The notes under the pieces: generated by a model | What the model saw: the letters and a program-made list of their open reading frames with translations, nothing else | Told to the model about the DNA's origin: nothing | Databases searched by the model: none | From: Lyngbya sp. HA4199-MV5 | GTDB taxonomy: Bacteria; Cyanobacteriota; Cyanobacteriia; Leptolyngbyales; Leptolyngbyaceae | Assembly: GCA_019359375.1 (NCBI GenBank) | Contig: JAHHHL010000016.1 | Coordinates: 62,001 to 126,000 of the forward strand | Direction: 5' to 3' | DNA length: 64,000 bases | Program-made: the position numbers and the translations under genes | Shown: one piece after another, positions 1 to 64,000 of the stretch | How the letters are laid out: every line of letters starts with the position of its first letter | How positions within the stretch are numbered: position 1 is the first letter of the stretch

Positions 1-29
1 GGCTACAGCTATAGAAGGCAGCAGTTGTG

Positions 30-121
30 CTTCTTCCAACAACCAACAACTAACAACTAACAACTACATTCAGCGGTCAGCTTTTTATCCTTCAGCCTTT
101 AGCCTTCCCCCTCTCCAGCCA
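30..121. repeat. Compound heptamer-type repeat at the window edge
   Basis: The stretch begins with iterations of CAACTAA/CAACAAC (about 38-67), passes a short GCGGTCAGCT segment, and ends in the pyrimidine-rich CCTTCAGCCTTTAGCCTTCC type (91-121). The same components recur near 9.7-9.9, 23.1, 24.0 and 60.4 kb. The right end supplies the stop codon and last codons of the amidotransferase gene. This resembles the short tandemly repeated repetitive (STRR) sequences known from cyanobacteria; that assignment is inference. Confidence 0.6.
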
Positions 122-854
122 ACACAATCCGATCGACAAACTTCCCAATCAACTGGTTGGCGATCGGCGTTTCGTGCAGTCCTTCAAGCACCTGTGCCAG
201 CGCTTCAGCACTCTCTAAATAGCGGCTCTGGTAGCGGGTAATGCGAGTGATCAAATCAGCGACATCCACTTCAGGATGAAACTGAAACCCGTAAAAAGGC
301 TTGCCTGCGATCCGAAACGCGTGATACGGACAAAGCTCTGAATACGCCAGCAACACCGCTTCCTCTGGCAAGAAAAGCGCACGTTCTTTATGCCCCGACA
401 CTGCCCAAAAGCGGTCAGGAACATCATGAAAAAGAACATCTGTTGCTGCGGCTTCAGTGAGTTTCAATGGATAAGTCCCTATCTCCATGCTTGCTGCATC
501 AACGATCACCTGTCCTCCCAGCGCTTCAACAGCAACCTGAAAGCCAAAGCAAGACGCAAAAACAGGAATACTCTTGTCCAGGCAGTAAAGCAGCAACCGC
601 TTGGCATCGTCTACAAACGGATATTTTTCTGGTTGCGTCACCGAGGCATCGCTAGAGCCGCCCACCAGTAAAGCGTCGTATCCCGTAAGGCAAGTGGACT
701 CAAAGGCAGGTGTCTCAAAGGTATTGAGTACGTCAATCTGATGCGCCTCCAGCCCACTGTAGCGAACAAATTCATCAAGTTCCTCCTGACACGTCACCGC
801 ATCATCTCGAATTTGTAGTAAGAGAAGTTTAAGCTGAGAACGTTGTTTGGTCAT
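99..854 (-). CDS. Class I glutamine amidotransferase-like protein
   Basis: This 251-residue protein has the class I glutamine amidotransferase fold. The nucleophile elbow ASCFGFQ puts the catalytic cysteine at residue 102, and GFQFHPEV supplies the His193/Glu195 pair. The family releases ammonia from glutamine or, in GMP-synthase-like stand-alone members, acts on gamma-glutamyl compounds; the substrate cannot be read from sequence. There is no fused synthetase domain and no obvious partner gene nearby, so it is a stand-alone cytoplasmic enzyme. The last residues (AGEGEG) and the stop codon lie in a purine-rich repeat, so the C terminus was probably altered by that repeat. A start at ATG 854 fits the family length. 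Confidence 0.85.
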   Translation of the reverse strand: MTKQRSQLKLLLLQIRDDAVTCQEELDEFVRYSGLEAHQIDVLNTFETPAFESTCLTGYDALLVGGSSDASVTQPEKYPFVDDAKRLLLYCLDKSIPVFASCFGFQVAVEALGGQVIVDAASMEIGTYPLKLTEAAATDVLFHDVPDRFWAVSGHKERALFLPEEAVLLAYSELCPYHAFRIAGKPFYGFQFHPEVDVADLITRITRYQSRYLESAEALAQVLEGLHETPIANQLIGKFVDRIVLAGEGEG

Positions 855-1530
855 TGAGTCATACAGGCACCACTGAGCTTATTCTTACCTACTTTAGGCT
901 ACGGATTGAGCCTGTAGCGATTTAGCTCGTAGGTCGGTGAAAACACACGCCGATCGCAGTGCCAGAAGCGGCGATCGTTTCAAGGCAATCATACAGAATT
1001 CCCCACTCAAACAAGGTACACCCTGACTCCTTCAACCTCTGACTCCCTCAACCAAGCTGTACTTCACCAGGTTGGGAATCGCTATAAAAAAACTCCCATC
1101 TACCGGATTAACCACTATCACACCATAAACAGTTCACGTCAGTAAATAGATGTAGTGCAGCGAATCATACGAATAGCTAACTGTTTACGTTCAACGACTA
1201 ATGGGAGCGATCGCGTTAAGTGCTTTCCGTAGCTCTACGGAATTGGCTTTAGAGGAAAGAAGTTGCTCAATTGATTTTCTGTAACCTCAAAAGCGCAGCA
1301 ATCGCAGACTTTAGCAACTTCTTTTCAAAAAAATGTAATCAATAAAACAACGTTAAATTTGTGTTTTGACCAATTTTAGCAATGATTACTTAGAGATCCA
1401 TTGCTTGAAGAAGCGCTAGAACCTCAGTAAAAACCGCACTGAAACGAAGCTTCTATGAATTTGCAAAGGCTATGTTTGTTCAAGATTTCATACCGGGAAC
1501 GCTAATGATGCTAGCGTGGAAGGTAAAGCA
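855..1530. other. Long intergenic region upstream of the PPC/VCBS gene
   Basis: No gene was found in 676 bases between divergent genes. It holds a 30-bp segment (1057-1086) that recurs at 26689-26718 with three mismatches, a short perfect inverted repeat TTCCGTAG/CTACGGAA at 1226-1243, and an AT-rich stretch at 1320-1390 that probably contains the promoter of the downstream surface protein. The region from 1472 can be read as a short frame overlapping the next gene, but it has no recognisable content. Confidence 0.5.
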
Positions 1531-4014
1531 ATGGCAGACAATTCTAGTCTTTTTGATAACAGTACATCAACACAGCGACTCATCACCGCTACAACCAGCA
1601 CACAAACGTTTTCTAATACTCAATCAGATACAAGCTACTCACTTGACTCAGGCGATACGCAAGATTTCTTTCGCCTCCGCCTTAGCCAGCGTAGCAGTGT
1701 TGTCCTGGCGCTGACCTCTCAAAACGCCAATGCTGATATTGCCATTCTTGATGCGGGTGGCACGTTACAGCAGTCCAGTAATGGTGGCACTCTAGCAGAT
1801 GCTTTTACAACAGGATCGCTTAATGCCGGTGATTACTACATCCGAGTTTTTCTAGCAGACTCCAGCACCAGCACAAACTACACGCTGAAGGTAAAATCTA
1901 CGCCTGCTGCCCGTGCAGACTTGCTCTGGCGTAATCCTAGCAGTGGACAAAATGCCGTTTGGCTCATGAATGGCAATAGCCTCACCAGCAGCTTTTATGC
2001 CAGTCCCGTAGGCGATCCCAATTGGAAACTTCAGGGAACAGGAGATTTTAATGCTGATGGAATCTCAGACTATATCTGGCGCAACTATGCGACGGGAGAA
2101 AATGCCATCTGGCTAAACAACGCAGATGGCACCTTGCGTGCAGGGGCTTTCACCACTGGAGTTGGCGACTCCAACTGGAAAATCGCTGGCTCAGGCGATT
2201 TTGACAGTGATGGTCAAACTGACCTTATCTGGCGCAATTACGCGACGGGTGAAAATGCTGCCTGGTACATGAACGGTACAACCCTAAGAAGCTCAGCGTA
2301 TTTCCCCAGAGTATCTGACTTAAATTCTCGACTGAATGGCGTTGGCGATTTCAATGGCGATGGTAAGTCAGACTTAGTCTGGCGCAATTACAGAACTGGT
2401 CAGAATACGATTTGGCTGATGGACGGAATTTCTCTCAGCTCAGCCGTATCGTTTCAAGCCGTTGGGGATATCAACTGGAATATTGTCGGCGTTGGTGACG
2501 CGACAGGTGACGGCAAACAGGATCTTTTCTGGCGCAACTACGCAACCGGTGAAAATGTCATCTGGGTCATGAATAGCACGACCTTTTCGACGGGACTGTC
2601 GGTGCTATCAGTGGGTGATCCAAATTGGCAGGTGGGTGGGATTATTACAGGACAGCCACCTACCGTTTTAGCAGGCAGCAGCATGGGGTCTGCCTTTACT
2701 ATTGGCACCCTTAACAACACTGGAAGCTACGATGACAGCATCGGTGGAGCGACGATTCCAAACGGTTACTACAAATTTAACCTGACAACTTCCAGCGTTT
2801 TGAACCTCTCGTTAACAGGGTTGGGAAGCAACACTAATGCAGACCTGCAAGTGATCCAGGACAAAGATGGCAATGGTGTACTGAGTAGCCAGTCAGAAAT
2901 CATTGCCTCTTCAGTGAACTTGAGTAACGCGGATGAGTTAATTTCTAACCTTTCGCTAACGGCTGGCACGTACTTTATTCGTGTGTTGTCGTCTTCTGTT
3001 CAAAAGTCCGTTTACACACTGGGTCTGAGCGCCGCCTCTGCCCAAAAAGTAGATCTGCTACCAAATCCGTCAACCACCTTTACGATTACGCAGACGAACG
3101 GACAAGCTTTACCTTCAACGGTGAGTTTGGACACGACCAAAAGTAACTATCTGCCTGCTGTAAGGGTTAACTATTCCGTTAGAAACGATAGTACGTCTGT
3201 GATCACGCCATCGACGTTTAAGGTTTCGTTCTATCTCTCGCGTGATAACTCGATCACCGCAGGCGATTTGCTTTTGGGTACGATCGACCCAAACACGGGG
3301 AATAGCGACAAAGATGTGTCCATACCCAATTTGGCACCGGGTCAAAACTATACCCAACAACAAACGCTGAGTCTTCTGGCGCAAAGCGATGCGTGGTGGG
3401 GCGGTGATCAAATTTACTACATTGGTATGATCATCGATTCGGGTAATCAGGTGAGTGAATCGAATGAGTCAAACAATACCGTGAGTGCAGGCATCACTAT
3501 CCGCGATACCTTGCAACCTGATTTACTGGGTACTGGATTAACGATTAATCAAGCCTCAGTTGATATCAGCCAATCTAAAACGACTCCAGTCCAAATCACC
3601 TTTACTGGCAGCATTAAAAATATTGGCAACAAGGTCGCAGGTTCTACGCGGGCACTGGTTAAGTTTTACTTCTCCAACGATGACATTCTGGATGGGAGTG
3701 ACACCGTGATCGCTACTGCCAGCATCGCGCCTCTTGCAGCCCAAAGCAGTGTATCTTTCAACAGCACTGTCGGACTAAGTGGAGGTCCAGTACCTGCTGC
3801 TTACTTTGTAACGACGACTAATTATGTTCCAGATTCGAGTTGGGCTGGCTGGAAAGGCAATGGGCGGTATTACCTCTGCATGTACGTTGACTTCTTTGAT
3901 GCCGCATCGGAGAACTATTCTAAGGAAAATAACCTGAATTACGGCAGGGTCACTGGTCAGTATACTGACTACGATTTTATCGATGTTACAGGCGCTCCAA
4001 ACAATGCGGTTTAG
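1531..4014 (+). CDS. PPC-VCBS/FG-GAP-CARDB surface or secreted protein
   Basis: The 827-residue product is built from extracellular repeat domains. A PPC-type beta domain (about 20-110, ending YYIRVF) is followed by five VCBS/FG-GAP-like repeats (about 125-385) with the motif WRNYATGEN and DxNxDG calcium-type loops. Then come a second PPC domain (about 395-500) and two CARDB-like adhesion modules (about 515-820). There is no N-terminal signal peptide, which fits export by a type I system. A HlyD adaptor gene lies immediately downstream in convergent orientation. ATG 1531 is preferred over GTG 1516 because GGAAGG lies 7 bases before it. Its first three modules match those of the giant protein at 31-39 kb. 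Likely a cell-surface or matrix protein; the ligand is unknown. Confidence 0.85.
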   Translation: MADNSSLFDNSTSTQRLITATTSTQTFSNTQSDTSYSLDSGDTQDFFRLRLSQRSSVVLALTSQNANADIAILDAGGTLQQSSNGGTLADAFTTGSLNAGDYYIRVFLADSSTSTNYTLKVKSTPAARADLLWRNPSSGQNAVWLMNGNSLTSSFYASPVGDPNWKLQGTGDFNADGISDYIWRNYATGENAIWLNNADGTLRAGAFTTGVGDSNWKIAGSGDFDSDGQTDLIWRNYATGENAAWYMNGTTLRSSAYFPRVSDLNSRLNGVGDFNGDGKSDLVWRNYRTGQNTIWLMDGISLSSAVSFQAVGDINWNIVGVGDATGDGKQDLFWRNYATGENVIWVMNSTTFSTGLSVLSVGDPNWQVGGIITGQPPTVLAGSSMGSAFTIGTLNNTGSYDDSIGGATIPNGYYKFNLTTSSVLNLSLTGLGSNTNADLQVIQDKDGNGVLSSQSEIIASSVNLSNADELISNLSLTAGTYFIRVLSSSVQKSVYTLGLSAASAQKVDLLPNPSTTFTITQTNGQALPSTVSLDTTKSNYLPAVRVNYSVRNDSTSVITPSTFKVSFYLSRDNSITAGDLLLGTIDPNTGNSDKDVSIPNLAPGQNYTQQQTLSLLAQSDAWWGGDQIYYIGMIIDSGNQVSESNESNNTVSAGITIRDTLQPDLLGTGLTINQASVDISQSKTTPVQITFTGSIKNIGNKVAGSTRALVKFYFSNDDILDGSDTVIATASIAPLAAQSSVSFNSTVGLSGGPVPAAYFVTTTNYVPDSSWAGWKGNGRYYLCMYVDFFDAASENYSKENNLNYGRVTGQYTDYDFIDVTGAPNNAV

Positions 4015-4052
4015 GCACCTGTGAGTTGATTCAGATCAAACGTCAGAAACGT

Positions 4053-4086
4053 AAAAGGGGGCACTCGTAAAGAGCGCTCCCTTTTG
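4053..4086 (+). terminator. Probable intrinsic terminator of the surface-protein gene
   Basis: AAAAGGGGGCACTC pairs imperfectly with AGAGCGCTCCCTTTT across a GTAA loop, 39 bases after the stop codon. The right arm ends in a short T run. Confidence 0.6.
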
Positions 4087-4141
4087 GCTATCTTGAGTCA
4101 AGTGATGACCGTGTGGGCTTTCTGAGTTCACGATTTCTGTA

Positions 4142-4169
4142 GTAGGGACGTTACGTGTAACGTCCCTAC
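4142..4169. repeat. 28-bp palindrome, copy 1
   Basis: A near-perfect palindrome starts GTAGGGACGTTAC and ends GTAACGTCCCTAC. It recurs with the same length at 44969-44996 and 58054-58081. The flank GTTCACGATTT lies outside the left end here and, inverted, outside the right end of the second copy, so the repeated unit is longer than the palindrome. It lies between convergent genes. Confidence 0.75.
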
Positions 4170-4209
4170 AGAGCGCCGATCGCACGTTTGAAACATGACC
4201 CTTTGACGC

Positions 4210-5580
4210 TTACCGAACTGAAAAGGCTTCGCTAAAGCGACGAGTGATTGGTTCGATCAGGAAGTCGAGGATGGATTTCTTGCGGGTGACAATTTCGGCA
4301 GTGGCCGCCATACCAGGAGTAAAGTCAACAACCTGTCCGCGCACTTCGATCGCCCGTTTCTTTAACTGAATCCGTGTTGGAAAGACTAGACCCACATCTT
4401 TTTCGACGATCGCATTGGGGCTGACTTTAATCACTTCGCCTTCCACGATGCCAAATTCCTGATAAGGAAAGGTTGCTAGCTTCACTTTGACGGGCATGTG
4501 TTCATGGATGAAGCCAATATCGCGGTTGAGAATTTTGACTTCTAGCACCACATTTTCGTCTTTTGGAAGAATGGATAGGAGTTCTTCGCCGGACTGCACG
4601 GGTCCCTTTGTGGCTTTGACGTTGTAAACTGTGCCATCAAACGGAGCCGTAATGGTTTCACGTTCCCGCTGTTTCTGGGCTTGTGCCAGTTGCCCGTCGA
4701 TCGAGGCTTGCTCTTCTTTGCGCTTGGTAAACTGCGTGAGAATTTCGCTTTGCCGCTGTGAGTCTAGCCCGGTTGCTGTATTTTGGGCAGAGGTATAGGC
4801 TTCGTCTGCCTGACGAATTCTGTCTTGCTGTGCGTTCAGTTCTTTCTCAAGAGAAATAACCTTGTCTTTCGCTTGAGTGACTTCATCCAGCGATCGAATG
4901 TAGTCGAGTTGGGGGACAGCGCCACTGCCTTTGAGGGAACGGAGCGCTTGTTCACGGGTCTGAGCGTTTTTAAGCCCTTCTCTAGCGTTGATCAAGTTGG
5001 CTTGCAAGCGTGACAGCGTTGACAGGGCTTCGCTGCGGGTAGCCAGTTGACGCTGTGCCTCGCCGATCGCAGCGGCTTTTTTCTGATCAAATTCGCTGAG
5101 ACGAGCCTGTAACAGTTGATCTTGTACTTGAGTGCCTGTGTTGGCGTTGCCCGATCGTTCTGCCTGTAAACGAGCGATATCTTCACGAATGAGTTTGGAG
5201 GATTGGGTCAAGCGATTGACTTCAGCCTGTGGTCCACCAGCATCCATGTTGACCAGCACTTGACCTTTGCGAATCTGGTCGCCTTCTTTGACGTTAATTT
5301 GCTGAATACTGCCGACTGCGCCTGCTCGAATGGGTCGCACTTCGGTATAGGGAATGAGTTGTCCCTGGGCGATCGCCACTTCATCAATTTTGCTCAAATG
5401 CGCCCAGGCAATGGTGCCAAAGACAAGCGCACTGATGCCGCCTGCCAGTAACCGCGTGTAAACCGGGGGAAGCTCTTGTACTGCCTTGCCTAACTCATAG
5501 GAGAGCGATTCTTTGGGGTCGGCAAGCTGTTGCTTGATCTGCCTAGATTGAGCAGGGGTAGAGGAGATGGAGACTTTCAT
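4210..5580 (-). CDS. HlyD-family membrane fusion protein of a type I secretion system
   Basis: This 456-residue periplasmic adaptor links an inner-membrane ABC exporter to an outer-membrane channel. It has a cytoplasmic N terminus (1-42), one membrane helix (about 43-63, LLAGGISALVFGTIAWAHL), and a first biotinyl-lipoyl half (EVRPIRAGAVGSIQQINVKEGDQI). A long coiled coil follows (about 125-300), then the second lipoyl half (ITAPFDGTVYNVKATKGPVQ) and a beta-barrel C terminus. The length is normal for HlyD. No ABC exporter is adjacent; the nearest is at 39932-42538 on the same strand. The convergent neighbour encodes a likely substrate. A MITE-like element ends 43 bases upstream of the start and may have displaced or supplied promoter sequence. 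Confidence 0.9.
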   Translation of the reverse strand: MKVSISSTPAQSRQIKQQLADPKESLSYELGKAVQELPPVYTRLLAGGISALVFGTIAWAHLSKIDEVAIAQGQLIPYTEVRPIRAGAVGSIQQINVKEGDQIRKGQVLVNMDAGGPQAEVNRLTQSSKLIREDIARLQAERSGNANTGTQVQDQLLQARLSEFDQKKAAAIGEAQRQLATRSEALSTLSRLQANLINAREGLKNAQTREQALRSLKGSGAVPQLDYIRSLDEVTQAKDKVISLEKELNAQQDRIRQADEAYTSAQNTATGLDSQRQSEILTQFTKRKEEQASIDGQLAQAQKQRERETITAPFDGTVYNVKATKGPVQSGEELLSILPKDENVVLEVKILNRDIGFIHEHMPVKVKLATFPYQEFGIVEGEVIKVSPNAIVEKDVGLVFPTRIQLKKRAIEVRGQVVDFTPGMAATAEIVTRKKSILDFLIEPITRRFSEAFSVR

Positions 5581-5622
5581 CGGGGGTATGGCTTTTGCTC
5601 AAAGCAAGGGTTGCAAGGGGGG

Positions 5623-5750
5623 CTAGGGGCTGTCATCAATGACTACTACACATGGCTTTCAGCAAGGGTTCCAGCCCCTAGCCGTGTGTTGGGGCGGGCG
5701 CGATCATGCTGATACTCAAGGCTTTGGAGCTAATTGATGACGCGCCCTAG
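5623..5750. mobile_element. MITE-like element, ~130-bp TA family, copy A
   Basis: The element spans 128 bp with imperfect terminal inverted repeats: CTAGGGGCTGTCATCAAT on the left, and the reverse complement of the right end reads CTAGGGCGCGTCATCAAT. The interior contains AGCAAGGGTTCCAGCCCCTA. Copies at 26507-26637 and 39356-39485 are closely similar and in the opposite orientation. The termini are flanked by TA, as in IS630/Tc1-type insertions. No transposase is encoded. Confidence 0.75.
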
Positions 5751-5928
5751 CATGAACATGCGATGGATCGATGCTCTATTTAAGGTGCCTGTTTAACCAA
5801 CCAATTCTGCCTGAAGTAACAAAAACTTAACACTTCTTCAAAACTTTCAAGCTAAAAAAGGAGCACGATCGCCAACAACGTCACACACTAGAAGTCTAGC
5901 GATCGTTCACCCTCTTACTCTACCTGCC

Positions 5929-6255
5929 GTGTTTCAACTTTTGCAGCCTCTTATTCACGTTTTGCAGCCATTGCTGGTGCCAGTTTGCTTTCTCAGTGCG
6001 TGGACAATTGTTATGCTCCTGGGCTGGAGTCTTTGGGCGGCTACGCGCGATACGATCGCCCGCGGTCAGCAAATGCACCGGATTCCATGTGCTGGTTGTC
6101 AGTTTTTTACCAGTGATTATCATCTAAAGTGTACGGTGCGCCCTTCTGCGGCGTTGACCGAAGCTGCCATTAACTGCCCAGACCATACACCGTTGACGAG
6201 TGTGTATACCTCGAATCGTATCTACGATTTGACAAGTCGGCATGAATCAACATAA
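5929..6255 (+). CDS. Conserved cyanobacterial membrane protein with four cysteines
   Basis: The 108-residue protein has one or two N-terminal membrane segments (about 8-40) followed by a cysteine-containing tail, IPCAGCQFFTSDYHLKCTV and INCPD. The CxxC...C...C spacing suggests metal binding or a redox role. I recognise the pattern as conserved in cyanobacteria but know no function. The gene starts with GTG at 5929. It is followed after 51 bases by a cupin gene on the same strand, so co-transcription is possible. The 348-base region upstream (5581-5928) contains a MITE-like element and an AT-rich segment with AAAAAAGGAG near 5856. Confidence 0.7.
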   Translation: MFQLLQPLIHVLQPLLVPVCFLSAWTIVMLLGWSLWAATRDTIARGQQMHRIPCAGCQFFTSDYHLKCTVRPSAALTEAAINCPDHTPLTSVYTSNRIYDLTSRHEST

Positions 6256-6306
6256 CAGCGTCTCTCCAAGCTGTGCAGGCGATCGCGCTGTGATGATGAG
6301 GATGCT

Positions 6307-6717
6307 ATGGGCGCGAGTAGTGAAACGAAGGAGATTAGCGCGGTGTTGATTCAAAAGCTGAGTGCCTGCCCAGAGTTTGTGGCAGGGGATGGAACGCTGC
6401 TGCGCGAACTACTGCACCCCGATAAGCAGTCGATCGCGTTACGGTACAGCTTGGCACATGCCATCGTGCCCGTAGGAGAGACCTCGGCTCCCCATGCGCT
6501 TACTACGTCTGAGGTCTACTACATTCTCAGCGGGCAGGGCGAGATGCATATTGATGGGGAATGCCAGGGGGTGGAACCGGGAGATGCCGTTTACATTCCA
6601 CCCCATGCCAGACAATTTATTCGTAACAGTGGCGCAGAACCATTGATATTCATCTGCCTGGTTGATCCGGCGTGGCAGCAAGCAGATGAAACCGTTTATG
6701 AGGACGATCGCCCTTAA
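6307..6717 (+). CDS. Cupin-domain protein
   Basis: The 136-residue protein is a single cupin barrel. The first cupin motif is seen in PHALTTSEVYYILSGQGEMHIDGE, with the first histidine replaced in part, and the second in PGDAVYIPPHARQFIRNSGAEPL. Small cupins of this type bind a metal and act as isomerases, dioxygenases or ligand sensors; the substrate is unknown. GAGGA lies 7 bases before the ATG. The stop codon overlaps that of the convergent gene by 4 bases (TTAA serves both), so there is no room for a terminator between them. Confidence 0.85.
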   Translation: MGASSETKEISAVLIQKLSACPEFVAGDGTLLRELLHPDKQSIALRYSLAHAIVPVGETSAPHALTTSEVYYILSGQGEMHIDGECQGVEPGDAVYIPPHARQFIRNSGAEPLIFICLVDPAWQQADETVYEDDRP

Positions 6718-7028
6718 TCAGGGTTCGCCTCTGGAAACCGATTGTTTGGAATTTGTTCGGCTTCGGGACAGTCATCAGAAACGGCAGGCTCGACGTTGCC
6801 TTTGGGTACAGAGGCTAACTTCTGCGTGACGGCACCAATGCTCTCTAAGCGCACCATTTCTTCCCAAGAGCAGGTTTCGTCTTCTTCTTCGGTTTCGTAG
6901 CGCAGGGTCACTAAATCTCCTTCGATATCGAGGATGCGTGCCCGTTCAATCCACCGTTGCTGGTCCCGCAAGAAGATCCAGACTTCGCGACCGTCGCAAC
7001 ACAGTTGATAAATCTTGCGGTGTAACAT
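6714..7028 (-). CDS. Conserved cyanobacterial protein, DUF6679-like
   Basis: This acidic 104-residue soluble protein begins MLHRKIYQLCCDGREVWIF and contains the stretch RARILDIEGDLVTLRYETEE. It resembles a small beta-rich family restricted to cyanobacteria (DUF6679 from memory), with no known function. The conserved part covers about residues 1-75; the tail is Pro/Glu/Asn rich. AGGAG lies 8 bases upstream of the ATG. It converges on the cupin gene with a 4-base overlap. Confidence 0.65.
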   Translation of the reverse strand: MLHRKIYQLCCDGREVWIFLRDQQRWIERARILDIEGDLVTLRYETEEEDETCSWEEMVRLESIGAVTQKLASVPKGNVEPAVSDDCPEAEQIPNNRFPEANPD

Positions 7029-7739
7029 GTTGCTTCTCCTGAGCAGTAAGTTTGATCAAAGGCTTCGTGCAGGATTCCTATCGTAGGGATTGCTGCTGGC
7101 ACCATCGTTGAAGCTGTGAGGCATAACGCTCCTAACGTGTAAAAACAGTCGATCGAGTACAGCTACCTCTCTAAAAGAGTCAGCCAGCCGTGTCTCACTG
7201 ACGCTAGATTGCAAGACCCATTGCTGCAACCTGCTATAGAATGCATCAGCCTCATGTAAGCGGTGAGAACGTGTCTCAAGTTGCCTTTGAAGAGAAAAAA
7301 TAGCTGATAGGAACATTATTTAGTGAAACGCTAATAACTTCAGGGAGGTCTGCATCGGCTGAGGACGTGAGCACAGACACTCACACGGAAGAAGAGAATT
7401 GAGTGTGAAACGGTGTAGACAGACGGTTAGTGGCGATTGGCGACCAGTGGTAAACGTCTATAGATCCAGCCATCGTGCTTAGCATTCTCCCTCACTAAAC
7501 GTGCAGCGGACTTGTCTAAATCTAGGTCTCTTAAGTATCGGATTGTACCAACTATTCTAGCGATTGTTAAGCAGAGTGAGGATGATTAATGACTGATCTG
7601 ATACAAAAGGCTGTATCCGTGGGCGATCGCGCCAGGAAATTTATTTTTGGGATGTCGGGGCGATCAGGATTCAACGGTGTGGCTTCGCTAGAGTGGATGT
7701 TGAGCCGAGAGTTGAGTCTGAGCGCTAAAGGAGAAGCAT
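7029..7739. other. Intergenic region without a supported gene
   Basis: These 711 bases separate two divergent genes. Two open frames cross it (7056-7316 minus, 7589-8149 plus) but neither has a ribosome-binding site or recognisable protein sequence, and the second runs out of frame into the creatininase gene. It presumably contains both promoters. AAAGGAG at 7728-7734 is the ribosome-binding site of the creatininase gene. Confidence 0.45.
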
Positions 7740-8492
7740 ATGTTGCTGCAATTGAGTACATGGCTGGAAGTAGAGACCTATCTGCAACAGTCAACAGGCA
7801 TTATTTTGCCGATCGGCTCTACCGAACAACATGGTCCCACCGGGTTGATTGGCACCGATGCGATTTGTGCGGAGGCGATCGCGCGAGGTGTGGGAGAAGC
7901 GACTCACGCGATCGTGGCACCTACCATCAATGTCGGCATGGCGCTACATCATACGGCGTTCCCCGGCAGCATGAGCCTCCGTCCCAGCACGTTGATTTTG
8001 CTCCTGCGAGACTATGTGACGTGTCTGGCGCGGTCAGGTTTTACGCGCTTCTTCTTCATCAACGGGCACGGGGGCAATGTGGCAACCCTCAAAGCCGCCT
8101 TTGCCGAGGTCTATGCCACACTGGTCGATTTACAGGTGCCAGGGGCTGAGCAGGTGCAATGCCAGGTGAGCAACTGGTATATGTGCCATGCAGTCTATCG
8201 GCTAGCTAAGGAACTGTATGGCGATCAGGAAGGCTCTCATGCGACACCCAGTGAGGTAGCGCTGACGCAATACGTATATCCCGATGCTATTAAGCAGGCG
8301 ACCTTGAGTGAACCCGTCGCTAAGGGTCACACGATTTATGGCGCGGCTGATTTTCGCCGTCGCTATCCTGATGGGCGGATGGGGTCTAACCCGGCACTGG
8401 CAACGCCGGAGCATGGCAAGCAGTTTTATGACCTGGCAGTCAAGGAATTGAGTAGTACCTATCTGGAGTTTTTAGGCACTGCGTCAGGCTAG
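7740..8492 (+). CDS. Creatininase-family amidohydrolase
   Basis: The 250-residue protein carries the metal ligands of the creatininase/mycofactocin MftE family: Glu29 and His31 in GSTEQHGP, Asp40 in GTDA, the HG of FFINGHGGN near 110, and the glutamate of GSHATPSEVALT near 175. Members hydrolyse cyclic or linear amides such as creatinine or formamidopyrimidines, or trim peptides, using two metal ions in the cytoplasm. No mycofactocin or riboflavin-type partner genes are near, so the substrate is open. AAAGGAG precedes the ATG. The 3' end overlaps the convergent histidine kinase gene by 9 bases. Confidence 0.88.
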   Translation: MLLQLSTWLEVETYLQQSTGIILPIGSTEQHGPTGLIGTDAICAEAIARGVGEATHAIVAPTINVGMALHHTAFPGSMSLRPSTLILLLRDYVTCLARSGFTRFFFINGHGGNVATLKAAFAEVYATLVDLQVPGAEQVQCQVSNWYMCHAVYRLAKELYGDQEGSHATPSEVALTQYVYPDAIKQATLSEPVAKGHTIYGAADFRRRYPDGRMGSNPALATPEHGKQFYDLAVKELSSTYLEFLGTASG

Positions 8493-9581
8493 GGGCAGCG
8501 AGAATTGAAAGCAGCTTCCTTGACCATACTGACTCTGCACCTGGATGGTGCCGCCCTGAAGTTCGACCAGGCGGCGAGAAATGGCTAACCCAATCCCCGT
8601 GCCGCCAGAATTGCGATCGCGCGATCGATCCGATCGCCAGAATCGCTCAAAGACATGGGGCAGATCGTCTGCGGCAATGCCCTGACCAGTATCAGTCACC
8701 GCGATCCAAAGGTAGTTGTACTGCGTGTAGGCACGCACAGCGATCGTTCCCTGCTCGGTATAGCGCAAGGCGTTGCCCAACAAATTGATGAGTACCTGTT
8801 CTACCCGTGTGGGATCTGCCAGAACGGGAGGTAGGTCGGCGGGACAATCTAAATGCAGCACGGGACCTTCTTCTAGCAATTGATCAGAGAATTTTTGCAC
8901 CAGGGATGCCAGTAAGGGGCGCACATCAACCTTCTGCGTGCGTATGGGCAAATAGCCTGCTTCTGCCTGAGAAAGCTCTTGCAGGTCGTTGACAAGATGG
9001 CGCAGGCGAGCCGTTTCCCTGGCAAGTCGCTGGTAGGTCTCCACTGAGGGGTCGATCGTGCCATCTGCCAGACCCTCCAAATACCCTTCAACGACGGTTA
9101 GTGGGGTTCGTAGCTCGTGCGTTAAATCGCTGACCAGTTCACGCCGTCGTTGCTCGACCCCTTCCAGGTTCGATGCCATGTGGTTAAAACTGAGCGCTAG
9201 ACGGTTTAGCTCTGGAATATCGCTTTTGGGCAACCGTTCTTCTAGATGCCCTGCCGCGAGCTTTTGCGTGACTTCCTCCATTTGAACAAGGGGATGCATG
9301 ATGCGTTTTGCCACCAGATAGCTCAGCCCACCCGCCGCTGTACCGCCGATCGCCACTGACCAGAGTGCTCCTCGACTCCAGGCTGACTCAAATCCCTCCG
9401 TTAACTCCTGCCGGAACAACGTGAGCAGGTTAGAACCGCTTCCCTCCTCCAGTTTTTCGAGGTGCAGCACGAAGAGGCGTGGAGAATACAGCTTGCCCAC
9501 GGTCAGCAGCGTACTTAAGCCCACAATCATGACAATGAGATGGGAGAGGAATAGGCGGGTTCGCAGTCCAAGTCGAGACAT
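8484..9581 (-). CDS. Membrane sensor histidine kinase (HAMP-HisKA-HATPase)
   Basis: The 365-residue kinase has two membrane helices (about 9-29 and 72-92) around a short external loop. A HAMP linker (about 93-145), a dimerisation domain with the phospho-accepting His155 in SDLTHELRTPL, and an ATP-binding domain follow, with N box NLLGNALRYT, G1 DTGQGIA and G2 GGTGIGLAIS. It should phosphorylate a response regulator, but none is encoded nearby, so it is an orphan here. The 40-residue sensor loop gives no hint of the signal. The ATG is directly preceded by a pyrimidine-rich repeat with no Shine-Dalgarno sequence. Confidence 0.9.
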   Translation of the reverse strand: MSRLGLRTRLFLSHLIVMIVGLSTLLTVGKLYSPRLFVLHLEKLEEGSGSNLLTLFRQELTEGFESAWSRGALWSVAIGGTAAGGLSYLVAKRIMHPLVQMEEVTQKLAAGHLEERLPKSDIPELNRLALSFNHMASNLEGVEQRRRELVSDLTHELRTPLTVVEGYLEGLADGTIDPSVETYQRLARETARLRHLVNDLQELSQAEAGYLPIRTQKVDVRPLLASLVQKFSDQLLEEGPVLHLDCPADLPPVLADPTRVEQVLINLLGNALRYTEQGTIAVRAYTQYNYLWIAVTDTGQGIAADDLPHVFERFWRSDRSRDRNSGGTGIGLAISRRLVELQGGTIQVQSQYGQGSCFQFSLPLA

Positions 9582-9750
9582 GAGGGGTGAGGAGAGAGGA
9601 GAGAGGGGTGAGGGGTGAGGAGAGAGGCAAGAGAGTTTTTGGTTTTTAGTTTTATAGCCCTAAAGCCTTGCGGCATAACAGAAATGGGCATTCAAAAAAA
9701 GTTTTTAGAAGGAGTCAAGAACAGCTCATGCACTAACAACTAACAACTAA
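9582..9750. repeat. STRR-type purine/pyrimidine repeat block upstream of the kinase
   Basis: GAGGGGTGAGGAGAGAGG-type iterations (9582-9630) are followed by GTTTTTGGTTTTTAG (near 9640), and then by a segment (about 9703-9750) shared with about 23964-24025 that includes AACAGCTCATGCACTAACAAC. The block abuts the kinase start codon and is interrupted on its right by the 124-bp element. Confidence 0.65.
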
Positions 9751-9874
9751 GGAATGAGAATTAAATAAGATCGACTTTTGGTAGGTTGGGTTGAGGTACG
9801 AAACCCAACGCCCCGGAGATGTTGGGTTTCGCCAAGCTCAACCCAACCTACACAGATTATTTAATCCACGATCC
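9751..9874. mobile_element. MITE-like element, ~124-bp TAA family, copy 1
   Basis: The ends are inverted: GGAATGAGAATTAAATAA on the left, and the reverse complement of the right end is GGATCGTGGATTAAATAA. The centre is the palindromic GTAGGTTGGGTTGAG...CTCAACCCAACCTAC. TAA flanks both sides. The second copy at 30820-30942 is inverted relative to this one. Here the element splits a CTAACAACTAACAACTAA repeat, which is good evidence of insertion. Confidence 0.75.
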
Positions 9875-10063
9875 TAACAACTAACAACTCTTGATCTGAC
9901 CGCTGATAGCTGACCGCTAAATTTCTGATCAGTTCTGTTGTTTGTCTGTTTGATCGGGCGTTCCCTTTAATCCTCCTCGATCGAGATTCAGTCTGCACGT
10001 CTAAGGCATGAAGCTTCCATTCTAGAAGTGCTATAAATCGAACTAGACGCTTATCCTTTGCCT

Positions 10064-11971
10064 ATGTCTCCTACTGACTTACTCTCGCCTCACGCTTTGT
10101 CTCATACGACTCAGGCAAAGTTTGCGGCGCTGCGATCGCTCCTGGTCACTCATCGGCTAGACGGGTACCTTGTGCCTGCGGCAGACGAGCATTTGAATGA
10201 ATATTTGCCAGAAGCCAAACGGCGGCGCATCTGGCTGAGCGGTTTTTCTGGCTCGGCGGGCGATTTGTTGGTCGGGCAAGAGCAGGCATGGCTGTTTGTC
10301 GATTCTCGCTATTACGAGCAGGCTGATCTGGAGGTTGACCCCGCGCTGATGCACGTCTCTAAAGTGGGATTAGAGGAGCAGAAAACGCTGGATGAAACGC
10401 TGGAAAGCTTGGGACGAGAAGCCGCCAAAGTGGGTGGCACCTTTCGGCTGGGCTTTGACCCGTTTACGCTGACGGTAAGCCAGTTTCGCGACTTTGAGAA
10501 ACAGTTGGTACCGTCGGGCGTAATGCTGGTACCGCTCACAGGAAATCTGGTCGATCGCATTCGTCTGCAAGAGCCGTGGCTCAGTGCTGAACCGTTACCT
10601 GCCTACGCTGACTCAAAGCTGTTTTACTTGCCGGATGCTCAGACTGGCGCAACGATCGCCCAAAAGCTCACGCGCCTGAGAGAAGATTTGCAAAAAGCCA
10701 ATGCAGACATTCTGCCGATTACCAGGCTGGATCAGATTGCGTGGCTGTATAACCTGCGCGGTTGGGATGTGCCCTACAACCCTGTCTTCATCGCGTACTC
10801 CATTGTCACGGCAGCGGAGGCGTACCTGTTTACGAACCTCGATCGCATTGCGCCTGACTTGCAAACGTTTTTGCAAACGCAAGTGACTCTCTTGCCCTAT
10901 GAACACTATGCCGAAACCCTGAAAGCATTGGTTGCACAGTCTCCTAATCAGCGGGTGCTGATCGACTCTAGACACACCACAATGGGAACGCAGGCATTGC
11001 TCACCGATCCCGACGCGATCGCCTGCAAGCTGGTGGATGCAAACACCCCGATTGAGGGGATGAAAGCGCGTAAGAATGCGATCGAAGTGGCGCAGATGCA
11101 GCAGGCAAACCTGAAAGCAAGCCGCGCTAAAACTCGCACACTCAAGTGGGTGGATGATCAGCTTAATAGTGGTACCTCCCTGACAGAAGCAGACGTTGCC
11201 GCAACGGTCGAACGTTTTTATGCAGAAGAAGCTGATTTTCAAGGGTTGAGCTTCAACACGATCGCAGGGGCGGGAGCCAATAGTTCGATCGTCCATTACG
11301 GCACCCCAAACCCTCAGCGCGTACTGCATGACGGTGACTTTCTGCTGCTCGATTCGGGCGCACAGTATGCATCGGGCACCACCGACGACACGCGTACCTT
11401 TGTTACGGGCACACCGACCCCAGAGCAGGTAGAGTGCTATACCGAAGTGCTTAAAGCTCACATTAGTTGCGCCATGCAGCGGTTTCCTAAAGGGACGACT
11501 GGGGCACAACTGGATGGCATCACGCGATCGACCCTCTGGTTTGCAGGGCTGGACTATGGGCACGGCACAGGACACGGCGTAGGTGCCTTTCTCAACGTGC
11601 ATGAAGGACCAAATGGCATTAGCAAACGCGTCAGCGAACCGCTTGAACCTGGCATGGTGACAAGCATCGAACCCGGCTTTTATAAATCAGGCTGGGGCGG
11701 CATTCGCCTCGAAAATCTCTATATTGTCAAAGAGTTGCCTGTCGCTAAGGAGCCACCAACTGACAAAAGCCCCGATCCGAATCAGCTTACCTGGTACGGC
11801 TTTGAATCGTTAACCTACATTCCCTTCGACAAACGGCTCATTGATGTAAATCGCCTCAACTCTCGCCAGCGGGAATGGCTGCAACAGTATTATGCGGCGA
11901 TCGTCACGAAACTAACGCCAACCCTCAGCCCAGAGGCCGCTGCATGGCTCGAAGCCGCCTGCGATCTGTGA
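10064..11971 (+). CDS. Xaa-Pro aminopeptidase (aminopeptidase P, three-domain type)
   Basis: This 635-residue cytoplasmic metallopeptidase removes an N-terminal residue preceding proline. It has two creatinase-like N-terminal domains (about 10-160 and 165-320), the pita-bread catalytic domain (about 325-560) and a C-terminal extension (about 565-635), as in eukaryotic-type XPNPEP1. Metal ligands are visible in LLLDSGAQYASGTTDDTRTF (two Asp), GHGTGHGVGAFLNVHEGP (His), SIEPGFY (Glu) and GGIRLEN (Glu). ATG 10064 is chosen over the in-frame TTG 10058; neither has a strong ribosome-binding site. It is divergent from the kinase gene and is followed 92 bases later by a ferredoxin gene. Confidence 0.92.
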   Translation: MSPTDLLSPHALSHTTQAKFAALRSLLVTHRLDGYLVPAADEHLNEYLPEAKRRRIWLSGFSGSAGDLLVGQEQAWLFVDSRYYEQADLEVDPALMHVSKVGLEEQKTLDETLESLGREAAKVGGTFRLGFDPFTLTVSQFRDFEKQLVPSGVMLVPLTGNLVDRIRLQEPWLSAEPLPAYADSKLFYLPDAQTGATIAQKLTRLREDLQKANADILPITRLDQIAWLYNLRGWDVPYNPVFIAYSIVTAAEAYLFTNLDRIAPDLQTFLQTQVTLLPYEHYAETLKALVAQSPNQRVLIDSRHTTMGTQALLTDPDAIACKLVDANTPIEGMKARKNAIEVAQMQQANLKASRAKTRTLKWVDDQLNSGTSLTEADVAATVERFYAEEADFQGLSFNTIAGAGANSSIVHYGTPNPQRVLHDGDFLLLDSGAQYASGTTDDTRTFVTGTPTPEQVECYTEVLKAHISCAMQRFPKGTTGAQLDGITRSTLWFAGLDYGHGTGHGVGAFLNVHEGPNGISKRVSEPLEPGMVTSIEPGFYKSGWGGIRLENLYIVKELPVAKEPPTDKSPDPNQLTWYGFESLTYIPFDKRLIDVNRLNSRQREWLQQYYAAIVTKLTPTLSPEAAAWLEAACDL

Positions 11972-12063
11972 CGACGATCGTGCCTTCACGCCCAGGGAAG
12001 AGTCTTCTAGAGTCAAAAAGCACCACAATAGAAGGGTTACGTTACACATTGGGAGCAACGACC

Positions 12064-12408
12064 ATGCCGACTGTCAAAGCTGAAGGCAAAACGTTCATCT
12101 GTGAAAGTGGAGCTAATCTGCGTCAGGTGATGCTGGACAATGGCGTGGACGTTTATAACGGTGCGGCATCGGTTATTAACTGCCACGGACACGGCACCTG
12201 CGGTACCTGTGCAGTACAGGTTGAAGGGGCTGTTTCACCCATCGAGTGGCTGGAGAAGACACGGCTCTCACTGCCGCCCCATGCGTTAGAAAATGGTCGT
12301 CGGTTGTCTTGCCAGGTCAAAGTTTTAGGCGATGTCACAGTGACCAAGTACGATGGCTTTTGGGGACAAGACGATCGCGTGTTGTGGACTCCCGAACAGG
12401 CTGTTTAA
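12064..12408 (+). CDS. [2Fe-2S] ferredoxin
   Basis: The 114-residue protein carries one [2Fe-2S] cluster, with ligands in CHGHGTCGTC (C-x5-C-x2-C) and a fourth cysteine in GRRLSCQV. The C-x5-C-x2-C spacing is that of adrenodoxin-like and related ferredoxins; plant-type photosynthetic ferredoxins use C-x4-C. It is therefore probably a specialised electron carrier. ATG 12064 has GGGAG 8 bases upstream, and the longer in-frame reading from 11875 overlaps the peptidase gene and lacks homology. It lies downstream of aminopeptidase P and may be read from the same transcript. Confidence 0.88.
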   Translation: MPTVKAEGKTFICESGANLRQVMLDNGVDVYNGAASVINCHGHGTCGTCAVQVEGAVSPIEWLEKTRLSLPPHALENGRRLSCQVKVLGDVTVTKYDGFWGQDDRVLWTPEQAV

Positions 12409-12517
12409 CCCTTTAGGATGGCTCAAATGCGAGCTTTGAGGGATGGGTTGCTGGTGGCGAACGATCGCTGAAACACTCAGCACATAGCTAGAAGTACTAA
12501 ATGCCGGAGAGACTGCT

Positions 12518-12781
12518 ATGAGCCGCTTAGTGATTGCCATCTTAATTTTATTTGCTGTGCTCATTGGGTTGAGGTCTGCCAACTCCTCGCTGTTTCGGCT
12601 CAATTTCTTTAACAACCAGAGTGATAGCCTCGCGCCAGCAACCCGCAATACAGGCTTCAGTGCAGAATCAACCGCTTCCAGTGGTGGTGTCGCTCAAGGA
12701 AACTTTAATCCCGGTCAACCTGACGCAGGCACAACAGCCCTTCCCCCTCAAACTGAGCCAGCCGTTCCTGCCAGGTGGTAG
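12518..12781 (+). CDS. Short secreted or membrane-anchored hypothetical protein
   Basis: The 87-residue product begins with a hydrophobic helix (about 3-19, LVIAILILFAVLIGL), followed by a low-complexity Ser/Thr/Gly/Pro tail ending PAVPARW. It could be a cleaved signal peptide or a single anchor. No family was recognised. It ends 9 bases before the start of thiO on the same strand, so the two may be co-transcribed. The coding assignment rests on the clean hydrophobic start and the tight spacing. Confidence 0.55.
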   Translation: MSRLVIAILILFAVLIGLRSANSSLFRLNFFNNQSDSLAPATRNTGFSAESTASSGGVAQGNFNPGQPDAGTTALPPQTEPAVPARW

Positions 12782-12790
12782 TCGCAGAGC

Positions 12791-14014
12791 ATGACAGCCA
12801 TTTCAGATATCGTCGTCATCGGTGGAGGCGCGATCGGCTTGGCGCTCGCCCTTGAACTGCGTCTACAGGGCGCATCCGTAACCCTTCTCAGCCGTGATCT
12901 CGCTCAAGCTGCCAGTCATGCGGCAGCAGGCATGTTAGCACCGCAAGCAGAACAGCTTTCTCCCGGTGCCATGCTGGAGCTTTGCCTGCGGAGTCGATCG
13001 CTCTACCCAGACTGGACGCAAAAACTGGAAGCCTTAACGGGATTGCCAACGGGCTACTGGGCGTGCGGCATTCTAGCGCCGGTGTATGAAGAGGCAGAAG
13101 GCAGAAGGGAAGAGAGGAGAAAGGGGAGAGGAGAGAGGAGAAAAGCAGGAGAGGTAGGGGGAGCAAGGGAGGATAGGGAGACACGGGGACACGGAGACAC
13201 GGAGATAAGAACAACTCAAAACTCAAAACTTCCACCCCCCACTCCCTACTCCCTACTCCCCACTCCCGCCCACTGGCTCGATCGCGCCTCCATCCATCAC
13301 CAACACCCCGGCTTAAGCAAAGAAGTCATCGGCGGTTGGTGGTATCCCAAAGATGCTCAAGTGGATAATCGATCGCTGACCAAAGCGCTGTGGGTCGCTG
13401 TCCGAGAGGCGGGTGTTGATGTGCAGAAAGGCGTTATCGTTCAAGCCATGCTGTACCAGGGTAGGCAAATCAGCGGGCTACAAACGTCAAACGGCACCTT
13501 CCAGTCGGGACATTACGTGCTGGCAACGGGTGCCTGGTCGCAGGATGTGCTGCCGCTTCCTGTCACGCCGCGCAAGGGACAAATGCTATCGGTACAGGTT
13601 CCGGCTGGTCAAACGTTGCCGTTACAAACCGTGTTGTTTGGCAGCGAAATCTACATCGTGCCCCGACAAGATGGGCGGATCATCATCGGCGCGACGAGTG
13701 AGGATGTTGGTTTTACGCCCGACAATACACCTGAAGGCGTGCAGGCATTGTGGGCGCGATCGCTCCGCCTCTATCCAGCCTTACAACAGTTTCCGATGCA
13801 AGAATGTTGGTGGGGCTTTCGCCCTGCCACACCCGATGAGTTGCCGCTGCTAGGTGCCAGCCCTTACGATAATCTGACACTGGCGACAGGGCATTATCGC
13901 AATGGCATTCTGCTGGCTCCCGTGACGGCGCAACTGATGACCGATCGTATCCTGCATCAACGATCTGATCCATTAGTAGAAGCCTTCCACTGGTCACGAT
14001 TCCGTACCGATTAG
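12791..14014 (+). CDS. thiO: Glycine oxidase ThiO with an internal repeat-derived insertion
   Basis: ThiO is a FAD enzyme that oxidises glycine to dehydroglycine (iminoglycine), the precursor used by ThiG for the thiazole of thiamine. The FAD-binding motif VVIGGGAIGLALALEL is at the N terminus, AAAGMLAPQAE follows, and GGWWYPKDAQVDNRSL, NGTFQSGHYVLATGAWS, RKGQM and ATGHYRNGILLAP are typical of ThiO. The ORF is 407 residues. About 58 of them (near residues 100-158, DNA 13091-13270) are a Glu/Arg/Gly-rich and Pro/Thr-rich insertion encoded by a dispersed repeat; without it the length is the usual ~350. The frame stays open across the insertion. Many cyanobacteria have ThiO fused to ThiG; here thiG is separate, 4.9 kb downstream. 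Confidence 0.92.
   Translation: MTAISDIVVIGGGAIGLALALELRLQGASVTLLSRDLAQAASHAAAGMLAPQAEQLSPGAMLELCLRSRSLYPDWTQKLEALTGLPTGYWACGILAPVYEEAEGRREERRKGRGERRKAGEVGGAREDRETRGHGDTEIRTTQNSKLPPPTPYSLLPTPAHWLDRASIHHQHPGLSKEVIGGWWYPKDAQVDNRSLTKALWVAVREAGVDVQKGVIVQAMLYQGRQISGLQTSNGTFQSGHYVLATGAWSQDVLPLPVTPRKGQMLSVQVPAGQTLPLQTVLFGSEIYIVPRQDGRIIIGATSEDVGFTPDNTPEGVQALWARSLRLYPALQQFPMQECWWGFRPATPDELPLLGASPYDNLTLATGHYRNGILLAPVTAQLMTDRILHQRSDPLVEAFHWSRFRTD
13091..13270 (+). repeat. STRR-type repeat inserted in frame in thiO
   Basis: A purine-rich half (GGCAGAAGGCAGAAGGGAAG and similar) leads to the centre AACTCAAAACTCAAAACT, followed by the pyrimidine heptamers ACTCCCT/ACTCCCC. The same three-part structure is intergenic near 23.1 kb and is inside speA at 52541-52693. 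In both genes the centre is read in the same frame, giving KTQNS or TTQNS. Confidence 0.85.
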
Positions 14015-14106
14015 ATAGATGCCTTTGCTCGATCGCACTCCCATAGAAAACATCAGAATATCGGATGAGCTTATTCACACCTTTGTGACTAAGCTGGCAC
14101 TTTTGT

Positions 14107-14143
14107 CTTTAAAGATCGTTTTGTATTTAAGCAATCTTTAAAG
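14107..14143. terminator. Inverted repeat between convergent genes, possible bidirectional terminator
   Basis: CTTTAAAGAT (14107-14116) and ATCTTTAAAG (14134-14143) form a perfect 10-bp stem around a 17-base loop. It overlaps the last codons of the glycosyltransferase gene and lies about 90 bases past thiO. The stem is AT-rich, so the terminator assignment is tentative. Confidence 0.4.
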
Positions 14144-15233
14144 CATGGAGGTATTTACGAACTACCGTTTCCAGCTCAAACTGATGCAGCCAACTTGGAT
14201 CAATTAACCTCGGCTGACCAGATAAAACTTTTAAAATTGCGTCTCCCATCGCTTCATTATTGCCGACAGGAACCAGATAACCATACTTACCATTTGCTAA
14301 AATCTCTGCGGGTCCGCTCTTACAGTCAGTCGAAACAATCGGTATCTTTAGCGCCATTGCTTCGACTAAAACATTCCCAAATCCTTCCCAAGCTGATGAC
14401 AGAACAAACACAGACGACCTTTTCATGTAGGCGTAGGGGTTGTCTACATGCCCTAGCAGAGCTACATCAGCTTCCAAACCCATCTGCTTAATGAGTACTT
14501 CTAGATTTTGACGCTCTGGACCCCAGCCAAGAATAACGAGACGAGCTGGAGTAAATTGGCGTACCTTTGAAAAAGCCCGGATTAGAGTCGGAAAGTCTTT
14601 TTGCTCTTCTAGTTTGCCAACACCCAAGACTACTGGTAAATCTGGTGTAGTGAACCACGGATGCTGTACGTTCTCTTCAGCTTTGACCAAAATATCAGCG
14701 GGAATCGCTGGGTTATAAATTGTTTGAATGCGCTCTGATGCCACAGAGGCAGTGGACGCTAAGTCATCAGCAACGCCTTGCGAAACTGCCACAACTCCAT
14801 CTGACAGAGGATACAAGAGACGAGCAAAAAGAGGTGTTAGCCGCCCCTTTAGCTTGGTTGCATTTTGAACCGTTTGGGAAAGCTGATTCCGTTCCGATAC
14901 AACAACGCGTGTGGCTACTCCAGCAATGTATTTTGCTAAAACAGCAATTTCATTCTGGTAGTGGTCAGTCGCCAACAACGCATGAGGGCGCTCTTCCTGT
15001 AAGTAGCGCACCAAACTAGGCAGGCTCTTATACAGCGTTGATGCCTTTAAATCAACCACCCTTGCTTCCGCGGGCATCTTCCACAAGTGTGGGCTTTCAC
15101 CGCGATTTAGAACTAAATCAACTTTGATGCCTAGTTTAACAAAGCCATGAGCGAGGTTAGCAGTCACTTGCTCAATACCACCACCACCGAAAGAACCAAG
15201 AAAGAATGCTACAGGGGCTTGAGCTTTAAACAT
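14127..15233 (-). CDS. GT4-type glycosyltransferase
   Basis: The 368-residue enzyme has the GT-B fold of family 4. The N-terminal acceptor domain contains the glycine-rich FFLGSFGGGGIEQVTANLAHG. The C-terminal nucleotide-sugar domain has VLGVGKLEEQKDFPTLIRAF, the EGFGNVLVEAMALKIPIVSTD region with its E-x7-E motif, and GYLVPVGN. It should transfer a sugar from an NDP-sugar to a lipid or polysaccharide at the inner face of the membrane. It stands alone, so the product is unknown. ATG 15233 (MFKAQAP) is preferred over the longer TTG 15269 reading. Confidence 0.87.
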   Translation of the reverse strand: MFKAQAPVAFFLGSFGGGGIEQVTANLAHGFVKLGIKVDLVLNRGESPHLWKMPAEARVVDLKASTLYKSLPSLVRYLQEERPHALLATDHYQNEIAVLAKYIAGVATRVVVSERNQLSQTVQNATKLKGRLTPLFARLLYPLSDGVVAVSQGVADDLASTASVASERIQTIYNPAIPADILVKAEENVQHPWFTTPDLPVVLGVGKLEEQKDFPTLIRAFSKVRQFTPARLVILGWGPERQNLEVLIKQMGLEADVALLGHVDNPYAYMKRSSVFVLSSAWEGFGNVLVEAMALKIPIVSTDCKSGPAEILANGKYGYLVPVGNNEAMGDAILKVLSGQPRLIDPSWLHQFELETVVRKYLHALKIA

Positions 15234-15316
15234 AGTGCAATCAGGTGCGAACTGTCTGAATAGAGTCAATGACCAAGAGTTCTGAAAATAGCGATCAAAC
15301 CCTGAATTTCTCCACC

Positions 15317-15450
15317 CGCTTTATTTAAGCTTTATGCCGTGGGACTGTTTCTGCTACATGCACGACTCGTATAGCTACCGCTGCCTTTGGCTCGAAACGC
15401 ATTTTCAAGAGAAAAATGCCGTGCAGCAAATTTAAAGCTTAAATAAAGCG
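15317..15450. repeat. 134-bp element bounded by an 18-bp perfect inverted repeat
   Basis: CGCTTTATTTAAGCTTTA at 15317-15334 is repeated in perfect inverted form at 15433-15450. ATGCCGTG follows the left arm and occurs again shortly before the right arm. No coding sequence lies inside. It may be a further small inverted-repeat element or a long hairpin; no second copy was noticed. The rest of 15234-15613 shows nothing recognisable. Confidence 0.55.
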
Positions 15451-15613
15451 CAGCACTCATTCAGAATCTGCCTAATTTTGTTTTTCGGAATAATTTGCTG
15501 CACATCCTGAGAAAATTCAAGCCCTTCCCACTTGCTTACAAAAAGCATCAGAATGTTGAGTCAACGCGCTCGCTGGCTTCTCCGCTGCCAATTTGATTTA
15601 TGGAGAGGAGTGG

Positions 15614-15799
15614 TTAGACCGCTTCGCCACTGCTACCCAGCTTTCTTTGCAGGATCGCATCCATTTCTCTTAAGTCCTCATCGGTCTTGGGAAACCGAAA
15701 CTTTGGACTGTTGGGATTGCCCCGTTTGATTAGAGCCTCGATCGCCTCGTCATCACCCCGATGAGCCAGAACATAGACTCTCAGTTCTTGACGAGTCAT
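15614..15799 (-). CDS. Small conserved cyanobacterial protein, DUF6887-like
   Basis: This 61-residue protein reads MTRQELRVYVLAHRGDDEAI, then FRFPKTDEDLREMDAIL. The pattern of an N-terminal helix RQELRxYVLxHR followed by P-K-T-x-E-D-L is that of a short family (DUF6887 from memory) that occurs beside nucleases or toxins in cyanobacteria. Function is unknown. It lies 52 bases downstream of the DUF4276 gene on the same strand and could be the third gene of that operon. Confidence 0.6.
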   Translation of the reverse strand: MTRQELRVYVLAHRGDDEAIEALIKRGNPNSPKFRFPKTDEDLREMDAILQRKLGSSGEAV

Positions 15800-15851
15800 T
15801 TTGCTAGAGTCAGGTTTCGCTATCGCTAAACCTCAAGCAACACTACAGTCA

Positions 15852-16511
15852 CTAATGATGCAAATCGCTGACAAAACGAAGCTTATCCCGAAAATAGCAA
15901 AAACTTGGAGAGAGATTTTGATCCACATCCATGTAAGGAGAAATTTTCTCAGCCCAATTCACCTTTTCTTTGCCAACTTGCCCACCGAGTCTGGACAGCT
16001 TTAAGCTGCCGCCAGGGAATATAGCATCAGCTAAAGTCTCCCACGTATTACAAATATCATCGTTCTTATACGTATTGAGAATTGTGGATCTTGCGCTTGG
16101 ATAAGCCTTTCTTACCGCGTCCAAATCACCTAAGTACCATGCTTCTCCCTCCTCGATAGCAATGCAAAAATGAGTTTCTGGCTTTGGGTTACATATATTT
16201 ACACAATCGATTAGCTCCTTGCGAAAAGCACTTAGACAGCGGTTATCCAGATCACAGATAACAATTAAAGCGGCAGGATAATCAGGTGTTGCAGCAAATG
16301 TTTTACCGTGTCCTTTAACAAGGCGCGGCAACTGATCAAGTAGGATTCGCTTTTTAGGATCAGACGTTGGCTTTAAGTCTTTAGGGATACGTCCTATTCC
16401 CCTGTATGAGTGAATGCGAAAGGTGTGGTATTCAGCATCAATGATTTTCGGGACAAGAATTTCAAGGGCAATTTTACCCGAAGCGTCCTCAGTAACAATC
16501 TCAAAATGCAT
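15852..16511 (-). CDS. DUF4276 family protein, TOPRIM-like partner of the AAA ATPase
   Basis: The 219-residue protein matches the DUF4276 pattern: an N-terminal strand with acidic residue (MHFEIVTED), VICDLDNRC (the D-x-D of TOPRIM-like folds), AIEEGEAWYLGDLDAVRKAYP, a TWETL helix, and a C-terminal SPSFCYFRDKL. The fold is thought to bind metal and may act as a nuclease or primase-like domain. It starts 4 bases after the stop of the upstream AAA ATPase gene, so the two are translationally linked. The arrangement resembles two-gene anti-phage modules with an ABC-type ATPase plus a TOPRIM effector (PARIS, AbiL, split OLD). A defence role is inference. Confidence 0.8.
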   Translation of the reverse strand: MHFEIVTEDASGKIALEILVPKIIDAEYHTFRIHSYRGIGRIPKDLKPTSDPKKRILLDQLPRLVKGHGKTFAATPDYPAALIVICDLDNRCLSAFRKELIDCVNICNPKPETHFCIAIEEGEAWYLGDLDAVRKAYPSARSTILNTYKNDDICNTWETLADAIFPGGSLKLSRLGGQVGKEKVNWAEKISPYMDVDQNLSPSFCYFRDKLRFVSDLHH

Positions 16512-16515
16512 ATAT

Positions 16516-17808
16516 CTATCTGCTGTCTAAGTAGTCGCTGTACCATAACCCACCAAGAGGTAAGCCCTCAGAAACAAGGTTCACAATGAGAGGATCTTCA
16601 CTAGCACGTCTAATTGTAGAGAAGCCATCTTCACCCTTTTCAAGAATCCAGACTTCTTTAGGTTCAAGAGCATCTACAAAGTAAGGTTGATGTGTTGTGA
16701 CAAAAACTTGGGAACCACCTTTATGACCAGTTGCATGTTCTCGAAACTCTCTTGCTAAAGTCTCTAAGAGCTTATGATAAAGCCCATTTTCTGGCTCTTC
16801 AATACATAAAAAAGGAGGTGGTGAAGGATCTTCTAATAAAAGAAGATAGGCAAAAACTTTTAGCGTTCCATCTGACATTTGTTGAGCATAGAATGGATCA
16901 CTAAAGCCTTTATCATTGAACCGAAGAAGAAGCCTACCATCTGGGCTTCTTTCAGTATTAATTTGATTCAAGCCTGGAATTTTTCCAGCAATTTTTTCTA
17001 AAATAGATTGGAATTTTCTGGGGTGTTCCCTCTCCATAAATTGAACCACATTCCCAAGATTATCTCCGTGAATGTTCAGATGCTTTTGTGGTCCAGCAAG
17101 AGGTAAACTCCTAGCTGAATCTGGCGTAAAGTAACTAAGATACCAGCCTTCAATAAACCGACGGAATGCTGAAATCCTTGGATGTTGCTTTAGTGATCCT
17201 AAAGTTGCAATTCCAAGTTTTCGCTTATCATCAAGTTCCACTAATTCAGTTTCTTTACTTTCTTCCCCTGCCTCCCCGGTCTGGATGCTTTCTATTAATT
17301 TGAATAAATCAAATTGCTCCTTATCTTCCTCAACTTTTTTGCCTTCCCCTTCGCCTTTCCAAGCAATTCCTCTCCCTTCGTTGAGGATCAGAAAGGAAAA
17401 AGGCCATCCTTTATCTTGTCCTTTTCTTCGCTGTCTAAGTCTCTCACTTTTTACAGATGGTCTTCCTGTAGAGTCAAGGTCTATGGCTAACTCATAAGTA
17501 ATTGGTCGAGCATTGCCGTCCTCCTTATAATAGACCTCAAACTCAACACTACCCTCTTGCCCTTGTGAACGAATCCCCTTAAAACCACCACGACCACGAG
17601 AGTCGCAGGCTTCTTCTACTCCTCCCCTTAAACAATCTGAGAGAAAGCCAAAAGCGTCAAAGATTGTACTTTTCCCCACTCCATTCTTGCCAATAACTGC
17701 TGTCATTGGTGTTAAAGGGTTGGCATCTCGCGTGTTCCAGAGCTTGCCTAATGTGACATCGCGAAGAGCTCTGTAGTTTTTTATTCTAAAACCTTCTATT
17801 TTAGACAC
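16516..17808 (-). CDS. AAA15/ABC-type ATPase (COG4637-like), paired with DUF4276
   Basis: The 430-residue protein is an SMC/OLD-type ATPase without a fused TOPRIM domain. It has N-terminal FRIKNYRALRDVTLGKL, Walker A GKNGVGKST at 40-48, a charged insertion (about 150-205), signature-like QMSDGTLKVFAYLLLL, Walker B FLCIEEPENGLYHKL, and the switch histidine in FVTTHQPYFVDAL. It probably forms a dimer that senses a trigger and releases or activates the downstream DUF4276 protein, as in PARIS or AbiL; this is inference from architecture. The start codon is GTG. Upstream, 17809-18130 separates it from a divergent Uma2 gene. Confidence 0.85.
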   Translation of the reverse strand: MSKIEGFRIKNYRALRDVTLGKLWNTRDANPLTPMTAVIGKNGVGKSTIFDAFGFLSDCLRGGVEEACDSRGRGGFKGIRSQGQEGSVEFEVYYKEDGNARPITYELAIDLDSTGRPSVKSERLRQRRKGQDKGWPFSFLILNEGRGIAWKGEGEGKKVEEDKEQFDLFKLIESIQTGEAGEESKETELVELDDKRKLGIATLGSLKQHPRISAFRRFIEGWYLSYFTPDSARSLPLAGPQKHLNIHGDNLGNVVQFMEREHPRKFQSILEKIAGKIPGLNQINTERSPDGRLLLRFNDKGFSDPFYAQQMSDGTLKVFAYLLLLEDPSPPPFLCIEEPENGLYHKLLETLAREFREHATGHKGGSQVFVTTHQPYFVDALEPKEVWILEKGEDGFSTIRRASEDPLIVNLVSEGLPLGGLWYSDYLDSR

Positions 17809-18130
17809 CTAAGCACCTTCGACTAGTTAGGATGTTAATTCTATCAATTGCTGTGGTAATTTAGCAGTTCTCCAATGTTTTCTCTAGGAGCTTAATTAGA
17901 CTAATAGCCTGTAGGGGATAATGCTATTTGGATAACGATCACCCCACGTTCTCACGACCCTCTTGCTACTCATCGCGTATAACAAAAAGCTTAAAGATCG
18001 CGATCTAAGACAAGAGTGCCCAGAGTATTGAGTCGTTGGCAGGTGCAGGGAAGAGAGTCGATCGCAACAAAAGCGGTAACAGGCGTAACACTGTGATCTA
18101 CGCTGGAAGAAGCAGCAGAAAGGAACGCCA
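17809..18130. other. Divergent promoter region
   Basis: These 322 bases lie between the AAA/DUF4276 operon (minus) and a Uma2 gene (plus). AAGGA near 18120 is the ribosome-binding site of the latter. Otherwise I see only a few HIP1-like GATCGCGATC segments and no gene or repeat. Confidence 0.4.
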
Positions 18131-18862
18131 ATGGTCATGACTTCTTCGCCCATCATCTACCCGGAATCAGACGGACTGCCAATGGCAGAGAACACAATCC
18201 AGTTTGAGTGGATTGTTTACATTAAGAAAGGACTGGACTGGCTGTTTATTGATGATCCAACCGTTTTCGTGGCGGGTGATTTGCTCTGGTATCCCGTTGA
18301 AGGCGATAACAAGCTGCGGCAGGCACCCGATGCAATGGTGGTGTTCGATCGACCTAAAGGCGATCGCGCCAGTTACCAGCAATGGCTCGAAGATGACATT
18401 CCACCGCAGGTTGTGTTTGAGGTGATTGCGCCCGGTCACACCATTCCCGAAATGACCCGCAAGTTTCAGTTTTACGAGCGCTACGGGGTCGAGGAATACT
18501 ATATCTATGACCCCGATCGCGCCAGTTTGGGTGGCTTCCTGCGCCAGGATGGATGTTTAGAAGCCATTGAATCGATGGAAGCTTGGGTCAGTCCCCGCTT
18601 GAACGTTTGCTTTGGCTTAACGCCAGAGGGCGATCTGGTGCTGATTCGTCCCAATGGGCAACCGTTTGAGACGTATGAACAGATTGCGGAACGAGCCGAG
18701 CAAGAGCGATCGCGGGCAGACCACGAACGCCAACGAGCAGACAAAGAGCGGCAACGGGCTGATGCGGCGGAACGTCGTGCCCAGCAGGCAGAAGACGAAA
18801 TTAAGCGACTCAAGGCGCAACTACACGCGCTTGGACACACCCCTGATGATGCAAAGAGTTGA
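18131..18862 (+). CDS. Uma2-family protein with a C-terminal coiled coil
   Basis: The 243-residue protein has the PD-(D/E)xK-like Uma2 (DUF820) fold, seen in RQAPDAMVVFDRP, PPQVVFEVIAPGHT and RKFQFYERYGVEEYYIYDPD. The family is greatly expanded in cyanobacteria and is annotated as putative restriction-like endonuclease without a proven role. A charged coiled coil of Glu-Arg/Ala-Asp repeats follows (about 190-235). It ends 12 bases before thiG on the same strand; the genes may share a transcript but not a pathway. Confidence 0.88.
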   Translation: MVMTSSPIIYPESDGLPMAENTIQFEWIVYIKKGLDWLFIDDPTVFVAGDLLWYPVEGDNKLRQAPDAMVVFDRPKGDRASYQQWLEDDIPPQVVFEVIAPGHTIPEMTRKFQFYERYGVEEYYIYDPDRASLGGFLRQDGCLEAIESMEAWVSPRLNVCFGLTPEGDLVLIRPNGQPFETYEQIAERAEQERSRADHERQRADKERQRADAAERRAQQAEDEIKRLKAQLHALGHTPDDAKS

Positions 18863-18874
18863 GGACTTATCACC

Positions 18875-19708
18875 ATGCAACTGTTAGATCGACCGCTAGA
18901 CCGAGCTAAGGATGACGTGTTGACGATCGCTGGACGCACCTTCAAATCGCGCCTGATGACAGGCACGGGCAAATATCGCAACTTTGACGAAATGTGCCAG
19001 AGCATCGTCGCTAGCGAGTGTGAAATCGTCACTGTGGCTGTGCGACGGGTGCAGACCAACGCACCAGGGCACGAAGGACTGGCAGACGCGCTGGATTGGA
19101 CGAAAATCTGGATGCTGCCCAATACTGCCGGGTGCCAAACCGCTGATGAAGCCGTACGTGTGGCTCGGTTAGGGCGCGAGATGGCGAAATTGCTGGGTCA
19201 GGAAGATAACAATTTCGTCAAGCTCGAAGTCATTCCCGATGCCAAGTATTTGCTACCTGACCCGATCGGCACCCTTGAAGCAGCAGAAAAGCTCGTCAAA
19301 GAAGGGTTTGCTGTGTTGCCCTACATCAACGCCGATCCACTGCTGGCAAAGCGGCTGGAAGAGGTGGGTTGTGTAACGGTCATGCCGTTAGGGTCGCCGA
19401 TCGGCTCTGGGCAAGGGTTGAACAATGCCGCCAATATTCGCATCATCATCGAGAATGCGACGGTTCCAGTTGTGGTCGATGCGGGGATTGGTGTACCCAG
19501 TGAAGCGGCACAGGCGATGGAATTAGGAGCCGATGCGCTCTTGATTAACACGGCGATCGCTCAGGCGCAAAATCCAGCCGCAATGGCACGCGCTATGAAT
19601 CTGGCAGCACAGGCAGGACGACTCGCCTATCAGGCAGGACGAATTCCCGTCAAAGCTTACGCCAGCCCAAGTTCACCCACGACAGGCATTGTTCACGCTC
19701 AACCTTGA
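18875..19708 (+). CDS. thiG: Thiazole synthase ThiG
   Basis: ThiG condenses deoxyxylulose 5-phosphate, dehydroglycine and ThiS-thiocarboxylate into the thiazole phosphate of thiamine. The TIM-barrel protein is 277 residues long. [10 protein letters not shown] starts the barrel, and Lys116 in [10 protein letters not shown] is the Schiff-base lysine. [16 protein letters not shown] and [19 protein letters not shown] form the phosphate site, and [13 protein letters not shown] follows. It is encoded alone, unlike the ThiO-ThiG fusions of many cyanobacteria; thiO is 4.9 kb upstream. No ThiS gene and no TPP riboswitch were seen nearby. Confidence 0.95.
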
Positions 19709-19845
19709 CCGTGTAAACCTTGTTACGAGACGTAACGTTTCGACATAAAGACGAGCAATTCGCAAATCTTTTTGGTATAAATGTAAGTTACTTCCACTTT
19801 TGTTACAAATCTGTTACAATTGTTTGAAATCATTGAGGATAACTT

Positions 19846-20016
19846 ATGCGTTACACCGTTGAAGAAGGCGGACGGCTAAACAACTTTGCAGTTGAGCCTA
19901 AAATGTATCAGGCTGAGCCACCCAACACGACCCAAAAGCGGAACTACATCATTTTGGGCGCAGGTGCCGCCGCTCTGGTCGGTGGACTCTTGTTCGTTGC
20001 CGTCTCTGTGTCTTAA
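19846..20016 (+). CDS. psb34: Photosystem II assembly protein Psb34 (ssl1498 family)
   Basis: This 56-residue protein begins MRYTVEEGGRLNNFAVEPKM, continues YQAEPPNTTQKRNYIILGAG and ends in a single membrane helix (about 34-55, rich in Ala/Gly/Val). The EEGGRLNNFA...EPKxYQA...QKRNY pattern is that of the Hlip-like Psb34 family, which binds CP47-containing photosystem II intermediates and competes with Hlips during maturation. GAGGA lies 7 bases before the ATG. TACAAT at 19815-19820 is a plausible -10 element but has no good -35. A hairpin terminator follows at 20111. It is transcribed as a single gene. Confidence 0.88.
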   Translation: MRYTVEEGGRLNNFAVEPKMYQAEPPNTTQKRNYIILGAGAAALVGGLLFVAVSVS

Positions 20017-20110
20017 CATCAGTCTTTGTGTCTTAAGATTCAACTTCTGTCTTAACAAACCTGTGAGACAAACTTTAAGACGCTCATAAAACGAATGACT
20101 TTAAAAAGCG

Positions 20111-20146
20111 ACCGGGCTGTTTACTTTACGTGAATGCCCGGTTTTG
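20111..20146 (+). terminator. Intrinsic terminator after psb34
   Basis: ACCGGGC (20111-20117) pairs with GCCCGGT (20136-20142) and is followed by TTT. The loop is 18 bases. The rest of the 304-base gap 20017-20320 shows no gene. Confidence 0.65.
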
Positions 20147-20320
20147 CAATTCCACTCATGCATAAAGGGGTATCTACTGCCAATGCATCGCTGCCAACGG
20201 TGCCTTGGCTCGTCCAGGCAATGTCAGCCTTTCATCCTGAAGCCACGATCGAGCCTCTGAAAAGAGTGATATCAGCTTCAACTACACGGCTGCTTCGCGC
20301 GACACGGCGTACTACCTGCA

Positions 20321-23086
20321 ATGCAACTCGCTGACTGTTCTTCTCCATCTCCTGCTCACGATCGCGCTCCTCAAAGCTTTTCAGGACAGAACCAAAAAGC
20401 GTACTTGCGCCTGAAGCTGGCACTTAGCCTGAGTCTACGCCGACAAATCTTTTTGGCTGTGTGCGATGACGTAGCGCTGCGTAATCGTCTGGCGGCTCGT
20501 CTCTACGCCGAGTTGGGGTATGCGTCGCCAAAGCCTCTCGCCATTGAAGCAACACCCGCACGATCGCGTGATACACCTGTGAGTCTTGCGTCTCCCCACG
20601 GCAATCGGCTGTCTGTGATAGCGGACGACGGTGATGCAGCGTCCACTCCATCCACGGCTCTACCGTCTTCCTTGCTCTATCCTCGGCTGGTGAGCCTCAA
20701 CCTTAACCTGACCGATCCCAACCCAATGGTGCAGATTGCTGAGTGGTTGGCACAGTATCCGCCACCGAAGGGGACGAATGCCCGCTCGCGATCGCCGGGA
20801 TTCCAGATTTTGGGCATTGAGCGCTTGACCCGTCAACCTGCTCTCGTGCAAAAGCGCTTTCTGCATTCGTTACAGCAGATCGAACATTACCTATCCTGCT
20901 TAGAATCGCCGTTGCTGCTCTGGCTGCCGCGTCCCTGGCTAAATGCCGTGAAACAATCGGCTCCTAATTTTTGGAACTGGCATACCGCTCTGTTTGAATT
21001 TGAAGGCGACCCCACGCCACTAGCAACGGTTGTTAATCGCCTGTCTGCCCATCATCTAACCTCCTCTACGTCGTTAGAAGCCACGGCTGTCAGCAGCGAT
21101 CAACATCAGGGCGGGGCATCTCCCATCCTCCCATTGCCATCTGAAACAACGCTGTATGTCGGGAAGGATGCAGCGATCAGCGATCCAGTAGAACCTCTTG
21201 AGCGTGAAGGGTTTCATGGAGCGCTTGATGGTAGGCAGTCTGACAATGGGCAGGATGATGGGCAGGTCAGTGGGGCGATCGCGCAGACTGCTGAGGCGCT
21301 TGAGCAGCGTTCAACACCCGCACGAAACAATATCCCTGCTTCCAAGGACGATCTTTGGGCGATTCTGACCCATGATCTGGCACTGCTGAATCAGCCCACT
21401 GCGGTGAAACCATCGTCCGAGCCATCAGACGTTGAATCATTTATACCCATTGCACCTGCAAAAGCCGCCGTACCTTCGATCGAAGCTTCTATACAAACCG
21501 TTGATCCCGCAACACCTGATCTGCTTTCCCCATCGTCTGCGAGCAAGAACAACCAATCCGCCACCGTCGAGCCTGCTGAAGTTGAGCTTACTGAAGTTGA
21601 AGCTGCTGAAGTTGAACCTGCTGAAACGGCTGCCCTCACGGCTGAATCAGTTGGTGCCGCGATCGCCGAACCTGCTGTAGAACGTCGATCGGATGCTGAC
21701 TCCTTCACGCAAAACCAGGCGGCTCTCGACCTGTCAGACCTCATTTTGGCGGTCGTGGCTGAAGAAGACGGCGACCAGCCCTCTAGCCAGAATGCTCAGA
21801 TTATTCAGGCATTGCAGCAAATTGAACAACTGCACCTGCAACAGGCACCTAAGGCAACGCTGCTAGCGGCATATCAAAACCTGGGCAATCTTTGCCGCGA
21901 TCGCATTGAGCAGGGCTACGCCTCCTCGCGGCACTTGTTGTTGACCATTTGTGTGTATGAGCAGACGTTGCAGTGGCTGGATGATGCCTCGCTCCTGTGG
22001 TCTGATATCTTGAACGATATTGGCAACCTGTACTGGATGCTGGCGCGACATGAAGCCGCAACTGATGATAGCCTGACCTATCTGGAGCAGGCGATCGCGA
22101 CGTATCAGCAGGCATTGTCTACCACCAATCCTGACACGCGCCCTCACAACTACGCGATGATTCAGAACAATTTGGGGTCTGCCTACGGGGATATGGCGCG
22201 GTTCCGCACGCCCGCAGAAAGCCTGGAGCAATCTGTTGTAGCCTATGAAGCGGCTCTGCGCTATCGCCAACTGCATGACGATCCGGCGCGCTATGCTGCT
22301 ACGCAAAATAACCTGGGTACGGCGTACTGGAATCTGGCGCAACACCAGCAACCCGTGCGACGACTCAAGCAGTCGATCGCCGCCTACTTTGAAGCATTGC
22401 GCTACTACAGTCCTGATTGTGAGCCGATGCACTACGCCATGATTCAAAATAATTTGGGCACCGCGTACTGGAATCTGGCTCAGCAGCCTCAGGCAAAGCT
22501 GGGAGTCGGCACCGCGAAAGGCAAAGATTTATCGGGAGCCGATTTGCTACAGCGAGCGATCGCTGCCTATCGGGCGGCGTTAGTTTACCGCACGCTTGCT
22601 GTCGCACCTGCTGCCCATGCCGCCACGCAAAACAACCTGGGTACCGCCTGCTGGCAATTGGCGATTCTACTAACCGACCAGCCTGAACGGCGCTATGAGT
22701 TGTTGCAGCAGGCGATCGAGTCCTACAAAGAAGCGATCGCGGCAGTAGACTACCTCTCTGCGACAAAAGCCACTCATACGCACGCTCTCTCCTTTGACCC
22801 CGCAGCGACTCACAACAACCTCGGTCTGGCGTACTATCAACTTGCCACCGATAAGCAAAGTCGAGAAAGTAGCGCCCAACGTTCTGCTGGACTCGAAGCA
22901 GCCCTGCACCACCACCTGCAAGCGCTCCAGGCGTGGCAGGCTCAGCCAGACCTGTACCAGACTGTTTTCAGCTATGTTCTGCAAACAATGCGTGCCTTCC
23001 ACAGCGAATTTGGCACCAAAGGGCAAACGCAGGCGTTATCTCAAATACCCGCGAATCTGCTGCCAGAGGTGTTGAAGCAGCTTTAG
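20321..23086 (+). CDS. Large TPR protein of cyanobacteria
   Basis: The 921-residue protein has three parts. The N-terminal domain (about 25-240) starts AYLRLKLALSLSLRRQIFLAV and contains FQILGIERLTRQPALVQKRF and SPLLLWLPRPWLNAVKQSAP; it resembles an AAA-like fold without a visible Walker A. The middle (about 240-480) is disordered and acidic, including the 5-residue iteration V-E-x-A-E. The C-terminal half (about 500-880) is made of TPR units with NNLGxAYWNLAQ. Proteins of this type are scaffolds, and no catalytic residue is seen. The true start could lie a little downstream of ATG 20321 because the first 20 residues look unstructured. Function unknown. Confidence 0.8.
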   Translation: MQLADCSSPSPAHDRAPQSFSGQNQKAYLRLKLALSLSLRRQIFLAVCDDVALRNRLAARLYAELGYASPKPLAIEATPARSRDTPVSLASPHGNRLSVIADDGDAASTPSTALPSSLLYPRLVSLNLNLTDPNPMVQIAEWLAQYPPPKGTNARSRSPGFQILGIERLTRQPALVQKRFLHSLQQIEHYLSCLESPLLLWLPRPWLNAVKQSAPNFWNWHTALFEFEGDPTPLATVVNRLSAHHLTSSTSLEATAVSSDQHQGGASPILPLPSETTLYVGKDAAISDPVEPLEREGFHGALDGRQSDNGQDDGQVSGAIAQTAEALEQRSTPARNNIPASKDDLWAILTHDLALLNQPTAVKPSSEPSDVESFIPIAPAKAAVPSIEASIQTVDPATPDLLSPSSASKNNQSATVEPAEVELTEVEAAEVEPAETAALTAESVGAAIAEPAVERRSDADSFTQNQAALDLSDLILAVVAEEDGDQPSSQNAQIIQALQQIEQLHLQQAPKATLLAAYQNLGNLCRDRIEQGYASSRHLLLTICVYEQTLQWLDDASLLWSDILNDIGNLYWMLARHEAATDDSLTYLEQAIATYQQALSTTNPDTRPHNYAMIQNNLGSAYGDMARFRTPAESLEQSVVAYEAALRYRQLHDDPARYAATQNNLGTAYWNLAQHQQPVRRLKQSIAAYFEALRYYSPDCEPMHYAMIQNNLGTAYWNLAQQPQAKLGVGTAKGKDLSGADLLQRAIAAYRAALVYRTLAVAPAAHAATQNNLGTACWQLAILLTDQPERRYELLQQAIESYKEAIAAVDYLSATKATHTHALSFDPAATHNNLGLAYYQLATDKQSRESSAQRSAGLEAALHHHLQALQAWQAQPDLYQTVFSYVLQTMRAFHSEFGTKGQTQALSQIPANLLPEVLKQL

Positions 23087-23446
23087 GGAGGGTGGGGAGT
23101 AGGGAGTAGGGAGTAGGGTAAAGGCTAAAGGCTAAAGAACTGACCATTGACCGCGCAATCAACTCAAAACTCAAAACTCAAAACTCAAAACTTTCTCACT
23201 CCTCACCCCCTGATTGACTGACAAAAGTCTTGAAAGGTTGGTCGCTTCGTTGCTCACCCGCCCGTGATTCAAATCCGGGCTAAGGGTGCGAAACCCGTTC
23301 AAACGGGTTGTCAGGCGCTCGTAGTCCTCTTGAGAGGACTTTCTGCCATTAGCCCGCACTTTCAGTGCAGGACGGTTCAAGTACTTGCTCAAAGATTTGT
23401 CAGTCAACCAGCCTCATCCCTCTCTCCTCTCTCCTCTCCTCCCACC
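23087..23446. repeat. STRR-type repeat region interrupted by a 202-bp element
   Basis: GGGGAGTAGGGAGTAGGGAG (from about 23093), AAGGCTAAAGGCTAAAG, the centre AACTCAAAACTCAAAACT (23161-23190) and pyrimidine CTCACTCCTCACCCC form the same three-part structure found inside thiO and speA. The 202-bp element (23210-23411) is inserted in the pyrimidine-rich part. The remainder, TCCCTCTCTCCTCTCTCC, abuts the start codon of the DinB-type gene. Confidence 0.75.
23210..23411. mobile_element. 202-bp MITE-like element, copy 1
   Basis: The terminal inverted repeats are 16 bp with one mismatch (CTGATTGACTGACAAA on the left; the reverse complement of the right end is CTGGTTGACTGACAAA). Internal hairpins include AACCCGTTCAAACGGGTT, AGTCCTCTTGAGAGGACT and a CCCGCACT/AGTGCAGG stem. 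It is flanked by CCTCACCCC (23201-23209) and CCTCATCCC (23412-23420), an 8/9 target duplication. It matches the inverted copy at 43737-43938 at 192 of 202 positions without gaps. It encodes no transposase. Confidence 0.88.
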
Positions 23447-23938
23447 ATGCTTATTCAACATTTTCAACTGCTGGCACGGTACAACACATTGGCGAATCGT
23501 AAACTCTATGATGCCTGTGCTCAGCTTTCAGAGACGGAACGCACTCGTATCCGTCCAGCCTTTTTCAAGAGTATTCATGGGACGCTAAATCACATTCTGG
23601 TGGGCGATCGCATCTGGCAAACCCGCTTCACGGGCGGTACGATTCCGTCTACGGGACTCGATGCCATTCTCTATGAATCGTTTGAGGAGCTACGCCATGC
23701 CCGCATTGCCGAGGATGAACGCATTGAAGCGTTTGCGGCTGACTTGACGGATGAGTTTTTGGGGCAATCCATTTCATACATCAACAATCAGGGACGACAC
23801 CTCAATGATCCTGCCGCGTTACTGGTAGCTCACCTTTTCAACCATCAGACCCATCATCGCGGGCAAATCCACGATCTGTTGACACAAACCGAAGTTGCTC
23901 CACCATCGTTAGATATGCATCGCGTGATTCGACCCTAA
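23447..23938 (+). CDS. DinB-family protein
   Basis: The 163-residue protein is a four-helix DinB/YfiT-type putative metal enzyme. Ligand histidines are visible in SIHGTLNHILVGDRIW and AHLFNHQTHHRGQIHDLL. Related proteins are thiol-dependent transferases or damage-inducible proteins of unknown substrate. ATG 23447 is chosen because the longer open frame from 23264 runs through the 202-bp element. The leader is a CT-rich repeat ending CTCCTCCCACC, without a Shine-Dalgarno sequence. Confidence 0.88.
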   Translation: MLIQHFQLLARYNTLANRKLYDACAQLSETERTRIRPAFFKSIHGTLNHILVGDRIWQTRFTGGTIPSTGLDAILYESFEELRHARIAEDERIEAFAADLTDEFLGQSISYINNQGRHLNDPAALLVAHLFNHQTHHRGQIHDLLTQTEVAPPSLDMHRVIRP

Positions 23939-24060
23939 GGCAGAAGGCAGGGGAGTTGTTAGTTTTTAGTTTTTAGAAGGAATTAGGAACGGCTCATGCA
24001 CTAACAACCAACAACTAACAACTAACAACTGGTTCATCCCTCATCCCCTCAAATCCTTTT
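23939..24060. repeat. STRR-type repeat after the DinB gene
   Basis: GGCAGAAGGCAGGGG is followed by GTTGTTAGTTTTTAGTTTTT, a segment with GGAACGGCTCATGCACTAAC, CAACTAACAACTAACAACT and a pyrimidine-rich end. The middle is about 45 bp and is shared with 9703-9750. Confidence 0.65.
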
Positions 24061-24137
24061 GCCAAAAGCATTGCGGGGATCGATTATAAATACTTATAAT
24101 GCTTTACATAAGGTAACAGAAACGGAAGAGCGCCATT

Positions 24138-24686
24138 ATGGTTGGATTCATCAAGGGAATTTTAGGAGCCAAGCAAACGGCGAAAACTGAAGCGACTCCA
24201 GCACCGGACGTAATGCCAAAGCCAAAAGCTGAACCAAAGCCAAAAGCGGCACCAAAAGCACAAGCGGCACCGAAGCCGCCGGCAGCACCAAAGCAAGCGA
24301 AACAAAAGCCCGAAGCGTTTTATCTGGATTCTAGCGATGCCAGAACGCTGGGCGATATTGACTACATGCAAACGGCGCGGGAGGTCAGGCGATCGTTCCC
24401 CAAAACGCTGGGTGGTGAAGAACTGCGTACCGTCTCCGTTGTTTCTTCATTGCAGCGATCGGCGGCACAAAAAGCACAGGCGATCGCGCAGCAGGCTTCC
24501 TTAAAAATCACACCATCTTCAACGTTTGCATCCCAGTCAACGCCCGTTAGCGGCTGGACTACGCCCAAAGCTGATGCTCCACCCACAATCTCTGACCCGA
24601 AAGAGCGCCGTCGTAAAGACTCTAACCTGGATACGTTCCGATCGATGGCGCGTGACCTTCAGAAGGGTAGAGCGCGTAGCTATTAG
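24138..24686 (+). CDS. Conserved cyanobacterial protein with Ala/Pro/Lys-rich linker
   Basis: The 182-residue protein has an N-terminal segment MVGFIKGILGAK and an Ala/Pro/Lys linker (about 20-58, repeats of PKxxAxPK). A conserved-looking core FYLDSSDARTLGDIDYMQTAREVRRSFPKTLGG follows, and the C terminus is basic (KERRRKDSNLDTFRSMARDLQKGRARSY). I do not recognise a characterised domain. The core resembles small proteins widespread in cyanobacteria. The asparagine-synthetase-like gene begins within about 60 bases on the same strand, so the two may form an operon. Confidence 0.65.
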   Translation: MVGFIKGILGAKQTAKTEATPAPDVMPKPKAEPKPKAAPKAQAAPKPPAAPKQAKQKPEAFYLDSSDARTLGDIDYMQTAREVRRSFPKTLGGEELRTVSVVSSLQRSAAQKAQAIAQQASLKITPSSTFASQSTPVSGWTTPKADAPPTISDPKERRRKDSNLDTFRSMARDLQKGRARSY

Positions 24687-24743
24687 GAGGTGTAGTCGTC
24701 AGCAAATCGCCTAAGATTGCCATGTTGCACGTTGGACGTAGCT

Positions 24744-26498
24744 GTGAAATGGTCTCATGCATGGTGGCAGGGTCGGAGTGCGGAGAAGTCTCCGCGATCG
24801 CCTGCCCTGGCTCCCACCTGGAAGTTGGCATACGGAGCCGTTTCTGAGGTTACAGAAAACGTCGTCTGGCGTGATGACCAGTTGGCGATCGTGTGTGGCG
24901 ATCAGAATCCTGCGCGGATCACGATCAGTGACAATCAGCGGTACGTCATCGTTGGCGATGTGTGGTTTCCCGATCGTGGTGCCTTTATGCAGCGATCGGG
25001 TATCAACATTCATGGGAAGGAAGGACTACGATCAGCCGTTCTTGATCAGGAACTGGTAGCGCATCTGTGGGAGCAAGTGGGCACTGGAACCTGGGAGAAG
25101 CTAACGGGAGCCTTTGTCCTTGCAGTATGGGATCGGGAACAGCAGCAGCTCTGGTTGGGGCGCGATCGCTCTGGCATTCGCACGCTGTACTACACGACAG
25201 ACGGTGCAACGCGCTGGATTGCTCCCCAACTGGGGACGATCGCGCCTCATTGTTCAGCGGATTTAGATCTGGTGGCACTGCGAGACTACCTGTGTTGTGC
25301 CTTTGTTCCTGGCGATCGCACTCTCTGGCAAGCGATCCGAGAAGTGCGTCCTGGTAGCATGGTGCAACTGCCTGATGGTGCGGTACAGACTTACTGGCAC
25401 TTACAGGAACACATCACCCATCCTGACAAGCCGCTGGAGTGGCATGGCGATGGACTTCGTACATTGCTAGATGCAGTTGTGCAGGCGTATCTGCCCGTGG
25501 GAGAACCTGTTGGCGCATTTCTGTCGGGCGGGCTGGATTCTAGCTGTATTACGGCACTGGCAGCAAAGTTTCACGATGCGCCGCTGCACACCTATGCCAT
25601 TCATTTTGGGGCGGATTGTCCCAACGAGCTGGAGTTTTCTAGCCTGGTCGCGCAGCACTGCCACACGCAGCACCACATGCTCGAAATTACCTTCAAAGAG
25701 ATGTGGGAGCATTTGCCAGAAACGATGGCGGCGCTTGATGACCCAATCGGCGATCCGCTCACGGTGCCGAATCTGCTGCTGGGACGGTTGGCAGCCGAAA
25801 CGGTAAAAACAGTGCTGAATGGGGAAGGCGGCGATCCCTGCTTTGGCGGTCCGAAAAACCAACCGATGCTGATCAATGCCCTTTACGGCAACGTCACGCA
25901 GCAGGAAACCTTGCAGGCGTATCTGACTTCCTTCCAGAAGTGTGCGATCGATTTGCCACAACTGCTCAAGCCAGAAGTCTGGTCAGCCGTGCAGTCTGAA
26001 CCATCGGTGTTTGCAGACACGCTTCAGTCGCGCGATCGCTACCTGAATCGCTTGATGGCGCTGAATATTCAATTCAAGGGTGCGGATCAAATTCTGACGA
26101 AGGTAAATAATTTGACTCGTGCCGCAGGGATCGACGGACGATCGCCCCTGTTCGATCCTCAAGTTGTCGCGTTGAGCATGACCATTCCGCCTGAATACAA
26201 GCTCTCAGGGGTTCAAGAAAAAGCTGTACTGAAGCAAGCTGTCGCTAATTTGCTGCCAGCCACCATTCTGCAACGCCCCAAGAGCGGCATGATGGTGCCT
26301 GTCCAACGTGGCTTTCGGGAACATTGGAATCGGCAGGCGCGATCGCTGTTGCTCAGTCGTCATGCTGCGATCGCGCCTTACCTTAACCAGACGCTTATTC
26401 GCAACTGGCTCGACTACACAGGCGATACGTGGGGACGGTATGGTGTCAAGCTTTGGCTGCTAGCTAGTCTAGAATATTGGCTACAGGTGCGACGGTGA
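24744..26498 (+). CDS. Asparagine-synthetase-like protein lacking the glutaminase cysteine
   Basis: The protein (about 584 residues from GTG 24744, up to 593 from TTG 24717) has a class II amidotransferase-like N-terminal domain (LTGAFVLAVWDREQQQLWLGRDRSGIRTLYYT). Its AMP-forming synthetase domain has the PP-loop FLSGGLDSSCITALAAKF near 265. NGEGGDPCFGG, TKVNNLTRAAGIDGRSPLFDP and LPATILQRPKSGM are typical of the AsnB family. There is no Met-Cys at any possible start, so glutamine-dependent ammonia release is doubtful. It may use ammonia or catalyse another amide-forming step, as beta-lactam synthetases and lasso cyclases do. The start is uncertain because no ribosome-binding site fits. Confidence 0.82.
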   Translation: MKWSHAWWQGRSAEKSPRSPALAPTWKLAYGAVSEVTENVVWRDDQLAIVCGDQNPARITISDNQRYVIVGDVWFPDRGAFMQRSGINIHGKEGLRSAVLDQELVAHLWEQVGTGTWEKLTGAFVLAVWDREQQQLWLGRDRSGIRTLYYTTDGATRWIAPQLGTIAPHCSADLDLVALRDYLCCAFVPGDRTLWQAIREVRPGSMVQLPDGAVQTYWHLQEHITHPDKPLEWHGDGLRTLLDAVVQAYLPVGEPVGAFLSGGLDSSCITALAAKFHDAPLHTYAIHFGADCPNELEFSSLVAQHCHTQHHMLEITFKEMWEHLPETMAALDDPIGDPLTVPNLLLGRLAAETVKTVLNGEGGDPCFGGPKNQPMLINALYGNVTQQETLQAYLTSFQKCAIDLPQLLKPEVWSAVQSEPSVFADTLQSRDRYLNRLMALNIQFKGADQILTKVNNLTRAAGIDGRSPLFDPQVVALSMTIPPEYKLSGVQEKAVLKQAVANLLPATILQRPKSGMMVPVQRGFREHWNRQARSLLLSRHAAIAPYLNQTLIRNWLDYTGDTWGRYGVKLWLLASLEYWLQVRR

Positions 26499-26506
26499 CC
26501 AGTGCC

Positions 26507-26637
26507 CTAGGGCGTGTCATCAATTAGCTCCAAAACCTTGCAATATCAGCAGTGTCACGCCCGTCCCAACACACCAAGCTAGGGGCTGAAACCCTTGCTG
26601 CAAGAAATATGTAGTATTAATTGATGACAGCCCCCAG
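26507..26637. mobile_element. MITE-like element, ~130-bp TA family, copy B
   Basis: It begins CTAGGGCGTGTCATCAAT and ends ATTGATGACAGCCCCCAG. The interior GTCCCAACACACCAAGCTAG and CTTGCTG match copies A and C. The orientation is as copy C. The right flank is CA rather than TA, so this end has probably mutated. It starts 9 bases after the AsnB-like stop codon. The following 26638-26814 contains the 30-bp repeat 26689-26718 and the promoter region of the radical SAM gene. Confidence 0.75.
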
Positions 26638-26814
26638 GATCGTGGTTTTAATCAACCTGTCTGCCCTCCGACTTCTGCCTCTTCGTGACTGTACTGCACC
26701 TGGTTGGGAACCGCTATAGTGTGATGTCTGGATGAAGACAAACCACCCAGGCTCAAAAACTGTCTGACGAAAATAGGACAAGAAAGGCTACAACAAAGAG
26801 AGAGGGTTGCAAAG

Positions 26815-28500
26815 ATGCCCTCATTTTGTGCCTGTGGTTCCCTTCTGATCGCCTTCATGACTTCTCCTTTCGCTGCCGAACGTCTACTGTTCACTCCAGC
26901 CACGCCAACGGCTGATGCCGTGCCCATCATCTTTGCGTTTCCCAATGAGTACAGCGTGGGCATCACGAGCCTGGGCTACCAAGTGGTTTGGGCAACGTTA
27001 GCCACACGATCGGATGTGCAGGTGAGCCGCCTGTTTACCGACGCCCAAGAGTCACTGCCGTCTCAGCCAGAACTGCTGGGCTTTTCCCTCTCCTGGGAGT
27101 TGGACTATGTGAATATCCTGAGTCTGCTGGAGCAGTTGGAGGTCCCGATTCGCGCAACCGCACGATCGCCAAACCATCCGATCGTCTTTGGTGGCGGACC
27201 CGTGCTAACCGCCAATCCAGAACCGTTTGCCGACTTCTTTGACGTGATTTTGCTGGGCGATGGGGAACTGCTGCTGGGGGAGTTCATCACAGCCTATCGA
27301 TCGGTACGTCATGCCGATCGCCTCACGCAACTCCGCCATCTCGCGCAAGTGCCGGGAATTTATGTGCCCAGCTTGTACACCGTCACCTACAGCGGTTCTG
27401 ATGGTGGGGTGGAGTCGATCGCGCCGATTGATGCAGACATTCCAGCACAGATTGAAAAGCAAACCTATCGCGGCAATACCCTCTCGGCATCCACGGTCGT
27501 GACTGAGAAAGCCGCCTGGGAAAGCATCTACATGATCGAGGTGGTGCGGAGTTGCCCAGAGATGTGCCGCTTCTGCCTTGCCAGCTACCTCACGCTACCG
27601 TTTCGCACAGCCAGCGTTGAAGAATCGCTGATCCCCGCGATCGCGCAAGGGTTGACCGTCACTGATCGTCTCGGCTTACTGGGCGCATCCGTCACTCAAC
27701 ATCCCGAATTTGAAACCCTGCTGGACTATCTCAATCGTCCTGAGTACGATCAGGTGCGACTCAGCACTGCGTCGGTGAGAACCAACACCGTCACGCCCAA
27801 ACTAGCAGAAACATTGACGAAGCATGATACTCGCTCCATTACGATCGCCGTAGAAAGTGGGAGCGATCGGCTGCGCCAGATCATCAACAAAAAGCTGACC
27901 AATGACGAAATCATCCAGGCAGCCATGAACGCCAAAGCGGGTGGGCTGAGCAACCTCAAGCTGTACGGTATGGTGGGTGTACCGGGCGAGGAACCCGAAG
28001 ATCTGGAGCAAACCGTTGCCATGCTGCGAACCATCAAAAAAACGGTGCCCGGATTGCGGCTGACCTTTGGATGCAGCACCTTTGTCCCCAAGGCACACAC
28101 GCCGTTTCAGTGGTTTGGCGTGAATACGAAAGCAGAGAAGCGATTGCAATTTCTCCAAAAGCACCTGCGATCGCACGGCATTGAGTTTCGTCCCGAAAGC
28201 TATAACTGGTCGGTCATTCAAACGTTGCTTTCCAGGGGCGATCGTCGCCTATCGCATCTTCTCGAATTGACCCGTCACTATGGCGATTCGTTAGGCAGCT
28301 ACCGTCGCGCCTTCAAAGAACTGCGAGGCAAGCTACCAGGACTGGATTTTTACGTTTACGCCGACTGGCACCATGAGCAAGTGCTTCCCTGGAGCCATTT
28401 GCAGGGACCATTGCCGCAAGCAACATTGCTTAAACATCTGGCAACCGCAGAAGCACACTTTAAGCAGCCTGAAGCGCTGGCAGTGTTGCCGTCAGGATAG
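26815..28500 (+). CDS. B12-binding radical SAM protein
   Basis: The 561-residue protein has an N-terminal B12-binding-like Rossmann domain (about 25-180, with VFGGGPVLTANPEPFADFFD and ILLGDGEL). A radical SAM domain follows with the [4Fe-4S] ligands Cys247, Cys251 and Cys254 in RSCPEMCRFC, then VESGSDRLRQIINK and a C-terminal region (about 430-561). It belongs to the broad B12-binding radical SAM class that includes methyltransferases and methylthiotransferase-like proteins; the substrate is unknown. The start may be ATG 26857 (MTSPFAAERLL), since residues 1-14 look poorly conserved, while a GAGAGAGG tract favours 26815. It is a single gene. Confidence 0.87.
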   Translation: MPSFCACGSLLIAFMTSPFAAERLLFTPATPTADAVPIIFAFPNEYSVGITSLGYQVVWATLATRSDVQVSRLFTDAQESLPSQPELLGFSLSWELDYVNILSLLEQLEVPIRATARSPNHPIVFGGGPVLTANPEPFADFFDVILLGDGELLLGEFITAYRSVRHADRLTQLRHLAQVPGIYVPSLYTVTYSGSDGGVESIAPIDADIPAQIEKQTYRGNTLSASTVVTEKAAWESIYMIEVVRSCPEMCRFCLASYLTLPFRTASVEESLIPAIAQGLTVTDRLGLLGASVTQHPEFETLLDYLNRPEYDQVRLSTASVRTNTVTPKLAETLTKHDTRSITIAVESGSDRLRQIINKKLTNDEIIQAAMNAKAGGLSNLKLYGMVGVPGEEPEDLEQTVAMLRTIKKTVPGLRLTFGCSTFVPKAHTPFQWFGVNTKAEKRLQFLQKHLRSHGIEFRPESYNWSVIQTLLSRGDRRLSHLLELTRHYGDSLGSYRRAFKELRGKLPGLDFYVYADWHHEQVLPWSHLQGPLPQATLLKHLATAEAHFKQPEALAVLPSG

Positions 28501-28619
28501 GGTGTGGGGAACGGGGTGTAGGGTGTGGGGCTTCGGTGTGAGCTTTCGACCTGAGCGCTCAAGCCGAAGGGCGTAGGGTGTAGGGGGCAGGGTTGAGGCA
28601 ATAGGGTTGAGGAAGAGGG
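28501..28619. repeat. GGGTGTAGGG-type repeat leader
   Basis: GGGTGTGGGG/GGGTGTAGGG iterations surround an inserted hairpin (GCTTCGG...CCGAAGG, about 28530-28566) and end in GAGGAAGAGGG directly before the CPXCG gene start. This purine-rich end may act as its ribosome-binding site. A related CCCTACACTCCACACCCC tract lies at about 50845-50865. Confidence 0.6.
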
Positions 28620-28808
28620 ATGCAGAATACGGCGGAATACTACTGTGCTTACTGTGGCGAGGAAAATACCACGTTTGTTGATATCAGTGGGGGCAGTCAG
28701 CAGTCTTATGTGGAGGATTGTCAGGTCTGTTGTCGTCCCAATATTCTGTATGTACGCATTGATGAGGAAACGCTAGAAATTGAGATTGATAGTGAGTATG
28801 AGGGCTAG
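28620..28808 (+). CDS. CPXCG-motif cysteine-rich protein
   Basis: The 62-residue protein has two CxxC pairs, YYCAYCGEEN and DCQVCCRPN, forming a zinc ribbon, and an acidic C terminus. It matches the short CPXCG family found across bacteria. The role is unknown, with metal binding or interaction with RNA or protein possible. The first pair reads C-A-Y-C in place of C-P-x-C. Its leader is entirely repeat-derived. Confidence 0.85.
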   Translation: MQNTAEYYCAYCGEENTTFVDISGGSQQSYVEDCQVCCRPNILYVRIDEETLEIEIDSEYEG

Positions 28809-28849
28809 GGGCTGTCACCACTCAGATTTAGAGTAAAAATTGAGCTTTT

Positions 28850-28882
28850 AGACCTCCCAGGTTTTGAAAACCTCGGAGGTCT
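28850..28882. terminator. Strong hairpin between convergent genes
   Basis: AGACCTCCCAGGTTTT pairs with AAAACCTCGGAGGTCT with one mismatch across a single G. It lies 42 bases past the CPXCG stop and could stop transcription, though no T run follows. A 13-base match to the MITE terminus CTAGGGGCTGTCA occurs at about 28805-28817 without a partner end. Confidence 0.5.
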
Positions 28883-28910
28883 TTGAGAAAGTTCCCTATG
28901 CTCTCACAGC

Positions 28911-28948
28911 GCTGAGTTTTGGTAGCGATCGCCATACCAAAACTCAGC
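28911..28948. repeat. Perfect 14-bp stem with a HIP1 octamer in its loop
   Basis: GCTGAGTTTTGGTA (28911-28924) and TACCAAAACTCAGC (28935-28948) are exact inverted repeats. The 10-base loop is GCGATCGCCA. On the minus strand the stem lies downstream of the DUF4278 gene and may act as its terminator. Confidence 0.6.
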
Positions 28949-29034
28949 TATTCTCAAAAAAATACTGAGCTACAACGTGGTTGCAACCCAGTACTCTCAT
29001 CAGTCATGAAACAAACAGGGAAGTTCAGACAGCC

Positions 29035-29460
29035 TTAAACAATTTGCTGTAGCTCGCGCTCAAGCAAAGACACCAGATTTTGGTCGCCTCGTTCGCGTGC
29101 GATTTGCAGGCGGCGCTGTACGTTGGTGCGGAGATTGCTGCGATGAGTCATGACAAACTCAGCGTCATTGGATGCTTTCTGATGACGAGGCTGGCTTGCA
29201 ACAACGCTCGCTCTAGTTTGTACCGCAGCGGCAGCGCGATCGCCACCATTCAAGGTGTAGGCAACGCCGCGATACATCAGGTTTGCACCAGGATGAACGA
29301 ACGGTAATGCTGGCTCTGCATTCGGGTCAACGGTGTAAGCAGCGCCCCGGTAATGTAGGGTGTAAGAAGAGCGGATAGCACGAAAAACAGTTGTTTCCTG
29401 AGCGGCTTCAGCGCTGCGAGGAGTATAGTTGTATTGAGCGCCCCGGTAAGTAAGTTGCAT
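29035..29460 (-). CDS. DUF4278 protein with three YRG repeats
   Basis: The 141-residue protein contains three copies of the DUF4278 motif: MQLTYRGAQYNYTP at 1-14, LHYRGAAYTVDP near 35, and LMYRGVAYTLNG near 62. A basic helical tail follows (about 100-141, RSNLRTNVQRRLQIARERGD). The family is confined to cyanobacteria and has no known function. The tail differs from the usual short ending and looks like an RNA- or protein-binding helix pair. AAGAGGCGAAG precedes the ATG. The upstream region 29461-29726 holds AT-rich promoter-like sequence. Confidence 0.85.
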   Translation of the reverse strand: MQLTYRGAQYNYTPRSAEAAQETTVFRAIRSSYTLHYRGAAYTVDPNAEPALPFVHPGANLMYRGVAYTLNGGDRAAAAVQTRASVVASQPRHQKASNDAEFVMTHRSNLRTNVQRRLQIARERGDQNLVSLLERELQQIV

Positions 29461-29726
29461 GGTCTTCGCCTCTTGGTTAATGCGGTGGGAGTGAGTTGAG
29501 GCGCGTTCCTTCGGGACTTCTCCCTACTTCCGTCTGCCGAAATGGCTTGCAAAATACTGAACTTGCAAAAACTGATCGGCTAGATGAACGATGTGATTTA
29601 TATCTGTATTATAAGCTACCGAATTTAGCGAAAACGGCGATTTAGCGAAACTTTATACGGGTTTGCAGAAGATCTATCTGGCGGCATAGCTCTCCTGGAC
29701 AACAGCCGATCGCCCGTCCTTCTGGT

Positions 29727-30701
29727 TTACGCTGGCAGTAACCCTTTGGTCGCTAACCACTCCCGGTTGAAGAGCTTGGACTGATAGCGACTGCCTCCGT
29801 CGCAGAGGACGGTGACGATCGTATGTCCCGGTCCCATCTGCTTTGCCAGGGCGATCGCGGCTCCCACGTTAATGCCCACAGAGCCGCCCATAAACAGCCC
29901 GTCTTTTTCCAGTAGTTGGTAGACCACGCGCACCGCTTCGGTGTCATGAATCTGAATAGCATCGTCGGCGGGCACACCTTCCATATTGGCTGTGACGCGA
30001 CTGTTGCCAATGCCTTCGGTGATAGAATTGCCTTCCATCTTGGGTTCGCCTGTTTTCACGTAGCTATACAGCCCGCTGCCCATCGGGTCGGCAAGGACAC
30101 ATTGAATCTCAGGATTCTTTTCCTTTAAGAAGAGTGCAACGCCCGCATAGGTGCCACCTGTACCCGTGGCGGCAACCCAGGCATCGACGTTACCATCCGT
30201 TTGCGCCCAAATTTCGGGACCCGTTGTAGCGTAGTGAGCCTGACGGTTTGCCAGGTTGTCGAACTGGTTTGCCCAAATGGCGTTTTCCAGCTCATCAGCG
30301 ATTCTGCCAGAGAGCTTGACGTAATTGTTAGGGTCTTTATAAGGAACAGCAGGCACAGTGCGGACTTCAGCACCCAGCGTCCGCAACAGGTCAATTTTTT
30401 CCTGCGACTGCGTTTCAGGGATGACAATCAGGCATTTGTAGCCTTTGGCGTTGCAGATGTGCGCCAGCCCAATGCCAGTGTTGCCTGCGGTGCCTTCAAC
30501 CACTGTGCCACCGGGCTTCAGCAACCCTTTCGCCTCAGCATCCTGAATAATGTAGAGCGCTGCCCGATCTTTCACCGAGCCACCGGGATTGAGAAATTCG
30601 GCTTTACCCAAAATTTCGCAGCCTGTTTCGTCACTGAAGCTGTTCAGCCGAATCAGGGGTGTGTTGCCGATCGCGCCCACGAAGCCATGCTTGATATCCA
30701 T
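29727..30701 (-). CDS. cysK: Cysteine synthase A (O-acetylserine sulfhydrylase)
   Basis: CysK joins O-acetylserine and sulfide to make cysteine with a PLP cofactor. The 324-residue protein starts MDIKHGFVGAIGNTPLIRL; the PLP lysine is Lys44 in NPGGSVKDRAA. TAGNTGIGLA binds the substrate carboxylate, GTGGTYAGVA the cofactor phosphate, and GGSVGINVGAA lines the C-terminal site. The frame stays open to GTG 30800, but family members begin at MDIKH, so ATG 30701 is preferred; ATG 30743 is an alternative. The gene lies downstream of the giant adhesin gene on the same strand, and a 123-bp MITE-like element occupies its presumed promoter region. Confidence 0.9.
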   Translation of the reverse strand: MDIKHGFVGAIGNTPLIRLNSFSDETGCEILGKAEFLNPGGSVKDRAALYIIQDAEAKGLLKPGGTVVEGTAGNTGIGLAHICNAKGYKCLIVIPETQSQEKIDLLRTLGAEVRTVPAVPYKDPNNYVKLSGRIADELENAIWANQFDNLANRQAHYATTGPEIWAQTDGNVDAWVAATGTGGTYAGVALFLKEKNPEIQCVLADPMGSGLYSYVKTGEPKMEGNSITEGIGNSRVTANMEGVPADDAIQIHDTEAVRVVYQLLEKDGLFMGGSVGINVGAAIALAKQMGPGHTIVTVLCDGGSRYQSKLFNREWLATKGLLPA

Positions 30702-30819
30702 GCTGCCAACTACCTGTAATTCCCTATAAAGATTTTGGCGCATGGTGGTTGGATTAGCGATCGTCGTTTCATAAGAAATGGGTGCTGCACTATCAGACAC
30801 AGCACCCGTCCGCTTCTAA

Positions 30820-30942
30820 GGATCGTGGATTAAATAACTTGCGTAGGTTGGGTTGAGTCCGCGAAACCCAACATTTTTCGGAGTGTTGGGTTTCATACTT
30901 CAACCCAACCTACTCAGGTCGATGTTATTCAATTCTTGCTCC
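30820..30942. mobile_element. MITE-like element, ~124-bp TAA family, copy 2
   Basis: It begins GGATCGTGGATTAAATAA and ends in the inverted form of GGAGCAAGAATTGAATAA. The centre is the palindrome CGTAGGTTGGGTTGAG...TTCAACCCAACCTAC. TAA lies on both sides. It is inverted relative to 9751-9874. It is placed between the end of the giant gene and cysK. Confidence 0.75.
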
Positions 30943-30966
30943 TAAGTTACTTCATGGATGTTCAGC

Positions 30967-33900
30967 TTACGAATAGCTGAAGTTGATGTAGAAGAACGCA
31001 TTGGAGAGCGTGCCACCGACCCCACCATCCGAGACGGTGAACTGGAAGGTTTCGCCGCTGCCGTTGCCCAGGTAATCAAAGCTGAGGTTGCCGGAATCGA
31101 TATCTGCCTGCGTGAAGGTGCCCCCAGCATTAATCTGAGTGCCATTGAGCCGCAGAATGCCGACTGTGGGGTTGGGGACAGAGGTGAGTGTGTAGGTGAG
31201 TTGAGCGGTGGTGTTATCCACATCCGTCACCTGAAGCAGATCGCTACCAATGACCGTCAGCGAGGGGGCATCACCTGCCAGCAGCAGCCCAGTATTGCTG
31301 ACCAGCACGGGTGGATCGTTCACGGGATTGACGTTGATATTGAAGACGCGATTGCTGAGGGTCGTCGTCCCATCCGAAACATTGAAGATCAGGACATCGT
31401 TGCCGTTGGGTTCACTCCCGTTGTGAACGTAGGTGAGCGCACCCTGGTCAATTTGCTGCTGGGTTACGGTTGCGTTGGCAGCCAGAGCCGTTCCGTTCAG
31501 GAACAAGGTGCCGTAGATAGGCACGGTTGGCAACGTATAGACTAGCTCTGACGTGAGGTTATCGGGATCAGAGGTTCGCAGCAGCGTGTTAGTGATGTTG
31601 AGCGTTGCGCCTTCATTCACGGTAGCTGGACCTGTAGACACGATCGTCGGCGCATCGTTCACATTAGCAATGCCGATGTTGAATGTTCTGCTGCCCGTCG
31701 TGCCGCCTGCGCCATCATTCACCGTAAAGATGAAGCTGTCGCTCGTTGTTTCGCTACCGTTGTGGCGATAGGAGACACGGGTGCTTTCAATATCTGCCTG
31801 GGTGAAGGTTTGCCCAATGGTAAGAGCGCTACCGTTCAGTCGCACGTTGCCGTTGCTAGGGGCACTGCTCAGGGTGTACCGCAGTTGGGCAGTGGTGTTG
31901 TCGGCATCGCTGACACTCAGCAAGGTGGTCGTGATTGTGCTTGTGCCTCCCTCCGTGAGGTTCAGTCTAGCGTTGTTGACGATCGTCGGTGCATCGTTCA
32001 CCGGGTTAATCACAATGTTGAAGGTGGCAGTGCCAGTGCCAGGAACCGTGATACTACCCGGTGTGTTGTCGAAGACCTTGAAGGTAAAGCTGTCACTCGT
32101 CGTCTCGCTGCCATTCTGGAGATAAGACAAATAGCCGCTATTGATATCTGCCTGGGTGAAGGTGCCACCCGCTGCCAGCGTTGCCGTTGTGCCACCCCCA
32201 TTGGAAAGCCGCAAACTGCCGCTGGTGAGTGGATTGGGTGCGCTGAACAGGGTGTAGACGAGTTGATCGGGGGTGTTGTCTACATCGGTGGTGCGGAGCT
32301 GGGAGTTGGTGATAACGCTGGATGTGCCTTCACTTAAGGTCAGAGCGCGGTTCGTCAGCAGAACGGGAGCGTCATTGACGGAGCTAACGGTGATATCAAC
32401 CGAGCCAGTCACGATGCCGGGTGCGCCAGAGCCAGTATTGCCCTGGTCGTTGACGTTGACATTTAGCGTGTCGGCACCAAAGTAATTTGGCTTGCCGCGA
32501 TAGGTCAGCGTGTTGAGGACAGGCGATAGGGCTACCAGTGTGCCGATATAAGTGACAGCGCCCGTGCCATTGCCTGTGAGTGCGCCACCGCTACCCACTG
32601 TACCAAGCGTCAGGGTGCCATTGTTGACCGCAAAGTTCACCTGAATGGGGTTGGCTCCAGAGTCTACATCGGTCAGGGTAATGGCTCTCCCGGCGTTGAA
32701 GACCAGGTTCGTGTCTTCGTTGACCGTTTGTGCTCCAGGGACGGCTAGCACAGGCGCATCGTTGACGGCATTCACATTGACGCTAATGGTCTTGGTGTCC
32801 GCTAAGGCACCCCCAAAGCCCGTATTGCCCTGATCGTTCGCCCTGATCGTAATCGTATCGGCTCCGTTGTAGTTGAGTCTGCCGCGATAGGTGAGGTTGG
32901 CGATCGCGGTATTGATGTTATCCACCGTATCGGTCAACGTCAGCGTTGTGCTGCCTGCAACTAGGGGATCGAGGGTCAGGGTGCCATTGACGGCTGAGAG
33001 CGTGACGGTGATGGGACTGTTACCCGCATCCACATCTGCGATGCTGATACCAGACAAGGATAAGTTCGTGTCTTCATCGATCGTTTGGCTACCAGGGACG
33101 TTAACAACGGGTGCATCGTTCACGGCAGTAACGGTGATGCCCAGGGTGCGGTTATCGGTGCCGATCGCCCCAGTACCCGTTGCGCCGCTGTCGCTCACAT
33201 TCAGCACCAGTGAATCGGCTCCATTAAAGTTGAGGTTGCCACGGTAGCTGAGTCCTGCCAGCGCGGCGTTGAGGTCGGTGAGGTTGCCGCTAAAGGCGAC
33301 GCTGCTGGTGTTATCAGCGCCTGCGGTGATGGTCAATCCGGCGGTATTGCCCAGTTTGAGCGTGCCATTTGCCACCGAGAGCGAAACAACCAGTGGACTG
33401 GTGCCAGCATCGACATCGGTGAGGCTGATGCCTGCGATCGCCAGATTCGTATCCTCGCTCACCGTCGGCGGATTGGGCAGGGTGAAGACGGGAGCATCGT
33501 TGACAGCCGTGACGTTGATGGTGAAGGTCTGGAGTGCCGAGCGATCAACTCCACCCAAATCGGTCCCACCATTATCCTGAAGCTGGACGATAACGATCGC
33601 CGTGCCGTTGGCATTAGGAGCCGCTGTGTAAGTCAGAGTGCCTGTAGCGGGATCGATCGTCGGTGCAGCGGTAAACAAGGAGGGATTATCGGTGTTAACC
33701 AGGAAGTTGAGCGTTTGAGCCGCTTCATCGGCTGGTCCCGTTGAGATGGCGGTTGCCCAACCTGCGACGGTCTGTGCACCTGCATCCTCAGTAATGGTCT
33801 GATTGGCACCCTTCGTAAAGGATGGCGCGTCGTTGACGGGATTTACCGTAATGGTAAAGATGCTGTCGGGTGAGGTATCGATACCACCGTTCGCGGTGCC

Positions 33901-36900
33901 ACCGTTATCCCTGAGCCTGGTTGTTACCGTAGCTGTGCCATTTGCATTAGGGGCAAGCGTGTAGGTGAGTTTGCCCGTGGGGTCGATCGTCGGTGCCACA
34001 GTAAACAGGGCAGCGTTGTTGTTGGAGGTGATGAAGTTGAGCGTCTGACTCGACTCATTGGCGGGACCTGTGGCAATGCCCGTCGCCCAATTCACCGTCT
34101 GCGGTGCGGCATCTTCATTCACCACCAGGTTAGTGCCAGCGGTAAAGGTCGGCACATCGTTCACCGGAACGACCGTCACCTCGATCGTTTTCTGGATGTT
34201 GAGCGCACTGGAAGCACCGACAAAGCCCTGATCATCCACCTTGATGGTGATGGTATCGGCACCAAAGTAGTTGGCACTGCCCTGATAGCTGAGGGTTGCC
34301 AACGCTGCCCGCACACTGTCGATCGTGCCTGTAAAGCTGAGCGTGCCATCCCCATTGTTGGTGTTGTCAGCAAAGGTGAGTCCACCTGTGGTCGCTAGTG
34401 TGAGTTTGCCATTTCCAGTGCCCAGGTTTACTTTGACGGGATTGGTGCCCGCATCAACATCGGTCGTATCAATCAGACCCGCGAGGGAAAGGGCGGTATC
34501 TTCGAGAACGGTTTGGGCACCCGGAACAGTCAAGGTCGGCGCGTCATTGATGGGGTTGACAATCAGATCGATCGTCTTCGTATCGGTCTTCGGTCCCCCG
34601 GCTCCTGCACTGCCCTGGTCTGTCACGCCAATTGCGATCGTGTCGGGACCATTGAAATTCGCTAACCCTCTGTACGTCAGGCTACTGAGCGCATTATTCA
34701 CGGCGGTAAGTTGTCCCGTGAGTGTCACTTGGCTGGTGCTGTTGTTGTTCACCGTCAGGCTACCAGGATTGAGGCTGAGCGTTCCGCCCGATGCCGATAG
34801 GGTGACAACCAGTGGATTGCTGCCAATATCCGCATCACTGACGCTCACCAGCTTGGAACCTGTAAAGGCAAGGGGCAGATCTTCATCCACTGCCTGGAAG
34901 CCCGGTACGGTTAGCGCAGGGGCATCATTGACAGGGGTAACGTTGATGTTGAAAGTCGTCAGAGCGGTCGTGCCGGTCGAATTGTCAGAAGCCGTAAAGC
35001 TGAAGCTATCAGCCGTTGTTTCTGACCCATCGTGGGTGTACGACAGTCGGTTGCCATCCAGATCGGCTTGCGTGAACGTTTGATTCGCCAGAAGAGTCGC
35101 GGTGCCAAGCTTGAGAACACCTCTGGTCGTTGCAGCGCTTAAGGTATAGGTGAGCGGTCCCGGACCATCGTTGTCGGTAATGGCAAGGGCGGTGTTGGCG
35201 ATCGTGGTGGTTGCCCCTTCTGCCAGCGTGAGACCCAGGTTATTAGAAATACCAGGCGCATCGTTAACAGGCGTAATCGCAATATTGAAGGTACTCGGAC
35301 CTACGGGCGTTGTCACCACACCATCCGTCACGGTAAACGCAAAGCTATCTGACAGCGATTCACTCCCATTGTGTTGATAGGTCAGTTGTCCGCTGTTCAA
35401 ATTCGCCTGGGTAAAGCTAGTGACCGCATTACCACCGAGCAGTAACGTTCCATTGGTGGGTGAATTGGTCACGCTATAGACCAGATTGGTTGGCGGTGGA
35501 CTGTCGCCATCACTGACCTGTAAGACGCTGCTGCTCAGCGTCGTTAACGCGCCTTCAGCCAGAGTGATGCCGCCATTAGAAACCAAAACAGGTACATCGT
35601 TGACCGGAGTGACGACGATATTAAAGGTTGTGAGCGGCAGGGTGCCCGTTGAGCCATCGGAGGCAGTGAAGGTGAAACTATCCACTAGCGTTTCCGATCC
35701 ATCATGGGTATACGAGAGCCGATTACCGAGAATATCTGCCTGGGTAAAGGTTTGCCCTGCAACGAGGGTGGCTGTCCCCAGTTTCAAGGTACCTTTGGTG
35801 GTTGCTGTGCCTACGGTATAAGTCAGCGGTCCCGGACCATCGTTGTCAGTGATTGCTAGGGCTGCTGGAGCGATCGTGCTCGTGCCCCCTTCTGCCAACG
35901 TCAACCCTAAGTTATTGGAAACTCCCGGCGGATCGTTGACTGGAATCACGCCTACGTTGAAGGTTCTGACTGCCGTTGTTGCCACACCATCGCTCAGGGT
36001 GAAGGTAAAGCTGTCCGCAGTCGATTCGCTGCCGTCGTGGACATACTTAAGCTGACCACCCGCCAGATCTGCCTGGGTAAAGCTGGTCACAGTCGTTGCG
36101 CCGAGAAGTAGGCTACCGTGAGCTGGAGTGGAGACAGTATAGGTAATCTGCGCGTCCAGATTATCGACATCGGTTGCGTTGAGCAATGCCGTTGTAATGC
36201 TGCTAGCCGCCCCTTCGGAGAGTGACAACCCTACATTCGATAGCAGCGTTGGCGCATCATTGACCGCAGCCACGGCAATGCTAAACGTTGTGCTGGGAAT
36301 CGCTGCCCCAAACGGATCGGAGGCGGTAAAGCTAAAGCTATCGCTGGTCGTTTCGCTGCCGTTGTGCTGATACGTCAGGCGGTTGAGCGTGTTGATGTCC
36401 TGCTGGGTAAAGGTTTGCCCAGTCGTTAAAGCCGTGCCATTCAGCTTCAGGTCGCCATTAAGAGGCTTTTGACCCAGCGTGTATTTAACCTGAGGCGGCG
36501 GGTTGTCTGGGTCAGTCACTTGCAGCAGCGTGCTGCCAATACTTGCAGTTGCGCCTTCACTGACGGCTAAGCCTGCATTTAAGCTCAGCACAGGCGGCGA
36601 ATTAACGGGTGAAACAATGATGTTGAAGGTAGAGTCGATCGTGACCGTGTTGCCATCCGAGACCCGGAAGACGAAGCTGTCGCTATTCGTCTTAGTCCCG
36701 TTGTGGTTATAGAGAACCCGATTGTTGTTGAGGTCTGCCTGGGTGAAGGTGCCGTTAGCCGCCAGTGCATTGGTGCCCACAAAGATCGTCCCGTTGACGG
36801 GTAGCGTACCCACCGTATAAATAATCCTATCCGGCAGTTGCGGCGCGATCGCGGGTCCTGTGAATTCGGCATCACTCGTGAGTAATAAGGCTGAGGTCAG

Positions 36901-39171
36901 AATGGGAGCAGACCCTTCTGTCACCGTTAACCCAAGGTTAGACAGCAATACAGGCGCATCGTTGACGGGTGTAATGGCAAGGCTAAAGGTTTGTGGCGAT
37001 AGGGGCACCGTGCCGCCTGCGCCATCGGTAACAGTGAAGGTGAAGCTATCGCTGGTGGTTTCAGTCCCGTTGTGGCTGTAACTTAGCCTGGTGCCTGTGC
37101 TGATGTCGGCTTGCGTGAAGGTACTGCTAGCCGCGATCGCCGTACCGTTGAGCAGGAGACTGCCATTGCTCGGCACACTGTTGAGGCTATAAATCAACTG
37201 CGCTGCCGTTTGCTCCACATCCGTGACTAGCAGATTAAGCGCCGAAAGGTTAGCGGCAGTGCCTTCACTGAGCGTCAAGGCTTGCTTCGTCGTGAGAACA
37301 GGCGCATCGTTAACGGGAATAGTATTGATCGTGAATGTGGTAGGGGCGATCGTGCCACCCACCCCATCCGACACGCTGAACACAAAGCTATCGGTGAGCG
37401 TCTCGCTGCCATTCTGCTGATAGGTAAGCTTGCCACCATTGATATCAGCCTGAGTGAAAATGCTGTTTTGAGCGATCGCCGCACCATTCAAGCTCAGATT
37501 TCCCTTGGTAGCGTCGGGAGGAGTGACAAGCGTATAGGTCAGTTGAGCCGCTGGATTATTCTCGTCGGTGACTTGTAGCAATGTGTTGCCGATCGTCAGC
37601 ACTGCGCCTTCACTAATCGTTAGTGCGTTATTGCTGAGCAATACAGGCAAGTTATTGGCATTAATGTTCAGTTCATAGGCGCTACTGCCAGACGCAGCGA
37701 CCACTTGAATGTAGTAGGTGCCAGCGATCAGGCTGCTAGCGAGGGATTCTACTGCATTACCACCATTGACAGAACTAGCGACAACATTGCCAAAGGCATC
37801 ATAGACTCGCAAATCCAGATCGCCATTCAAAGCGCCCCCACTGGAACCAGTCAATGCCAAAGCGAGCTGAGTCGTGCTGCCGAGCGAAAACTGATAGTAA
37901 TCATTGGTATCCGTACCGCCCACCACATCGCGGTAGATGCCACTGCCGTTAACGGGTCCGATCGAGAATGCAGACGTTGTGGTATTACCAGCCGCATCCG
38001 CACGCACAACAGGCAGCGATCGACTAAAAGGGGCAGTTGCTCGCCAGTTCAGATCAAAAACACCCGGGAGCGGAGCCAATCCAATAGAGGTTGTTCCGTT
38101 GAAGAACCAAACAGTATTTTGCCCTGTCGCGTAATTTCGCCAGAGAAGATCTGAATTCCCGTCGCGATTGAGGTCAACAGATCCCTGGATCTGCCAGTCA
38201 GGGGGCGCGCTGGGCAAGCTGACAAAGCCAGCCCTCGTGATGCCATTCATCAACCACGCGAAGTTACTCGAATTGGGTGCAGTGTTGCGCCAGATAAGAT
38301 CTGCGTTGCCGTCGTTATTGAGGTCAGCCACGGCCTGAACGTTGTAGTTAGCACCTGGCAACGACTCGATCAAGACGCTTGAAGCCAACGTCAGATTTTT
38401 AATGAACCAGACTGCGTTTTGACCCGTTGAAGGATTCCGCCAAAAGAGATCGCTGGTGCCATCTCCATTGAAATCTCCTGCTCCTTGAATCTTCCAGTTC
38501 AGGTCAGGCACGGCAAGAATAAAAATACCGGACACTAACGTTGTCCCATTCATCTGCCAGAGCGCATCTTGCCCTGTCGCATAGTTGCGCCAAGCAATGT
38601 CAGTATTGCCGTCGCCATTAAAGTCTCCCGTTGCCTGTATGGTCCAATTGAGGTCTCCACTTGACAACAGATTTGCACCAGAAAGCAGCGTCGTACCGTT
38701 CATTACCCAGGTCAGGTTCTCTCCTGTTTTGTAATTCCGCCAGAGAATGTCTGTTTGGGTATTGCTATCAGCCGCGACGTTCAGGTTGTAGTTGGTGCTA
38801 GGGGTTGTTGTCAGCGGGTTTAGCGGATCGGCAGCAGGTCCTGGCAAAACGCGAATGTAGTAAGTACCAGGGTCAAGAATGGTATTGAGTGATTCTGCCA
38901 ACGTACCTGTGTTGGTTGAACTCAGTACAAAGCCATCGGTACCTGTAGCGAGCGACCCTGTGCTGGTCAAGACCTGAACATCGGCATTTGCACTTAATCC
39001 TGTAAGGGAAAGCTTAAAGCTGCTGGCACGAGAAAGCTTGAAGCTGTAGTAATCGTTAGCATCAAGAACACCAGCGTCAACTCCGACGAATTCGCTCTGC
39101 GTTTGCGTACTAATGATTGGAAAGATTTGCTTAGCGGTTGCTAAAGTGTTACCGATAGAATCTGCGGGCAT
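30967..39171 (-). CDS. Giant PPC-VCBS-cadherin-like tandem-repeat adhesin
   Basis: The 2734-residue protein is an extracellular repeat protein. A PPC domain (about 25-135), five VCBS/FG-GAP-like WRN repeats (about 140-390) and a second PPC domain (about 400-500) precede about 19 tandem repeats of 90-125 residues up to the C terminus. Most repeats meet at VNDAP or a variant. Two classes are present: CSPG4/NG2-like units with SEG at the start and HNGSETTSDSFTFTVSDG, and cadherin-like units with VDED and LNFNGADTI. No RTX nonapeptide block and no signal peptide are seen; type I export is inferred from the exporter genes upstream. Likely role is adhesion or sheath/biofilm structure. Some repeats are nearly identical, indicating recent duplication. 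Confidence 0.9.
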   Translation of the reverse strand: MPADSIGNTLATAKQIFPIISTQTQSEFVGVDAGVLDANDYYSFKLSRASSFKLSLTGLSANADVQVLTSTGSLATGTDGFVLSSTNTGTLAESLNTILDPGTYYIRVLPGPAADPLNPLTTTPSTNYNLNVAADSNTQTDILWRNYKTGENLTWVMNGTTLLSGANLLSSGDLNWTIQATGDFNGDGNTDIAWRNYATGQDALWQMNGTTLVSGIFILAVPDLNWKIQGAGDFNGDGTSDLFWRNPSTGQNAVWFIKNLTLASSVLIESLPGANYNVQAVADLNNDGNADLIWRNTAPNSSNFAWLMNGITRAGFVSLPSAPPDWQIQGSVDLNRDGNSDLLWRNYATGQNTVWFFNGTTSIGLAPLPGVFDLNWRATAPFSRSLPVVRADAAGNTTTSAFSIGPVNGSGIYRDVVGGTDTNDYYQFSLGSTTQLALALTGSSGGALNGDLDLRVYDAFGNVVASSVNGGNAVESLASSLIAGTYYIQVVAASGSSAYELNINANNLPVLLSNNALTISEGAVLTIGNTLLQVTDENNPAAQLTYTLVTPPDATKGNLSLNGAAIAQNSIFTQADINGGKLTYQQNGSETLTDSFVFSVSDGVGGTIAPTTFTINTIPVNDAPVLTTKQALTLSEGTAANLSALNLLVTDVEQTAAQLIYSLNSVPSNGSLLLNGTAIAASSTFTQADISTGTRLSYSHNGTETTSDSFTFTVTDGAGGTVPLSPQTFSLAITPVNDAPVLLSNLGLTVTEGSAPILTSALLLTSDAEFTGPAIAPQLPDRIIYTVGTLPVNGTIFVGTNALAANGTFTQADLNNNRVLYNHNGTKTNSDSFVFRVSDGNTVTIDSTFNIIVSPVNSPPVLSLNAGLAVSEGATASIGSTLLQVTDPDNPPPQVKYTLGQKPLNGDLKLNGTALTTGQTFTQQDINTLNRLTYQHNGSETTSDSFSFTASDPFGAAIPSTTFSIAVAAVNDAPTLLSNVGLSLSEGAASSITTALLNATDVDNLDAQITYTVSTPAHGSLLLGATTVTSFTQADLAGGQLKYVHDGSESTADSFTFTLSDGVATTAVRTFNVGVIPVNDPPGVSNNLGLTLAEGGTSTIAPAALAITDNDGPGPLTYTVGTATTKGTLKLGTATLVAGQTFTQADILGNRLSYTHDGSETLVDSFTFTASDGSTGTLPLTTFNIVVTPVNDVPVLVSNGGITLAEGALTTLSSSVLQVSDGDSPPPTNLVYSVTNSPTNGTLLLGGNAVTSFTQANLNSGQLTYQHNGSESLSDSFAFTVTDGVVTTPVGPSTFNIAITPVNDAPGISNNLGLTLAEGATTTIANTALAITDNDGPGPLTYTLSAATTRGVLKLGTATLLANQTFTQADLDGNRLSYTHDGSETTADSFSFTASDNSTGTTALTTFNINVTPVNDAPALTVPGFQAVDEDLPLAFTGSKLVSVSDADIGSNPLVVTLSASGGTLSLNPGSLTVNNNSTSQVTLTGQLTAVNNALSSLTYRGLANFNGPDTIAIGVTDQGSAGAGGPKTDTKTIDLIVNPINDAPTLTVPGAQTVLEDTALSLAGLIDTTDVDAGTNPVKVNLGTGNGKLTLATTGGLTFADNTNNGDGTLSFTGTIDSVRAALATLSYQGSANYFGADTITIKVDDQGFVGASSALNIQKTIEVTVVPVNDVPTFTAGTNLVVNEDAAPQTVNWATGIATGPANESSQTLNFITSNNNAALFTVAPTIDPTGKLTYTLAPNANGTATVTTRLRDNGGTANGGIDTSPDSIFTITVNPVNDAPSFTKGANQTITEDAGAQTVAGWATAISTGPADEAAQTLNFLVNTDNPSLFTAAPTIDPATGTLTYTAAPNANGTAIVIVQLQDNGGTDLGGVDRSALQTFTINVTAVNDAPVFTLPNPPTVSEDTNLAIAGISLTDVDAGTSPLVVSLSVANGTLKLGNTAGLTITAGADNTSSVAFSGNLTDLNAALAGLSYRGNLNFNGADSLVLNVSDSGATGTGAIGTDNRTLGITVTAVNDAPVVNVPGSQTIDEDTNLSLSGISIADVDAGNSPITVTLSAVNGTLTLDPLVAGSTTLTLTDTVDNINTAIANLTYRGRLNYNGADTITIRANDQGNTGFGGALADTKTISVNVNAVNDAPVLAVPGAQTVNEDTNLVFNAGRAITLTDVDSGANPIQVNFAVNNGTLTLGTVGSGGALTGNGTGAVTYIGTLVALSPVLNTLTYRGKPNYFGADTLNVNVNDQGNTGSGAPGIVTGSVDITVSSVNDAPVLLTNRALTLSEGTSSVITNSQLRTTDVDNTPDQLVYTLFSAPNPLTSGSLRLSNGGGTTATLAAGGTFTQADINSGYLSYLQNGSETTSDSFTFKVFDNTPGSITVPGTGTATFNIVINPVNDAPTIVNNARLNLTEGGTSTITTTLLSVSDADNTTAQLRYTLSSAPSNGNVRLNGSALTIGQTFTQADIESTRVSYRHNGSETTSDSFIFTVNDGAGGTTGSRTFNIGIANVNDAPTIVSTGPATVNEGATLNITNTLLRTSDPDNLTSELVYTLPTVPIYGTLFLNGTALAANATVTQQQIDQGALTYVHNGSEPNGNDVLIFNVSDGTTTLSNRVFNINVNPVNDPPVLVSNTGLLLAGDAPSLTVIGSDLLQVTDVDNTTAQLTYTLTSVPNPTVGILRLNGTQINAGGTFTQADIDSGNLSFDYLGNGSGETFQFTVSDGGVGGTLSNAFFYINFSYS

Positions 39172-39355
39172 TGCTGTCTACACCTACATGGCTCTGCTAT
39201 AGTGCCCGTCCCTTCAACATTAGATAACAAAGGCAATGATTATTTTCGTATATCTTTACGAAGATTCTGTTGAATGCACTGAAAGCCTGGTGTTTCTACG
39301 TAGAGCGCTACAAACGACTCAAACCAGCAGCGGCAGATAGCCTCGACTTAAACAT

Positions 39356-39485
39356 TAGGGCGCGTCATCAATTAGCTCTAAAAGCTTGCGGTATCAGCAT
39401 CATCGCGCCCGTCCCAACACACCAGGCTAAGGGCTGGAACCCTTGCTGTCAGTGATATGTAGTCATCATTGATGACAGCCCCTAG
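39356..39485. mobile_element. MITE-like element, ~130-bp TA family, copy C
   Basis: It begins TTAGGGCGCGTCATCAATTA and ends TTGATGACAGCCCCTAG, with the family core GTCCCAACACACCAGGCTAA. TA flanks both ends. It fills most of the 321-base gap between the giant gene start and the GFA gene, about 185 bases upstream of the giant gene. The remaining 39172-39355 should contain that gene's promoter; nothing else was recognised. Confidence 0.75.
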
Positions 39486-39492
39486 TGACCTT

Positions 39493-39927
39493 TCAACTAT
39501 CTGCTGCCTTTGCACTGTTCGGTGGCGGAAACTTGGCGAATTTTAGCAAATCTGGATTCAAGTAATCCCATGGTTGAGCACTCGAAACATAAAGGTCTGC
39601 TTGAGGTTTAAACCAGCTTGGATCGTCTAAACTTCCTGCCTGAATACTGATAAAGTCAGCCTCTGTACGCGAACCAAATAAGCGGGAACCACAGTGAGCA
39701 CAGAACCCACGACTAATTGAGTTGCCGCTATCGCCTGTCACCGCGTAATATTTCACGTCTCCTGTAACCGTTACCGTACTGCGAGGTACCATCAGCGCTG
39801 CCGCAAAGGCACTTCCGGTTGCCCGCTGACAATCTCGGCAGTGACATAAACCCATTGCGATCGGGTCTGCCGAACATTCGTAGCGGATCGCGCCGCACAT
39901 ACAACCGCCAGTAAACCTTGTTGTCAT
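39493..39927 (-). CDS. GFA-family zinc protein
   Basis: The 144-residue protein has the Mss4-like GFA fold with zinc ligands GGCMCGAIRYEC, CHCRDCQRATG and FCAHCGSRLF. The family was named after a glutathione-dependent formaldehyde-activating enzyme, but most members have unknown reactions, probably with glutathione or thiol adducts. It starts 4 bases after the ABC exporter stop, so it is the last gene of the foldase-exporter operon; a link to export is not obvious. Confidence 0.88.
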   Translation of the reverse strand: MTTRFTGGCMCGAIRYECSADPIAMGLCHCRDCQRATGSAFAAALMVPRSTVTVTGDVKYYAVTGDSGNSISRGFCAHCGSRLFGSRTEADFISIQAGSLDDPSWFKPQADLYVSSAQPWDYLNPDLLKFAKFPPPNSAKAADS

Positions 39928-39931
39928 ATGT

Positions 39932-42538
39932 TTAAATCGAGGCTTGCTGTCGCTGATAGAGAGACCAGTACAACCCCTTACTCCGCAGTAGATCGTCGTG
40001 AGTGCCTTTTTCCACCAGCACGCCTTTCTCTAAGACCACAATCAAATCGGCGCGTTTCAAGGGGGCAAAGCGATGGGCAATGAGAAAAACGGTGCGATTT
40101 TGGGATACTTTTTGAATGTTTTGCAAAACCTGCTGCTCAGTTTCGGCATCTAACGCGCTGGTTGCTTCATCCAGCACTAAAAGCGGTGCTTTAGACAGGA
40201 ACGATCGCGCCAGTGCAATGCGTTGACGCTGCCCACCCGATAGAGCCGTTCCCCGCTCACCGACGGGTGTTTCGTAGCCATGCTGTAACTCACTGATAAA
40301 GTCGTGGGCAACTGCCAAGCGAGCAGCTTCGACCACCTGTTCTGCACTGATATCTGGGTTGCCAAGGCTGATATTTTCCAGCACGGAACTGTTAAAGAGG
40401 AAATCTTCTTGCAAGACGACAGAAATCTGCTGACGCAAAGACGCGAGATCCGCACTCTTAATATCAAACCCATCAATTAAAATGCGACCCGATTCTACTG
40501 AGTACAGACGCTGAATCAGCTTCGACAGCGTACTTTTGCCAGAGCCGCTGCGTCCCACGACCCCCACCAGCATTCCTGGCTGCACGCTAAACGAAATGCC
40601 TCGTAAAACAGGTTCCTGCGTTGGGTAGTACCGGAAAAAGACTTGATCGAACGTTACCTGTCCTTGCAGCGGTGGCAACACTAAACCAGATCCCGCTTCA
40701 GCCTCCGGAGCCGTGTTGAGAATATCACCGATGCGATCGACCGATAGCAGCACTTGCTGGAGGTTCTGCCAGAGTTGCACCAAGCGCAGCAATGGTCCCG
40801 TCATGCGACCAGACAACATCTGGAAGGCGACCAGTTGACCGATCGTCAGCTTTTGCTCAATGACCAGCTTGGCACCAAACCATAGAATGAGCAAGGACGA
40901 CAGGTTGGTGAGAAAATCGGCAATGTTGTTGCTGCTGTTTGAGATGGTGGACGCTTTGAAGCCCGTGCGAATGAAGCGGGCAAACAACCCTTCCCAGCGA
41001 TCGCGCGCCACTCGTTCTGCCGTATGCGCCTTGACTGCCTGAATCCCTGTAATGGTTTCGACCAGAAAGGACTGACTATCGGCACTGCGGTTGAACGTTT
41101 CGTTGAGCTGCTTCCGCAAAAAGGGGGTGACGGTCAGCGTAAGCAGCGCAAAGAACGGAATCATCCCCAGCGCTACAAAGGTCAAAGGCACACTGTAGGC
41201 GACCATGATCACCAAGTACACCACCGCAAACACGGCATCCAGAATGACCGTGAGTGCAGTCCCCGTTAGAAATTGGCGGATGTTTTCGAGTTCTTGCACA
41301 CGGGCAACCGTATCGCCAACTCGACGCGCCTCAAAGTAAGACAGCGGCAGGCGCATGAGGTGTCGAAACAGTTGGGCAGACAGGCTCAGGTCAAGTCGGC
41401 GAGCGGTATGGGTAAAAATGAACAGGCGCAAAAAACCCAACCCAGCTTCAAAGAATGCCACCGCGACCAGGGCAAGCGCCATCACATCCAGCGTTGACAG
41501 GCTGCCCTGCACCATCACGCGATCGATCACAACCTGGGTGATGATGGGTGTCGCCAATCCCAACAGTTGCAGCGTGAAGGATGCCAGCAACACCTCACTC
41601 AGCAGCACTCGATAGTTCCAAATGGCGGGCAGAAACCACCCAAGGCTGAACTTCTCCTGCTTCTGAATCGGCTCAATTTGCCAGAGTTGCCCATCCCACA
41701 CGCTCTCAACCAGGGCACGCGGCACACTTTCGCAGGTACGACTGGGGTTGAGGGGATCGGACACCATCAGCCGATCGCCCTTGACACCGTAGGCAATCAC
41801 CCAATGGGTCGTCGAAGCCCCTGTGGTTGGAGCCGCTGCCGTCCGGACAGACGCAGGCAAGATTAAGGCGGATGGTGACGTGCTGCTACCACTGTCTCGC
41901 CATTGCATCAAGGCTGGCAACCCAAGCTGGCGAAGATGATTCCAGGTGGTTTCAATGCGTCGCAGTTGTAGTCCGAGCTTTTCAGCCGCTTCGACCACAT
42001 CCACCGATCGCTGCCCCCGTACCTGTCGCTGTACCCATTCCAACTGGGCTGGAATTTGCAGGTGGCTGGCTGCCATTGTTAAGCAGGCGGCGGCTGTGTT
42101 GATGCTGGCAACAAAGGGAAAGCCAGAAACTGGCTGAGGTGTTTCGGCGGTTGTGGGCAGGTAGCGTTGCCGTTGCAGTGCCCAAAAGCGCTCCAGTTCG
42201 GCAGAGAATACCTGATCCCAAAGTGTCACATTCCACTGAGCAATCACCACATCTTTATCGGCGGCTCTTGCTTTCCAGAAGCCGGGAAGGTCTAAGCGAT
42301 CGCCCAACCAATCACCCGCCTTCAGCATGATCGATGCACCTTCTTCGGGCACCAGACGAACTTTGCCACTCACAACGAGCAGTTGGTTGCCGGGGCTATC
42401 TGTAGACCACAGCATATCGCCCAGGCTAAACCGACGAATGGTGGCTTCTTGCTTGAACTGCACTTGCTGGTCAGGCGCAAGCAACGAAAGCGGCGGTACA
42501 TCCCACGGTAGATCGGTGGCTAGTTCGTTTGCAATCAT
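39932..42538 (-). CDS. Type I secretion ABC exporter with cNMP-like and degenerate C39 domains
   Basis: The 868-residue protein is a HlyB-like half-exporter. A cyclic-nucleotide-binding-like domain comes first (about 15-110). A C39-peptidase-like domain follows (about 135-275); its start reads ASINTAAACLTMAASHL, without the usual catalytic cysteine position, so it is probably a substrate-docking domain as in HlyB. Six membrane helices (about 310-590) and an ATPase domain complete it: Walker A GRSGSGKS, Q loop VLQEDFLF, signature LSGGQRQRIALARSFL, Walker B LLVLDEATSALD, and IAHRF. It overlaps the foldase gene by 4 bases. The likely cargo is the giant adhesin next door and possibly the 1.5-4.0 kb protein. 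The needed HlyD partner is at 4.2-5.6 kb. Confidence 0.9.
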   Translation of the reverse strand: MIANELATDLPWDVPPLSLLAPDQQVQFKQEATIRRFSLGDMLWSTDSPGNQLLVVSGKVRLVPEEGASIMLKAGDWLGDRLDLPGFWKARAADKDVVIAQWNVTLWDQVFSAELERFWALQRQRYLPTTAETPQPVSGFPFVASINTAAACLTMAASHLQIPAQLEWVQRQVRGQRSVDVVEAAEKLGLQLRRIETTWNHLRQLGLPALMQWRDSGSSTSPSALILPASVRTAAAPTTGASTTHWVIAYGVKGDRLMVSDPLNPSRTCESVPRALVESVWDGQLWQIEPIQKQEKFSLGWFLPAIWNYRVLLSEVLLASFTLQLLGLATPIITQVVIDRVMVQGSLSTLDVMALALVAVAFFEAGLGFLRLFIFTHTARRLDLSLSAQLFRHLMRLPLSYFEARRVGDTVARVQELENIRQFLTGTALTVILDAVFAVVYLVIMVAYSVPLTFVALGMIPFFALLTLTVTPFLRKQLNETFNRSADSQSFLVETITGIQAVKAHTAERVARDRWEGLFARFIRTGFKASTISNSSNNIADFLTNLSSLLILWFGAKLVIEQKLTIGQLVAFQMLSGRMTGPLLRLVQLWQNLQQVLLSVDRIGDILNTAPEAEAGSGLVLPPLQGQVTFDQVFFRYYPTQEPVLRGISFSVQPGMLVGVVGRSGSGKSTLSKLIQRLYSVESGRILIDGFDIKSADLASLRQQISVVLQEDFLFNSSVLENISLGNPDISAEQVVEAARLAVAHDFISELQHGYETPVGERGTALSGGQRQRIALARSFLSKAPLLVLDEATSALDAETEQQVLQNIQKVSQNRTVFLIAHRFAPLKRADLIVVLEKGVLVEKGTHDDLLRSKGLYWSLYQRQQASI

Positions 42539-43311
42539 TCGTTCACCTGTAGCTTCACGGTCATGGTTTGAATTTTTTCTGACAGCCAGCGCTCAAACAG
42601 TTCATTTTGTAAGGCTTGTTGCAGTTGGGTATCTTCTAACGTGGCGGGCAAAAACTGTTCTACGCGAAAAATTGCCCAAAAGTTCTCAACGTCGATCGGT
42701 CCCACCAGTTCGCCGGGACTAGACGAATCGATCGCGGCTCTCAACGCATCGGGTAAGGTGCCTCGGCTGACGGGACCCATCATGCCGTTTGCCACCCGCT
42801 CATCTGCTGTGGAGTATTCCCGCGCCAACTGCTCAAAATTCGCGCCTTCGGTGATTTGGCTATAAAGCTCTTCTGCAAGTTCTTTGCTGGCAACCACAAT
42901 CCGCGATAGCACCACGCGATCGAAAAACACTTTGCGTTCAATAAAATGCTCCTGCATGCGATCGCGCGTCACCAGTGCTTTCAGCTTTTCGAGTTTGAAG
43001 CTGCCAACAATTTGGCTATGAAACTGCTCGTAGGTTAAGCCATTGCGGTTCAGCCACTCCTGAAAGACCTTACTATCGGTCAACTGCTGCTGCAACCGAA
43101 AATCGATCACGGACTGCTCGATCGTGGCGGAGCTAACTTCAATATCCTGTCTGTTCTCCAGCGCCTGCTCCAGCACATATTGGCGCAAAATATCGCCAAC
43201 AAAGCCTTGCAGCTTACCCGCCGCTTGCAAGTAACGCAAACATTGCCTTATGGAGAGGGGCTTCTCATCAACAACTAACAAGGCTTTTGAGTCTGCTACT
43301 TTAGCTTCCAT
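42535..43311 (-). CDS. SurA/PpiC-like peptidylprolyl isomerase
   Basis: The 258-residue protein has a SurA-type helical N-terminal domain (about 15-125) and a parvulin domain (about 130-225). Conserved residues are seen in ADERVANGMMGPVSRGTLPDAL and PGELVGPIDVENFWAIFRVE. There is no signal peptide or lipobox, so it may act in the cytoplasm on cargo before export. Its stop overlaps the ATG of the exporter gene (ATGA), giving coupled translation. Foldase genes beside C39-type ABC exporters are common in cyanobacteria. Upstream, 43312-44225 is non-coding. Confidence 0.88.
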   Translation of the reverse strand: MEAKVADSKALLVVDEKPLSIRQCLRYLQAAGKLQGFVGDILRQYVLEQALENRQDIEVSSATIEQSVIDFRLQQQLTDSKVFQEWLNRNGLTYEQFHSQIVGSFKLEKLKALVTRDRMQEHFIERKVFFDRVVLSRIVVASKELAEELYSQITEGANFEQLAREYSTADERVANGMMGPVSRGTLPDALRAAIDSSSPGELVGPIDVENFWAIFRVEQFLPATLEDTQLQQALQNELFERWLSEKIQTMTVKLQVNE

Positions 43312-44225
43312 GAAATAACCAGGTCTATGAGATCTAGAATCTGTTGTTATCTTGCCCGAATATGCCGTAGCAATACCGAAATCTCGTGCAAGTTTTTACG
43401 AACATTCCGCAGGTTTACCCCAAGGCTCCTCAGTAGATTTACCTGATCTAGTCACAGGCATTAAACCGTTGTGGCGCACACATCCAGTATGCCGTTTGAG
43501 GTTCAAGATCATCAGTCCGCAAAATCACTCAGACGCTAAGAATCGTAACGCTTCTCTGATAGATTTCTGGCGACGGTTAGCAGTTCCCTTCAAAACGGCT
43601 CTCTGTTGACCGTCAACGATTTTGAATCCTGATTTTTTCTGAGTCTTAAAGAATTTCTGAGTTTCAAAGAAGTTAGAGCACTGAAGCAGCGACGCGATCG
43701 TTAGCCTCACTCTTGGTTGCACGTTGTGTCTACAGGCTGGTTGACTGACAAATCTTTGAGCGAGTACTTGAACCGCCCTGCACTGAAAGTGCGGGCTGAT
43801 GGAAGAAAGTCCTCTTAAGAGGACTACGAGCGCCTGACAACCCGTTTGAACGGGTTTTGCACCATTAGCCTGGATTTGAATCACGGGCGGGTGAGCAACG
43901 AAGCGACCAGCCTTTCAAGACGTTTGTCAGTCAATCAGGTCTACAGGTCAACCGGGCACTCAGCTTCAGCCTTTGACAGTCAAGCGGACATGCTTTTATT
44001 TCAAGCTCAAAGGTTAATAGACGATCGAGATGTAAAGAGTTCTGACCCTATCTTTACTACATCCACATAGTAAGATTTAAATTCTGACTCTTCCTTTGCG
44101 CGATCTTTAAGTATCCAGACTAAGATCATTAAATAGATCTAAACTCCGATCGGATAACCGGAGTTTCGTGTCATGATGGTAAACTGTCGAAATGTAGCTA
44201 TGTAACTCAAGCAGGAAAGACGCTT
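43312..44225. other. Long non-coding region holding a 202-bp element
   Basis: No gene was found in these 914 bases. The 202-bp element lies in the middle (43737-43938). The left part contains the promoter of the foldase-exporter operon; the right part, AT-rich from about 44050, contains that of the peroxiredoxin gene. The open frames 43525-43884 and 43846-44070 run through the element and are not considered genes. Confidence 0.5.
43737..43938. mobile_element. 202-bp MITE-like element, copy 2
   Basis: The left end is CTGGTTGACTGACAAA, and the reverse complement of the right end is CTGATTGACTGACAAA. A perfect 9-bp direct repeat GTCTACAGG flanks it (43728-43736 and 43939-43947), defining both boundaries. 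Internal perfect palindromes are AGTCCTCTTAAGAGGACT (43808-43825) and AACCCGTTTGAACGGGTT (43839-43856); a stem of 8 pairs lies at 43777-43795. It is inverted relative to copy 1. Confidence 0.92.
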
Positions 44226-44861
44226 ATGACTCTTCAACTAGGCGATACCGCCCCAAACTTTACTCAAGAGTCCAGCGAGGGACCCATTGATTTCTACAAC
44301 TGGGCAGGCGATAGCTGGGTCGTTCTCTTCTCCCATCCCGCCGACTATACGCCTGTTTGCACCACCGAACTGGGCGAAGTTGCAAAACTCAAGCCCGAAT
44401 TCGATAAGCGGAACGTGAAAGTGCTGGCGCTCAGCGTAGATCCGAATGATTCCCACAAGGGTTGGATCGACGATATCAACGAAACGCAAAAAACGACCGT
44501 TAACTATCCCCTGCTGGCAGATGCCGATCGCACCGTGTCTGATCTGTACGGCATGGTTCACCCCAACGCCAACGCAAAGATCACAGTTCGCACGGTCTTT
44601 GTGATTGATCCCCAGAAAAAGCTGCGCCTGACGCTGACCTACCCCCCCAGCACTGGACGCAACTTTGACGAAATTTTGCGGGTGATTGACTCCCTACAAT
44701 TGACCGACAACTACGGTGTGGCAACCCCCGTGAATTGGAAAGATGGCGATGACGTGGTCGTTGTGCCCTCCATTTCCACCGAAGACGCGAAGAAGAAGTT
44801 TCCGAAGGGTCTGACTGAAGTGAAGCCTTACCTGCGTCTGACACCCCAACCCGATAAGTAG
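44226..44861 (+). CDS. 1-Cys peroxiredoxin (Prx6 type)
   Basis: The 211-residue enzyme reduces hydrogen peroxide and organic peroxides. The peroxidatic Cys45 lies in HPADYTPVCTTELG; no other cysteine is present, so it is a true 1-Cys enzyme needing an external reductant. The Prx6-type C-terminal extension is intact (PVNWKDGDDVVVVPSI...KPYLRLTPQP). It is a single gene with a terminator at 44889. The upstream AGGAAAGACGCTT is a plausible ribosome-binding site. Confidence 0.94.
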   Translation: MTLQLGDTAPNFTQESSEGPIDFYNWAGDSWVVLFSHPADYTPVCTTELGEVAKLKPEFDKRNVKVLALSVDPNDSHKGWIDDINETQKTTVNYPLLADADRTVSDLYGMVHPNANAKITVRTVFVIDPQKKLRLTLTYPPSTGRNFDEILRVIDSLQLTDNYGVATPVNWKDGDDVVVVPSISTEDAKKKFPKGLTEVKPYLRLTPQPDK

Positions 44862-44888
44862 ATCGATCAGAAAGCTAAATTACTATAA

Positions 44889-44925
44889 GACGCGATCGTC
44901 CAGCATTGGGCGATCGTGTCTTTTT
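44889..44925 (+). terminator. Intrinsic terminator of the peroxiredoxin gene
   Basis: GACGCGATCGTCC and GGGCGATCGTGTC form a G-C-rich stem (44889-44920) with a short loop, followed by TTTTT. The stem includes HIP1-like CGATCG on both sides. Confidence 0.8.
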
Positions 44926-44968
44926 GCAATGGTTTTTCTGCCATGAATCGTGATGTAGTCGGCGATCC

Positions 44969-44996
44969 GTAGGGACGTTACAGGTAACGTCCCTAC
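44969..44996. repeat. 28-bp palindrome, copy 2
   Basis: It starts GTAGGGACGTTAC and ends GTAACGTCCCTAC, differing from copy 1 only in the central dinucleotide region. The right flank AAAATCGTGAAC is the inverse of the left flank of copy 1. It lies between convergent genes. Confidence 0.75.
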
Positions 44997-45069
44997 AAAA
45001 TCGTGAACAATATTTCTAAAACACCACCCAAGAGTGGGCAGAACGCCAATTTACAGGGTTGTCTCTGGG

Positions 45070-45864
45070 TCAATGCCCATCCGGATCAACACCCATTGAT
45101 CGCAGCCGTTCTTGCAGTTGAGCAACCTGCGCTTCAGCCTGTTCTGCGCGCTGGCGTTCTTGCTCCGCCCGCAGACGTTCCTGTTCTGCCCGCTGGCGTT
45201 CTTGCTCTGCGCGTTGGCGTTCTTGTTCTGCGCGCTGACGTTCTTGCTCTGCGCGTTCTTCTGCTTGCTGGCGCGATCGCACCTCTTCCCGGAGTGCCTG
45301 TGCGAGTTCACTTGATGCCAGCAATTTTTCGCCCGTGTCTTCCCGGTAAAAAGCGATCCGCTGCCCATCAACGGCTACCTGTAGCTGGAGTGGTGCGATG
45401 CGGCGATCGGCGATCGGTTCGTAGCGCTCTCCCCGCAACCGAAACCCTCTAAGCTGTTCCTCAATCCACTCGCCTTTGGGGTCAAACTGCCAGTATTCTT
45501 GCACTTCAAGCTGCTCATACAGCGTTCTTTTGAACTCCTGATCCTGCCCTTTTGTGCCCTCAGACGTGATTTCAAAAATCACAATGGGAATCTGCCCTTC
45601 TTCCCAAAGCTTGTAGTTGTCGCGGGGTCCAGGTGTCACGTTCAAGATCACCATAATATCGGGCGCAACCCGTAGCTTTGGGTAGCCCTGGGCGTAGTAA
45701 AGGAACTGGTCAGCAAGCACGATCGCAGGCTGTCCACTGAGATGCTGCCTCAACACGACAACCGCATCAATGATTGCATCGATATGGACGGAGGTTTCTG
45801 CCAACGGCTCACCATCAGAACTGGGATACACGATCGCAGGGGCTTGCGGTAAAAGCGTCGTCAT
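45070..45864 (-). CDS. Uma2-family protein with a long Gln-Arg-Ala-Glu coiled coil
   Basis: The 264-residue protein has the Uma2 core (about 12-185; RVAPDIMVILNVTP, PIVIFEITSEGTKG, EVQEYWQFDPKGEW). A coiled coil made of 7-residue repeats Q-R-A-E-Q-E-R follows (about 205-245), ending RLRSMGVDPD. The same core-plus-tail layout occurs at 18131-18862, ending LHALGHTPDD. Catalytic residues of the PD-(D/E)xK fold appear present. The biological role of the family is unproven. ATG 45864 is preferred over TTG 45879. The tail DNA is a 21-bp tandem repeat liable to change length. Confidence 0.86.
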   Translation of the reverse strand: MTTLLPQAPAIVYPSSDGEPLAETSVHIDAIIDAVVVLRQHLSGQPAIVLADQFLYYAQGYPKLRVAPDIMVILNVTPGPRDNYKLWEEGQIPIVIFEITSEGTKGQDQEFKRTLYEQLEVQEYWQFDPKGEWIEEQLRGFRLRGERYEPIADRRIAPLQLQVAVDGQRIAFYREDTGEKLLASSELAQALREEVRSRQQAEERAEQERQRAEQERQRAEQERQRAEQERLRAEQERQRAEQAEAQVAQLQERLRSMGVDPDGH

Positions 45865-45937
45865 GGGTACCAAAGCCAATACTCAATATCCTTATGGTAC
45901 TGCTCAGTTTGGTATGAAAGACCGCATTACAAACTCA

Positions 45938-46336
45938 TCAAGCACTTTGGAAACGCGGATTATGCTTGAGTTCGCTGGGTTCAAAGGCTTGCACCCATTC
46001 AATAAAAGCAGCATCGATCGGGGTTTGCGGCTGAATCAGCAACGCGACGTAGTGAGCTTTCTGCTTGACCACAATGGCTGAATAATCGGTGCCCAGAATG
46101 GTGGCGTGGTGAAATCCTTCCAGTTGGAGTGATGACATGAGGAGCGATCGCAACCCCAGCGCTTGAAAAATCGTTTGCACCCAACTCATGTTGTCGTCAT
46201 CAGGAGTTGTAAAGTACTCCTTGGGCAAGCCATTTAAGTCAAAAACGGCTGCGCCTACAACATAGTCGGGATAGGGCATGGATAAAAGGTTAGAAGATAA
46301 CGGAGTGGATAGCCGTGGCTGGGTAAGGCTGGGCAT
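45938..46336 (-). CDS. Conserved cyanobacterial protein, roadblock/LC7-like
   Basis: The 132-residue protein contains YVVGAAVFDLNGLPKEYFTT, SWVQTIFQALGLRSLLMSSL and HHATILGTDYSAIVVKQKAH. The strand-helix-strand pattern with a central long helix resembles roadblock/LC7 proteins, which regulate small GTPases or act in motility. Conservation in cyanobacteria is from memory. ATG 46336 (MPSLTQ) is chosen; ATG 46279 (MPYPDYVVG) is possible. No partner GTPase gene is near. Confidence 0.65.
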   Translation of the reverse strand: MPSLTQPRLSTPLSSNLLSMPYPDYVVGAAVFDLNGLPKEYFTTPDDDNMSWVQTIFQALGLRSLLMSSLQLEGFHHATILGTDYSAIVVKQKAHYVALLIQPQTPIDAAFIEWVQAFEPSELKHNPRFQSA

Positions 46337-46798
46337 TAAATTGCTCTCACAATATTTTTTATCATGGCTGCAACTCATCGCTGCAACGGAGAAACGGATT
46401 AAGGTATGGAGTGTTTGCAGTGATCTCAGTCTAGAGAACAGGTGCAGGCGCTGCGACCGTAAAATCCTCACCTACTTTTGAGGGTGCCCATCCCTTACGG
46501 AGAATGCGATCGGGGAGCATATCTCTTAGCAAAGGCTCTCCCAAACACCAAGGATGTAGTTTACGCAGGGAGCCTTCATACCGTAGAAGGGCTTTAGCTC
46601 AGGTCTCTAAGTGCCTCTAAGCTGCAACGATTTGTGAATTTAGGGGGCGACGCTGCGATCGTGTGTACCAACGTCTGAAGCTACAACCATGTAAATATCA
46701 TCTTGGTTTATGAAGAATGACTGTAAAACGATAGCTCTTCATCACGTTTGAGCTTTGCGCTTTACCGTCGAGCCTATGACCGAGTTGAGCAACAGGCT
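46337..46798. other. Intergenic region with half of a 33-bp direct repeat
   Basis: No gene was found. AAGAATGACTGTAAAACGAT... at 46713-46745 is repeated at 47535-47567 with 26 of 33 matches, so the two copies flank the toxin-antitoxin pair. The remainder shows no pattern. Confidence 0.4.
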
Positions 46799-47152
46799 CT
46801 ACCCTTCAGCCATTCCCCGCTGAATTGCCTCACGAATCTCCTCTAGAGAAACATCCGCTTGATCTGATTTAGCATAAATGACTAACAACAAGATCGATCG
46901 CTCAGGCAGAATCTGATAAATTACTCGGTACCCACCGCTCTTACCTGTAGGAATATCACTATTTCGCACTCGTTCCTTCAGGACAATATCATCCAGCCCA
47001 ACGATGCGATCGCCTTGAAAATCGCCCAATTCCAGTCGTGCGAAGAAAGGCTGAAGATCAGCCTGAATCTGACGATAGCGCTTGGCTAATCCTTTCAAGC
47101 GTCGGAGGAACGGTGCAGAAAAGAAAATCTCCACCTTATCCGACTCACTCAT
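46799..47152 (-). CDS. RelE/ParE-superfamily toxin
   Basis: The 117-residue protein has the RelE/ParE fold pattern: VEIFFSAPFLRRLKGLAKRY, then LKERVRNSDIPTGKSGGYRVIYQI, and a final strand LLLVIYAKSDQADVS. The basic/aromatic GGYRVIY segment matches the active-site strand of mRNA-cleaving family members. It overlaps the upstream antitoxin gene by 8 bases (antitoxin first). It should be a type II toxin, most likely an mRNA interferase; gyrase inhibition is the alternative. Confidence 0.82.
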   Translation of the reverse strand: MSESDKVEIFFSAPFLRRLKGLAKRYRQIQADLQPFFARLELGDFQGDRIVGLDDIVLKERVRNSDIPTGKSGGYRVIYQILPERSILLLVIYAKSDQADVSLEEIREAIQRGMAEG

Positions 47153-47399
47153 AGACCTGATCCCACAGTTGGTCGAGCGAATACACCATGCCAGATCGAG
47201 CAGATCTTACGGCATCCTCTAAATCTGCTAAGATGCGTCCCTTTGGTTCATCTTCGTCTATCGAAGAAAGCCCTTCCTCTTCTCTATCCAAAGCCTCTAA
47301 GATTTTCTCCCAAAGCGCGATCGGTACCACGACACCAGTTTGCGTTCCCTGGCTGTCAGTCACATACTGAACCAACTGCTGTATGTCTTTGCCTGACAT
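47145..47399 (-). CDS. Antitoxin of the RelE/ParE pair
   Basis: The 84-residue protein reads MSGKDIQQLVQYVTDSQGTQ then TGVVVPIALWEKILEALDRE and an acidic tail. VVVPIALWEKIL looks like the strand and helix of Phd/YefM- or prevent-host-death-like cyanobacterial antitoxins. Its stop overlaps the toxin start by 8 bases, supporting an operon. ATG 47399 is preferred over the TTG reading at 47468; no Shine-Dalgarno sequence is visible. It should repress its own promoter together with the toxin. Confidence 0.75.
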   Translation of the reverse strand: MSGKDIQQLVQYVTDSQGTQTGVVVPIALWEKILEALDREEEGLSSIDEDEPKGRILADLEDAVRSARSGMVYSLDQLWDQVYE

Positions 47400-47840
47400 A
47401 GGAGTACGTATCCCACATACGATAGTCTTCACTATAAACAATTTCTGATTGCGCGATCGGTTGCTCAATTGCGTGAAGCGATCGGCAATAGCAGCCTCTA
47501 AAAATCCAGCGATATCTTATCAATTTCTATAGTAAAGAATGACTATAACATCACAACTCTTCATCGCATTCCGTCCTCGCACAACATAGTTTGTGTAACG
47601 TTCCCGATTAGCGGACAGAGGTCTTTCCCAAAATCAAAATAGCAGCTTTATTTTGGTCGGGTATAACCAGATAAGTTAGGCGGCGGTAGCAAATGTTAGG
47701 AGAACAACAATATCGGAGGGCTGAGAAGGTAGAAGTGAATGACAGATGCAAGCAGCTGAACAAGGAGACTAATATGACATACCACCTAAAGAAAAGGATG
47801 CTAAGAAAAGCAGTTGGATGCTTCTAATTACTTGGGTCAT
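47400..47840. other. Intergenic region between the NYN gene and the antitoxin gene
   Basis: It contains the second 33-bp repeat copy (47535-47567). A possible 44-codon frame (47693-47827) with an internal ATG 47774 behind AAGGAG has no recognisable sequence. No gene is called. Confidence 0.35.
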
Positions 47841-49322
47841 CTAGTTTCTTCCCACTAACTTATCCAAAAAATCTTCTAGTCTGCTATCGAGGTTTTCGTG
47901 GAGCTTAAATGTGTTTCCCTTCTGCTCTATCAAGATACCTACCTCCAATAATTCGTTTAATGCATACTGCAGTCGCTTATGGCTATGATGCTGTGGAAGC
48001 AACCCATCCATTTTGGCTTGGATAACACATGGAGCAATAGGTTGAAAACGTGAATACGATGAAAAAACATTTCCTTTTACAATATCAGGAGGTTCCTTTT
48101 GAATACATTTCTTTATAGCCTTAATCAGAATATGCCACTGCTCTCGCGTAATTGAACTCAGATCCTGTGGGCTATATCCAGGATCTTGAGTTTGTAAAAC
48201 GACTTCAGAATCAGTAGTTGGGTCGTTAATCTCTGGGATAGATATTTCTCCAAGATCATTTACAGTGACTTTATTGTCTTTCTCGGCAGAAAGAATAAAT
48301 TGTTTGAAGTTCCGAAAGCTGCTGCCATCATCTTTGCGGATTGAAGATATACCTTGGTAAGAAAAATCCGTGTTTGATCTCATCAATTGAGCAATAATGC
48401 TAAATCGTGTACCTTTCCCTAAAGTTGGAGCTAAGATAACTGCTTTTTCAAGGCACTCAAGAGCGTTTTGATACGTAATTGTTTCAGTTTCCTCATTGGA
48501 ATCTAGCTTTCTAATATCAATAAACTCGGCACTTGCTAAAAGCTGATTATTAACCTTTTCTATTTGACCGACTACAACCACTTTCTTCTTAAAGATATTT
48601 TTCAATGTATTAGTCAAAGGGACAAAATCTCGATCAGAAGTAACAATAATAAACTTCTCAACGTTTGGAAATTGTCTAGCTACTTCAAGACAATCGATTG
48701 CCAGCTTTATATCTGCACTATTGGCCTTCCCAGTAGAAACATGAACCGTTTCGAAGCCAAGGCTATACAACGCTTGAGCGATATACTTACTCTTTTCTTG
48801 CTGCCAGTTGGCATAAGCAATTTTAATGCTCGGATGCCCCTGAGACTCAGAATACGTTATCAAAGATTCCGCCAAAGGTGATTTCGATCCTTGAGCAGCA
48901 ACTCTAACATTTTCATAGTCCCAAAATATAGCAACGTCCCCTTGTGCGGCGGGAAGGACGTTATGTGGATGAACAAATGCATTATCAATTTGAAGGGGTA
49001 ATTTCTCACAAACAGCTTCTAAACTATCGATACGCGCTTGAAGAGCACTTAATTGTGAGTGTAGCGGCAAAATTTCCTTGACATCAGTCTTAAGTGAATC
49101 AACGTGCTCGATCAAGTTAGTGATGGTATTCTGATACTGCCAATCCTCTTTTGTATGTTTAGTTTGTTTTGTCGAAACTAAACCACCTGCAAAAGCTGCG
49201 GACAGAGCAGTAGTACCGACTAATGATGCTCGTCTAACGTCACGATCGGATAGCCAACTCAACCCGAACGCAATGCCGAACGCGATTGGTCCTAATCCCA
49301 AGACAACCCAGCTTTTTGACAT
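47841..49322 (-). CDS. Membrane-tethered NYN-domain (LabA/DUF88-type) nuclease
   Basis: The 493-residue protein begins with a hydrophobic segment (about 5-25, perhaps a second at 36-49) and a coiled coil (about 65-112). A NYN/PIN-like domain follows (about 128-260): Asp135 in AIFWDYENV, NSADIKLAIDCLE and IIVTSDRDFVPLTNTL supply the acidic metal site. A linker carries a possible small domain (about 280-370, ALECLEKAVI to NDLGEISIP). The C terminus (about 390-490) is winged-helix-like. The soluble part resembles NYN-OST-HTH/LOTUS proteins, predicted RNases or RNA-handling factors. A membrane anchor on this family is unusual. Codons are more AT-rich than in neighbours, a hint of horizontal transfer. 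Confidence 0.82.
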   Translation of the reverse strand: MSKSWVVLGLGPIAFGIAFGLSWLSDRDVRRASLVGTTALSAAFAGGLVSTKQTKHTKEDWQYQNTITNLIEHVDSLKTDVKEILPLHSQLSALQARIDSLEAVCEKLPLQIDNAFVHPHNVLPAAQGDVAIFWDYENVRVAAQGSKSPLAESLITYSESQGHPSIKIAYANWQQEKSKYIAQALYSLGFETVHVSTGKANSADIKLAIDCLEVARQFPNVEKFIIVTSDRDFVPLTNTLKNIFKKKVVVVGQIEKVNNQLLASAEFIDIRKLDSNEETETITYQNALECLEKAVILAPTLGKGTRFSIIAQLMRSNTDFSYQGISSIRKDDGSSFRNFKQFILSAEKDNKVTVNDLGEISIPEINDPTTDSEVVLQTQDPGYSPQDLSSITREQWHILIKAIKKCIQKEPPDIVKGNVFSSYSRFQPIAPCVIQAKMDGLLPQHHSHKRLQYALNELLEVGILIEQKGNTFKLHENLDSRLEDFLDKLVGRN

Positions 49323-49700
49323 TTCGTACTGACTCCAGTTTTTCTATAAAAAATACTTCCGTTATAAAAAATCTATCCTGTAAAATTTATGCAAGATAAC
49401 TAGAGCAGCCTGCGTTGATGGATGACCACACCAGCCGCTAAACATGTCAGCATTTACAGCATTAAGATTGAAGCTAGCGGCATGATACCTATCTCGGAAA
49501 TCTAGCAGATCGTTCTCGACTCAGCCAAGAAAAATTTATAGAAAGTAAGGACAGGAGCCAATAGTCACCCCTAACCAAAGTCTAAATCTGACGCTACCGC
49601 CAAAATCTTCAGGAGTGACGGACAGATGCCTCTCTTTTGAAGCAGAATGATCTGCTAGCATGCAAACGCTTGACTATGATTAGCCAAAAATACTATACGG

Positions 49701-49840
49701 AAAGTTTCCGCATAACACCCTCAAGCGGGTGATTAGACAGATGATTTCTGTGTAACATCCCGAAGTCAGGTGGATAGACAGAATCTTTTTGCATCATAGG
49801 CTTGTTTGAGTGGATAAGCAGAACGTTTACGCATTGCAGG
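49701..49840. repeat. Degenerate ~40-bp tandem repeat
   Basis: Units at 49701-49740, 49741-49781, 49782-49821 and a partial at 49822-49840 share a TTT near position 5-8, GCAT or GTGT, and an end of the type GTGGATAGACAG. They lie in the 553-base gap 49323-49875 between the NYN gene and the pentapeptide gene. No gene was seen in the gap. Confidence 0.5.
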
Positions 49841-49875
49841 CGATCGCCAGCGGTGGCAAGCAGCTTCCATTACTG

Positions 49876-50781
49876 CTAAACGCGATCGTCTGACACAATT
49901 GCACCATTGAATTGAGCACGATCGCGCTTCACGTCACTCAAATCAGCCTCGCTTAGAATTGCGCCTTCGAGCATGGCTTCACTTAAGTTAGCGCCGCGTA
50001 GATTTGCCTGGGTGAAATTGGCATCGCTCAAGTTGGCTCGGCTGAGGTTTACGCCGCGTAGATTCGTTTGGTGTGCCGTTGCGTTAGCTAGATTCACCCG
50101 ACTCAGGTTTGACCAGGAGAAATCCGCTCCTGATAGGGTGGTTTGGCTTAAATCGGCTCCGTAGAGGTAGGTGCCGATAAACCATGCGTCGGTCAAACTT
50201 GCGGCATGAAGGTTTGCGCGGTAAAAGGTTGACTGTCCACATTCGGCGCGATCGAGGTTTGCACGGGTGAGCGTTGCCCTACTGAAATTGGCGGCAATAA
50301 GCATCGCTTCACTCAAGTTGGCGCGGCTAAGGTCGGCAGCATCTAGATCAGCGTCTCGGAGATTGGCTCCACGCAAATCTGTCGCACTCAAGTCAGCATC
50401 GCTCAAATCGGCACGCCGTAAGGAAGCGACTCTCAAATCGGCACCGATGAATACAGTCTTACAAAGGTTGGCACCGTTCAACCTGGCAGCGCTGAGGATG
50501 GCATTGATGAAGGTTGCTTGCTTTAAGGTAGCGTTAACCAGGCTAGCTCTCGTCAGGTTGGCATCGTTGAACGTAGCGCCATCACAACAGGCACCATTCA
50601 GATTGGTATTGTAAAGGGTTGCGCTGCTGAGGTTTGCACCCTTCAGATTGATACCTTCAAACTGTTTTCCACTCAGCTTGGCATAGCTGAGGTCAGGCAG
50701 AAGCTGAGGCGATCGCCGTCGCCACTCATTCCACTGGGCAACCCCATAGTCTAACTGTGCAAGATGCTCTGAGTTTGCCAT
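49876..50781 (-). CDS. Pentapeptide-repeat protein
   Basis: The 301-residue protein is a right-handed beta-helix made of about 45-50 pentapeptides of type A(D/N)LxX, from about residue 38 to the C terminus. An N-terminal helix precedes it (ANSEHLAQLDYGVAQWNEWR). No extra domain is present. Such proteins are very common in cyanobacteria and mostly uncharacterised; some mimic DNA or bind gyrase. GAGGA lies 9 bases upstream of ATG 50781, which is preferred over the GTG reading at 50844. Confidence 0.9.
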   Translation of the reverse strand: MANSEHLAQLDYGVAQWNEWRRRSPQLLPDLSYAKLSGKQFEGINLKGANLSSATLYNTNLNGACCDGATFNDANLTRASLVNATLKQATFINAILSAARLNGANLCKTVFIGADLRVASLRRADLSDADLSATDLRGANLRDADLDAADLSRANLSEAMLIAANFSRATLTRANLDRAECGQSTFYRANLHAASLTDAWFIGTYLYGADLSQTTLSGADFSWSNLSRVNLANATAHQTNLRGVNLSRANLSDANFTQANLRGANLSEAMLEGAILSEADLSDVKRDRAQFNGAIVSDDRV

Positions 50782-50870
50782 GCTTGCGTCCTCTGCACGA
50801 TCGCATTCCTTAATAAAGGGCTTCTGAACAGCAGGTTCACCCACACCCTACACTCCACACCCCAATACCC

Positions 50871-51512
50871 TCACTCCGTCCGCCGATCGTCCGCACGACT
50901 CCGTCCAGAGACATTTTCCATTGCCTCCACGACCGCTCCCGCTGCGGCAATGATATCGCGCTCTTCGCCACCCAGGTAGAGTCGTCCAAAGCTTCCCACC
51001 GCCGAGATTTGCAGAATGTTGATCAGGGCTGCTTTTTCGGCTTCGTTGGCGGCAAGCGCAGCATAGGCGGCAGGTTCGACCTCCATGACGTAGAGCGTTT
51101 GCCCTGCCATAATCATCTGCCCACGTCGGTTGCGGTTAATGAGCTGGGTATGGTGCGGGTCAATGTTGCGAATAATTTGGCTGGAGAGCACGCGAGGCTT
51201 GAGACAGTCTTGCCGCCGCACACCCAGAGTATCCAAAATGGCTCTGCCTGCTGCCTGAATTTCACCCTGGTTGCTGGAATGCACTTCTAATAAACCATAC
51301 AAGCGCTCGACGACTAATACGCCAGGACGCACGACGGCTGATTTGAGGGCGACATCCGTAATGCGGTTAATTTCAATGCCGGGAGAAATTTCGATCCAGA
51401 GGGAGGCATCACCTGGGAGGGGCAAAAACCCGATGGAAACAGTTCCCATGTAAGCCGCGTGTTGGGCTTGCAGGCGATCGATATACACGTAGCTGCGGAG
51501 ATCTATACCCAA
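50871..51512 (-). CDS. ccmP: Carboxysome shell protein CcmP (tandem BMC)
   Basis: The 213-residue protein consists of two BMC domains (about 5-100 and 105-205), the length of CcmP. Pseudo-hexameric trimers of CcmP stack into a dimer with a large gated pore in the beta-carboxysome shell. The gate residues Glu69 and Arg70 are present in [17 protein letters not shown], and the C-terminal half has [32 protein letters not shown]. The start is TTG 51512, which gives the family N terminus MGxxLRSYVxxD. It is outside the main ccm cluster, as usual for ccmP. Confidence 0.9.
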
Positions 51513-51648
51513 GGTTTTGGTGGCTGAATGGCTAAGTTGGTGTCAACTGGTTGTACGCGATCGATCGCAACGTTGGGTATCCGTCTGCTATTATTCCATC
51601 TTCTGGTTACTTTCGGGCTGACGACTGGGTAGCAACACACGCAACACT

Positions 51649-52185
51649 CTAAGCAATTAGCTCATTGACAGCAATGCTGAAATCCATCAACACGTTTTGA
51701 GTACTAACAGTATCACTGATGTCATAGAGTTTTTGTTGCTGCGGTGTCATGACCAGGATGCACCGACTATCAGGAAAGATTAACCAGACTTCTTGACAAG
51801 CTGACTCCAGGTACTCACAAGCTTTCGTAAAGACCTCTTCCGCTATATCTGTGGGCGAAATGATTTCAGCCACTAAAGGAAAGCTGTGGGGCAGTACTTT
51901 AAAGTCCCCGTATTGGGCGACTAAATCAGGAGGCAGGTAGGCAACATCGGGACAGCGAGTACGATCGACGGTACGACAATGCGTTTCAGTATAGACTTCA
52001 CCGCCCTGATGGGTCGCGTCTTTGTGGTTCCCCCAATAGCGCGCGAGCCTCGCTTGAATGCGTCCAGTTTTTGCCGTCATTTCTGGTTTTTCAATCAGCG
52101 TGCCATCAATCCACTCAATATGATCAAGCGGCTGCTGGTTGAATGCTTCAAAGGCGATCGCTGGGGCTTGAACGACGGTTGCCAT
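51649..52185 (-). CDS. Uma2-family protein
   Basis: The 178-residue protein is a minimal Uma2 (DUF820) domain: YTETHCRTVDRTRCPDVAYLPP and SFPLVAEIISPTDIAEEVFTK carry the acidic residues of the PD-(D/E)xK-like site, followed by YLESACQEVWLIFPDSRCI. No coiled-coil tail is present, unlike the other two Uma2 proteins in the window. It lies upstream of ccmP and downstream of speA on the same strand. Confidence 0.9.
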   Translation of the reverse strand: MATVVQAPAIAFEAFNQQPLDHIEWIDGTLIEKPEMTAKTGRIQARLARYWGNHKDATHQGGEVYTETHCRTVDRTRCPDVAYLPPDLVAQYGDFKVLPHSFPLVAEIISPTDIAEEVFTKACEYLESACQEVWLIFPDSRCILVMTPQQQKLYDISDTVSTQNVLMDFSIAVNELIA

Positions 52186-52222
52186 TGTCTTTCATCGACT
52201 GAGTTGCTTCTCATTATGGCAC

Positions 52223-54388
52223 TCACGCAGAGAGGTAGGTGTAGCGGCTCAAGCTCCGCTCGTAGTTTTGCAGCAGCAGTTGGGAGTCTTGCAGGGTAAT
52301 GCGCTTTTCTCGGAGTGCCAGTTCGGTTTGCTGACGGATGCTTTCGATGAGATCTTCGGAGTCGTACTGGACGTAACCCAACACTTCCGTCATCGTGTCG
52401 CCTTTGACGACGTGTTCAATCTCGTAGCCTTTGGGCGTGAGGTGAATGTGTACCGCATTGGTATCGCCAAACAGGTTGTGCAGGTTGCCCATGATTTCCT
52501 GGTAGGCACCGCCGAGGAACATGCCCAGGTAGTAGGGTTCGTGGGAGTGGGGAGTGGGGAGTGGGGAGTGGGGAGTGGGGAGTGGGGAGTTTTGAGTTTT
52601 GAGTTCCTGCAATCCCCTTGCTCCCTCTGCCTCCCTATCTTCCCCTGCTGCCCCTGCTCCCTCTGCCCTCTGCCCTCTGCCTTCTGCCTTCCTAAGTGGA
52701 TGCAATTCTAAAACAGGTTTTACATCTTTCAAATCGATGAATTGATCAATTTTGCCGTCGCTGTCGCAGGTGAGGTCGGCGAGGGTAGCGCGTTGGGCGG
52801 GTTCTTCATCCAGGCGATGGATGGGCATGATGGGGAAGAGTTGGTCGATCGCCCAGCTATCGGGTGCCGATTGGAAGACGGATAGATTGATGTAGTAGAT
52901 CGATGCCATGATCTTTTCCAGATCTTCCAAGTCATCGGGGACGTATTCTTGCTGACGAGCGATCGCCAGAATTTTCTCACAGCAAACCCAGTAGAGGCGT
53001 TCGGCTCTGGCGCGTTCGGGCAAGCTGACGTAGCCGAAGTTAAACAGGCTAATGGCTTCTTCTTTGAACTGAGTGGCATCGTGGTATGCCTCCTGATAGT
53101 TCTCGACGGTGATGGATTCGTAGGTTTCGTAAAGGTTGCGGATGATGAGATGTTCGGTTTCCTGGACGGGTTCCGGTATGCCAGAGGGCACTTCGCTGGT
53201 GCTGAGGACATTGAACACGAGGACGGATTGATGGGATGCGATCGCCCGCCCACTTTCGCTTACCAGCGTGGGGACAGGTAACTTACGCTCATCGCAGGCT
53301 TCTTTGACTTCCGCAATGACATCGTTCGCGTAATTCTGCATGTTGTAGTTTTTGGAGGCGTAGAAGTTGGTTTTGGAGCCGTCGTAATCCACGCCCAACC
53401 CGCCGCCCACATCCAGGTACTTCATGTCTGCGCCTAGTTTTGCCAGTTCGACATAAATTTGACTTGCCTCTTGAATGGCGGTTTTGACCACGGCGATCGA
53501 CGAGATTTGGGAACCGATGTGGTAGTGCAGCAGTTGTAGCGAGTCCAGCATGTTTGCTGCGCTGAGTTGCTCCACCGTGCTAAGAATTTCGGGAACGGTT
53601 AAGCCAAACTTGGCGCGATCGCCGGCTGAGGTACCCCAGCGTCCCACGCCTTTGCTGCTAAGTTTGGCACGCACACCCAGGATGGGACGAATGCCCAATT
53701 TGCGACCCGCTTCAATGACCAGCGGCACTTCTTCAATTTGTTCCAGCACGATGATCGGGGTTTGCCCCAACTGCTGTGCCAGAATTGCCATTTCAACGTA
53801 TTCCCGGTCTTTGTAGCCGTTGCAAATCAGCAAAGCACCAGGAGTCTTAAGCGTTGCCAGGGCAATCATGAGTTCAGGCTTTGATCCCGCTTCTAAGCCG
53901 AACTGGTGGGGCTTACCAAAGCGAACCAGATCTTCGACCAGATGCCGCTGCTGGTTGCACTTAACGGGAAAGACCCCGCGATAGACACCGGGATAGTTGT
54001 AGCGAGCGATCGCTTTAGCAAACACGGCATTTAACCGCTCAATTCGATCTTCGAGAATGTCTGAGAAGCGGATTAGCAGCGGCAAGCCCAAATTCCGCTG
54101 TTTGAGGGCATTCACAAGGTCAAAGAGATCCAGGGAGCCACCCCGATCGCCTTCGGGAGAAACGGTGACGTGTCCGGCAGCGTTGATCGAAAAGTAGGGT
54201 TCGCCCCAACCCGTAATGCGGTAGAGTTCCTCACTTTTTTCGATCGACCAGGTAGGGGTGGAGCCGTTGCCGTTGGTTTCAGTGGTACCGTTACTCGATT
54301 GTGCAGCAGCCTTTCCGGTTGCGCGATCGGTTACCTCGATCTCACCCTTCTCTGAACCAGCCTTCGCAGCGGTTGACCGTGCCCCCAT
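52223..54388 (-). CDS. speA: Biosynthetic arginine decarboxylase SpeA with a repeat-derived insertion
   Basis: SpeA converts arginine to agmatine, the first step of polyamine synthesis, with PLP. The PLP lysine is in FPVKCNQQRHLVEDL; GLEAGSKPELMIAL and LHYHIGSQISSIA are alanine-racemase-fold motifs. YLDVGGGLGVDYDGS and the C-terminal beta domain follow. The ORF is 721 residues. About 51 of them (DNA 52541-52693) are a Glu/Gly/Arg-rich and Pro/Thr/Ser-rich insertion between LELHPL and EPYYLGMFLGGAYQEIMGN. It is encoded by the repeat also found in thiO, and the frame is intact. ATG 54388 has AGGA upstream; the first ~50 residues are low-complexity. Confidence 0.93.
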   Translation of the reverse strand: MGARSTAAKAGSEKGEIEVTDRATGKAAAQSSNGTTETNGNGSTPTWSIEKSEELYRITGWGEPYFSINAAGHVTVSPEGDRGGSLDLFDLVNALKQRNLGLPLLIRFSDILEDRIERLNAVFAKAIARYNYPGVYRGVFPVKCNQQRHLVEDLVRFGKPHQFGLEAGSKPELMIALATLKTPGALLICNGYKDREYVEMAILAQQLGQTPIIVLEQIEEVPLVIEAGRKLGIRPILGVRAKLSSKGVGRWGTSAGDRAKFGLTVPEILSTVEQLSAANMLDSLQLLHYHIGSQISSIAVVKTAIQEASQIYVELAKLGADMKYLDVGGGLGVDYDGSKTNFYASKNYNMQNYANDVIAEVKEACDERKLPVPTLVSESGRAIASHQSVLVFNVLSTSEVPSGIPEPVQETEHLIIRNLYETYESITVENYQEAYHDATQFKEEAISLFNFGYVSLPERARAERLYWVCCEKILAIARQQEYVPDDLEDLEKIMASIYYINLSVFQSAPDSWAIDQLFPIMPIHRLDEEPAQRATLADLTCDSDGKIDQFIDLKDVKPVLELHPLRKAEGRGQRAEGAGAAGEDREAEGARGLQELKTQNSPLPTPHSPLPTPHSHEPYYLGMFLGGAYQEIMGNLHNLFGDTNAVHIHLTPKGYEIEHVVKGDTMTEVLGYVQYDSEDLIESIRQQTELALREKRITLQDSQLLLQNYERSLSRYTYLSA
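52541..52693 (-). repeat. STRR-type repeat inserted in frame in speA
   Basis: Read on the coding (minus) strand it runs purine-rich (AAGGCAGAAGGCAGAGGGCA), centre AACTCAAAACTC, then CCCACTC heptamers. The order and reading frame are those in thiO, and the centre again gives LKTQNS. The length is a multiple of three. Confidence 0.85.
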
Positions 54389-54472
54389 TGTTTCCTGCCC
54401 TCGCGATCGTTCTTGAAGTGCTAGTCTATCGCATCCCTTCTGCTGTCGGAGGTAAGGCAGGGCACTCAACGG

Positions 54473-54976
54473 CTATTCAGAATCTAGCTCTTCGGTCTTG
54501 GGCGTTGGCGGTGTTGAAGGGGTGAAGGTCGGCGCAGGTGTGGGAGTTGGAGTAGGGGTTGGAGGCGGTGTGGGTGCAGGTGTGGGTGTAGGCGTTGCCG
54601 CAATGGGTGCGCGAGTGGGTAGGGGTTCGGGCGTGCTTTCGATGCCAAGCTGGTTTTTTGCAGTAGCGATCGCGCTCGTCAGCGCTGACTTACTGGCTTC
54701 GAGTATCCCCTGACCCGCATCTTGAGCCACGCGATCGGTCTTAGGCGTTTCAAAATTGTTGATCCACTCGCGGGTACTCCAGCCTGTGCGATAGCCCGTC
54801 CGCCAAAGCCAGTCGCCAAACACCAGAGTCAAGCAGATGACCAACCAGAACAGGTAGCCCGTTTCTTTGAGAATCAACCAGGTGGTGGAAACCGTTTGAG
54901 TGTAGGTTGCACCTGTGGCAGGGTCTTTGATAATGCCCCAGACTTTTGTCGCTTGCGATTGAACTTGGTTATTCAT
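54473..54976 (-). CDS. Membrane protein with Pro/Thr-rich C-terminal tail
   Basis: The 167-residue protein has a conserved-looking N-terminal part (NNQVQSQATKVWGIIKDPAT) and one membrane helix (about 37-56, GYLFWLVICLTLVFGDWLW). A short amphipathic region precedes a simple Pro-Thr repeat (about 118-160). No family with known function was recognised; similar small one-helix proteins occur in cyanobacteria. GAGGAG lies 7-8 bases before ATG 54976, so this start is favoured over 55021. It is separated from speA by 84 bases. Confidence 0.7.
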   Translation of the reverse strand: MNNQVQSQATKVWGIIKDPATGATYTQTVSTTWLILKETGYLFWLVICLTLVFGDWLWRTGYRTGWSTREWINNFETPKTDRVAQDAGQGILEASKSALTSAIATAKNQLGIESTPEPLPTRAPIAATPTPTPAPTPPPTPTPTPTPAPTFTPSTPPTPKTEELDSE

Positions 54977-55106
54977 CTCATATCTCCTCATGCCCTGGCG
55001 ACACAGTACGATCGTCTTCACTAGAATATCTAAACTGGCGTAAAGATTCCCTGTCGTAAGCCAGATCTCTCACTTCTCTAAAGATTCCCCTTGCGTTGAT
55101 GCGGAT

Positions 55107-55991
55107 ATGACGTTTGTTGTTGCGACGCTGTATAAATTTGTCAGGCTACCGGATGCGGCTGAGCTACAGCCGTCCGTGTTGGCGCAGTGCCAGTTGCAGG
55201 GCGTGAAGGGCACTCTTTTGCTAGCAGAAGAAGGAATCAACGGCACGATCGCGGGTGCTCGTGAGGCGATCGATGCTGTCCTGTCTTTTCTCCGCGCCGA
55301 TCCTCGTCTCGCTGATTTGGAGCACAAGGAATCGTTTGCAGAGATGCAGCCGTTCGATCGTATGAAGGTGCGGCTCAAAGCAGAAATTGTGACGATCGGC
55401 GTACCAGAAGCCGATCCAAACGCTCAAGTGGGCACCTACGTTGATCCAAAAGATTGGAACACCTTGATCGCTGCTCCTGATGTCACCGTTATTGACACTC
55501 GTAATGACTACGAAGTGAGCATCGGCAGCTTTCAGGGGGCAGCCAATCCCCAGACGCGATCGTTTCGCCAGTTCCCCGCATACGTTCGCACCCACCTCGA
55601 TCCGGCTCAGCACAAGAAGGTTGCCCTTTTCTGCACGGGCGGCATTCGGTGCGAAAAAGCCTCTGCATTCATGCTGGCGCAAGGGTTCAAGGAAGTCTAT
55701 CACCTCAAAGGCGGCATTCTGAAATATTTGGAGGACGTGCCGCCCGACGAAAGCTTGTGGGAGGGCGAATGTTTTGTTTTCGATCAACGGGTCGCGGTGC
55801 AGCATGGGCTAGAACTCGGCACCCATGCGATGTGTCGTCGTTGTGGTCATCCCATTTCTGAAGAAGACAAGGCTTCTCCAGCTTACGAAGATGGCATTGC
55901 TTGCCCTCATTGCGTCGATCAATTCACAGAAGCTAAGCGAAATTGTCAAGAAGCACGGCGACAGCAAGTACGTCAGGACATTAGGTTTTGA
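55107..55991 (+). CDS. trhO: tRNA uridine(34) hydroxylase TrhO (rhodanese family)
   Basis: TrhO (YceA) hydroxylates uridine 34 of some tRNAs with oxygen. The 294-residue protein has an N-terminal acylphosphatase-like domain (about 1-95, [16 protein letters not shown]). A rhodanese domain follows (about 110-215), with the active-site loop [11 protein letters not shown], and then a C-terminal zinc-binding-type region with CRRCGHPI and CPHC. The domain order and length match the family. It is a single gene, divergent from the preceding membrane protein. Confidence 0.92.
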
Positions 55992-56093
55992 GTTGAACCA
56001 GTGGTTAATAGTTAGTGGTACAGCGTTAAGGATCGAGTAAGTCAGTTTCTGTGATTTTCCTACTGTCGTACAGTAAAAGCTACTGATTTCTGC

Positions 56094-56336
56094 ATGAAAA
56101 TTGCCAATTGCCCAATCTGTGGGTTGCCTTGGGCAGAAGCGATCGAGGAAGAAGAGTTGCGCTGCTCATTCTGGATCTGCGATTGCTGCGGATGCGAGTA
56201 TGGATATGACGACTATCCGACATACCGCGAAACCTGGATCAGGCAAGGAGCACCCTGGTTCAATCAGAAAAAGCGTCCAAAAAATTGGAACTTAGAAGAG
56301 CAGTTGAAACACATGATTGTCAACTGGAATGCCTGA
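56094..56336 (+). CDS. Small zinc-ribbon-like hypothetical protein
   Basis: The 80-residue protein has CPICG at the N terminus and ICDCCGCEYGYDD in the middle, probably forming one zinc site. YPTYRETWIRQGAPWFNQKKRPKNW follows. I recognise this as a recurrent small-protein type but know no function. It stands 102 bases after trhO and 70 before the BrnT gene. Confidence 0.75.
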   Translation: MKIANCPICGLPWAEAIEEEELRCSFWICDCCGCEYGYDDYPTYRETWIRQGAPWFNQKKRPKNWNLEEQLKHMIVNWNA

Positions 56337-56406
56337 TGAGATGAATCTGTCTTGGCTAGAGTGCACAATAATAAAGAAGAGCCTGATTAGTATTGCCTGA
56401 GCCTTC

Positions 56407-56685
56407 ATGCAGTTTGAGTGGGATGAAGCGAAAAATTTAGAGAATATCGGCAAACACGAGATTGATTTCGCAGATGTTCCTGAGATGTTTCAGAACCCAA
56501 TGCTCATTGAGCTAGATGATCGTTTTGATTATGGCGAAGACCGTTGGTTTGGTATTGGCTTCCTTGGTAATGGCATAGCGGTTGTTGTTTGGACAGAGCG
56601 GCAGAATGACGTGATGCGGATCATTTCAGCACGAAGGGCAAATCGGTATGAGCGACAAAGACTTGAGCAATACCTCTCGTACTAA
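56407..56685 (+). CDS. brnT: BrnT-family toxin
   Basis: The 92-residue protein has the BrnT pattern: FEWDEAKNLENIGKHEIDFADV at the N terminus, a central strand WFGIGFLGNGIAVVVWTE and the C-terminal RIISARRANRYERQRLEQY. BrnT is a RelE-like ribonuclease that blocks translation under stress. It overlaps the downstream brnA by 38 bases, with toxin before antitoxin as is usual for this system. Confidence 0.92.
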   Translation: MQFEWDEAKNLENIGKHEIDFADVPEMFQNPMLIELDDRFDYGEDRWFGIGFLGNGIAVVVWTERQNDVMRIISARRANRYERQRLEQYLSY

Positions 56686-56926
56686 TTGGGCAGCACTTGA
56701 GGCAGAGTCAGATGAGGGGATTGATTATTCTGACATCCCACCGTTGACGGAAGCGTTTTTTGAGAAGGCTACTTTAAGGATTCCTGCCGCTCACGCCCAG
56801 CAACTGGTTCAGATTGACCCAGATGTTTTGACATGGTTTCAATCCCAAGGCGGAGAATATCAAGCTTTAATCAATGCAGTTCTCCGGCGTTATGCAGAGA
56901 GCAACGATGAACGGTCAGCCGTCTAA
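56648..56926 (+). CDS. brnA: BrnA-family antitoxin
   Basis: The 92-residue protein has the BrnA features: an acidic N-terminal half with DIPPLTEAFFEKATLRIP and a ribbon-helix-helix-like C terminus VLTWFQSQGGEYQALINAVLRRY. It neutralises BrnT and represses the operon. It starts within the brnT coding region. Confidence 0.92.
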   Translation: MSDKDLSNTSRTNWAALEAESDEGIDYSDIPPLTEAFFEKATLRIPAAHAQQLVQIDPDVLTWFQSQGGEYQALINAVLRRYAESNDERSAV

Positions 56927-56948
56927 CCATTCGACCGTCTGAACCCAA

Positions 56949-57413
56949 TCAAACTGACGGTTCAGCCGCCTGCTTGAGACGCTCTAGCCAGCTTTGCAGT
57001 GAGGTGTCCAGCGTTTTCTGCATCATGCCTTTGAGTAGGCTCACCAGCCACCCGTCAAAGGATTCTTCGGTTTTGACTAGAACGCCGTCTGATTGGGGTT
57101 CTAAAATCCAAATGTGGATGGCTCGTGTGCCAAGCGCTTTACCTGTCCAACTCAGACGATGGTGCGGCTCCACCTCTTGCAACGTGGATTGAATCGTGGT
57201 GCCACCCGCTTTCCAGCGAAACGTTGCACCCGGTTGCAGCAATCCTTCTAGCGTGGCTTCTGCAATGGCGGGATTCCAGGTAGACCAGTGGTGAATGTCG
57301 GTAAGGAGTTGCCAGATTTTTTCGCTGGAGGCGTGAATCAAAATTTCGTGACGCGCGATCGCGGGTGCCGTTGTGTTGATGTCCATTGGGGTTCTCGATG
57401 TCAGCACGCTCAT
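56949..57413 (-). CDS. SRPBCC-family ligand-binding protein
   Basis: The 154-residue protein has the START/Bet v1-like fold: HEILIHASSEKIWQLLTDIHHWSTWNP at the N terminus, a beta sheet through TFRWKAGGTTIQSTLQEVEP, and the C-terminal helix GMMQKTLDTSLQSWLERLKQA. These proteins bind hydrophobic ligands or act in polyketide-like cyclisation; the ligand is unknown. It lies 37 bases downstream of a Crp-type regulator on the same strand, probably in one operon and under its control. Confidence 0.88.
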   Translation of the reverse strand: MSVLTSRTPMDINTTAPAIARHEILIHASSEKIWQLLTDIHHWSTWNPAIAEATLEGLLQPGATFRWKAGGTTIQSTLQEVEPHHRLSWTGKALGTRAIHIWILEPQSDGVLVKTEESFDGWLVSLLKGMMQKTLDTSLQSWLERLKQAAEPSV

Positions 57414-57450
57414 GCTACTGGCACTCGATCGCTCCCTGCATTGACGTGGG

Positions 57451-58032
57451 TTAAGTCAGCCCTCGCTGAGCCACTCTGCGCTTCAAACGGCTGAGCGATT
57501 CGGCTTCAAGACCAAGATAGGAGGCAACATAATGCTGAGGAAGGCGCTGCAAAAGCTGTGGATCTGTTTTCAACAAATGCAAATAGCGTTGCTCTGGAGA
57601 ATCGCGGTACAGCGACAGCAGGCGATCGCGCAACCGAAACGCCAGATGCTCAACGATTAGCCGCAGTAGGCGTTGCCCATCGGGTGCGGCTTCCAGGGTT
57701 TGTATGACTTGACGGTTGACCAGGAGCACGTCGGACGCTTCGATCGCCTGACAGGAAAAGCACGCGGGTTGCTGTTGCCGAAAGCTCTGGTAGTCCCCAA
57801 AAACGTGATGCTCAGGATGAAAAAACAGCGTGAGTTCTTTGCCGTCTTTGAGAAAGAACATGCGTAGACAGCCGCTCAGCGTCAAACCGACAAACTCACA
57901 CCGATCGCCCTCCTGAAAGAGATATTCTCCCTTGCGTAGGGGTTTTGACCTTAGCAGCGGCTCTACCAGGTTCCAGTCCAGGGAGAACTGAGGCGCAATT
58001 TGTTGAATAAACGTGTCCAGCGGTTCGTACAC
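57451..58032 (-). CDS. Crp/Fnr-family regulator
   Basis: The 193-residue protein has a cNMP-binding-type beta-roll (about 20-130; FQEGDRCEFVGLTLSGCLRMFF) and a short helix-turn-helix (about 155-190; LPQHYVASYLGLEAESLSRLKRRV). The cyclic-nucleotide arginine is not evident, so it may respond to another cue. The start is GTG. It is co-directional with the SRPBCC gene, its likely target. The 28-bp palindrome copy 3 lies just upstream and could overlap the promoter. Confidence 0.88.
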   Translation of the reverse strand: MYEPLDTFIQQIAPQFSLDWNLVEPLLRSKPLRKGEYLFQEGDRCEFVGLTLSGCLRMFFLKDGKELTLFFHPEHHVFGDYQSFRQQQPACFSCQAIEASDVLLVNRQVIQTLEAAPDGQRLLRLIVEHLAFRLRDRLLSLYRDSPEQRYLHLLKTDPQLLQRLPQHYVASYLGLEAESLSRLKRRVAQRGLT

Positions 58033-58053
58033 GGCAATACCCTAATACCTTTT

Positions 58054-58081
58054 GTAGGGATGTTGCATTGAACGTCCCTAC
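58054..58081. repeat. 28-bp palindrome, copy 3
   Basis: It starts GTAGGGATGTTGC and ends GAACGTCCCTAC; it is more diverged than the other two but of identical length. It sits 22 bases upstream of the Crp-type gene start. Confidence 0.7.
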
Positions 58082-58111
58082 AGACGCAACCAACATTTTG
58101 CACCCGATCGC

Positions 58112-58774
58112 CTAATGCTTGCGTGCCAAAGTTAAACCATCACCGATCGGTACCAGGCTGAGACTTACCCGCGAGTCTTGATGTAGTTTTTCGTTCAAAG
58201 CGCGGATGCAGTTGGTGCTGTTGTCTTGCACCTGGGGATCTGCCACCTGCCCGTACCAGAGCACGTTATCGATCGCCACTAGCCCGCCCGATCGCACCAG
58301 TTGCAGCGATCGTTCGTAGTAGCCATCGTAGTTACTCTTATCCGCATCAATAAACGCAAAATCAAACGTGCCTGCCTGTCCAGCCGCCAGCAGTGCGTCT
58401 AACGTTTCCAGAGCGGGGGCGATGTGGAGGTCAATTTTGTCAGCGACTCCGGCTTGTTGCCAATAGCGACGGGCGATCGACGTATACTCTTCGCTTACAT
58501 CGCAGGCAATCACCTTCCCATCGGACGGCAACGCCAGTGCCACGACCAGCGCACTATAGCCTGTAAATACGCCTACCTCCAGCGTTTTCTTTGCGCCCAT
58601 CAACTGCACCAGCAGCGCCATCAACTGCCCCTGCTCTGGCGAGATCTGCATCCGGCTCATGGAGTGCTGGGCGGTTTCCTGCCGTAGCTGAGTAAGAATC
58701 CCTGGTTCGCGCAAGGAGACGGCTTGAAAGTAGCGGTAGAGGCGATCGTCGAGATTAATGGATTGGTTAGACAT
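58112..58774 (-). CDS. SAM-dependent O-methyltransferase
   Basis: The 220-residue enzyme belongs to the catechol/caffeoyl-CoA O-methyltransferase-like family. The SAM motif is TLEVGVFTGYSALVVALAL; VIACDVSEEYTSIARRYWQ, FDFAFIDADKSNYDGYYE (metal-binding Asp) and GGLVAIDNVLWYGQV follow. It should methylate a catechol-like hydroxyl using a divalent metal; the acceptor is unknown. ATG 58774 (MSNQS) is chosen; the upstream reading to 58843 is made of repeat DNA. The leader is CT-rich repeat (CACCTGTCCCCTCCCC) with no Shine-Dalgarno sequence. Confidence 0.9.
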   Translation of the reverse strand: MSNQSINLDDRLYRYFQAVSLREPGILTQLRQETAQHSMSRMQISPEQGQLMALLVQLMGAKKTLEVGVFTGYSALVVALALPSDGKVIACDVSEEYTSIARRYWQQAGVADKIDLHIAPALETLDALLAAGQAGTFDFAFIDADKSNYDGYYERSLQLVRSGGLVAIDNVLWYGQVADPQVQDNSTNCIRALNEKLHQDSRVSLSLVPIGDGLTLARKH

Positions 58775-58841
58775 GGGGAGGGGACAGGTGAGGGGTGAGG
58801 AGTGAGGGGGCGAAAAGGGAAGTGTTGAGTGTTGAGCAGTC

Positions 58842-59125
58842 AAGGCTTGGCACTCGGAGTATCAAGGTTTGAGGTCAGAAGGTTGAGCCTGGAACTCGGA
58901 GCGTCATGGTTAGAACTCGGAGTGTCATGTTTGGAACTTGGAGTGTCGAGCTTAGAACTCAGAACATGGAGGGCTGAACTCGGAGTGTCATGTTTGGAAC
59001 TCGGAAAGTCGAGCCTGGAAGTCGAAAAGTCGAGCCTGGAAGTCGGAAAGTGGAGCGTGGAACTCGGAAGGTCGAGCCTGGAGGTCGGAAAGTGGAGCGT
59101 GGAACTCGGAAGGTCAAGGCTTAAG
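58842..59125. repeat. 21-bp minisatellite, about 13 units
   Basis: Units of 21 bp, each made of three heptamer-like parts (for example CGAGCCT GGAACTC GGAAAGT), run head to tail, more regular toward the right. Because the unit is a multiple of three and lacks stops, it gives long open frames on both strands (58829-59317 plus, 58840-59181 minus), which I do not count as genes. Confidence 0.88.
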
Positions 59126-59149
59126 CTGAAAAAACTCACATCACAGTCT

Positions 59150-59212
<63 letters not shown>

Positions 59213-59235
<23 letters not shown>

Positions 59236-60136
59236 CCGCAATTCTCAACTTCGCCGATCGCGCCCTTACATTTTCTGCCACTTCGTCATCCTGAGGCAAA
59301 ATCGGCTTTTTCGTTAGCACTTTCAGCAATTCTGACTCGCGGAACCGATGTTTCACAATGCGGTCTTCGAGGCTGTGGAAGCTGATGATGGCAAGTTTGC
59401 CGCCCGGTTTGAGCCAGTGAGGGGCACGATCGATCAACGTTTCCAGCACGCTCAATTCTTGATTGACGGCAATTCTCAAGGCTTGAAAGACCCGTGTAGC
59501 AGGATGGATGCGTCCGTAGCGATAAGACTTGGGCACAGAGTAGGCGATCGCCTCTGCCAGTTCTGTCGTGGTTTCAAACGGTCTTCGCTCAACAATTCGA
59601 CGGGCAATGCGGCGCGAAAGCCGTTCTTCGCCATAGGTGTAGAAGATATCGGCGAGCTTCACTTCTTCCCAATGGTTAATGATGTTGGCAGCAGTCAAGT
59701 CTTGCCGCTGATCCATCCGCATATCCAGCGGAGCCGTGTGGCGAAAACTAAAGCCGCGATCGGGAATGTCAAACTGAGCCGAACTCACGCCCAGATCTGC
59801 CAGAATGCCATCAAATTTTTGTTCTCCTGGTTGAAAATTGGCAAAGTTGGTGTGCTGAAACTGAACACGATCGCTGAACTCAGCTAGTTTTGCCTGCGCG
59901 GCTGCGATCGCTTGCTCATCCTGGTCGATCGCCGTCACCTGGACATCCGCTGCTGCTGCCAAAATCAACGCACTGTGCCCACCCCCGCCAACCGTGGCAT
60001 CCAGATAATGACCGCCCGATCGCACAGCTAACCCGTCCAGCACCTCACGACTCAGGACGGGAATATGGACGAATGCTTCTAGAGGCGAATCGGGCAAGTC
60101 GGGTGCGTCAGAAGGTAGTTCTTGTACAGGTGGCAT
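59213..60136 (-). CDS. rsmH: 16S rRNA (cytosine-1402-N4)-methyltransferase RsmH
   Basis: RsmH (MraW) methylates N4 of C1402 in 16S rRNA with SAM. The 307-residue protein has [12 protein letters not shown]-type motif I ([16 protein letters not shown]), [24 protein letters not shown], the insertion domain with [21 protein letters not shown], and [16 protein letters not shown]. The C terminus ends RLRSEE inside a CT-rich repeat. ATG 60136 is preferred over TTG 60148. The leader is a repeat tract CCCCTTGCCTTCCTCC with no Shine-Dalgarno sequence. No mraZ, ftsL or ftsI gene is adjacent, as is normal for cyanobacteria. Confidence 0.94.
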
Positions 60137-60550
60137 GGAGGAAGGCAAGGGGCAGAGGGGACAGGGGAGGCAGGGGGCAGGGGGCAGAAGGGATGAGGGG
60201 TGAGGGATGAAAGTTAAGAATCAATCAGCGATCGGTTTTTTAGCTTTTAGCCTTTCCTACTCCCCACTCCCTACTCCCCACTCCCCACCCCTCACTCCTT
60301 ACCCCTCACCTCTCACTTCTTACTAAGAGCATTCGACCCTACTCTATCGTTTTCCTTTCAAAGCTTGATGACGATCGCCGTTAGCTTCGACACCTTCTCT
60401 GGTCGAACAGTCCCTATAATCTAAGAGAATGCTGCATAAGTTGTTGGTTTTAAGTTGTTAGTTGTTAGACATCCTCTTCACTAACAACCAAAAACTAAAA
60501 ACTAAAAACTGAGAACTAATCCAACTGCCGACACAGGAGACTGTCCATCT
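60137..60550. repeat. STRR-type repeats between rsmH and ndhH
   Basis: A purine-rich half (GGCAGGGGGCAGGGGGCAG, 60137-60210) is followed by TTTTTTAGCTTTTAGCC and a pyrimidine half (ACTCCCTACTCCCC and CCTCACTCC, to about 60335). A second unit at about 60440-60520 has AGTTGTTAGTTGTTAG facing CTAACAACC and AAAAACTAAAAACT. The divergent promoters of rsmH and ndhH must lie between 60335 and 60440 or within the repeats. Confidence 0.7.
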
Positions 60551-61735
60551 ATGACAATGATCGAGACGAAGACAGAACCCATGGTGATTAACATGGGTCC
60601 TCACCATCCCTCGACGCACGGCTGCTTTCGCCTGGTGGTGACGCTGGATGGTGAAAATGTCATCGACTGTGAGCCTGTGTTGGGCTACCTGCATCGAGGC
60701 ATGGAAAAGATTGCCGAGAACCGTACCAACATCATGTATGTCCCTTACACCAGCCGCTGGGATTACTACGGCGGCATGTTTAACGAAGCGATTACCGTCA
60801 ACGCGGTCGAAAAACTCGCCAACGTTCCCGTACCCAAACGCGCCAGCTACATTCGCGTCATCATGCTGGAACTGGGGCGGTTAGTGAACCATTTGCTGTG
60901 GCTAGGACCCTTTGTGGCTGATTTGGGAGCGCAAACGCCGTTCTTTTACACCCTGCGCGATCGCGAGATGATTCTCGACCTGTACGAAGCCGCAACGGGC
61001 TATCGGATGGTCAACCACAACTATTTCCGCATTGGTGGTGTGGCGGCAGATGTGCCCTACGGCTGGATTGATAAGTGTTCGGACTTCTGCACCTACATGA
61101 TGCCTGTCGTCGATGAGTATGAACGGCTGATCACTAACAACCCCATCTTTCGTCGCCGGCTGGAAGGCGTAGGTGTTTTAACCCGCGAGGAAGCCATCAA
61201 CTGGGGCTGTTCTGGACCGATGCTGCGTGCCTCTGGCGTGCAGTGGGATCTGCGTAAAGTGGATCACTACGAATGCTACGACGACTTTGAGTGGAAGGTT
61301 GCGTGGGCAACGGAAGGCGACTGTTTAGCGCGCTACGTGGTGCGGATGGCAGAAATGCGCGAGTCGATCAAGATCATTCAGCAGGCGATCGCAGGCTTAC
61401 CCGGTGGACCCTTCGAGAACCTGGAAGCCAAGCGTATAGAGTCAGGTCCCAAGTCACAATGGAACGGGTTTGACTACCAGTACATCGGCAAAAAGATTGC
61501 GCCCACGTTCAAAATTCCCAAAGGCGAACATTATGTCCGTCTAGAAGCAGGTCGTGGCGAAATGGGAATCTTCATCGTCGGGAACGATACTGTCTTCCCC
61601 TGGCGCTGGAAAATCCGTCCGGGCGATTTCAACAACTTGCAGGTGCTACCCAGCCTGGTGAGAGGCAATAAGGTGGCAGACATTTTCGCCATTTTGGGCA
61701 GCGTTGACGTGGTGATGGGATCGGTCGATCGTTAA
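60551..61735 (+). CDS. ndhH: NAD(P)H-quinone oxidoreductase subunit H
   Basis: NdhH is the 49-kDa-type subunit of the thylakoid NDH-1 complex, which accepts electrons from ferredoxin and passes them to plastoquinone in cyclic electron flow, respiration and CO2 uptake. The 394-residue protein is full length: [65 protein letters not shown] and the C-terminal [16 protein letters not shown] lies 12 bases upstream of the ATG. It is transcribed alone with a clear terminator. Confidence 0.97.
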
Positions 61736-61780
61736 CATCCTTGACTGCATTGGTTGGTTTTACAACTCAAATCAGCATCC

Positions 61781-61806
61781 AAGCCAGGGTTGACTCTGGC
61801 TTTTTT
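61781..61806 (+). terminator. Intrinsic terminator of ndhH
   Basis: AAGCCAG and CTGGCTT form a stem around GGTTGACT, followed by a run of six T. Confidence 0.88.
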
Positions 61807-61901
61807 GGTGCCACCACGCGCGAACGTGACTCACCCAAATCAGTACGACAATTCTATTTAGAACTTGCTAGAACAGAACTACCTACAACAGAGCGAAAGC
61901 G

Positions 61902-62459
61902 ATGAACTGGCGATTACTCATAGCGACCGTGGGATTGCTCTCTTTCAATGCGGCTGGGTTAGTGCCAATCCCAGCACAGGCGGTAACGTTGACGAATGGC
62001 AAAACCTATTTTGTGCAGCCGCCACGTTTAGATAATGCTGTAGCAACCCAAAAAACAGCCCGCTTTTTTGGATCGACCTATTATTTCACGCTCACCTTAC
62101 CTGCCAACGCGGGTGAACCGTTGCAAACGATCGTCATTGCGCCGCAAGAAGCCCCCGATCGCGTGCGGTTTAATCTCAAGGAAACAACAGCATCTGAGGG
62201 CACCTTCGATCAAGAGGGCACAAAGCTTCCACTTCAGACTGTCACTCAAGATCCAAAAACGCAGGCGATCACCATTTCCTTTGATCCCGCGATCGCAGCT
62301 GGCAAAACAGTCACGATCGGACTGGCTGCTGACCAAAATCCAGATACTGGTGGCATCTACCTTTATGGCGTAACAGCGTTTCCGTCAGGTGAGCAGCCAG
62401 CAGGGCAGTTTTTGGGCTATGGACGCATCCAAATTACCGATGGTGGTTTAGACTCCTAG
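61902..62459 (+). CDS. DUF2808 protein, first of two tandem paralogues
   Basis: The 185-residue protein has a signal peptide (about 1-27, cleavage after AQA) and a DUF2808 domain: VTLTNGKTYFVQPPRL, FFGSTYYFTLTLPANAGEPLQ, IAPQEAPDRVRF and GIYLYGVTAFPSGEQPAGQFLGYGRIQI. The family is secreted and largely restricted to cyanobacteria; its role is unknown, with cell-envelope or pilus association possible. It is followed 99 bases later by a close paralogue, so a tandem duplication is evident. Confidence 0.88.
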   Translation: MNWRLLIATVGLLSFNAAGLVPIPAQAVTLTNGKTYFVQPPRLDNAVATQKTARFFGSTYYFTLTLPANAGEPLQTIVIAPQEAPDRVRFNLKETTASEGTFDQEGTKLPLQTVTQDPKTQAITISFDPAIAAGKTVTIGLAADQNPDTGGIYLYGVTAFPSGEQPAGQFLGYGRIQITDGGLDS

Positions 62460-62558
62460 TCTTGTCGCCAGGGCAGGGTGCTAACGTTTTGAGTTTGCAG
62501 ATGACAGAGTGGTGCTCTGCAAAAACATCGTCATCCAGTAGCGAGGTAAAAGGGCGAA

Positions 62559-63122
62559 ATGAAAAGCAGCAAATGGTGCTTGGGGATAGCTTTAATGCTG
62601 TGGGCACACGCGGGTCTTAGCTTGTCGGCACACGCCGTACAGTTGGCGAACGGCAAAACGTACTTTGTGCAGCCACCCCGGTTTGAAGGCGCTACGGCAA
62701 CGCAAAAGGCAGCGTATTTTTGGGGATCGACCTACTATTTCACGCTATCAGTACCGGAGAATGCTGGAGAGTCACTGCAAGCGGTGATGATTGCACCAGA
62801 AGACGGTCCCGATCGTGCCCGGTTTGATGTCAGCCAAACAGAAGCGGTGGCTAAAACGAAGGAACAGGAAACCAGAGTACCGCTTAGAGAGGTGACGCAA
62901 GACCCCAAAACTCGCGCTATTACCGTCACCTTTGATCAACCCGTCGCGCCGGGAAGCGTCGTCAAAATTGGGCTATACGCCACGCGCAACCCGGATGTGG
63001 GCGGCATTTACCTGTATGGTGTCACAGCGTATCCCACGGGAGAGCAACCCTACGGGCAGTTTTTAGGGTACGGACGCATCCAGATTACCGATCCCAGTTT
63101 CTTCCGTCATGGGTTCTTTTAA
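62559..63122 (+). CDS. DUF2808 protein, second of two tandem paralogues
   Basis: The 187-residue protein parallels the preceding one throughout: signal peptide (about 1-26, ending SAHA), VQLANGKTYFVQPPRF, FWGSTYYFTLSVPENAGESLQ, GIYLYGVTAYPTGEQPYGQFLGYGRIQI. The divergent middle (about 90-120) is richer in charged residues. GAGGTAAAAGGG precedes the ATG. Its last 60 bases overlap the 3' end of the convergent HD gene, including the unusual tail PSFFRHGFF. Confidence 0.88.
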   Translation: MKSSKWCLGIALMLWAHAGLSLSAHAVQLANGKTYFVQPPRFEGATATQKAAYFWGSTYYFTLSVPENAGESLQAVMIAPEDGPDRARFDVSQTEAVAKTKEQETRVPLREVTQDPKTRAITVTFDQPVAPGSVVKIGLYATRNPDVGGIYLYGVTAYPTGEQPYGQFLGYGRIQITDPSFFRHGFF

Positions 63123-63701
63123 GTAGCCCGCTACAATGCAATCATCAATGACTTGTTGCACGACTGACCAAAGCTCTGGCGCACCTGCTTGAATGGGAGC
63201 CATCCGCTGGAGTACCCGATCGCTGGTAACGTTGTGCAGTTGCCAGGTATGACCACCCGTTTGCTGATTGTTGAGAATGGGCTGAAGGCGATCGAGCGCG
63301 GCGGCAAATTGAGCGGCAGGCGTTTCCTGCGCTTCAAACTCATCCCATAAGGCGCGAAACTCTATTGCCTGATCAGGTGGTAACAACCGAAACAGGCGAT
63401 CGGCGGCTCGCGTTTCCCGATCAGCTTTGCTCTGGTTGCCGTGCTCGTCGTAGCAAAACGTATCGCCTGCATCGATTTCGACCAGATCGTGCAGCAGCAG
63501 TAGCTTGATGACGTGCAGCAGATCAACGGGAGCGGGGGCATACTCAGCCAGCACGATCGCCATCAGCGCAATGTGCCAGGAGTGTTCAGCACTATTCTCT
63601 CGGCGTGAACCATTCGCCAGTAAGGTTTGCCGCAACACTTGCTTGAGCTTATCGATCTCAAGGACAAACTGCATCTGCTGTACGAGTCGATCGGATAGCA
63701 T
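63063..63701 (-). CDS. HD-domain phosphohydrolase (YfbR/HDDC2-like)
   Basis: The 212-residue protein has the HD metal site: His and Asp in NSAEHSWHIALMAIVLAEY and LLLHDLVEIDAGD, with the later conserved AALDRLQPILNN. Family members are 5'-deoxyribonucleotidases acting on dNMPs. AAGGAG lies 6 bases before ATG 63701, so this start replaces the longer reading at 63800. The last 20 codons overlap the DUF2808 gene on the opposite strand, so one of the two C termini is probably a late extension. Confidence 0.9.
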   Translation of the reverse strand: MLSDRLVQQMQFVLEIDKLKQVLRQTLLANGSRRENSAEHSWHIALMAIVLAEYAPAPVDLLHVIKLLLLHDLVEIDAGDTFCYDEHGNQSKADRETRAADRLFRLLPPDQAIEFRALWDEFEAQETPAAQFAAALDRLQPILNNQQTGGHTWQLHNVTSDRVLQRMAPIQAGAPELWSVVQQVIDDCIVAGYLKEPMTEETGIGNLDASVP

Positions 63702-63839
63702 TGAACTCTCCTTCAAAGGCTGCCAAATAATCCTAGCGGGTAGAGCGGCTGGGTGCTGCCTATAAATCTGCTGAGACGTGGCGAACAAAGGCGCTATCAT
63801 CCCAACGGAGAGGACAACGAAAGGGCAGTGGTGATCGCG

Positions 63840-64000
63840 CTACTCCAAGTGATCAAACCAGGTTTCTAAATCGGCGATCGCTTTGAAGGATAAGAGGGCT
63901 TCACCCAGGGTCTCTAGCTGCTCCAATGACAGCGTTTCAACGCGCGATCGCAGCGTTTCTGGGACATCGCCGACCTGGCGCGTCAGCAGGCGGAGGACGA
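63840..64000 (-). CDS. C-terminal end of a DUF4351 protein (Rpn-type), cut by the window edge
   Basis: Only the last 53 codons are inside the window. They read VGDVPETLRSRVETLSLEQL, then ETLGEALLSFKAIADLETWF and a stop. This is the DUF4351 helical domain usually found at the C terminus of Rpn/PD-(D/E)xK putative transposase-type nucleases in cyanobacteria. The nuclease part would lie beyond position 64000. The stop codon is at 63840-63842. Confidence 0.8.
   Translation of the reverse strand, partial: VLRLLTRQVGDVPETLRSRVETLSLEQLETLGEALLSFKAIADLETWFDHLE

Follow-up and report, generated by a model that had tools for sequence, protein, structure and literature searches.

The speA insert and its surroundings

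The gene considered here, a speA for biosynthetic arginine decarboxylase, lies in a 64-kb stretch of cyanobacterial DNA that was analysed in full (hereafter the window; Table 1). Its product matches the structure of E. coli SpeA (3nzq, E 2e-149, phmmer), and translation likely starts from the ATG at 54388, which gives a protein of 721 aa. A repeat segment occupies positions 52541-52693 on the minus (coding) strand within the open reading frame 52223-54469. As an earlier note on this DNA had described, the segment is read in frame and runs, on the coding strand, from purine heptamers through a AACTCAAAACTCAAAACTC centre to pyrimidine heptamers. The peptide between LELH and EPYYLGMFL is PLRKAEGRGQRAEGAGAAGEDREAEGARGLQELKTQNSPLPTPHSPLPTPHSH.

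Table 1. Genes, inserts and heptamer arrays in the window (two dots separate first and last position).
Feature	Position	Strand	Remarks
speA, biosynthetic arginine decarboxylase	52223..54469	-	748 codons from TTG; Pfam Orn_Arg_deC_N, Arg_decarb_HB, Arg_decarbox_C
In-frame heptamer-island insert of speA	52535..52696	-	flanks LELHP / EPYYLGMFL
Purine half of speA insert	52606..52693	-	GGCAGAR / GGGRGCA units; peptide KAEGRGQRAEGAGAAGEDREAEGARGLQ
Centre of speA insert, AACTCAAAACTCAAAACTC	52587..52605	-	peptide with edges ELKTQNS
Pyrimidine half of speA insert	52543..52590	-	6.9 perfect CACTCCC copies, period 7 (TRF); peptide SPLPTPHSPLPTPHS
thiO-type FAD oxidoreductase with second insert	12791..14014	+	Pfam DAO match spans insert
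In-frame heptamer-island insert of thiO	13090..13267	+	centre 13213-13231; peptide TTQNSKL
Island of the same family as the speA insert, between two ORFs	23092..23225	+	GGGAGTA, GGCTAAA, four AACTCAA units
Island of the same family as the speA insert	60162..60317	+	purine, then pyrimidine heptamers
Pyrimidine heptamer array	59184..59229	+	CACTCCT type
Heptamer array	9581..9653	+	GAGAGGR type

The loop of this SpeA is 53 residues long, whereas 74 of the 99 distinct SpeA rows from cyanobacteria have at most six residues there, as a rule five. Aligned with 3nzq by phmmer, it has 54 residues where E. coli SpeA has 6, so that the gene carries about 48 extra codons; the earlier note had rightly called these codons additional but had put their number at about 51. 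Since the seven genomes of the genus all encode a SpeA with a loop at this site (20-53 residues), an assembly artefact in speA is unlikely. The AlphaFold2 model of SpeA (mean pLDDT 58.4, below 50 throughout residues 491-666) is too poor to place the loop.

Further islands of the same family occur in the window, where the centre pattern AACTCAAAACTC, allowing at most one mismatch, is found 8 times against 0.40 expected. A second insert lies in a gene of the thiO type (12791-14014), which we took to be the second gene meant by the earlier note. That note read KTQNS at the centre of both inserts; this holds for SpeA, but not for ThiO, which has a threonine in place of the lysine.

Heptamer islands across the genome and their host genes

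The window belongs to a genome of 6.91 Mb (G000) from a genus that includes Stenomitos frigidus ULC18, S. rutilans and Leptolyngbya sp. FACHB-321. This genome holds 258 places with AACTCAAAACTC; the pattern read backwards occurs at 124 places, which is not a chance level, as these lie inside the same heptamer array (AACTCAA being a mirror word). Among 116 genomes of the class the pattern is patchy. Besides G000, more than 100 places are found in G021 (260), G039 (176) and G058 (115), and nearly all other genomes have at most 30 (G063 has 51).

Islands were counted in a contiguous, unbiased sample of 1.59 Mb of the window genome, which holds 153 heptameric islands with a lag-7 signal. Their layout is strongly directional: 91 islands run from purine to pyrimidine and 12 in the reverse order (63 vs 0 with longer windows), and around 103 centres GGCAGRR units stand 194 times before and 7 times after the centre, YACTCCC units 5 times before and 73 times after. 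The reverse complement of a purine-then-pyrimidine island has the same order, and this order is therefore uninformative on gene orientation. Its use in the earlier note as evidence that the two inserts share an orientation thus falls away, as the order is both strand-symmetric and genome-wide.

Most of the islands in the sample (128 of the 153) fell outside the in-frame, in-gene class and are dispersed, mostly outside genes. The other 25 are in frame inside 22 host genes with coding signal on both flanks, which extrapolates to approximately 109 in-frame islands per genome; in-gene status was taken from island-based bounds, as fixed flanks of +/-110 nt had not listed speA. Stop-to-stop frames of at least 200 codons cover about 74% of the sample, and genes thus hold fewer islands than their share of the sequence, which would be expected if most insertions into them were lost.

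Adding stretches picked by DNA pattern raises the number of in-gene islands to 38. Including later and peptide-found stretches, 39 host ORFs are available, 30 of which were scanned with Pfam. The hosts comprise MutL, NAD-dependent DNA ligase (LigA), valyl-tRNA synthetase (ValS), PriA, a RadA-type protein, MutS2, a Clp ATPase, RsmG (GidB), MiaA, NAD synthetase, a diaminopimelate-type decarboxylase, squalene-hopene cyclase, a Mg-chelatase D-type protein, an ArsA ATPase, ThiO and SpeA, where names beyond the Pfam titles are our own reading. Of the 30 scanned hosts, 25 have Pfam-matched residues both before and after the island, four of these cases resting on a second stretch without printed coordinates and one on a match below the curated cut-off; in the remaining five, the island lies beyond the matched part or its position is undecidable from Pfam.

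Reading phase, encoded peptides and orientation

From its two genes, the earlier note had proposed an identical reading phase and selection for the only open phase of the repeat. Neither proposal is supported. The two registers differ by one base, the start of the centre having a codon offset of 1 for SpeA and of 2 for ThiO. Moreover, because 7 and 3 are coprime, three successive units present each cyclic triplet in each frame, and either all phases are open or none: in at least three copies, a stop-free heptamer is open in all three phases and a stop-bearing one is closed in all three. A preference for a start phase was likewise rejected, since offsets 2, 1 and 0 are used 8, 4 and 5 times by the 17 in-gene centre islands, compared with 7.7, 4.7 and 4.7 expected under equal use of open phases. 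The arithmetic of 7 versus 3 is a clean reason for an orientation bias without a phase bias. A small residue in the earlier note's favour is the motif TQNS, which occurs in all 17 islands where 13 are expected (probability 0.003), or 14.2 with fuller element extents (probability 0.0185). Two of these 17 genes had supplied the motif, and the value is 0.037 without them (fuller extents); the excess is weak and unexplained.

The encoded peptides are hydrophilic. On the sense strand of the 38 in-gene islands the mean GRAVY over open phases is -1.47, compared with -0.17 for 293 open frames outside genes (p 3e-10), and the sense peptide is more hydrophilic than the open antisense peptide of the same island in 22 of 24 cases. 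Sense peptides are of the GRRQKAE, HSPLPTP and HPTPHTP types, whereas the reverse strand encodes peptides rich in Cys, Trp, Leu and Val (FCLLPSA and GVWGVGC types). Exceptions exist: two in-gene islands have reverse-type units (C84), and sense GGGGTGTG or GGGGAGTG stretches encode GVWGVGC and GSGEWGV in MiaA and ValS of relatives.

The orientation bias suspected in the earlier note is real and genome-wide, as all 17 centre-bearing in-gene islands of at least 40 nt are sense and none is antisense. This count derives from 154 centre runs, reduced to 147 by removing five runs from peptide-found stretches (biased for sense and phase) and two near the end of a fetched stretch, and to 143 by merging those that share an island; the exclusion of islands below 40 nt dropped seven in-gene sense runs, four of which belong to a 123-nt tandem coding repeat on C30. 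It is possible, though we lean against it, that stop codons alone force the orientation without any selection on the peptide, and that purine-only islands are remnants of complete sense elements; such a history, with elements trimmed later, may apply. The units of the centre and pyrimidine half fit this explanation well, since AACTCAA, CACTCCT, TACTCCC and CATCCCT have no stop forward and a stop in reverse (the complement of AACTCAA, TTGAGTT, contains TGA). Of 104 heptamer arrays in genes, 3 are built from a stop-bearing unit, vs 329 of 822 outside (p 2e-17; both strands counted outside, arrays within one island not being independent). Open phases in centre islands outside genes number 72 of 300 sense and 24 of 300 antisense. 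Based on these outside islands, stops alone would give 17 sense islands with a probability of 0.75^17 = 0.0075, but based on the in-gene islands' own sequences an all-sense outcome is unsurprising (0.10, or 0.085 with fuller extents), and for the centre-bearing islands alone a bias beyond stops is suggestive, not proven. The purine units also speak against stops as the sole cause. The three GGCAGRR types, which are open on both strands, form 43 sense and no antisense arrays in genes, and rarer two-strand-open pairs give sense-to-antisense ratios of 7:1, 8:0, 5:1, 1:2 and 2:1 plus three single cases. GGCAGRR/GGGRGCA units occur on the sense strand only in 28 of the 38 in-gene islands, on the reverse strand only in 2, on both in 1 and on neither in 7 (by purine units, 29 sense, 2 antisense and 7 neither), while the corresponding numbers outside genes are 64, 55, 4 and 59. 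A bias beyond stops, for which the earlier note had proposed a scan, is suggested for orientation and not for start phase. The orientation is most simply explained by selection acting on the peptide. The earlier note's general idea of selection on how the insert is read is supported in this form, by stop depletion and hydrophilicity and not by phase, whereas its directed mechanism is neither supported nor needed: stops explain much of the bias, and the rest fits selection for hydrophilic peptides.

Other explanations place the cause outside the protein. Orientation could follow from purine loading of transcripts or another transcription-level rule, which we consider unlikely. In islands 3' of genes, purine units are indeed mostly sense (38 sense, 6 antisense, 18 unscored), and the passages of PMC4692102 considered here place G-rich heptamers near stops of the coding strand and starts of the non-coding strand in Nostoc and two Xanthomonas; the purine-to-pyrimidine layout, however, is sufficient to produce both patterns. 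Purine units upstream of genes are 12 sense and 17 antisense, those between co-directional genes 4 sense, 4 antisense and 6 unscored (n=14), and the signals of the stop filter and the hydropathy shift lie at the protein level. A mobile hairpin (MITE, RPE or REPIN-like) with pairing halves, inserted by a transposase or a directed process, is very unlikely. The imperfect inverted layout, the dispersal of the islands and the palindromic inserts that are nested in some AACTC centres while still in frame would agree with it, as would the result for 14 in-gene islands, in 9 of which the halves fold better with each other than after swapping (mean -4.8 kcal/mol). Over 92 centre islands, however, the swap test points the opposite way: own pairing is lower in only 32, with a mean of -24.47 kcal/mol for own and -26.22 kcal/mol for foreign halves, so that own halves fold worse (Wilcoxon p 0.024). 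The fold of the speA copy does not stand out from dinucleotide shuffles (RNA z -1.0, DNA z -0.6), and the islands have no single consensus, with units that differ among orthologs at one site. That the insert is removed or skipped by RNA splicing, protein splicing or ribosomal bypass, and is for that reason tolerated by essential enzymes, seems highly improbable. Its location inside conserved domains, or between them, in enzymes such as NAD-dependent DNA ligase and valyl-tRNA synthetase would agree with such removal, but a removed segment need not be in frame, stop-free and hydrophilic, and the insert is all three; in addition, no conserved insert ends were seen by eye across orthologs of five genes.

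Shared sites, turnover and relation to known repeats

The genus survey covered seven genomes and five genes, all of which host a centre-bearing insert in the window genome. A loop of at least 20 residues is present at the same site in all 34 recovered orthologs (seven each of SpeA, ThiO, LigA and ValS, and six of MiaA). MiaA of G006 was not recovered. SpeA of G004 and G005 fell outside the anchor pattern, and 32 inserts were extracted. A 7-base period is found in 31 of these 32, the first half is richer in purines than the second in all 32, and GRAVY is below -0.4 in 30; the exception to the 7-base period is the long ThiO loop of G003. The filling of a site changes between relatives, as in SpeA, where it consists of GGCAGAR/AACTCAA/CACTCCC in the window genome, AGTCAGR/CTAACAA in S. 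rutilans and GGATGA/CATCCCT in S. frigidus. The rest of these proteins is about 72-94% identical to those of the window genome.

Among the five genes, the short-loop baseline comes from SpeA (5 residues) and LigA (down to 8 in the family). In a SpeA tree built by a quick method, the long loop needs at least six changes, at least four of them forced by well-supported branches. Long SpeA loops occur also outside the genus (25 of the 99 rows), many of them without a heptamer signal, and a heptamer signal is seen in the LigA loop of G018 and G023 and, weakly, in that of G019. This distribution points to permissive sites that were filled more than once or long ago. In G010, from another genus of the family, 39 of 109 insert-peptide matches lie in frames that stay free of stops for at least 300 residues, as do three of four in G019, where the query was the sense peptide of the window genome's heptamers and is blind to orientation. 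The same query gave two matches in G021, both with stops despite its 260 AACTCAAAACTC places, and none in G058. These two genomes are repeat-rich without open peptide matches, and repeat abundance alone therefore does not give coding inserts.

Taken together, we think it probable, from sequence comparison, that the speA segment is a translated copy of a genome-wide cyanobacterial family of heptamer islands with a frame-blind origin in DNA, on which a protein-level filter then acted. Such islands, which have the same layout on both strands (purine heptamers, often a AACTCAAAACTC centre, then pyrimidine heptamers), would arise and change at the DNA level irrespective of reading frame, and within genes only in-frame, hydrophilic outcomes built from stop-free heptamers would survive. 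This filter would produce the sense orientation, while the phase would hardly matter because the three phases of a heptamer array yield one and the same set of residues. The filter also suggests that the inserts are translated. In SpeA, the insert would be lodged in a permissive loop as part of the protein, to which it appears to add a hydrophilic and probably floppy linker, presumably disordered and at the surface. Insert sites would be old, being genus-wide in the genes checked, and their heptamers keep being replaced, presumably by slippage or by an exchange between islands. One may go further and regard the inserts as more than tolerated remains and the sites as fixed 'docks' in core enzymes that are kept filled, with heptamers drawn again and again from the genome-wide pool, so that this pool would serve as a proteome-wide supply of hydrophilic linkers, either beneficial or refilled faster than lost, but this extension is doubtful.

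A curiosity of two genes thus becomes a proteome-wide pattern of about 100 in-frame islands (extrapolated), several of them in enzymes that are hardly dispensable. In the genes checked, the sites are stable across the genus while the sequence between their flanks is replaced. Such a natural series, with one site and many fillings, bears on how disordered segments arise from non-coding repeats and which filters apply.

Several known repeats resemble the islands in part. The STRR heptanucleotide repeats of rnpB in heterocyst-formers were reportedly described by Vioque in 1997. Compared by description only, the islands are similar to such tandem heptanucleotide repeats (STRR, Calothrix) in being tandem 7-bp units of cyanobacteria, and differ in that they also lie in frame in many housekeeping protein genes and belong to a Leptolyngbya-type lineage. 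The small dispersed repeats (SDR) of Nostoc punctiforme are said, after Elhai in 2008, to lie often inside heptameric arrays. By description only, they are comparable to the palindromes nested inside AACTC centres here. Intron RNA-hairpin heptamers are likewise degenerate and occupy a variable loop in a conserved gene, with a length that varies between relatives by repeat number and indels; here, however, the loop would be a translated protein loop.

Heptamers have also been described in Calothrix PCC 7601, and the GGGNATC / GGGGA(C/T)T heptamers of Xanthomonas and Nostoc are genome-wide and mostly intergenic, with 68% intergenic in Nostoc and an intragenic share notably above that of Xanthomonas, according to the passages of PMC4692102 that concern them. 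The islands share with these the G-rich 7-mers, the genome-wide and mostly intergenic occurrence and the G-rich strand toward gene 3' ends. They differ in their units, which are GGCAGRR, GGGAGTR, AACTCAA and others in a fixed order, and the GGGGAGT array of speA does not fit the Nostoc units GGGGATT or GGGGACT. One unit is treated in those passages of PMC4692102, without reading frames, encoded peptides or shared sites.

Closest in setting are the Rickettsia palindromic elements (RPE), which, in the passages of the review PMC2229807 considered here, are in frame in conserved proteins (19 reading frames) and also occur in RNA genes, measure 105-146 bp and are modelled as long stem-loops with terminal inverted repeats; an RPE-bearing Gmk is translated and active with altered substrate affinity. 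Like RPEs, the islands are small repeats in frame in conserved protein genes (with Pfam matches on both flanks, as counted above), but their halves pair unspecifically without a long stem-loop and their units turn over at fixed sites. Of the traits of repeats mobilised by REPIN/RAYT, hairpin pairing of the halves is unsupported here. Inteins, introns and bypass elements are likewise unlike the islands, whose ends are not conserved (five genes, by eye) and in which stops are strongly depleted. A search of the openly licensed PMC literature gave no account of cyanobacterial housekeeping genes with in-frame heptamer islands whose sites are shared while their content changes. Already known, as far as the passages considered here go, are heptamer repeats of cyanobacteria and their intragenic share in Nostoc (PMC4692102) and small in-frame repeats in Rickettsia (PMC2229807), and what is new is the persistent, self-remodelling coding version of the heptamer islands.

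Orientation and reading of the in-gene islands

All 17 centre-bearing islands within genes lie in the sense orientation, and all 17 read TQNS, although many have other open phases; this excess is weak and is not accounted for by heptamer arithmetic. Two islands with reverse-type pyrimidine units are exceptions to the orientation rule, and both lie in one open reading frame of 1896 codons that holds four islands in all. An island is also present in a diaminopimelate-type decarboxylase, which shares the PLP-barrel Pfam domain Orn_Arg_deC_N with the arginine decarboxylase SpeA. This island falls inside that N-terminal domain, not in the C-terminal portion of the protein.

Repeats and islands located in the genomes (G000, genome of the window; G001, G002 and G006, congeners)
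Feature	Genome	Position	Locus
Nested palindrome-like sequence, LigA	G006		L340
Nested palindrome-like sequence, LigA	G001		L342
Nested palindrome-like sequence, MiaA	G002		L356
Nested palindrome-like sequence, MiaA	G001		L358
Nested palindrome-like sequence	G000	C3 near 112831	
Two reverse-type in-gene islands	G000	C84:171801-171857, 175155-175199	L250
Decarboxylase island	G000	C55:304765-304908	L226
Four AACTCAAAACTCT copies at intervals of exactly 123 nt, frames with coding signal	G000	C30:7465-7845	L285
Dispersed repeat of ~95 bp, CTAGGGCGTGTCATCAATTAGCTCC..., three copies	G000	window 5660-5750, 26507-26604, 39356-39448	
Second dispersed repeat, arms TGTTGGGTTTC and CCCAACC	G000	window 9820-9919, 30819-30913	

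Other repeats

The AACTCAAAACTCT array is a tandem repeat in coding sequence and seems to have no relation to the heptamer islands; its three classed copies, together with a fourth at 6850, read ELKTL. The core 11-mer of the ~95-bp dispersed repeat was counted 96 times on both strands of the contiguous 1.59-Mb sample.

Palindrome-like sequence within island centres

The AACTC centre of some in-gene islands holds a small palindrome-like sequence, TAGYG...GCGGCRC...GCTA, which keeps the frame, and islands carrying it encode SLSAQSATQNS-like peptides. It is perhaps one of the small dispersed repeats (SDR) so termed in Nostoc punctiforme.
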